Of a stretch of 20,424 nucleotides of DNA, positions 1 to 20,424 are shown in pieces. How positions within the stretch are numbered: position 1 is the stretch's first letter; the number at the start of each line of letters is the position of its first letter. The translations under genes were made by a program, and so were the position numbers. The notes below the pieces were generated by a model, which ran no database searches, had not been told where the DNA came from, and saw nothing but the letters and a program-made list of their open reading frames with translations. The stretch is from a virus, in IMG/VR virus record IMGVR_UViG_3300021961_000799, positions 1-20,424 of that record. The stretch is one strand, 5' to 3'.

Positions 1-96
1 GTCCGAATTACCCGCAGGCCGACCCTTTGGGGAGGACCCAATATATAGACGACGGCCTGCGCCGCCCACAATATGTTGTGCCTTCCCTCGCATCAT
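1..96 (-). CDS. partial CDS, unknown protein running off the left edge
   Basis: An open frame starts at an ATGATG that overlaps the TGA of the upstream structural gene and stays open to the window edge (32 codons seen, beginning MMRGKAQHIVGG). The start-stop overlap matches how most genes here are joined, which is the main support. There is no strong Shine-Dalgarno sequence, and the visible part is a basic, glycine-rich stretch with no recognisable domain. The start could be the first or the second ATG (96 or 93). It could also be a chance open frame; sequence to the left would decide. Confidence 0.35.
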   Translation of the reverse strand, partial: MMRGKAQHIVGGAGRRLYIGSSPKGRPAGNSD

Positions 97-830
97 CTTA
101 GCTTCGCGGTTGCCATCGCATACTTCAGCGATGCCGAGAGCCGCTTCTTGTAGATGTTGCTGCCATAGAGCGCCATCCTCTCCTCGAACCGCAGCTTGGG
201 GCGATATGCTATGCCACGGTCGATGAAGTTCAGCACCTTCTTCACCCGACCTTTGCTCATGCGCTGATACACGCCAGCTTTGCTGCCTTGGCCGAGCGGG
301 TGGTCGATGTTCGGCACAAAGTATTTCGCACCGCCGGAACGGGTCTGCCCCTTGACTGGGCTTCGCATCTTCGGGTCACTCGATACCCGCATCGCGGACA
401 TCATCTGATTGCGGAAGCCGGGCGACATATTACCATACTGATTGAGTCGCGTTGCCTTGGTCGGCGTAACGTGCTGCAAGATGCCGCCATATGGCAAATT
501 CATCTGGAAAGCCCGCTCCATGCCAGTCTGCCCACGCAGACCGCCTTCGTTCTGCACCTCAAGATAGTGCCGCTTGCGCTGCATATCTTTGCGCCGGATC
601 GTGACAGTGTTCTCGTATTTGCGAGCGGGCTTGTATGTGAAGGCGTTGAGCGTCCAAGGGACGGGCCTATCGAATATCCGGCCCATGTCCTGTTTGTTCT
701 TTGCCACCAGCGATTTGGCTGTTTCGTTGAGCGCCTTTGAAATGGCAAACGGCATTTGCCGAGCAACCATGTTCGACATCCGCCGATTTACGTCAGCGAC
801 ATTCGATTTAAATTGGAACGCTATCGCCAT
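93..830 (-). CDS. probable minor tail/structural protein (gpZ-like)
   Basis: A 245-residue, strongly basic protein. The N-terminal part (about residues 1-60) is a helical stretch with SNVADVNRRM and ISKALNETAK. Sequences of this kind occur in phage minor tail or tail-completion proteins related to lambda gpZ. The rest is rich in Arg, Lys, Tyr and Gly and has no catalytic motif that I recognise. The start is fixed by the ATGA overlap with the stop of the upstream 62-residue gene. It lies at the far end of the early/accessory cluster, so it may mark the return to structural genes on the left. A role in head-tail joining is inferred from the overall look of the sequence, not from a diagnostic motif. 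Confidence 0.5.
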   Translation of the reverse strand: MAIAFQFKSNVADVNRRMSNMVARQMPFAISKALNETAKSLVAKNKQDMGRIFDRPVPWTLNAFTYKPARKYENTVTIRRKDMQRKRHYLEVQNEGGLRGQTGMERAFQMNLPYGGILQHVTPTKATRLNQYGNMSPGFRNQMMSAMRVSSDPKMRSPVKGQTRSGGAKYFVPNIDHPLGQGSKAGVYQRMSKGRVKKVLNFIDRGIAYRPKLRFEERMALYGSNIYKKRLSASLKYAMATAKLR

Positions 831-1018
831 CAGTTCAGCCTCTTCACGCCCTTGAGTTCGTCCATGCTCATCATTGCGGCCAGAGCCAGCGTGAGGGCGT
901 AGATCACATCCTCAATAGGCTCGTCGTCCTCAAGCATCTCGAAGCAGAACTCTAGCATAGAATGCGCTATGCCTGTGCTGTTTTCTTCATCCGCTGGTGT
1001 CAGGTCGATCAGGCTCAT
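830..1018 (-). CDS. small acidic phage protein, unknown function
   Basis: A 62-residue protein starting MSLIDLTPADEENS and containing an acidic helical segment (LEMLEDDEPIEDVIYA-like) followed by an Ala/Met-rich helix. I chose this ATG over an in-frame codon 23 residues upstream because GAGGAA lies about seven bases before it. The gene starts inside the last 32 bases of the DUF6378-like gene and ends by sharing ATGA with the structural gene. No family is recognised. The close packing suggests it is co-translated with its neighbours. Confidence 0.6.
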   Translation of the reverse strand: MSLIDLTPADEENSTGIAHSMLEFCFEMLEDDEPIEDVIYALTLALAAMMSMDELKGVKRLN

Positions 1019-1286
1019 CGCGTTCCTCGCTGTATAGCTCGGCTGCAAGAGCCAGATAGCCGATGGCATCAACGATGCTGTCCTCATGATAGCCCTGAGC
1101 CAGCCTCGCCAACTTCAAGTCTGCCATGATTACCGCGCTTTGCCAAGTCGGCACATCCTGACCGATGTGCTGCTCAATGCGATCCGCGAACCTGCGGAAG
1201 TTGACAGATGGTGTGCCGTAGTGGGCTTGGCGCGGCCCGTGGATAAGCCTGCTGGCCTCGTCAAGAACGTCCTGTCTGCGGGTCAT
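987..1286 (-). CDS. DUF6378-like phage protein
   Basis: A 99-residue protein, MTRRQDVLDEASRLIHG at the start, with the pattern YG.P..NF.R.AD in the first third, then ADLKLARL and a C-terminal DAIGYLALAAEL. This order of motifs is typical of the DUF6378 family found in many phages, an all-helical family whose reaction is not established. A MazG-like nucleotide-handling role is sometimes suspected from the helical architecture; that is inference here. The start at 1286 is favoured because it shares ATGA with the stop of the upstream gene. An ATG eight codons further upstream is also open. Confidence 0.8.
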   Translation of the reverse strand: MTRRQDVLDEASRLIHGPRQAHYGTPSVNFRRFADRIEQHIGQDVPTWQSAVIMADLKLARLAQGYHEDSIVDAIGYLALAAELYSEERDEPDRPDTSG

Positions 1287-1708
1287 ACTGTATCCATGCT
1301 TGCGGCCCACATCACGATGCGCTCGGCCTTCGGTGCTGGCATGACAACGATCTTGACGATCTTGCCTTCTTGGTGCGCGGCTTGCAGCGCAATCAGCGGG
1401 ATTTCAACCTCATCCGCCGTGACGGGGAAGTCATAATCTTGCAGCCGATCCTTCACCTCGTCGGCATCCATCATGCCTTCATCTTCCCGCGTGACCAGCG
1501 GAGCCAGCCACGGGACGCTCTGGATGTCGATCCCGCGCCTGTCGCGGTTTGGCACCAGCTTTGCCAGCACGATGTCGCTCGGCTCAATCTCGCAGGCGCG
1601 GCTGACTGTCGGTGGGATAAAGACCTGCTCGCCGTTGTCCTCTCGGACGGCGAAGGCCGACCTGCTCGGCTCGATCACATTTGTGACGATGATTGTCTGC
1701 CAGTTCAT
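1283..1708 (-). CDS. conserved-type phage hypothetical protein, possible OB-like N-terminus
   Basis: A 141-residue protein. The first 55 residues look like a small beta-barrel: short strands (TIIVTNVIEP, SAFAVREDNG, QVFIPP) and a DIVLAKLVPN segment, a pattern resembling cold-shock or S1-like OB folds. This is a weak structural resemblance only. Residues 75-100 are acidic and helical and could form a small winged helix. AGGAGA is well placed before the ATG at 1708. The gene is separated from the next upstream gene by 29 bases and overlaps the DUF6378-like gene by four bases. Nucleic-acid binding is a guess. Confidence 0.65.
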   Translation of the reverse strand: MNWQTIIVTNVIEPSRSAFAVREDNGEQVFIPPTVSRACEIEPSDIVLAKLVPNRDRRGIDIQSVPWLAPLVTREDEGMMDADEVKDRLQDYDFPVTADEVEIPLIALQAAHQEGKIVKIVVMPAPKAERIVMWAASMDTV

Positions 1709-1737
1709 TGTTGTCTCCTATGCAATCTTTCTATTCG

Positions 1738-2313
1738 TTATAGCGGCAGATCGTCAAGGTTGTCCTCGCCCGTGAACCTGAACGCCGTCACCTCTGCGCC
1801 GGGTGACCATTGCTTTATCTCGTCATATGTCTGCTTGACCACGGTCTGCTGATATGCGGCCAGCGCCAGCACCATTTCCCTCGGCGTGACAAGTTCAACA
1901 TCGGGATACTTCTCCGATGCCCTCTGCCAGCCCCTAGGATCGCGCAGGAGGCCGTATCTCCGACCCTCGGCTTCCATGATCCAGCAAAGATCGGAGGCTG
2001 GTTCCACGCCGCTATTTTCGGCCTCTCCGTCCATAGCCATCAATCCGCGCATACAGACGCCCACCCACTTCTTGACGCCCTCAAGATCGTTGGCCTCGAT
2101 CTGCTCGTTCAGCGATGCCATCGCATAGCCATATTTCGAGGCGGTCTCGGCGCTGACTAGCTCTGGCAACATATCGACGCCCCACTTGCGCTCCATCTCA
2201 CGGGTGAGCCTGTCAAACGGCCCGATGGCAAAGTCGATCATGATCTCGTCTTTGCTCGCATGTGGCGTGATGAGGCGGTCGGATTTCTTCTGCCGAATAG
2301 GTTTCTTGCTCAT
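1738..2313 (-). CDS. phage hypothetical protein
   Basis: A 191-residue soluble protein with a basic N-terminus (MSKKPIRQKKSDR) and then a mainly helical body. It includes FDRLTREMERKWG near residues 33-45 and a conserved-looking DLCWIMEAEGRRYG near residues 107-121. No catalytic motif or family is recognised. The ATG shares ATGA with the stop of the upstream nuclease-like gene, and AGAGGAA lies before it. Its place between a nuclease-like gene and small accessory genes suggests an early role, but nothing in the sequence defines it. Confidence 0.65.
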   Translation of the reverse strand: MSKKPIRQKKSDRLITPHASKDEIMIDFAIGPFDRLTREMERKWGVDMLPELVSAETASKYGYAMASLNEQIEANDLEGVKKWVGVCMRGLMAMDGEAENSGVEPASDLCWIMEAEGRRYGLLRDPRGWQRASEKYPDVELVTPREMVLALAAYQQTVVKQTYDEIKQWSPGAEVTAFRFTGEDNLDDLPL

Positions 2314-2813
2314 TGATATTTCCTCTCACACAGTTTGGCCCAAATGTCGGGCATGGTCATCAACTCAATCTGATCCATGACATAGCATAGGCCACGCCCA
2401 AGATCGGCCTGCGCGGCTTCCCGCAGAAAGGTAGCCTTGCCAACGCCGCCGACCACGTTCATCACATCCTCGGCCTCGGTCTTGGTGACAAGTATCGCCA
2501 AATCGGCATTGAAAGCATCGTGCGATTTGAACAGCAGCCTGCCTGTTTCATGGAATGTCGCCTTCACATCAATCGACACATCGCCCACCCACATATCGAC
2601 GCCATCATCTATGCCGAGAGCCATCGCGGAGTAATCTGCGCCAAGCAGCTTGGCGACCGCCATCTCAGCGCGGATGCCGAGGTAGTCAAGATCGCCATCG
2701 CTCTCGCCTGCTCGCTTCTGATTGCTGACAGCCGCCGCACGGGCCAACTGCCAACGCAGCGCAGCCGCCTGACGGGCCAGCGAGAGTTCCTGTTTGGTGA
2801 GCCGGATTTTCAT
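2310..2813 (-). CDS. PD-(D/E)XK nuclease-like phage protein
   Basis: A 167-residue protein with the residue order of a PD-(D/E)XK nuclease: E50 in a helix (IRAEMAVAKLLG), D73 after a GIDDGVDM turn, then the strand SIDVKAT supplying D82 and K84. The N-terminal 35 residues are a basic, Ala-rich helix. The frame is open further upstream to 3017, but that part reads through the inverted-repeat region. The ATG at 2813 has a textbook GGAGG seven bases before it, so I start here. It is the first gene after the iteron region, downstream of the primase-helicase. DNA cleavage is inferred from fold-level motifs; a catalytically weak or structural relative is possible. Confidence 0.6.
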   Translation of the reverse strand: MKIRLTKQELSLARQAAALRWQLARAAAVSNQKRAGESDGDLDYLGIRAEMAVAKLLGADYSAMALGIDDGVDMWVGDVSIDVKATFHETGRLLFKSHDAFNADLAILVTKTEAEDVMNVVGGVGKATFLREAAQADLGRGLCYVMDQIELMTMPDIWAKLCERKYQ

Positions 2814-2841
2814 TTTTGACCTCCGTGGATGCTGGCGCGGG

Positions 2842-2946
2842 ATTGCCCTGTTAGCCGTAAAACCCCAGCTTGCTGCGCCACTGACGCGCCAGTGGCAGTA
2901 GCGCAGTGGCGCAGAATGCGCCGCTGGGTTTTTACTATAGGGCAAT
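2842..2946. other. 105-bp imperfect dyad around the iterons (candidate replication origin)
   Basis: Matching inverted arms are nested around a centre near 2894. ATTGCCCT at 2842-2849 pairs with AGGGCAAT at 2939-2946. GTAAAACCCCAGC at 2857-2869 pairs with GCTGGGTTTTTAC at 2923-2935 at 12 of 13 positions. TGCGCCACTG at 2874-2883 pairs with CAGTGGCGCA at 2904-2913. The centre holds GCCAGTGGC. Three successive arms in register make a large cruciform or RNA stem likely by design. A replication-initiation role is inferred from position (between primase-helicase and nuclease genes) and from the iterons. Confidence 0.6.
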
Positions 2947-3016
2947 TCAGCAGTGGCGCACTCAATTTGCGCCACTGGTGCGCCACTGAAACCACCTCTT
3001 GCATTCCAGTGGCGCA
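2874..3016. repeat. iteron-like cluster of CAGTGGCGCA repeats in both orientations
   Basis: The decamer CAGTGGCGCA occurs exactly at 2904-2913, 2951-2960 and 3007-3016. Its complement TGCGCCACTG occurs exactly at 2874-2883, 2968-2977 and 2979-2988. There is a one-mismatch copy at 2917-2926 and a partial copy at 2890-2897. The pair 2951-2960/2968-2977 forms a perfect 10-bp stem with a 7-base loop, and 2904-2913/2917-2926 a near-perfect stem with a 3-base loop. No T-run follows the stems in the minus direction, so these are not simple terminators. The cluster fills the only sizeable non-coding gap in the replication module and is a candidate origin or multi-site operator. Confidence 0.85.
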
Positions 3017-3018
3017 AA

Positions 3019-5319
3019 TCAATTTTGCTCTCCTACACGCCCTGTCGAGACCACACCTTTGCGGTCCTTCCGCTGGCTTTCACTCTTGTAAGTGACCTCT
3101 TCAAGAAGCCCTTCTTCCATCCATTTCTTCAGGATGGCCTTCGCCTGAATGTCGGTTTTCGCGTTCAAAGGGTCGCCAAATTTCTGCTGCATGATGACCC
3201 TGCCAGCCCAGCGATCCTTGTCTTGCGGACGCAGCGACCACTTCTCGCCGTTCTCTGGGCCTGCGTCGATCTTGTCCAAGATTTGATTGACCACCCGATC
3301 CGTCATGCCAGCCCACTGGTCAGGCAGCTTGTAGCCCGCCGCCACGCCGATCCATTCGTCATTGTCTAGCTTCACGCCAATCATGCGGCGGTAGACCTGT
3401 GCATCCGGCGGCGGTGCAAGGTTGGCCTTGCCGTCCGTCACCGAGAACAGCCCTCTGGCCTCGATCTCAGGTATGCCAAGCCGTGCCGCCTCGTCGGCTG
3501 ACACGCGGTTGATCACCCGTGCTGCCCGTGCTGCGCCGATCAGTGAGCCTGCGCCACGCACCGAGTCGATGTCGCTGTCCTGACCGTTGCCTTTGCGAAC
3601 ATGGTGAACCAGATGCACGGCAGCGTTGGTCTCGCGGGCAAGCCGCCGCAGCATAGCGACGACCACCTGAATACTCATGTTGGAGTTCTCGTTGACTTGG
3701 TGGACTGAGATGAATGGGTCAATGATGACCAGCCCGATGCTATGCTCTATGATCTTGTCCCGCATGAAATTGAGCAAGGCGTCATTCTGCTGAACGCCAT
3801 CCCTGCCCTCTGCTGCCAGCACGATCCCAATGTCATCCTCGCCATCCATGAACAAACGGCCAGCGATGTCTTCGTGCTTGACCTCATAATGCCGCATCGC
3901 AGCGGCCAGCCTCAACTCCATCTCAATGCGCGGGTCTTCTAGATTGAGCAGCCAGACGTTTGTCCGCTCTTTTACCGCCTCGTCCAGCAAAGCCCGCCCA
4001 GTTGCCACGGCCAGCGCCTCGATCATCAGCAAGCTGGATTTGCCGATCCCGCCTGCCGATGCTGTGACTGACAGATAGCTGCGGATGTGGTGATGGGCGT
4101 AAATCCAAGCCCGCTTTGGCAGGCTGGCCTCGTCGATGGGCGCAACTGGTGTCGGCCATGTCTGCTCGGCTGGCTCGGCCAGATCGACCATCGGCGGTAG
4201 ATCAGGCTCCTCCTCGGTCGGCAGGTCGTCGAAGTCATCGTAGTTGTCAACCGCCGACTGTTCCTCGATCTGGCGGTTGACCTGCTCAAAAGGACTAGGG
4301 CGGATTTCGTCGGCATAGGCGCGGACTGCTTTTCGCATATCGCCGCCATGCTCAAAATGACAGTAGAGATCGAAGGCGTCGCCCCAGCAATATGCCTCGC
4401 GCTGCTGGCCGATCCCAGCCGCCATGTCGCTGCCCGACAGGCTGACCCAATGTGTGCCATAGTCTCGCGTGGCAAACGATCCGCTGGTCTGATACGGGCT
4501 GCGGTAGTGGTCGCTGGCACCTTGTCGCTCGTAGCCATAGCGCAGGAGCGCGTCAGACACGTTATAACGGGCGTTAAACGCATCCACATGGTCAACATCA
4601 TCTGGCCTTGCAGCCGCCCTCTGAGCGCGTTCTGCGGCCCTCTGAGCGCGTTCCCGTGCAGCCTGCTCCTCGGCCATCTGCTCGCGCTGCTTGCTGAACA
4701 GCATATTCTGCCAGACGCGGCTCTCCTGCACGTTGAAATATTGCTCGCCACGATGCGGCAGGCCGTGGTAGAATAGCGGCTGGCCTGCGTCATCGCGGCG
4801 GGCTGGCGGCACGTTGGGCAGGAACACAGGCTGACCTGTGCGGGCCAACGCCGCATCACACTCAATGGAATGCTCGGCCCACATCAGGTCAAACAGGCTG
4901 GCCTGCACGGCGGCATAGTCGGTCCCGCTAACAGGCTCGGCCAGAGGTATGATGACGCGCCACTTCTGCTCCTCATGGCTGGCCCCAGCCGACGAATAGA
5001 ACAGCGCAGCGGAATTGCCCGTTAGGTCGGTGATGGCCGACTTTAGCTCGGTCAGGCTTGGCGAGCCTTTGTCAACGTCGATGCAGAGCAGCCAGTATGT
5101 GCCAGCCTCGCGCTGGCGGTTATGCGAGCGAGCGTCATGCTCGATATAGGTGGAGCCGATCACGAAGTCGGCATCGGCCTTATCCTTGGCCTGCGGAGTT
5201 TTGACCAGCTCGGCAATCTCACGCAGCGAGATGGTGTCGTATCGCTGGCCCTCACTATGTATCAGGGTGTCCCGACCGCCGTGGCCTAGTAGAAATTTCT
5301 GGTTGACTGCACTGCTCAT
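3019..5319 (-). CDS. fused primase-helicase (AEP-like plus RepA/RecA-fold ATPase)
   Basis: A 766-residue replication protein. The N-terminal region resembles an archaeo-eukaryotic primase: DARSHNR near residue 62 and the strand LLCIDVDKG at 77-85, whose spaced aspartates fit the catalytic DxD. Residues 206-240 are a charged coiled coil with a duplicated RAQRAA. CWGDAFDLYCHFEHGGD at 311-327 is a conserved-looking linker segment. The C-terminal half is a hexameric-helicase-type ATPase: Walker A GGIGKSS at 423-429, Walker B GLVIIDPF at 529-536, and HLVHHVRKG at 569-577 as the sensor-like strand. The last 100 residues resemble a winged helix. It lies between the SSB and the iterons and would prime and unwind phage DNA. 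There is a modest GAGGAA before the ATG. Confidence 0.85.
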   Translation of the reverse strand: MSSAVNQKFLLGHGGRDTLIHSEGQRYDTISLREIAELVKTPQAKDKADADFVIGSTYIEHDARSHNRQREAGTYWLLCIDVDKGSPSLTELKSAITDLTGNSAALFYSSAGASHEEQKWRVIIPLAEPVSGTDYAAVQASLFDLMWAEHSIECDAALARTGQPVFLPNVPPARRDDAGQPLFYHGLPHRGEQYFNVQESRVWQNMLFSKQREQMAEEQAARERAQRAAERAQRAAARPDDVDHVDAFNARYNVSDALLRYGYERQGASDHYRSPYQTSGSFATRDYGTHWVSLSGSDMAAGIGQQREAYCWGDAFDLYCHFEHGGDMRKAVRAYADEIRPSPFEQVNRQIEEQSAVDNYDDFDDLPTEEEPDLPPMVDLAEPAEQTWPTPVAPIDEASLPKRAWIYAHHHIRSYLSVTASAGGIGKSSLLMIEALAVATGRALLDEAVKERTNVWLLNLEDPRIEMELRLAAAMRHYEVKHEDIAGRLFMDGEDDIGIVLAAEGRDGVQQNDALLNFMRDKIIEHSIGLVIIDPFISVHQVNENSNMSIQVVVAMLRRLARETNAAVHLVHHVRKGNGQDSDIDSVRGAGSLIGAARAARVINRVSADEAARLGIPEIEARGLFSVTDGKANLAPPPDAQVYRRMIGVKLDNDEWIGVAAGYKLPDQWAGMTDRVVNQILDKIDAGPENGEKWSLRPQDKDRWAGRVIMQQKFGDPLNAKTDIQAKAILKKWMEEGLLEEVTYKSESQRKDRKGVVSTGRVGEQN
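4616..4653. repeat. 21-bp tandem duplication inside the primase-helicase gene
   Basis: GCCCTCTGAGCGCGTTC occurs at 4616-4632 and again at 4637-4653, a period of 21 bases that keeps the frame. It encodes the repeated RAQRAAE segment of the coiled-coil linker between the primase and helicase halves. It is probably a recent slippage duplication that changes linker length. Confidence 0.85.
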
Positions 5320-5367
5320 ACTGATAACATTCCTCTTGCAAGTCTATTGCCTAAATTCTCCCAAACT

Positions 5368-5402
5368 GACCCGCAGGCTTCTCCCACCTGCGGGTCTTTT
5401 TT
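5368..5402 (+). terminator. intrinsic terminator facing the plus strand
   Basis: GACCCGCAGG (5368-5377) and CCTGCGGGTC (5387-5396) form a perfect 10-bp GC-rich stem with a 9-base loop, followed by six T residues (5397-5402) on the plus strand. This is a textbook rho-independent terminator for rightward transcripts. In the minus direction the stem is followed only by AGTTTGGG, so it should be weak for the operon it sits in. It lies in the 89-base gap between the SSB and primase-helicase genes. No plus-strand gene is seen ending here. Confidence 0.8.
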
Positions 5403-5408
5403 GTGGCC

Positions 5409-6071
5409 CTAGAAGGGAATTTCGTCGTCTAGGACGGATGCAGGCACGGGCTTGCTTGGCGCGGCAAACGGATCGTCAGCCGGGGCTGGAGCCTTGACCG
5501 CCGCATCGAAGGCATCAAGCTCAGAGCCAGCCCCCACGATGGTCGTCGCAGTTGTCTCAAAGTCATCAAGGCTGTCGCCGCCATAGACCGCGTGAGTGAC
5601 CTGCACGGTGTCGATCAGGAGCGAGATACCGCCAGCACCATCGGGATCGGTGGCGGGATAGGCAATCACACGGATGTTGCCCTTGGAGCCGCCCCAGAAG
5701 CCCGCATCGGCCAGCGGTTGTTTGTTGCCATCGATTACCTTCGGCGGCGTGTTGACCGAGCCTTCGCGGTTGGTGCCATTGCGCTTGGCGCGAAACTCGA
5801 TATTGCCGTTTTCGAGCTTCTTCATGCCGAAGATTTTGCTGAAGGCGGGCGAGCTTTTCCGTGCCTCGTAGTGCGCCTTCATCTCGGCATAGATCGCCTT
5901 GGCGTCTGCCTGCGACATCTCCCAAGCCACCGAATAGGCCGCATTGCTTGCGGTCGGCTGGCATGGCTCGCTGCGCTTCTCGGCGGTGTTGTAGCGGTAG
6001 GTCTGGTTCAGTCGAGGATACTTGAACTCGACGTTGCGAAACATAAATTGACGGAAGTCTTCGTTTGCCAT
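5409..6071 (-). CDS. single-stranded DNA-binding protein (phage DUF2815/gp2.5-like)
   Basis: A 220-residue protein, MANEDFRQFMFRNVEFKYPR at the N-terminus, ending in the acidic tip DDEIPF. An acidic, aromatic-ended C-terminus is the protein-interaction tail of many SSBs. The body has the features of phage SSBs of the DUF2815/T7 gp2.5 kind: an early aromatic-rich strand, a helical insert with ADAKAIYAEMKAHYEARK, a strand pair around NGNIEFRAKRNG, and GNIRVIAYPAT. A linker of about 30 residues rich in Pro, Ala and Asp precedes the tip. AAGGAGAAACC precedes the ATG at 6071; the seven-codon upstream extension lacks a site. It lies between the exonuclease and primase-helicase genes. It would protect single strands during replication and recombination. 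Confidence 0.75.
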   Translation of the reverse strand: MANEDFRQFMFRNVEFKYPRLNQTYRYNTAEKRSEPCQPTASNAAYSVAWEMSQADAKAIYAEMKAHYEARKSSPAFSKIFGMKKLENGNIEFRAKRNGTNREGSVNTPPKVIDGNKQPLADAGFWGGSKGNIRVIAYPATDPDGAGGISLLIDTVQVTHAVYGGDSLDDFETTATTIVGAGSELDAFDAAVKAPAPADDPFAAPSKPVPASVLDDEIPF

Positions 6072-6088
6072 TTGGTTTCTCCTTTGGC

Positions 6089-6862
6089 TCAAAAGTCCGC
6101 TTCAAGCCATTTCGGCAGGTGAAGCGTGTTGATGTCGGGCCAGCCCGTTGTGTAGTGGCCCGTTAGTTCAGCTTGCTTGATCTGCTCAAGCGCCTTGAAC
6201 ATCTCGGTCGCACCCCATGCCAGATATTCGGGCGACAGGGCATGGATGCAGATTTCATGCGGCGGCTCTTTTTCCACACACACAAAGATAAAATTTGTGA
6301 CATGACAGCCTTCAAGTTTCAAGACCCTCATGTAAAACGCGGCTTGGATCGCATAGCGATAGGTGAAGGCATCCTTGCCGAAGCCACGCGGGCTGGCATC
6401 CTGACAGGTCTTGATGTCATAGATGATGCCGCCCTCGGGCCAATAGCTGTCTGGCCGTGCCTTCAGCGGCAGGCCAATGTCAGGATCAGTGCAGAAGAAG
6501 CTGGCCTCGTTGACCGTAGTTTCGCCAGCCATCCGCCGCCCGGCTGGGTGGAAAAGTATGCTGTCGGCCATCGAGCGGGCCAGATCATAGTCGCCGCTGG
6601 TCAACAGCAGCTTCTCGCCAGCCTCGTCTTGGGCATCCTTCCATTTCGACCCGCGCCGATCATCTGGCCCGCGCAAGACCATCTTGCCGCCCTCTAGCAC
6701 CATGTCGTGAACGGCGGTGCCGAGGTCAAATGCTGGGCTGGCCTTGTAGACCTTGGCCTTCCAGTGGGCCAGCGATTTGGCCGCGACCAGCTTCACATCG
6801 CTGCTGCTGATGGCGTGGTGGGCGTGGTATTCAGCGTTTGAAAGGTTCTTGTCTATCGTCAT
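6089..6862 (-). CDS. RecE/RecB-family PD-(D/E)XK exonuclease
   Basis: A 257-residue protein with the motif order of the RecB-like phage exonucleases (exodeoxyribonuclease VIII C-terminal type): ISSSDVK near residue 18, GTAVHDMVLE with H52, LKARPDSY with D138, IYDIKTC with D149 and K151, and YAIQAAFYM with Q173 and Y177. These match the conserved H, D, D-x-K and QxxxY motifs. The enzyme should resect double-stranded DNA ends to leave single strands for annealing. It starts within the last 32 bases of the resolvase-like gene, with GGGAG before the ATG. The SSB follows 17 bases later, which fits a replication-recombination unit. No separate RecT/Beta-type annealing protein is visible in the window. 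Confidence 0.85.
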   Translation of the reverse strand: MTIDKNLSNAEYHAHHAISSSDVKLVAAKSLAHWKAKVYKASPAFDLGTAVHDMVLEGGKMVLRGPDDRRGSKWKDAQDEAGEKLLLTSGDYDLARSMADSILFHPAGRRMAGETTVNEASFFCTDPDIGLPLKARPDSYWPEGGIIYDIKTCQDASPRGFGKDAFTYRYAIQAAFYMRVLKLEGCHVTNFIFVCVEKEPPHEICIHALSPEYLAWGATEMFKALEQIKQAELTGHYTTGWPDINTLHLPKWLEADF

Positions 6863-7244
6863 TCATTAGCTCCCTCGTCACATAGCAAAAGGTCTCAAAA
6901 TCCAGATCGACTGTGTAGCCTTCTCTGGCATCACATATCGCCGCCAGCGGGATTGTCACCATGACTGGCCTGCGATCATACTGCCAGACCACCGCTGGCG
7001 TCTTCTTCGCTGCATCCGCCGCAGCCTGCGCTTGCTCCATCCAGCCGACACGGCAACCCGTCCCGCTGGCATATCGCTTACATTCTATCGTCCACGGGAA
7101 GGCCGCATTGTCGCAGGTCAGGTCGCCGTGATTGCCAGCGCGGTATTGCTCTAGGTTGCGCTTGAACGTCAGCCCAAGCTCAAGGAATAGTTCCTTGGCA
7201 ATCTTGCGCTCAAACTGAGCGCCCTTCGTGCGACCATTAATCAA
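6831..7244 (-). CDS. Hjc-like PD-(D/E)XK endonuclease, possible Holliday junction resolvase
   Basis: About 137 residues from a TTG start. Motifs read KGAQFERKIAKELF with a conserved Glu near residue 12, GDLTCD with Asp near 41, and TIECKR with Glu near 54 and Lys near 56. These give the E...D...E-x-K order of archaeal-type Holliday junction resolvases and related phage nucleases. An ATG thirteen codons upstream (7283) keeps the frame but lacks a ribosome binding site and would overlap the ribbon-helix-helix gene by 47 bases. The TTG has AAAGG seven bases before it and shares TTGATTAA with that gene's stop. It would process branched DNA made during replication or recombination. A plain VRR-NUC-like nuclease role is the alternative. 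Confidence 0.7.
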   Translation of the reverse strand: MINGRTKGAQFERKIAKELFLELGLTFKRNLEQYRAGNHGDLTCDNAAFPWTIECKRYASGTGCRVGWMEQAQAAADAAKKTPAVVWQYDRRPVMVTIPLAAICDAREGYTVDLDFETFCYVTRELMNDDRQEPFKR

Positions 7245-7395
7245 CTGATGGCCTTTCTGTGTGGTAGCCCAAGGCGGCGGCATGGTTCAGCACCGACATT
7301 CTGACGTATGCTGATACAGATAACCCCATCTTCTGCGCGGCCAACTCGACCGCCGCCTTCTGCTCTTCTGTTAGGTTGACTTTGATTTGTAGCAT
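7237..7395 (-). CDS. small ribbon-helix-helix (MobC/CopG-like) DNA-binding protein
   Basis: A 52-residue protein that begins MLQIKVNLTEEQKAAVEL and continues to MGLSVSAYVRMSVLNH. This is the classic ribbon-helix-helix order: one short beta strand with alternating polar residues (QIKVNL), a helix opening with TEEQ, a turn at GLS, and a second helix ending in a basic stretch. The protein would act as a dimer and bind DNA through the paired strands. AGAGG lies upstream of the ATG. Its stop overlaps the TTG start of the resolvase-like nuclease, so the two are probably translationally coupled. The possible target is unknown; the CAGTGGCGCA repeats or the 10132-10146 palindrome are candidates. Confidence 0.8.
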   Translation of the reverse strand: MLQIKVNLTEEQKAAVELAAQKMGLSVSAYVRMSVLNHAAALGYHTERPSVD

Positions 7396-7417
7396 TGCTC
7401 ATACCTCTGCTCGCAGG

Positions 7418-7612
7418 CTATAGGCCCATGATGGGCCTGTCAAGGTCGGCCCTGAAAAGGTTGGCCCCGTCAAGGTCGGCCCCGTCAAGGTCGGCCTTGA
7501 AAAGATTGGCCCTAATAAGGTCGGCCCTGAAAAGGTTGGCCCTCTCGCCGCCTTTACCCCGAAGCCAAAGTTTATGGCTATCTAAAACAGTCTTGATCTG
7601 CTCAGGTGTCAT
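7418..7612 (-). CDS. pentapeptide-repeat mini-protein
   Basis: A 64-residue protein with a short leader ([19 protein letters not shown]) followed by about eight five-residue units of the A(D/N)LxX type: [35 protein letters not shown]. Pentapeptide repeats form a right-handed beta-helix that can mimic DNA; in other proteins (Qnr, MfpA) this targets gyrase. Two coils or so is very short for a stable helix, so it may oligomerise or be a decayed form. GGAGG lies eight bases before the ATG, and the start shares ATGA with the upstream gene. The coding DNA shows a 15-base periodic pattern (7440-7545). Confidence 0.75.
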
Positions 7613-7791
7613 CTTGTTATCCTCCGAAGTAAATGATTAAGCATATCCTCTTCGTCTGGGTTTAGAAGATAGACGGCTTCATCTAGGGCCTCCACTGCCT
7701 CCGCCAGCTTGGCCTCTGGGGCCTCGACTGCCCACGCAGAAGCAACGTCATAGATGGCTAGCAAATCTGATGTGAGCTGGCAGGATTTCAA
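7609..7791 (-). CDS. small helical phage protein, TTG start
   Basis: A 60-residue acidic protein with an Ala/Glu-rich helix ([19 protein letters not shown]) and a C-terminal [14 protein letters not shown]. The start is a TTG that shares TTGA with the stop of the preceding 32-residue gene, and a stop codon lies three codons upstream in frame, so no longer form is possible. No strong ribosome binding site is seen, which fits translation by re-initiation from the gene before. It ends in ATGA with the pentapeptide gene. Function unknown. Confidence 0.6.
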
Positions 7792-7886
7792 GGATGTCTA
7801 CCCTGCAACGTAGGTGTGGCACGTTCCTTTTCAGTGCCATCTACAGCATATAGCCAGTTGAGCCTACTCTCCAGTTCCTCGGTCAT
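7788..7886 (-). CDS. 32-residue phage micro-protein
   Basis: The frame reads MTEELESRLNWLYAVDGTEK and ends in TLQGRHP. AAGGAG stands seven bases before the ATG, one of the best ribosome binding sites in this region. The gene starts 23 bases inside the end of the 104-residue gene and its TGA overlaps the TTG start of the next gene. Without it there would be a hole of about 70 bases in an otherwise gapless operon. It has an amphipathic N-terminal helix and no known domain. Function unknown. Confidence 0.65.
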   Translation of the reverse strand: MTEELESRLNWLYAVDGTEKERATPTLQGRHP

Positions 7887-8178
7887 GGTCTATCTCCTTG
7901 AGTTTGGCGAGGGTGGTGATGATTGCTGATCGGGGAAATGACGAGCGCACCTCGCCCACAGCAAAAAGCGCGGCGTCCGCCACCAGTAACATATCCACCG
8001 CCTTAGCCAGCTTGGCCTTGAGCATCGCGTTCTCGGCCTCTAAAGCGTCGATGAGTTCGGGAATGAGGGTGCGGGCGGCTGTCGCGAACACGCCGTTAGC
8101 GGTTTGCAGGTCAAATTTCTTTTTCGCTGCCCGATCATCCGCAAGCGCCCTCTTGGCGCGGTCGATTAGGTCAGTCAT
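7864..8178 (-). CDS. small coiled-coil phage protein
   Basis: A 104-residue protein whose middle (about residues 32-66) is a heptad-like helix, TLIPELIDALEAENAMLKAK, flanked by a basic N-terminus (LIDRAKRALADDRAAKKK) and a hydrophobic Ala-rich helix. This layout is common in small early phage proteins of the Ea22 kind and suggests a dimer. The ATG shares ATGA with the upstream stop. No catalytic motif is seen, and the function is unknown. Confidence 0.65.
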   Translation of the reverse strand: MTDLIDRAKRALADDRAAKKKFDLQTANGVFATAARTLIPELIDALEAENAMLKAKLAKAVDMLLVADAALFAVGEVRSSFPRSAIITTLAKLKEIDHDRGTGE

Positions 8179-8387
8179 GGCCGCGCCCTCGGTCGCGGGC
8201 TTGCCGTGACCACGTTTGTGGGGGTGCAGGCGATGTATATACCGCGGTCCTCTGGATACAGGTCGGCATAGGCGATCTGCATCCCCGCCTCGCAGAGTGC
8301 GCGGTTCTCGACCGCGTAGGTGATGCAGGCTCGCGGTTCGTCGCCAAGCGCGGCGCAGACCGTGAGTAGGTGTAGGTATGTGGTCAT
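8175..8387 (-). CDS. small phage hypothetical protein
   Basis: A 70-residue protein starting MTTYLHLLTVCAALGDEPRA, with an ITYAVENRALCEAGMQIAYADLYPEDRG core and a Pro/Arg-rich tail (SPRPRARP). GAGGTAGAGACAC precedes the ATG. It sits between two other very small genes with a six-base gap upstream and an ATGA overlap downstream. No family is recognised and no membrane segment is convincing. Confidence 0.6.
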   Translation of the reverse strand: MTTYLHLLTVCAALGDEPRACITYAVENRALCEAGMQIAYADLYPEDRGIYIACTPTNVVTASPRPRARP

Positions 8388-8393
8388 GTGTCT

Positions 8394-8582
8394 CTACCTC
8401 TCTCCCTCAATCCGCTCTAACACCAGCGCGGCTCGCAGATAGCGGGCTTGCAACTTCTTATGTTCGTCCTCTGTTAGTAAGTAATCGTGCTTTGATCCAA
8501 GACCCTGCCGCCGCGCGGCAAGCCTGTCATCGAGAGCGCAGTAAACGGTCCATGCCTCGTCAGCCGTCAATCTGATCGCCAT
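8394..8582 (-). CDS. small helical phage protein
   Basis: A 62-residue protein, MAIRLTADEAWTVYCALDDR at the start, then a basic linker (RQGLGSKHDYLLTEDEH) and a C-terminal helix. The ATG is fixed by a TGATG overlap with the HD-domain gene; the long GC-rich upstream extension in this frame (to 8753) is a shadow of the HD gene. The two helices could pair as a helical hairpin. Function unknown. Confidence 0.65.
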   Translation of the reverse strand: MAIRLTADEAWTVYCALDDRLAARRQGLGSKHDYLLTEDEHKKLQARYLRAALVLERIEGER

Positions 8583-9043
8583 CACAACACCCCCTCCGGC
8601 CCGAAGACCTCCTCCGGCCCGAAGACCTCGGCCTGCCGCAGCAGGTCTTCGCGCATCTCCGGGAAGCCGCCACCGTGCAGCGCCTCTGGGCAATGCCTTG
8701 CCGCCCAGCGGTAGGCGTCCAGCCGGTCGCAGAATGCCACCTGCGCGGCCCACTCCGGCGGGCAGGAGGGCAGGCCCATCTGCGCCCGCACCTCGGCCTC
8801 ACGGGCCTCGTAGAGCTGCCGCAGCTCGGCGCTCCACTGCGCCTTCTCAGGACTGGGTATGTCGCCCATCTGGGCCTCGTGGTCGTCGTGGCTGGCGGCG
8901 TAGTCGATGGCCGCTCTGGGCGCGTCCGGCCAGAGGCTCGTGAGTAGCTCGACCACACGCCACTGGTGTCGCAGGATCGTATCCCCGCTATTGCGGAGCT
9001 TGCTGTGTGGGCTGGAGTGCCAGCGGTTCACGTCGTGTGTCAT
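8582..9043 (-). CDS. HD-domain phosphohydrolase, YfbR/5'-nucleotidase-like
   Basis: A 153-residue protein with HD-superfamily metal ligands in order: H26 in TILRHQWRV, H52-D53 in ASHDDHEAQMGDIPSP, and D106 in FCDRLDAYRWA. Family members of this size, such as YfbR and phage relatives, hydrolyse (deoxy)nucleoside monophosphates; in a phage this would tune nucleotide pools. The substrate is not readable from the sequence. The start at 9043 has GGTGGGG before it and overlaps the stop of the 32-residue membrane gene; a longer frame to 9154 is unlikely. The C-terminus carries an exact duplication (EVFGPE twice) that looks recent. Confidence 0.7.
   Translation of the reverse strand: MTHDVNRWHSSPHSKLRNSGDTILRHQWRVVELLTSLWPDAPRAAIDYAASHDDHEAQMGDIPSPEKAQWSAELRQLYEAREAEVRAQMGLPSCPPEWAAQVAFCDRLDAYRWAARHCPEALHGGGFPEMREDLLRQAEVFGPEEVFGPEGVL
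8593..8628. repeat. exact 18-bp tandem duplication at the 3' end of the HD gene
   Basis: CCTCCGGCCCGAAGACCT is present at 8593-8610 and again, directly adjacent, at 8611-8628. It is in frame and encodes EVFGPE twice just before the stop codon. A slipped-strand duplication is the simplest explanation. Confidence 0.9.
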
Positions 9044-9138
9044 TGCCCCACCCCCAAGCCGTGCAACAGGACGATCAGAAGGAAGGGTATCAGGACGACG
9101 CACACGCCGCCGATGATTTCTCCGAATGTTGGTTTCAT
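9040..9138 (-). CDS. 32-residue single-pass membrane micro-protein
   Basis: The frame reads MKPTFGEIIGGVCVVLIPFL and ends in HGLGVGQ. Residues 8-27 are a continuous hydrophobic helix, enough to cross a membrane once. GGAGG lies eight bases before the ATG. The ATG shares ATGA with the upstream helix-turn-helix gene, and its TGA overlaps the ATG of the HD gene, so it fills the gap exactly. It sits in the early operon, away from the lysis cassette, so a holin role is less likely than modulation of a host membrane protein or exclusion of other phages. That role is inference. Confidence 0.7.
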   Translation of the reverse strand: MKPTFGEIIGGVCVVLIPFLLIVLLHGLGVGQ

Positions 9139-9671
9139 TGGTTATCCTCCGCAAAAACGTCCACGATCAGCTTGGCGGCATATTCCATGACGGTCATGCC
9201 GTCCGGCGTTTCATCGACCAGCCGCTGCACGATGCGATAGTTGCCAAGGCCATAGTGGAAATCATCCCTCGGCCCCAGCACGATGCCGCGCTCCCGCGCC
9301 AGTCTGTCGGCATAATAGGGCAGGCACCTCGGCTCACGGTGGGCCAGAACACGCGGATCGCGGCCACGCGGGTTGTTCCGCATCGACGTGATGTGGTGGT
9401 GAACGGACTGTTTGCTAATGCCCATTTCGTCGGCAATCTCCTGTGCGGATTTCCCCTCGACCAGCAGCCGATAGACCTCCTCGCGTTTGGCTCCCCATCG
9501 CCACGCGAGTCTGTCGTGATCCTCGGATATTTCGCCCATCACGCGGGCCATGTAGATGTGCTGGCGGACGTGTTCACGCGGGATGCCAACCGCCTTGGCG
9601 ATCTTGTCGTAGCTCACGCCCTCGTTGAAGAGCCGGACCACCTCGGGCCGGACTGTTGGATGCGCTCCCAT
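9135..9671 (-). CDS. DNA-binding protein with two helix-turn-helix units
   Basis: About 178 residues. Two similar helix-turn-helix segments follow each other: EVVRLFNEGVSYDKIAKAVG with IPREHVRQHI (about residues 10-40), and EVYRLLVEGKSAQEIADEMG with ISKQSVHHHI (about residues 65-95). Both have the G/S-x-x-x-I-A-x-x-x-G-I turn of the LuxR/sigma-region-4/resolvase type. The remaining 80 residues have no recognised fold (RCLPYYADRLARERGIVLGP is characteristic). It follows the XRE gene by a TGATG overlap, so it is probably part of the early regulatory pair. A GTG one codon upstream is a possible start. A terminase small subunit also uses such motifs, but the location argues for a regulator. Confidence 0.7.
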   Translation of the reverse strand: MGAHPTVRPEVVRLFNEGVSYDKIAKAVGIPREHVRQHIYMARVMGEISEDHDRLAWRWGAKREEVYRLLVEGKSAQEIADEMGISKQSVHHHITSMRNNPRGRDPRVLAHREPRCLPYYADRLARERGIVLGPRDDFHYGLGNYRIVQRLVDETPDGMTVMEYAAKLIVDVFAEDNQ

Positions 9672-9922
9672 CACCGCACCTCGGGATAAACTGTGACAAA
9701 CCCATCCTTCTCAATGTCAATCGGCCAATCAGTCGGCCTATAGCCATCGAGGTATGCTTGGATCAGCCGCACCATGCGCGGCGCGGGCTGGCGGGCTGTT
9801 GAGTTGTGCGGTGCCATTTCCAGCCGCCGCGTGGTCGTCGGATCGGTGTCCAGCATTTCCGCGAACTCGGACAGCGACAGGCCAAGTGCCTGCCGCGCCA
9901 GCTTGATGTCTTTATAGTCCAT
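9671..9922 (-). CDS. XRE-family helix-turn-helix regulator (Cro/CI-like)
   Basis: An 83-residue protein with KLARQALGLSLSEFAEMLDT (residues 7-26) followed by TTTRRLEM as the recognition helix. This is the XRE/Cro pattern of Q-ALGLS-EFA-ML-T-RR-E. A second helix pair (RMVRLIQAYLDGYRP) typical of small phage XRE proteins follows, and then a short beta tail. It lacks the C-terminal cleavage domain of CI, so it is not RecA-cleavable in the lambda way. AGAGGA precedes the ATG at 9922. It is the second gene of the early operon, near the 10132-10146 palindrome, which makes self-regulation likely by position. Confidence 0.8.
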   Translation of the reverse strand: MDYKDIKLARQALGLSLSEFAEMLDTDPTTTRRLEMAPHNSTARQPAPRMVRLIQAYLDGYRPTDWPIDIEKDGFVTVYPEVR

Positions 9923-10118
9923 AGTTGTCGTCCTCTGTGACTTCTTTGATCGCTTGCTCCATGCGGGCAATGGCATCCCATGCCAGCGCCAGATCGGTGC
10001 TGACCCACGATGGTCTGACGCCATGCCCGTAGTCACGGATCAGGCCGTCGATCTCGCGTTGCTTGCTGTGGATGTAGGCTTGAAGCCCGGCGATGTGGTC
10101 GGCTTTAGCTTTGTTCAC
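9912..10118 (-). CDS. small helical protein, first gene of the leftward early operon
   Basis: A 68-residue protein from a GTG start, reading MNKAKADHIAGLQAYIHSKQ, then WVSTDLALAWDAIARMEQAI, and ending EDDNYGL. It is mostly helical and charged. AAGGAG stands seven bases before the GTG; an ATG one base upstream is followed at once by a stop in its frame. It overlaps the XRE gene by 11 bases. As the first gene after the promoter it would be the earliest protein made. Function unknown. Confidence 0.65.
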   Translation of the reverse strand: MNKAKADHIAGLQAYIHSKQREIDGLIRDYGHGVRPSWVSTDLALAWDAIARMEQAIKEVTEDDNYGL

Positions 10119-10131
10119 ATTTCTCTCCTTT

Positions 10132-10146
10132 GGGTCACCGTGACCC
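10132..10146. promoter_or_regulatory. perfect 15-bp palindrome, probable operator
   Basis: GGGTCAC-C-GTGACCC is a perfect inverted repeat with one central base. It sits at about +2 to +16 of the predicted leftward transcript and 14 bases before the GTG of the first gene. A bound dimer would block transcription start. The XRE or the ribbon-helix-helix protein are candidate ligands. Confidence 0.65.
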
Positions 10147-10155
10147 GCCCTTTTA

Positions 10156-10184
10156 TCTATGGGCAACCGCCCTCCCCCCGTCAA
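10156..10184 (-). promoter_or_regulatory. sigma70-like leftward early promoter
   Basis: Read on the minus strand, TTGACG (10184-10179) matches the -35 consensus at five of six positions. A 17-base spacer leads to CATAGA (10161-10156), which matches the -10 hexamer only weakly. Transcription would start near 10148, just before the palindrome. The optimal spacing, the operator and the first gene's ribosome binding site downstream together make this the best early promoter candidate in the window. Confidence 0.55.
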
Positions 10185-10245
10185 GCCTAATTGTTGCTTT
10201 TTGTTTTATTTTGTGCAAACCTTCGCAAAATCAAAGGGATGCGCC

Positions 10246-10629
10246 ATGCACCTTAATCACGCGACAGGCCGTCAGGGTGAATTTCTCGCCAGCTTCATCC
10301 TTGAGCAGCACGGCGTCGAGGTCCACCATGTGAACCGAAACGGCGCTGATTTGTGGTGCAAGTTGCCGTCCGGTAAGATCGTGCCGATTGAGGTTAAGAC
10401 CGCCGCAAGGCCGACTCTGGACAACAGCAAGCACACCCGCCGCTATCACTTCAACACGCCACGTCGCGATGATATTGATGCGTGGTTCTACTGCTTCGTG
10501 GCGATGGATAAGAGCTTGCTGTGGCTCAGACCCACAGTGCAAATTACGATGGGGACGTTAAGCGTCCGCGAGCCGGAGTTCACCGCCGAGTTGCAAGCGG
10601 CGAGCATTGCTAACCTGCTGGCCTACTGA
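10246..10629 (+). CDS. PD-(D/E)XK nuclease-like protein, the only plus-strand gene
   Basis: A 127-residue protein with GRQGEFLASFILEQHG (E12), GADLWCK (D35) and VPIEVKTA (E49, K51). This is the E...D...E-x-K order of small Hjc-like or homing-associated nucleases. AAGGGA precedes the ATG at 10246; the longer frame from 10159 reads an unlikely N-terminus through the promoter region. It is transcribed against all its neighbours, away from the early promoter, and its stop overlaps the end of the o-spanin gene by seven bases. The opposite strand and position between lysis and early modules fit a 'moron', that is, a separately acquired cargo gene. Function could be DNA processing, restriction-type defence or counter-defence. 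Catalysis is inferred. Confidence 0.75.
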   Translation: MHLNHATGRQGEFLASFILEQHGVEVHHVNRNGADLWCKLPSGKIVPIEVKTAARPTLDNSKHTRRYHFNTPRRDDIDAWFYCFVAMDKSLLWLRPTVQITMGTLSVREPEFTAELQAASIANLLAY

Positions 10630-10820
10630 TCTTGGCAGGCTGCGTCTATTTGGGCAATGAGCTTAGTGCCGCTAAGAACAACGCTATCACTAGCGCCATC
10701 AAGCATAGAATTAGCGAGTTCCGATCTGGACGCCTTTGTCCCATCACATATCGCCGCCTGATTGGCGTTTACGCAGCCAGTCAAGAGCAGCAGTGGCATC
10801 GTTAGGGATAGTCGTGTCAT
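10623..10820 (-). CDS. o-spanin-like lipoprotein (Rz1-like)
   Basis: A 65-residue protein with a short basic N-terminus (MTRLS), a hydrophobic segment and the lipobox LTGC, with Cys near residue 15 as the lipidation site. The mature part (CVNANQAAICDGTKASR...) is short and polar. It begins inside the i-spanin gene in another frame and extends beyond it, the arrangement typical of Rz/Rz1 pairs. The product should be anchored in the inner leaflet of the outer membrane and join the i-spanin to fuse the two membranes in the last step of lysis. Its start is the ATG closest to the lipobox; a longer frame to 10874 would bury the signal peptide. Confidence 0.7.
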   Translation of the reverse strand: MTRLSLTMPLLLLTGCVNANQAAICDGTKASRSELANSMLDGASDSVVLSGTKLIAQIDAACQDQ

Positions 10821-10986
10821 CGAGTCTGCGCCTGGTCTCAACGTATTCGTTAAGCTCTTCTGTAGCTTGGTCATGGCCCTTGTCGCTCCTGCCCTTGAAG
10901 TAAGCCCAAGTCAACGCAACAATAACCGCACCAGCGGCAGCAAGCCAAGTGCGAAGTTTGGAGCTTAACGCCAGCCAGAGGCCCAT
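10744..10986 (-). CDS. i-spanin-like protein (Rz-like)
   Basis: An 80-residue protein with an N-terminal membrane helix (about residues 12-29, TWLAAAGAVIVALTWAYF) and a charged helical periplasmic part (ATEELNEYVETRRRLDD), ending in LDWLRKRQSGGDM. The topology, length and position after the amidase fit an inner-membrane spanin subunit. It overlaps the amidase gene by 22 bases and contains the first 77 bases of the o-spanin gene in a second frame. It should act after peptidoglycan is degraded. Confidence 0.75.
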   Translation of the reverse strand: MGLWLALSSKLRTWLAAAGAVIVALTWAYFKGRSDKGHDQATEELNEYVETRRRLDDTTIPNDATAALDWLRKRQSGGDM

Positions 10987-11615
10987 GCTTTCACTCGCTC
11001 TCTAATAATAAACAAAGCAGCCAGTCCGATTACGCCAGCAATAATCATAGCCACAATCTGCGCTGTGCCATCAAGCGCAGCGAATGCACCAACGCCAGCG
11101 GTTCCGGCGCTCACGATCTGCACGGCGCTCGCCTGCACGGTTTTGCTCTGCGAAACATTATTGCGCGGAGCGGGGGCTGGCGCGTAATCTTTCCATGCTG
11201 CAACGCGGAAGCATGGGCAAGCTTTGGCGGCATACTCATTGTGTCCGCTGATCTTCTTGATTGCAGGGAAGTCTCGCCGCAGTGCGTCAATAAGATTCCG
11301 CAGTGCAGCATTCTGGGCGTCAGTGAAATGTTGGAAAAAGGTATCGTCAGCCGAACCGCCCTTGCCACCAACAAGCGACACGCCAATCGTGCCAGTGTTG
11401 TGGCCCTTAACGTGAGCGCCAACCTGATCGACGGGTCGGCCCGCGGCCACAGTGCCACCTCTGGTGATAACGTAGTGGTAGCCGATGTCCTTCCAGTTGT
11501 TTTCTTCAACGTGCCAGCGCTTGATCTCAGCGACCTGCTGCTGCGGCGTAAGCGTTGCGCCCCACGATGGGGGCGTGTCGGTGCAGTGGATGATGATCTC
11601 GTTGATCGGTCTCAT
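10965..11615 (-). CDS. endolysin: N-acetylmuramoyl-L-alanine amidase with C-terminal membrane segment
   Basis: A 216-residue protein. Residues 1-145 form an amidase_2/PGRP domain like T7 lysozyme: zinc ligands H10 (IIIHCTDTPP), H125 (SGHNEYAA) and C133 (KACPCF), with Y46 (IGYHYVI) and K131 in the places of T7 Tyr46 and Lys128. After a Pro-rich linker (APAPAPRNN), residues 155-216 hold a weakly hydrophobic stretch and a clear membrane helix (about 187-204, IVAMIIAGVIGLAALFII) with a basic end. The enzyme cuts the amide bond between MurNAc and L-Ala. The membrane part may anchor or help export the enzyme. It is coupled to the holin-like gene by ATGA. Confidence 0.88.
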   Translation of the reverse strand: MRPINEIIIHCTDTPPSWGATLTPQQQVAEIKRWHVEENNWKDIGYHYVITRGGTVAAGRPVDQVGAHVKGHNTGTIGVSLVGGKGGSADDTFFQHFTDAQNAALRNLIDALRRDFPAIKKISGHNEYAAKACPCFRVAAWKDYAPAPAPRNNVSQSKTVQASAVQIVSAGTAGVGAFAALDGTAQIVAMIIAGVIGLAALFIIRERVKAWASGWR

Positions 11616-11842
11616 TTGCCCACCTTTGCTATGAGCGCCTTGATGTCGTCGCGGATTTCACTCAGCATTCTGTTCGTATCTTCGCGGGCCTGCCGAGACA
11701 TTTCCAAGTCCTCCCTGCGCTGTAGCCAAAGGCGCTTGATCTCTTTCTCGTTTTCGATTGAGCGAGCTTCCAGTCGAATAAGCCACACAATAGCACCAAT
11801 GAAGCCGAGAATGATGGGCCAGAATGTCCTGATCAGTTCCAT
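11612..11842 (-). CDS. holin-like small membrane protein
   Basis: A 76-residue protein with one N-terminal membrane helix (about residues 7-23, FWPIILGFIGAIVWLIR) and a long charged coiled coil (EKEIKRLWLQRREDLEMSRQ onward). Its place directly before the amidase, with an ATGA overlap, points to a holin or holin partner. A single helix plus coiled coil differs from lambda S (three helices) and resembles single-pass holins or XhlA-type proteins in reverse order. CGGAG lies before the ATG. It could also be an antiholin; the amidase's own membrane helix would then share the export role. Confidence 0.6.
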   Translation of the reverse strand: MELIRTFWPIILGFIGAIVWLIRLEARSIENEKEIKRLWLQRREDLEMSRQAREDTNRMLSEIRDDIKALIAKVGK

Positions 11843-11847
11843 GCAGT

Positions 11848-12306
11848 CTACTCCGGTTTAGTCGGCCAAGTGATGTCGGTCGGAAAGCCAGCTTGCTGCG
11901 GGATATCACGCAGAGCTTGGCGGTAGTCTTGCCACGCCACCTGATCTACGGGTGCGTCTGCTGTCTGTGTCCAGTCTGAGCCAGCCAGCAACCGATCACG
12001 TTCCCGCCGAGCTTCTGCGGCCTTGCTGTCTGCCCTGTCTTGCAGTTGCTCGGCGGTCAGGGCCACGACAGTCTTGGTCAATTCCCACTTGCCGTTGGAC
12101 AGAACAGGCCGATCGCTGTGTTCGATCCGCTGTGTCTCGGCGTCATAGGCAGGGTAGTTGCCAGTCTCGACCGGATACATATTGAAAGCCGCCATAGTTT
12201 CCAGCGGGATTGTCTTGGGGAAAGACGTGTTGGGATTGTCTCGACGTAGATCGCCCACCGAGTAGGGGTAGGCTACTACCTGATTGTTGATTGCTTTGAC
12301 GAACAT
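11848..12306 (-). CDS. tail fibre assembly chaperone-like protein
   Basis: A 152-residue protein. The N-terminal part (MFVKAINNQVVAYPYSVGDL) resembles the short beta-rich start of fibre-associated proteins. The C-terminal 55 residues (ARRERDRLLAGSDWTQTADA, then WQDYRQALRDIPQQ, then PTDITWPTKPE) match the phage tail assembly chaperone pattern: a basic helix, a DWTQ-type turn, WxxYRQxLRDIP and a final WP. Proteins of this type help fold or attach distal fibre proteins, here the propeller protein just upstream. AGGAGA precedes the ATG. Confidence 0.75.
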   Translation of the reverse strand: MFVKAINNQVVAYPYSVGDLRRDNPNTSFPKTIPLETMAAFNMYPVETGNYPAYDAETQRIEHSDRPVLSNGKWELTKTVVALTAEQLQDRADSKAAEARRERDRLLAGSDWTQTADAPVDQVAWQDYRQALRDIPQQAGFPTDITWPTKPE

Positions 12307-12327
12307 TGTAAGTCTCCTGTCTGTTCG

Positions 12328-13944
12328 TTACTGGTTGCCGATTGAGTAGGTGTAGACGAGATCCGATGCATAGTCAGAAAGAAAAAACTTTGACCCATCA
12401 GGCTTAAAAAACATTCCAGAGATACTGCCTCCTCCAGAGAAAAGGCTCTTGGAAAATGACCCAGTAGATACATCCCAAGCGGTGCTTAATGAATATTCAT
12501 GCACACTGTCGCTAGCCGATCCAGAAACAAAAAGAACCGTCCCGTCATCCTTCAAAGCAATCGCAATAGGCGTTGTCTCCTTTGATGAAACGGATAGCGA
12601 CTTTGACGCATAAGACGCTGTTGTCAAATCCCAAGCTGTGCTTAGAGTGTATTGGTAAACAGTGTCGTTGGTAGCTCCTGACATATACATGGTAGTGCCA
12701 TCTGGCTTGAAAACAAGACCAATTGGAGTGGCAGCTTGGGCGGCAACGCTAAATTCTTGCCCAGTTTCAAAACTGGCTGTGGACACATCCCAAGCAGTGC
12801 TTAGTGCATACCTGTAAACCTTATCATTCTCATAACCGACCATAAACATCTTGGTTCCGTCAGGCTTGAAAAAAATCCCCCTTGGATTTGTATCTTGACT
12901 AGCGACTGACTTGTTTTTGCTGGCATAGGATGCCGTAGACATATCCCAAGCGGTGCTGAGGGTATATTGGTAAATAGTGTCGTTTGTAGCGCCCGTTATA
13001 TACATTGAGGTGCCATCTGGCTTGAATGATACATTATACGGTAGTCCGTCCTGAGCAGCTACACTGAACCCGCCCATGACGTATTGGTAAACGGTGTCAA
13101 AGTCTGAGCCAGTAATGTAAAACCCGCCGCCATCAGGTCGCACGAACATCCCGTATGGGCCTGTCTCCTGAGCGGAAGTAACAAAAGACTTGCTGGCATA
13201 AGAGGCCGTCGAGATGTCCCAAGCCGTGCTTAGGTCATACTGAAACAGGGTGTCTGTAGTATAATCCTCAAGGGCGTATAGTTTAGTGCCATCTCCACTA
13301 AGACCAAAACACGCTGCACTTCTATCAAAAAATGCAGAAGTAAGGCCGTATGATTTTGACGCATAGGATGCTGTAGATAAGTCCCAAGCGGTGCTTAGGG
13401 TGTATTGGTAAATGGTTTTATTACCCACACCCAAAATATAAAACTTGGTTCCGTCAGGGCTGAATTGCAGACTTTGCGGCTGAGTATCTTGAGAGGATAC
13501 ACTAAAGCTCACGCTATCATAAGACGCCGTTGCTAGACTCCAAGCAGTGCTGCAAGAGTATTGGTATATACGGTCATTGTCGCTGCTTGTGACATAAAAC
13601 TTTGTGCCATCTGGCTTGAACCAAAGACCAATCGGTCGGACTGCTGTAGCAGATATGGAAAAGTTTGTAACGTAAGATGCTGTCGTAACATCCCAAGCTG
13701 TGCTTAGGGTGTATTGATTTACGTCTTGTCCGGTATAGCCGCCAACATACATCCTTGTCCCATCGGGAGAAAAGGTGACAGACATTGGAAAAGTATCTTG
13801 AGATGCAACGCTGAAGCTCTTGAGAGTATATGCCGCCGTAGACAGATCGCCAGCATTTGGATCATCGTAGTAGGCGTAGTCCAAGTCCCAAGTGGGACCG
13901 CCACCAGCACCAGCAGCGCCCTGCAGTTTCTTAGCCGCAAACAT
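12328..13944 (-). CDS. ten-repeat beta-propeller tail protein, probable receptor-binding protein
   Basis: A 538-residue protein. After a Gly-rich N-terminus (AAGAGGGPTWD) it consists of about ten repeats of some 50 residues, from residue 41 to the end. The consensus is FSVASQDT-P-G--FKPDGTKMY--G--ND-VYQYTLSTAWD-STASYASK. Each repeat has the four-strand pattern of a propeller blade (YVTN/NHL-like). The segment before the first repeat (DLSTAAY) can complete the last blade and close the ring. Blades 4, 5, 9 and 10 are the most divergent. Its place between a fibre protein and a fibre chaperone suggests the distal, host-contacting part of the tail. Sampled 60-base lines give about 37-48% GC against 65% in a sampled early-region line, which hints at separate origin. 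The start is fixed by TAATG. Confidence 0.8.
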   Translation of the reverse strand: MFAAKKLQGAAGAGGGPTWDLDYAYYDDPNAGDLSTAAYTLKSFSVASQDTFPMSVTFSPDGTRMYVGGYTGQDVNQYTLSTAWDVTTASYVTNFSISATAVRPIGLWFKPDGTKFYVTSSDNDRIYQYSCSTAWSLATASYDSVSFSVSSQDTQPQSLQFSPDGTKFYILGVGNKTIYQYTLSTAWDLSTASYASKSYGLTSAFFDRSAACFGLSGDGTKLYALEDYTTDTLFQYDLSTAWDISTASYASKSFVTSAQETGPYGMFVRPDGGGFYITGSDFDTVYQYVMGGFSVAAQDGLPYNVSFKPDGTSMYITGATNDTIYQYTLSTAWDMSTASYASKNKSVASQDTNPRGIFFKPDGTKMFMVGYENDKVYRYALSTAWDVSTASFETGQEFSVAAQAATPIGLVFKPDGTTMYMSGATNDTVYQYTLSTAWDLTTASYASKSLSVSSKETTPIAIALKDDGTVLFVSGSASDSVHEYSLSTAWDVSTGSFSKSLFSGGGSISGMFFKPDGSKFFLSDYASDLVYTYSIGNQ

Positions 13945-14651
13945 TACGAACCATCCCCAACAAGTGCGCCATAGAGGGTCGTCGATACTTTCCAGAGAGC
14001 CACGACAGTATAGCCGCTAGTCGCCAGTGTAGGTGCTGCGCCTGCGTTGTTGACCCAAGTCATCGTCGGCCATGTGATCGTGTAGGCTGTGCCATCGTCA
14101 ATCATAAGGGTGACGGCCTGACCAGCCGAGAAGCCGTCAGTCGGTGTGGAGTTGCCAGTAAGTGTCCATGTCTGGATCGACCCATTATCAGGCTCCAGAA
14201 CTGGGGTTGTGCCAGTAATGGCGTAGATGTCCTCAATCGGCGTTCCGACGAGCGGTGAGTTTGTCAGACCCAGCGCCGTGATGGCAGACTTCACATTTGC
14301 TGGCGACACAAGGCTCTGTGTCGTGCCAGTGCCAGCTTCCCAAGTAGCGGTGGCCTGATCTCCTATAAGGCCAGTCTGAGTGCCGCTGGTATCCACAACC
14401 TGCGTATCATCAAGAATGCGAAAACCATCACCAGCATCATCAAGATAGGCAACGCTCATCCACGCATCGTCGCTCTCGGTGCGTAGCTTTAAGATATTGT
14501 TTGCCGTGTCATACCACCACTGGTTTGCATAGGTAGTAGTCGGCTCAGTCGCGCCGCTGTTATTTGATACAATGGCCGAAAGTGCGCTGTTAATGTCGGC
14601 TCGCACATTGGCGGCTGTATCATTGGCTATCACATAGTCATGCTGTGCCAT
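13944..14651 (-). CDS. tail fibre protein
   Basis: A 235-residue protein starting MAQHDYVIANDTAANVRADI and continuing NSALSAIVSNNSGATEP, then NQWWYDTANNILKLR. This N-terminal module (short attachment region, small helix, then a strand pair ending in W-x-D-T) is common to many phage fibre proteins that sit on the tail tip. The rest is Thr/Gly/Ser-rich beta structure, with a jelly-roll-like stretch near the C-terminus (TWTLTGNSTPTDGFSAGQAV). AGGGAC precedes the ATG. Its stop shares TAATG with the propeller gene, so the two are likely made and assembled together. Confidence 0.75.
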   Translation of the reverse strand: MAQHDYVIANDTAANVRADINSALSAIVSNNSGATEPTTTYANQWWYDTANNILKLRTESDDAWMSVAYLDDAGDGFRILDDTQVVDTSGTQTGLIGDQATATWEAGTGTTQSLVSPANVKSAITALGLTNSPLVGTPIEDIYAITGTTPVLEPDNGSIQTWTLTGNSTPTDGFSAGQAVTLMIDDGTAYTITWPTMTWVNNAGAAPTLATSGYTVVALWKVSTTLYGALVGDGS

Positions 14652-14660
14652 TTCAGTCCC

Positions 14661-17381
14661 TTACTGATAGTTTCCTGTTGCACTGAGTTCGCTAATGGCG
14701 GGGGAGATCCCGGCGGCATCTGCGCTCAATTCTACCTTAAAACGCAATGCGCGGCCATAAATATTTGCCGCCCGAACTTTGCGCCAATCAGACCATGTTG
14801 GCGAACCTGTCGGATCATCATTTGTGGTGCTAACGTAGGCAATGATATTGGTGTCATCAAAGTCAGCGTTGGCTGTCAGATCATCCCAGTAGCCAGACAA
14901 TGTATCAATTTTTCCGGCCAGATCATCCCAAAGCCCGCTAGTGGTATCAAAGCGGCGCGTCTTAATGTCAACGGTTATGAAGCCTTGCTCGGCCACCGTG
15001 CGGTCGATGATGTTGTTGAAATAATAGATGCCACTGGTGTTTGAATATCTGACGCCTAGCGCATCAAAGTCACCGACTAAATCGTCAAAATTTCCTGCAA
15101 GGTCATCAAAGAGCGTAATACTGCCAAGACGGAGTTCACTATCCTGCACGACAACATCTGTCTTGGTGCCTGCAAATGTAGGGCTTTCGGTGATTGTCAC
15201 CACAGTTGGACGCGGTGTCACCTCGTCATCAGTTACAACGACACTCGTTGCATTGACAGACTGTGAGCCAGTCTTATCAACCGCCTTGATTAGATATGTG
15301 CCAGCCTTCGCTGGGACGCTCACCTCAGTTGATGGGCGAGCGACCTTCTCAACATAAGTGACAGCCCCAGACCAAGTTGCGCCAGATGTCTCTTTGGCAT
15401 GGCGTATGACATAATAAGATAGGTCAAGATCGGGAACGGCAGTCCAAGACAAGTTCACCGTGTCGCTGTTCACCTCTGCGGAAAAACCAGCGACATCTTG
15501 CGGCGGCTGCGAAAGTCCCTCAACGGCATAGCTTGATCGAGTAGTCCATGCCCCCTTGATGCCGAAGCTGTTGATCGCCCGAACTCGGAAGTCATAGATG
15601 CCATCTTCAATGTCATTGATCTCAAACGTGCCGAGATCACCATAGCCGCCATCGCGCCAATTCGTTTCGGATGATTTCCTAAATTCAACCTGCACATAAT
15701 CAATAAGGGTTGGCTGCGACGATGTGCTGACAAGCGTGACAAAGTTTGACAGCTTTTCGTGATAAACCCGTAGCGCATCAGACACCGAAAGGCCAAGCGC
15801 CGGGACATCGGTGTAGCTCAACAGCGCAGTATTATTCGCAATGATTGATGTCTCAGTGGCATCCCACGCAAAAGCCGCGCTGCTGGTTTCGCGTAGCGTC
15901 ATAGCAACGCGGATGCCGCCAGTGTCGGAAATGACAAGCCGCCAGCTTACAACTTCAAACTCCTTATTTATCCAGCCATAACGCTCGATTGTCAGGTCAA
16001 TGATGTCACCAACCTCGACGCCCATTGCGGACAGGCCGAACTCGGCAGAGACGGTCATCTGCTCCCGCGAGCGGAATAGCTTTTGCTTGGCTATTCGTTG
16101 AGCGCGATCCCCATTCGTGACCATTGCTAGGGAGATGTCGAGCGTATTGTCGATGCTGTTATCTTCTGCGAGAAAAGCCGAGCTTTCTATGGCCGGAAAG
16201 TCTGTTTCAATCCAGTCGCCCGCATTTGGATTAGTGCTGGCATTATAGACGCCGCCATAGATAAACTTGCCCGTCACGCGGTTGAAGTTGTCGCGGCGGG
16301 ATAGTCTGGTCGGCAGGGTAATAGCCGACCGGAAGTCATCTAGTGTCAGAGATTTGACGCTGGCCTCATAGACGCCAGCTTTCAACTTCCAAGCGCCGCC
16401 AGAGAAAAAGAGCGATCCGTTGAGCGTATCAAGCATATCGGCCAGTGCTACGCCAACCGCACTGGAAGAATTGATTACGCCATCAACAGTGTATCGCTTT
16501 TGAGTTCCTCCTGCCGCGAGAGCAATATCGTCGTCGCAGTCATTTGCTGCGGCTGCGAAATATGTGTCATCAACAGTGCTATCATTCAGGCCATACGTGC
16601 TGGTCAGGTAATCGCGAATACAGAGCGCAGCATTGTTGCTATATGCCGTTGTCGCGCCACGCGGGTCGTAGACCTTCTTGCCCTTCACGACTGCCGTGAT
16701 CGTCGGCAGACCACCGCCGAAAACGTCTTGGTCATACTCAAAACGGGCATAGATGTAGGCAATGCCTTCACCGACGAAGGTGCTAGTGGCCGATGTAGCT
16801 GAGTGTAGAGTGCTGGAGAGATTGGTCGCCACGTTGGCGAAATTGTCTGTCGCGCTCGTCTGGTTTCCGAGATGCTTGTAGATGCGTATTTTGCTTTTCC
16901 AGCGAGAGCCTGTGACATAGCCGCTGCCGTCAATGCTGACGACTTCATCATTGATATATATGCTGCCGATTTCCTCGACCTCATGGCCCGCCAGCGTGAG
17001 GATCATGTGCAGATATTTATTTTCTGCCCCAGATGCCTCAAGGAAGGTAATGTTGCCGCCCTTGCGGACTTGTCCATAGACATATTCTTGCGGAGCAGCG
17101 GCTTCGCGGGCATTGATTAGCGTTCCCTTATTCTGCCTTTGCTCTGCCGCTTTTGGAGATAACGACCGCAGTGCGGCGGCAGTCAGCGCGGAATAGGCAA
17201 CATAGCCAAGTATGGCGGCATAGGAGACACTATATGCGGCACCAGCGACCGCGACGGTAAAGGCGGCGGCAGTTGTGGCTGGGAAAACAGCAGCAATAAC
17301 GGCACCAACTACCTGCGGCATCCGTGGCGCAGCATCCCAATCGGCATGGCGCATCACATTGAACGGATGTTTCAGCGTCAT
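14661..17381 (-). CDS. gpJ-like tail tip / host attachment protein
   Basis: A 906-residue protein. It begins MTLKHPFNVMRHADWDAAPR, then has a long hydrophobic stretch (about residues 25-70) as in tail-tip proteins with a gpI-like segment. Residues 85-480 follow the gpJ pattern (QEYVYGQVRKGG, LHMILTLAGHEVEEI, YVTGSRW, NNAALCIRDYLTS). Fn3-like folds lie near residues 540-620 and 630-715 (VNLSWTAVPDLDLSYYVI). The C-terminal part has repeated Asp-Leu units (FDDLAG, FDDLVG, WDDLAG, WDDLTA). It forms the central fibre that recognises the host and opens the tail. The start shares ATGA with the peptidase gene; a TTG two codons upstream is less likely. Confidence 0.85.
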   Translation of the reverse strand: MTLKHPFNVMRHADWDAAPRMPQVVGAVIAAVFPATTAAAFTVAVAGAAYSVSYAAILGYVAYSALTAAALRSLSPKAAEQRQNKGTLINAREAAAPQEYVYGQVRKGGNITFLEASGAENKYLHMILTLAGHEVEEIGSIYINDEVVSIDGSGYVTGSRWKSKIRIYKHLGNQTSATDNFANVATNLSSTLHSATSATSTFVGEGIAYIYARFEYDQDVFGGGLPTITAVVKGKKVYDPRGATTAYSNNAALCIRDYLTSTYGLNDSTVDDTYFAAAANDCDDDIALAAGGTQKRYTVDGVINSSSAVGVALADMLDTLNGSLFFSGGAWKLKAGVYEASVKSLTLDDFRSAITLPTRLSRRDNFNRVTGKFIYGGVYNASTNPNAGDWIETDFPAIESSAFLAEDNSIDNTLDISLAMVTNGDRAQRIAKQKLFRSREQMTVSAEFGLSAMGVEVGDIIDLTIERYGWINKEFEVVSWRLVISDTGGIRVAMTLRETSSAAFAWDATETSIIANNTALLSYTDVPALGLSVSDALRVYHEKLSNFVTLVSTSSQPTLIDYVQVEFRKSSETNWRDGGYGDLGTFEINDIEDGIYDFRVRAINSFGIKGAWTTRSSYAVEGLSQPPQDVAGFSAEVNSDTVNLSWTAVPDLDLSYYVIRHAKETSGATWSGAVTYVEKVARPSTEVSVPAKAGTYLIKAVDKTGSQSVNATSVVVTDDEVTPRPTVVTITESPTFAGTKTDVVVQDSELRLGSITLFDDLAGNFDDLVGDFDALGVRYSNTSGIYYFNNIIDRTVAEQGFITVDIKTRRFDTTSGLWDDLAGKIDTLSGYWDDLTANADFDDTNIIAYVSTTNDDPTGSPTWSDWRKVRAANIYGRALRFKVELSADAAGISPAISELSATGNYQ

Positions 17382-17785
17382 ACCCAAGCCCCTTCGATCT
17401 CGCTTATCGGCAAATATATCATATCATCGTCGCCAAGGAAAACAGCGTTGGCACCCATCGCAAGGCCCATCGCGTATCCGGTGAAATATGGCCTTGCGTT
17501 CTTCGTTACAACCAAAGCACCTTTGGGCGGAAATGTCTCCACCCGCTGCAATACAAAATCCAATGCTTTTATAAGATCGCTGGTATTGAAGCATTCCCAC
17601 ATCAGCTTGGCAAAAGCCTTCTTGCCAAGACCAGCGTAGCGGCCAACAAATTGATCGGCATAGCCGTGACCGTGCATGGCCCGCCAAGCGCCGTTAGTGA
17701 ATGTGAAGCAATCATGCTCCCCTAGGGCGAATGGCTTGCCCCTCTGAGCCTTCACATACTCAATTAGGAGATCGACCTGCCCCAT
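17378..17785 (-). CDS. tail-associated cysteine-peptidase-like protein (DUF6950/NlpC-like)
   Basis: A 135-residue protein with LGEHDCFTFTNGAWRAMHG, in which C26 follows His-Asp as in NlpC/P60-like phage proteins of the DUF6950 type. A glycine-rich middle and a strand with GALVVTKNARPYFTGYAMGL follow. A clear catalytic His is not obvious to me. In lambda the same slot, just before gpJ, is held by gpK, whose NlpC domain may cut cell-wall cross-links during DNA entry. It starts 22 bases inside the upstream gene and ends by ATGA with gpJ. Confidence 0.75.
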   Translation of the reverse strand: MGQVDLLIEYVKAQRGKPFALGEHDCFTFTNGAWRAMHGHGYADQFVGRYAGLGKKAFAKLMWECFNTSDLIKALDFVLQRVETFPPKGALVVTKNARPYFTGYAMGLAMGANAVFLGDDDMIYLPISEIEGAWV

Positions 17786-18315
17786 GCGATTTCTTTGTCC
17801 TGTAGCTGCTCAACGAAATCGAAAAAGGTATCGCTCGGATAGCGCAGCTTGTGGTTCTCGGATGTATAACGGCGAATATTCGGTCGCTGTAGTGTCACCA
17901 TCTTGCTTTCAACGGTTAGCTCAATGGTGGCCGTTGAGCCGTCTTCCTGAATGGTCATAACGTCCATCAGGCCGGAGAATATTTCAACATGATCGTTGAC
18001 GCCAGCAACGCCGAACAGAACTCGCGCCGTGCGGCCTTGATATGGCTCTTGCAGGGCCAAGCTGACGATTGATGTGCTGATCCCGCTGAGTGATAGACTA
18101 ATGCCCTTGGCGGACAGATCGGCGGCTTCCTCGATACCGCTGATGTTCAGCAGGTTGCCAGATCCAGTATATGTCTGCCCGTCAATAGTGCGGTCGCCAT
18201 AGCCAGTCCACAGACGCACAGCGCCAGCGTCGAAGTTCATCTCAACGGCATAGAACGGCTCGACAGTTTCTTGTGCGAGCGCCGTCAGGATTGCGGCTGG
18301 GATCGTCCGGCTCAT
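17764..18315 (-). CDS. minor tail protein (DUF2163/gpL-like)
   Basis: A 183-residue protein starting MSRTIPAAILTALAQETVEP. Next come YAVEMNFDAGAVRLWTGYGD, then IDGQTYTGSGNLLNISGIEE, then LSLSGIS, a strand with IFSGLMDVMTIQE, and ATIELTVESKMVTLQRPN. The order 'short helix, F/Y-D, W-T-G, G-Y-G-L, I-E-A, I-G-S-L, E-L' is that of DUF2163-like and other tail-hub proteins in alphaproteobacterial phages and gene transfer agents. It sits in the gpL position before the NlpC-like gene. The ATG at 18315 shares ATGA with the upstream stop; the 19-codon upstream extension is not needed. Confidence 0.7.
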   Translation of the reverse strand: MSRTIPAAILTALAQETVEPFYAVEMNFDAGAVRLWTGYGDRTIDGQTYTGSGNLLNISGIEEAADLSAKGISLSLSGISTSIVSLALQEPYQGRTARVLFGVAGVNDHVEIFSGLMDVMTIQEDGSTATIELTVESKMVTLQRPNIRRYTSENHKLRYPSDTFFDFVEQLQDKEIAWGRSIS

Positions 18316-18938
18316 ATCGCCTCCATCGCGCTGAAGCTGATGCCGTAGATGCTGGCCTCGTTGACGCTCCACTCGCTCTCATTGCCAGCCAGCCGCCAGC
18401 GGCCTTTGGCTGATTGAACCGTCACGGTCGCACCATTCGACGGAGCCGTCCTGACATTCGGCCATAGCGTCAGCGTCGAATTTCCGCTGCCATCCGTGTC
18501 AGCATCCACCAGAACCTTGTGCAAGCTGGTGGTCGCACCGCTGCCAAGCTGGATGTAATCACCAGCAAGCAGGTAGCCAGTCTCGCTGAGTTGGTCGCTT
18601 GTGATGTCAAGGTCTTGACCCGTCTGAGAGCCGCCATTGACCGTGACCGTATCCGTCCCGCGAGCAGTCCCGCGAGCAATGGCCGAGATCGGGTCGCCCA
18701 TGATGAAGGTGCCGAACTGGCCGCGCAGGCTGGTCAGCCATGCGATCCATTGCTCGGCGTCAGCCCGCTTCATCGGCGGCAATGATATGTCAGCGGCCCA
18801 CATCTGGCCTGCGCTGGCCTGCGCTTGGCCTGCAAAGGTAAACGGGCTGCGCTCGTAGGCCACCGCGTTGATGGCCCGCAGGCTGATCGAGCGGATGCCT
18901 GTGTGCGTGGGCAGGCTTAGAGGATAGCTTATGGTCAT
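18312..18938 (-). CDS. tail tip protein (gpM-like position)
   Basis: A 208-residue, mostly beta protein starting MTISYPLSLPTHTGIRSISL. The first 80 residues show a distal-tail-type pattern (VAYERSPFTFAGQAQ, WAADISLPPMKRADAEQWIA and GQFGTFIMGDP). The middle has Thr/Gly-rich strands (GTDTVTVNGGSQTGQD). The last part (RWRLAGNESEWSVNEASIYG) resembles the closing strand pair of hub proteins. It follows the tape measure gene through ATGA. By gene order it is equivalent to lambda gpM or another distal tail protein. No enzyme motif is present. Confidence 0.7.
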   Translation of the reverse strand: MTISYPLSLPTHTGIRSISLRAINAVAYERSPFTFAGQAQASAGQMWAADISLPPMKRADAEQWIAWLTSLRGQFGTFIMGDPISAIARGTARGTDTVTVNGGSQTGQDLDITSDQLSETGYLLAGDYIQLGSGATTSLHKVLVDADTDGSGNSTLTLWPNVRTAPSNGATVTVQSAKGRWRLAGNESEWSVNEASIYGISFSAMEAI

Positions 18939-20374
18939 GCGTAGCCCAACCCGTTGACAGAGCGGCGCTGCGCGTCAAACACAGCCGCCTTGGTGGTTTC
19001 GACGATGCGCGGCAGCATCGCTTGGATTTCGGCGCGGCTGACGCCAGCACCGAAGCTGATGTTCTGATTGACAGTCACACCGCCGCCAGCGCCATTCGGC
19101 ACGATGGTTCCGTTACGCGATGGCACGAAAAGCTCCGGCCCACGCTCCCCGACGATATATGGCGTTCCACCCGAAACTGGACCGCCATTTGCCCGGAAGC
19201 CGCCGAAGGCACCCATGAGCATACCGACAATCCCCGTGCCTGTTCCGGTCGCCGCATCAAAGCTGCCGACGAGCCGCTGCACGACAAGCACCTCATAGAG
19301 CTTGGCGATGATGCTGCGGGCCATGTCGCGGAAGGCATCCTTGGCAGATTTGGTGCCGTCGATGATGGACATGAAACCGCTGGTAAAAGCATCTTTCATG
19401 GTTTCGGCTATAGACTTCATTCGCTCTTGAGCTTCTGTGAGCGCATTAGTCAACGATGGGCTACCGTCAACTCCATCTCCCGCCACGGCTTCTGCTGCGG
19501 CTCCGAAGTAATCCCGGATATCAATGGCAGTCACATTCTTCATGGCGTTTCCGAGAGTATCAAAAACACCAGCGGTATCAGCGGCCACGGCTCTCATATT
19601 TTGCGCTTGGCTCTTTACTGCTCTTGCCATGAAGGCAAAATTTTCTGCCGCTGTGTAGCCAGTTTCATCGTCAAGCATACCAAGAAAACCTGCTTTCGGA
19701 TCGCCCGGAACAAGGGCATCCATCATGCCTTGGACTGCTGATTGAACGGAATACGATGCTGACTGCGCGTCGAGGACAAATGAGTTTAGATAAAGACCAG
19801 CCTTTTCCAAACCAGCCCTAAATGCGTCTGGAATGGCTGCAACCGCTGCGATAAGATATTGAAAATTGTTTATCGTTCCATTTATGGCAAAGATAAGATA
19901 GTCAACAAATTTTCCAAATGCCCACTTGATGCCATCCAGCGCAGGTTTCAAAGGTTCAAGCGCTGGACCAATGTCCTGACCAAACTTCTTGAAGTCAAAG
20001 GATAGACTATTGGTTTTGCCGCTTGCTAGAGCTAATGCAGTGCCGACACCAAGCGCGGCACCAGCAATCATGCCAAGCGGGCCGAAAATACTTAAAATCT
20101 GCGGACCCTGCATGGACATAATCCGCAGCGCATTAGTTCCCATGCTCGCTTGGACCGCAACGTCTTGAACCTGCAAGCCAACCATGCCGAGGTTTCTGGT
20201 AAGCCCCTGCAATCCCCTTCCGGCGGAAACTGATGTTCTAGTGTATCTCTGAAGCCCGGCATTGGCCGTTGACATCGTGCGATTGACGTTTGTCAACTGC
20301 TTCTGCACTTGCTGCATCTGCGGAACGGCATTGCCGACCGCGTTCATCTCAAACGTTAGTTTTTCGACGGCCAT
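18935..20374 (-). CDS. tail tape measure protein
   Basis: A 479-residue protein. It has an N-terminal coiled coil (MQQVQKQLTNVNRTMSTANA), two hydrophobic stretches (about residues 97-117 and 160-180), and a C-terminal signature, ANGGPVSGGTPYIVGERGPE followed by LFVPSRNGTIVPN, that is seen in many phage tape measure proteins. Tape measure length sets tail length; at about 0.15 nm per residue this would give a tail of roughly 70 nm, which is short for a siphovirus. AGGAG precedes the ATG. The N-terminal two thirds are more AT-rich than the C-terminal end. Confidence 0.85.
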   Translation of the reverse strand: MAVEKLTFEMNAVGNAVPQMQQVQKQLTNVNRTMSTANAGLQRYTRTSVSAGRGLQGLTRNLGMVGLQVQDVAVQASMGTNALRIMSMQGPQILSIFGPLGMIAGAALGVGTALALASGKTNSLSFDFKKFGQDIGPALEPLKPALDGIKWAFGKFVDYLIFAINGTINNFQYLIAAVAAIPDAFRAGLEKAGLYLNSFVLDAQSASYSVQSAVQGMMDALVPGDPKAGFLGMLDDETGYTAAENFAFMARAVKSQAQNMRAVAADTAGVFDTLGNAMKNVTAIDIRDYFGAAAEAVAGDGVDGSPSLTNALTEAQERMKSIAETMKDAFTSGFMSIIDGTKSAKDAFRDMARSIIAKLYEVLVVQRLVGSFDAATGTGTGIVGMLMGAFGGFRANGGPVSGGTPYIVGERGPELFVPSRNGTIVPNGAGGGVTVNQNISFGAGVSRAEIQAMLPRIVETTKAAVFDAQRRSVNGLGYA

Positions 20375-20424
20375 GCTTTTCTCGCTCCTGCATCAAATTG
20401 AAGTATGCGACCCATTCATTATAC
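20349..20424 (-). CDS. partial CDS, C-terminus of probable tail assembly chaperone
   Basis: The frame enters at the right edge and reads YNEWVAYFNLMQEREKHGRR and then KTNV to a TGA at 20351-20349. It overlaps the start of the tape measure gene by 26 bases. A C-terminal 'EW-AY/F-L--E' helix just before the tape measure gene is characteristic of tail assembly chaperones of the gpG/gpGT type, which load the tape measure protein during assembly. Whether a frameshift product is made cannot be seen, because the slippery site would lie outside the window. Confidence 0.6.
   Translation of the reverse strand, partial: YNEWVAYFNLMQEREKHGRRKTNV

Follow-up and report, generated by a model that had tools for sequence, protein, structure and literature searches.

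What is the role of the cluster of short repeats that lies beside the primase-helicase gene of this marine phage? The evidence assembled here, all of it drawn from sequence comparison and structure modelling, indicates that the cluster is very probably the origin from which the phage replicates. The window, as the term is used below, is the entire 20,424-bp IMG/VR contig (G000), which carries tail, lysis and replication genes, the majority of them on the minus strand. Since the ATG with which the downstream gene starts is found at 2811-2813, the true gap between that gene and the primase-helicase gene runs from 2814 to 3018. The 167-aa product of the downstream gene gave a single weak match, to a PHROG without assigned function, and an Rfam search of the window yielded no matches. 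Farther along, a gene at 9135-9674 (minus strand) encodes a 179-aa protein with two HTH-like segments, which matches many phage HTH and regulator families; it adjoins a transcriptional-regulator-like gene at 9671-10036.

The 10-bp word CAGTGGCGCA is present in six exact copies, three in each orientation, within 143 bp (2874-3016; Table 1), as had been reported in the first-pass annotation, which was made from the letters and open reading frames only. Two degraded copies had been counted there as well; the gap has three, two of them with one mismatch each and one with two mismatches. The word is not a general one in this genome: outside the gap there are no exact copies on the 20,424-bp contig (nor any of a reversed-pattern control), and at up to 2 mismatches it occurs 30 times contig-wide as against 32.7 expected. 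In the absence of any such enrichment, the signal is that of a local cluster. The impression that the arrangement is too ordered for chance was borne out by 200 first-order Markov shuffles, in which no 10-mer exceeded 3 copies per 180 bp, as compared with the 6 observed.

Flanking pairs of arms form a 105-nt dyad (2842-2946) around the inner iterons, with pair centres between 2893.5 and 2896, so that their being in register near 2894 is true to within about 2 bp. As single-stranded DNA the region folds much better than shuffled sequences (z about -8; -8.1 and -8.4), giving two iteron hairpins and one nested hairpin of 105 nt. Across the window subfamily the outer arms read ATTGCCCT/AGGGCAAT, ATCGCCTAT/ATAGGCGAT, TTCGCCCT/AGGGCGAA or GCCAACCC/GGGTTGGC; their sequence changes while pairing is retained, and complementarity has therefore been kept. 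A consensus fold of the dyad region in this subfamily has 44 pairs, 5 of them altered on both sides, a compensation that is supportive rather than conclusive given the small covariation term and the relatedness of many rows.

Table 1. Features in and around the repeat-bearing gap of the window
Feature	Positions	Strand	Remarks
Next gene, 167 aa	2310-2813	-	PD-(D/E)XK-like by eye; outside the putative origin
Gap with putative origin (iterons and nested dyad)	2814-3018		205 bp; from primase-helicase gene to next gene
Outer dyad arm ATTGCCCT	2842-2849	+	pairs with 2939-2946
Middle dyad arm GTAAAACCCCAGC	2857-2869	+	partner 2923-2935
Exact iteron CAGTGGCGCA	2874-2883	-	inner dyad arm, partner 2904-2913
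Degraded iteron CACTGGCGCG	2885-2894	-	2 mismatches
Degraded iteron CAGTAGCGCA	2896-2905	+	1 mismatch
Exact iteron CAGTGGCGCA	2904-2913	+	inner dyad arm, partner 2874-2883
Degraded iteron CAGCGGCGCA	2917-2926	-	1 mismatch; variant kept at the same place in relatives
Middle dyad arm GCTGGGTTTTTAC	2923-2935	+	includes T-run
Outer dyad arm AGGGCAAT	2939-2946	+	next to the TATAGGG half of a CCC-TATA-GGG palindrome that many relatives retain
Exact iteron CAGTGGCGCA	2951-2960	+	hairpin partner 2968-2977
Exact iteron CAGTGGCGCA	2968-2977	-	direct pair, 11-bp spacing, with 2979-2988
Exact iteron CAGTGGCGCA	2979-2988	-	second of the 11-bp direct pair; hairpin partner 3007-3016
Exact iteron CAGTGGCGCA	3007-3016	+	inverted copy adjoining the primase stop codon; hairpin partner 2979-2988
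Primase-helicase, 766 aa	3019-5319	-	putative iteron-binding initiator
Wing codons, residues 748-754 (SQRKDRK)	3058-3078	-	codon of residue 751 at 3067-3069
Primase-helicase domains			primase-like N-terminus; RepA-type AAA_25 helicase, residues 396-578; modelled winged helix, residues ~674-758

The helicase core of the 766-aa protein belongs to AAA_25 (E 2.4e-33) and matches RSF1010 RepA (1g8y) by profile with E 1.4e-13; 1olo/1g8y are also its best fold matches, for which alone the full-length model was used (mean pLDDT 61.5, good in parts). In an AlphaFold2 model of the C-terminal 189 residues, three helices and a beta-hairpin are predicted with block pLDDT of about 90 or more, and this domain is accordingly modelled as a winged helix, for which Foldseek gave weak winged-helix matches (best E 0.055). 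The N-terminus of the window protein is assigned as a primase from weak PHROG matches. At least three N-terminal modules (first 300 aa) are found joined to the same helicase and winged-helix part -- that shared by the window, L011, L039 and the CRP roseophages, that of L033 and L036 (Prim-Pol plus PriCT_2), and that of L019-L032 -- with no mutual similarity detectable by hhalign, although the alignments compared were shallow and give weak evidence for absence of homology. On the plasmids L135, L136 and L138 the arrangement is split, a separate toprim primase gene preceding the helicase gene.

About 190 loci from viral contigs, isolated roseophages and phage-plasmids were examined, and in nearly all of them a cluster lies 3' of this same gene. 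IMG/VR scans supplied 26 loci with the window protein as query, 80 with an alignment of the sister group and 80 of 485 matched relatives with an alignment of the helicase and C-terminal parts, some contigs recurring between scans, while a GTDB scan supplied two loci only. The cluster is present at the syntenic position in relatives both close (97%) and distant (46-62%), which is where the first-pass annotation had proposed to look for it. Exact CAGTGGCGCA follows the primase gene in L007-L009 (97% relatives), L010-L018 (62%), L033, L036, L039 and L041. It is shared by relatives at 97% and at ~62% primase identity, whose N-termini are of different kinds. More distant members have iterated words of their own (GGTGAGGA; AACTGTGG or AAGTGTGG; GGTGTGGA; GGTGGGGA; GGTGTGAT), as do the roseophages (TGTATAAA or ACTACAAA) and the alphaproteobacterial plasmids and phage-plasmids (GGTGGGGC, GGTGAGGA, GGTGACGC, AGGTGGGG). 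The word is lineage-specific and the layout is kept: one inverted copy is followed by two direct copies, spaced by 11 bp in most of the lineages listed, and a CCC-(A/T)-GGG palindrome is often present. In L214, L142 and L130 no cluster was detected in the sequence examined, and several other loci are cut by contig ends. Single hairpins containing the CAGTGGCGCA word in L034, L037, L038, L042 and L043 were set aside as unrelated, each being one terminator-like inverted pair.

The gene 3' of the cluster is not constant across the family. In L019, L020, L023, L039, L060-L063, L073, L087 and others, genes directly 3' of the primase stop codon are inserted before the iterons; they differ between loci, some being PAPS reductase-like by eye, and the site has the look of an insertion hot spot. 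In one relative of the window phage, L036, a short repeat that includes ACCTTCGGGGTGC also occurs nine times in direct orientation over ~190 bp (L036:9452-9644). A distant relative, Microcystis phage Mae-Yong1326-1 (OP028995.1, L049:6147-6684; 28% identity), has the wing DQRKERLG, with GACTGGCGCA iterons and a long hairpin 3' of a RecA-family ATPase gene. The primase-helicase family is present on circular plasmids as well; on the 39.7-kb circular plasmid pR24_3 of Microvirga terrae (NZ_CP102848.1, 5852-9044) an iteron cluster comes after a RepA-like ATPase gene. Among the annotated genes listed for the plasmid, this one and a toprim protein gene are the only two with a recognisable part in replication, and no further initiator can be recognised; pR24_3 is a candidate minimal replicon.

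Which part of the protein does the word follow? It co-varies with the C-terminal domain of the primase-helicase, and not with the N-terminal primase, the helicase core or the downstream gene. The four CRP roseophages are particularly informative: CRP-821 and CRP-831 carry TGTATAAA arrays and CRP-823 and CRP-811 carry ACTACAAA arrays, very similar in layout and orientation, and the helicase cores of all four are 99-100% identical, whereas the C-terminal 110 aa are 98-99% identical within the word groups and 67-68% between them. Their N-termini group differently from the words, 821 going with 823. When the CRP genomes were scanned in 80-aa pieces, the primase C-terminus and the adjoining gap were the only strong split by word in both directions. 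Similarly, in the clade of L051, L052 and L054 the iteron words differ, while identity is 90-94% in the helicase and 91-94% in the DNA beyond the gap. The N-terminal primase was rejected as reader of the word, since CAGTGGCGCA occurs with both the window-type and the L033/L036 N-termini, which have no detectable similarity, and CRP phages with related N-termini carry other words; the downstream gene was likewise rejected, as it shows no split by word in the CRP phages.

Within the C-terminal domain, the association comes down to the wing. In the window subfamily, a scan of 493 columns, using mostly newly fetched loci, found residue 751 alone to be perfectly associated with the base after GTG: Lys goes with GTG-GCGCA-type words in 33/33 loci and Arg with GTG-ACGCA in 25/25. 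The corresponding scan of the sister subfamily picked out 1 of 465 columns, in the wing, with phi=1.0 to that base (the next, at 0.91, is also in the wing), and there a wing Gln accompanies A in 22/22. Because the alignment of the wing between the two subfamilies is ambiguous by ~2 residues, it is safer to speak of the same wing than of the same position. Taken together, all 47 loci with a wing Gln or Arg have A as this base, and none has any other. On a helicase-core tree of 132 rows, built without the C-terminus, 10 changes are counted for wing Q/R and 10 for base A, and independent pairs agree in 8/8 cases (p=0.008), Q and R having been pooled after inspection of the data; with Q only, the result is 6/6 (p=0.031). 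The rule is incomplete, for RKGG wings go with T, though other K wings go with G. The pair L193 and L196 shows the change on a small scale: the proteins are 89% identical and the iteron regions share 172 of their 185 aligned bases; one base, at the same place in each, is altered in all five iterons alongside a change from QRKDR to QRRER, while the 1.1-1.2 kb between gene and cluster is merely 64% identical. From these comparisons residue 751 appears to read the base after GTG in the iteron, in which case K751 or R751 would set the preference for CAGTGGCGCA or CAGTGACGCA, respectively. We would go further only tentatively, the following being possible but somewhat short of probable: that the wing tip reads one base per iteron (A by Gln/Arg, G by Lys in the majority of wings, T by small or other residues), and that lineages switch all of their iterons together with the wing, so that otherwise similar phages come to have origin types incompatible with one another and perhaps escape origin-directed nucleases or competitors, as has been described in PLE satellites.

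We consider it highly likely that the cluster is a phage replication origin. Several primase-helicase monomers would use their C-terminal winged-helix domain to attach to the CAGTGGCGCA iterons, with the wing around residue 751 touching the base after GTG; this binding would bring to the origin hexameric rings of the RepA-type helicase together with the attached primase, and there the DNA would open around the nested dyad and priming would begin. An origin bound by the primase-helicase was one of two possibilities raised by the first-pass annotation, and comparative evidence, namely synteny and the co-variation of the word with the C-terminal domain, now supports it strongly. A turning point in GC skew, which had also been anticipated at an origin, was absent at the iterons of the window, of CRP-811 and CRP-821 and of three plasmids; as skew follows gene strand in the CRP phages, this test is uninformative and does not refute the assignment.

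The other possibility raised at that time was a cooperative operator, at which the primase-helicase or another phage regulator would bind the repeats and control the downstream gene, no origin being involved. The cluster does lie upstream of the next co-directional gene, and iteron binding can repress transcription in plasmids. The gap, though, has no promoter-like site, no copies of the word are found before the primase gene or elsewhere on the contig, and the wing of a helicase-primase would be an unusual repressor reader; moreover, the downstream gene varies and other genes are often inserted, yet the cluster still matches the primase wing. The operator has accordingly lost ground and is, in our judgement, improbable. 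Another reading is that the match between wing and word is a matter of physical linkage alone, some other phage protein (HTH or ribbon-helix-helix) being the one that binds the repeats. The wing codon of the window is ~50 bp from the gap, close enough for shared recombination to mimic co-variation, and the CRP phages exchange C-terminus and gap as a single block, so that the CRP co-variation, taken by itself, possibly arises from linkage alone, the C-terminal coding region adjoining the gap. Linkage as the sole cause is argued against by the many loci in which the wing-word rule is obeyed across 0.3-2.6 kb of genes between primase and iterons, L193 against L196 being the clearest case; repeated independent changes have also altered the same wing column, and no other CRP coding region splits as strongly in both directions, all of which makes another binder decidedly improbable.

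A further reading is that the dyad terminates transcription of the replication operon in both directions, with the repeats as a by-product; a terminator had been dismissed by the first-pass annotation on the grounds that no T-run follows. This was mistaken: the stem is followed by the T-run of GCTGGGTTTTTAC on the plus strand, with GCTGGGGTTTTAC as its counterpart on the minus strand, and a terminator-like site is called there. Such sites are nevertheless at chance level (1 called against 0.6 expected), and a terminator would leave unexplained why there are six copies, in both orientations, why two of them form a direct pair 11 bp apart, and why a protein residue co-varies with a specific base, so that as a full explanation it is very improbable indeed; a terminator may coexist with the origin.

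If the origin assignment is right, it provides both origin and initiator for a phage family that is widespread and largely marine (485 IMG/VR relatives matched); the main text of the roseophage paper on the CRP phages does not mention an origin of replication, iterons or repeats (PMC12629253). The classic question of how the specificity of an initiator and that of its many iterons come to change in concert would be made testable by changes of one residue and one base, and the origins, and possibly the compatibility groups, of uncultured phages could be typed by their iteron word from sequence alone.

Several known systems resemble this one in part. The C-terminal domains of SaPI Rep and of SCCmec Cch2 recognise iterons directly downstream of their own genes (PMC7581432). 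Clustered iterons likewise lie directly 3' of the initiator helicase gene in the window and its relatives, and comparison suggests that here, too, the C-terminal domain of the helicase sets iteron specificity; those helicases, however, are of the D5/DUF927 type, whereas the present one is a RecA-fold RepA/AAA_25 protein, usually fused to a primase, and its iterons are ~10 bp long, in both orientations, around a nested dyad. At oriV of RSF1010 three polypeptides, RepA, RepB' and RepC, are involved (reviewed in PMC4234260). The helicase of the window is of the RepA family by profile and fold, and primase, helicase and iteron binding probably come together here as well, but in a single 766-aa polypeptide with primase-like, helicase and winged-helix parts; the gap has strong hairpins, none of them identified as a priming site of the ssiA/ssiB type. 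The P4 alpha protein combines primase, helicase and a C-terminal winged helix that binds origin repeats in one polypeptide (reviewed in PMC4234260). Its likeness to the window lies in the fused primase-helicase (given the weak primase call) with a C-terminal winged helix and origin-type repeats. The alpha protein has a Toprim-type primase and its helicase is of SF3; here the helicase is RepA-type and the word is a different one. In pRN1 a 100-nt stem-loop located downstream of the replicase gene serves as the origin (PMC4234260), much as a stem-loop of 105 nt lies just 3' of the primase-helicase gene here, and ORF904 also has a C-terminal winged helix; there, however, the helicase is SF3 and there are no iterons, while the window has a RepA-type helicase and iterons. 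In PLE satellites, the available part of the published account (PMC8263062) describes initiator-origin modules that are swapped, possibly escaping an origin-directed nuclease, so that the DNA-binding domain of the RepA_N initiator and the origin co-vary as a swappable module as they do here; that family is unrelated, its iterons are semi-palindromic and ~30 bp long, and no single-residue rule is described in that part of the account. Because its helicase belongs with RSF1010 RepA, the present system is not filed under the SaPI/Cch2, P4 or pRN1 families; by analogy, the cluster most likely works in the manner of SaPI Rep, Cch2 or P4 alpha, with a position and stem-loop like those of pRN1.
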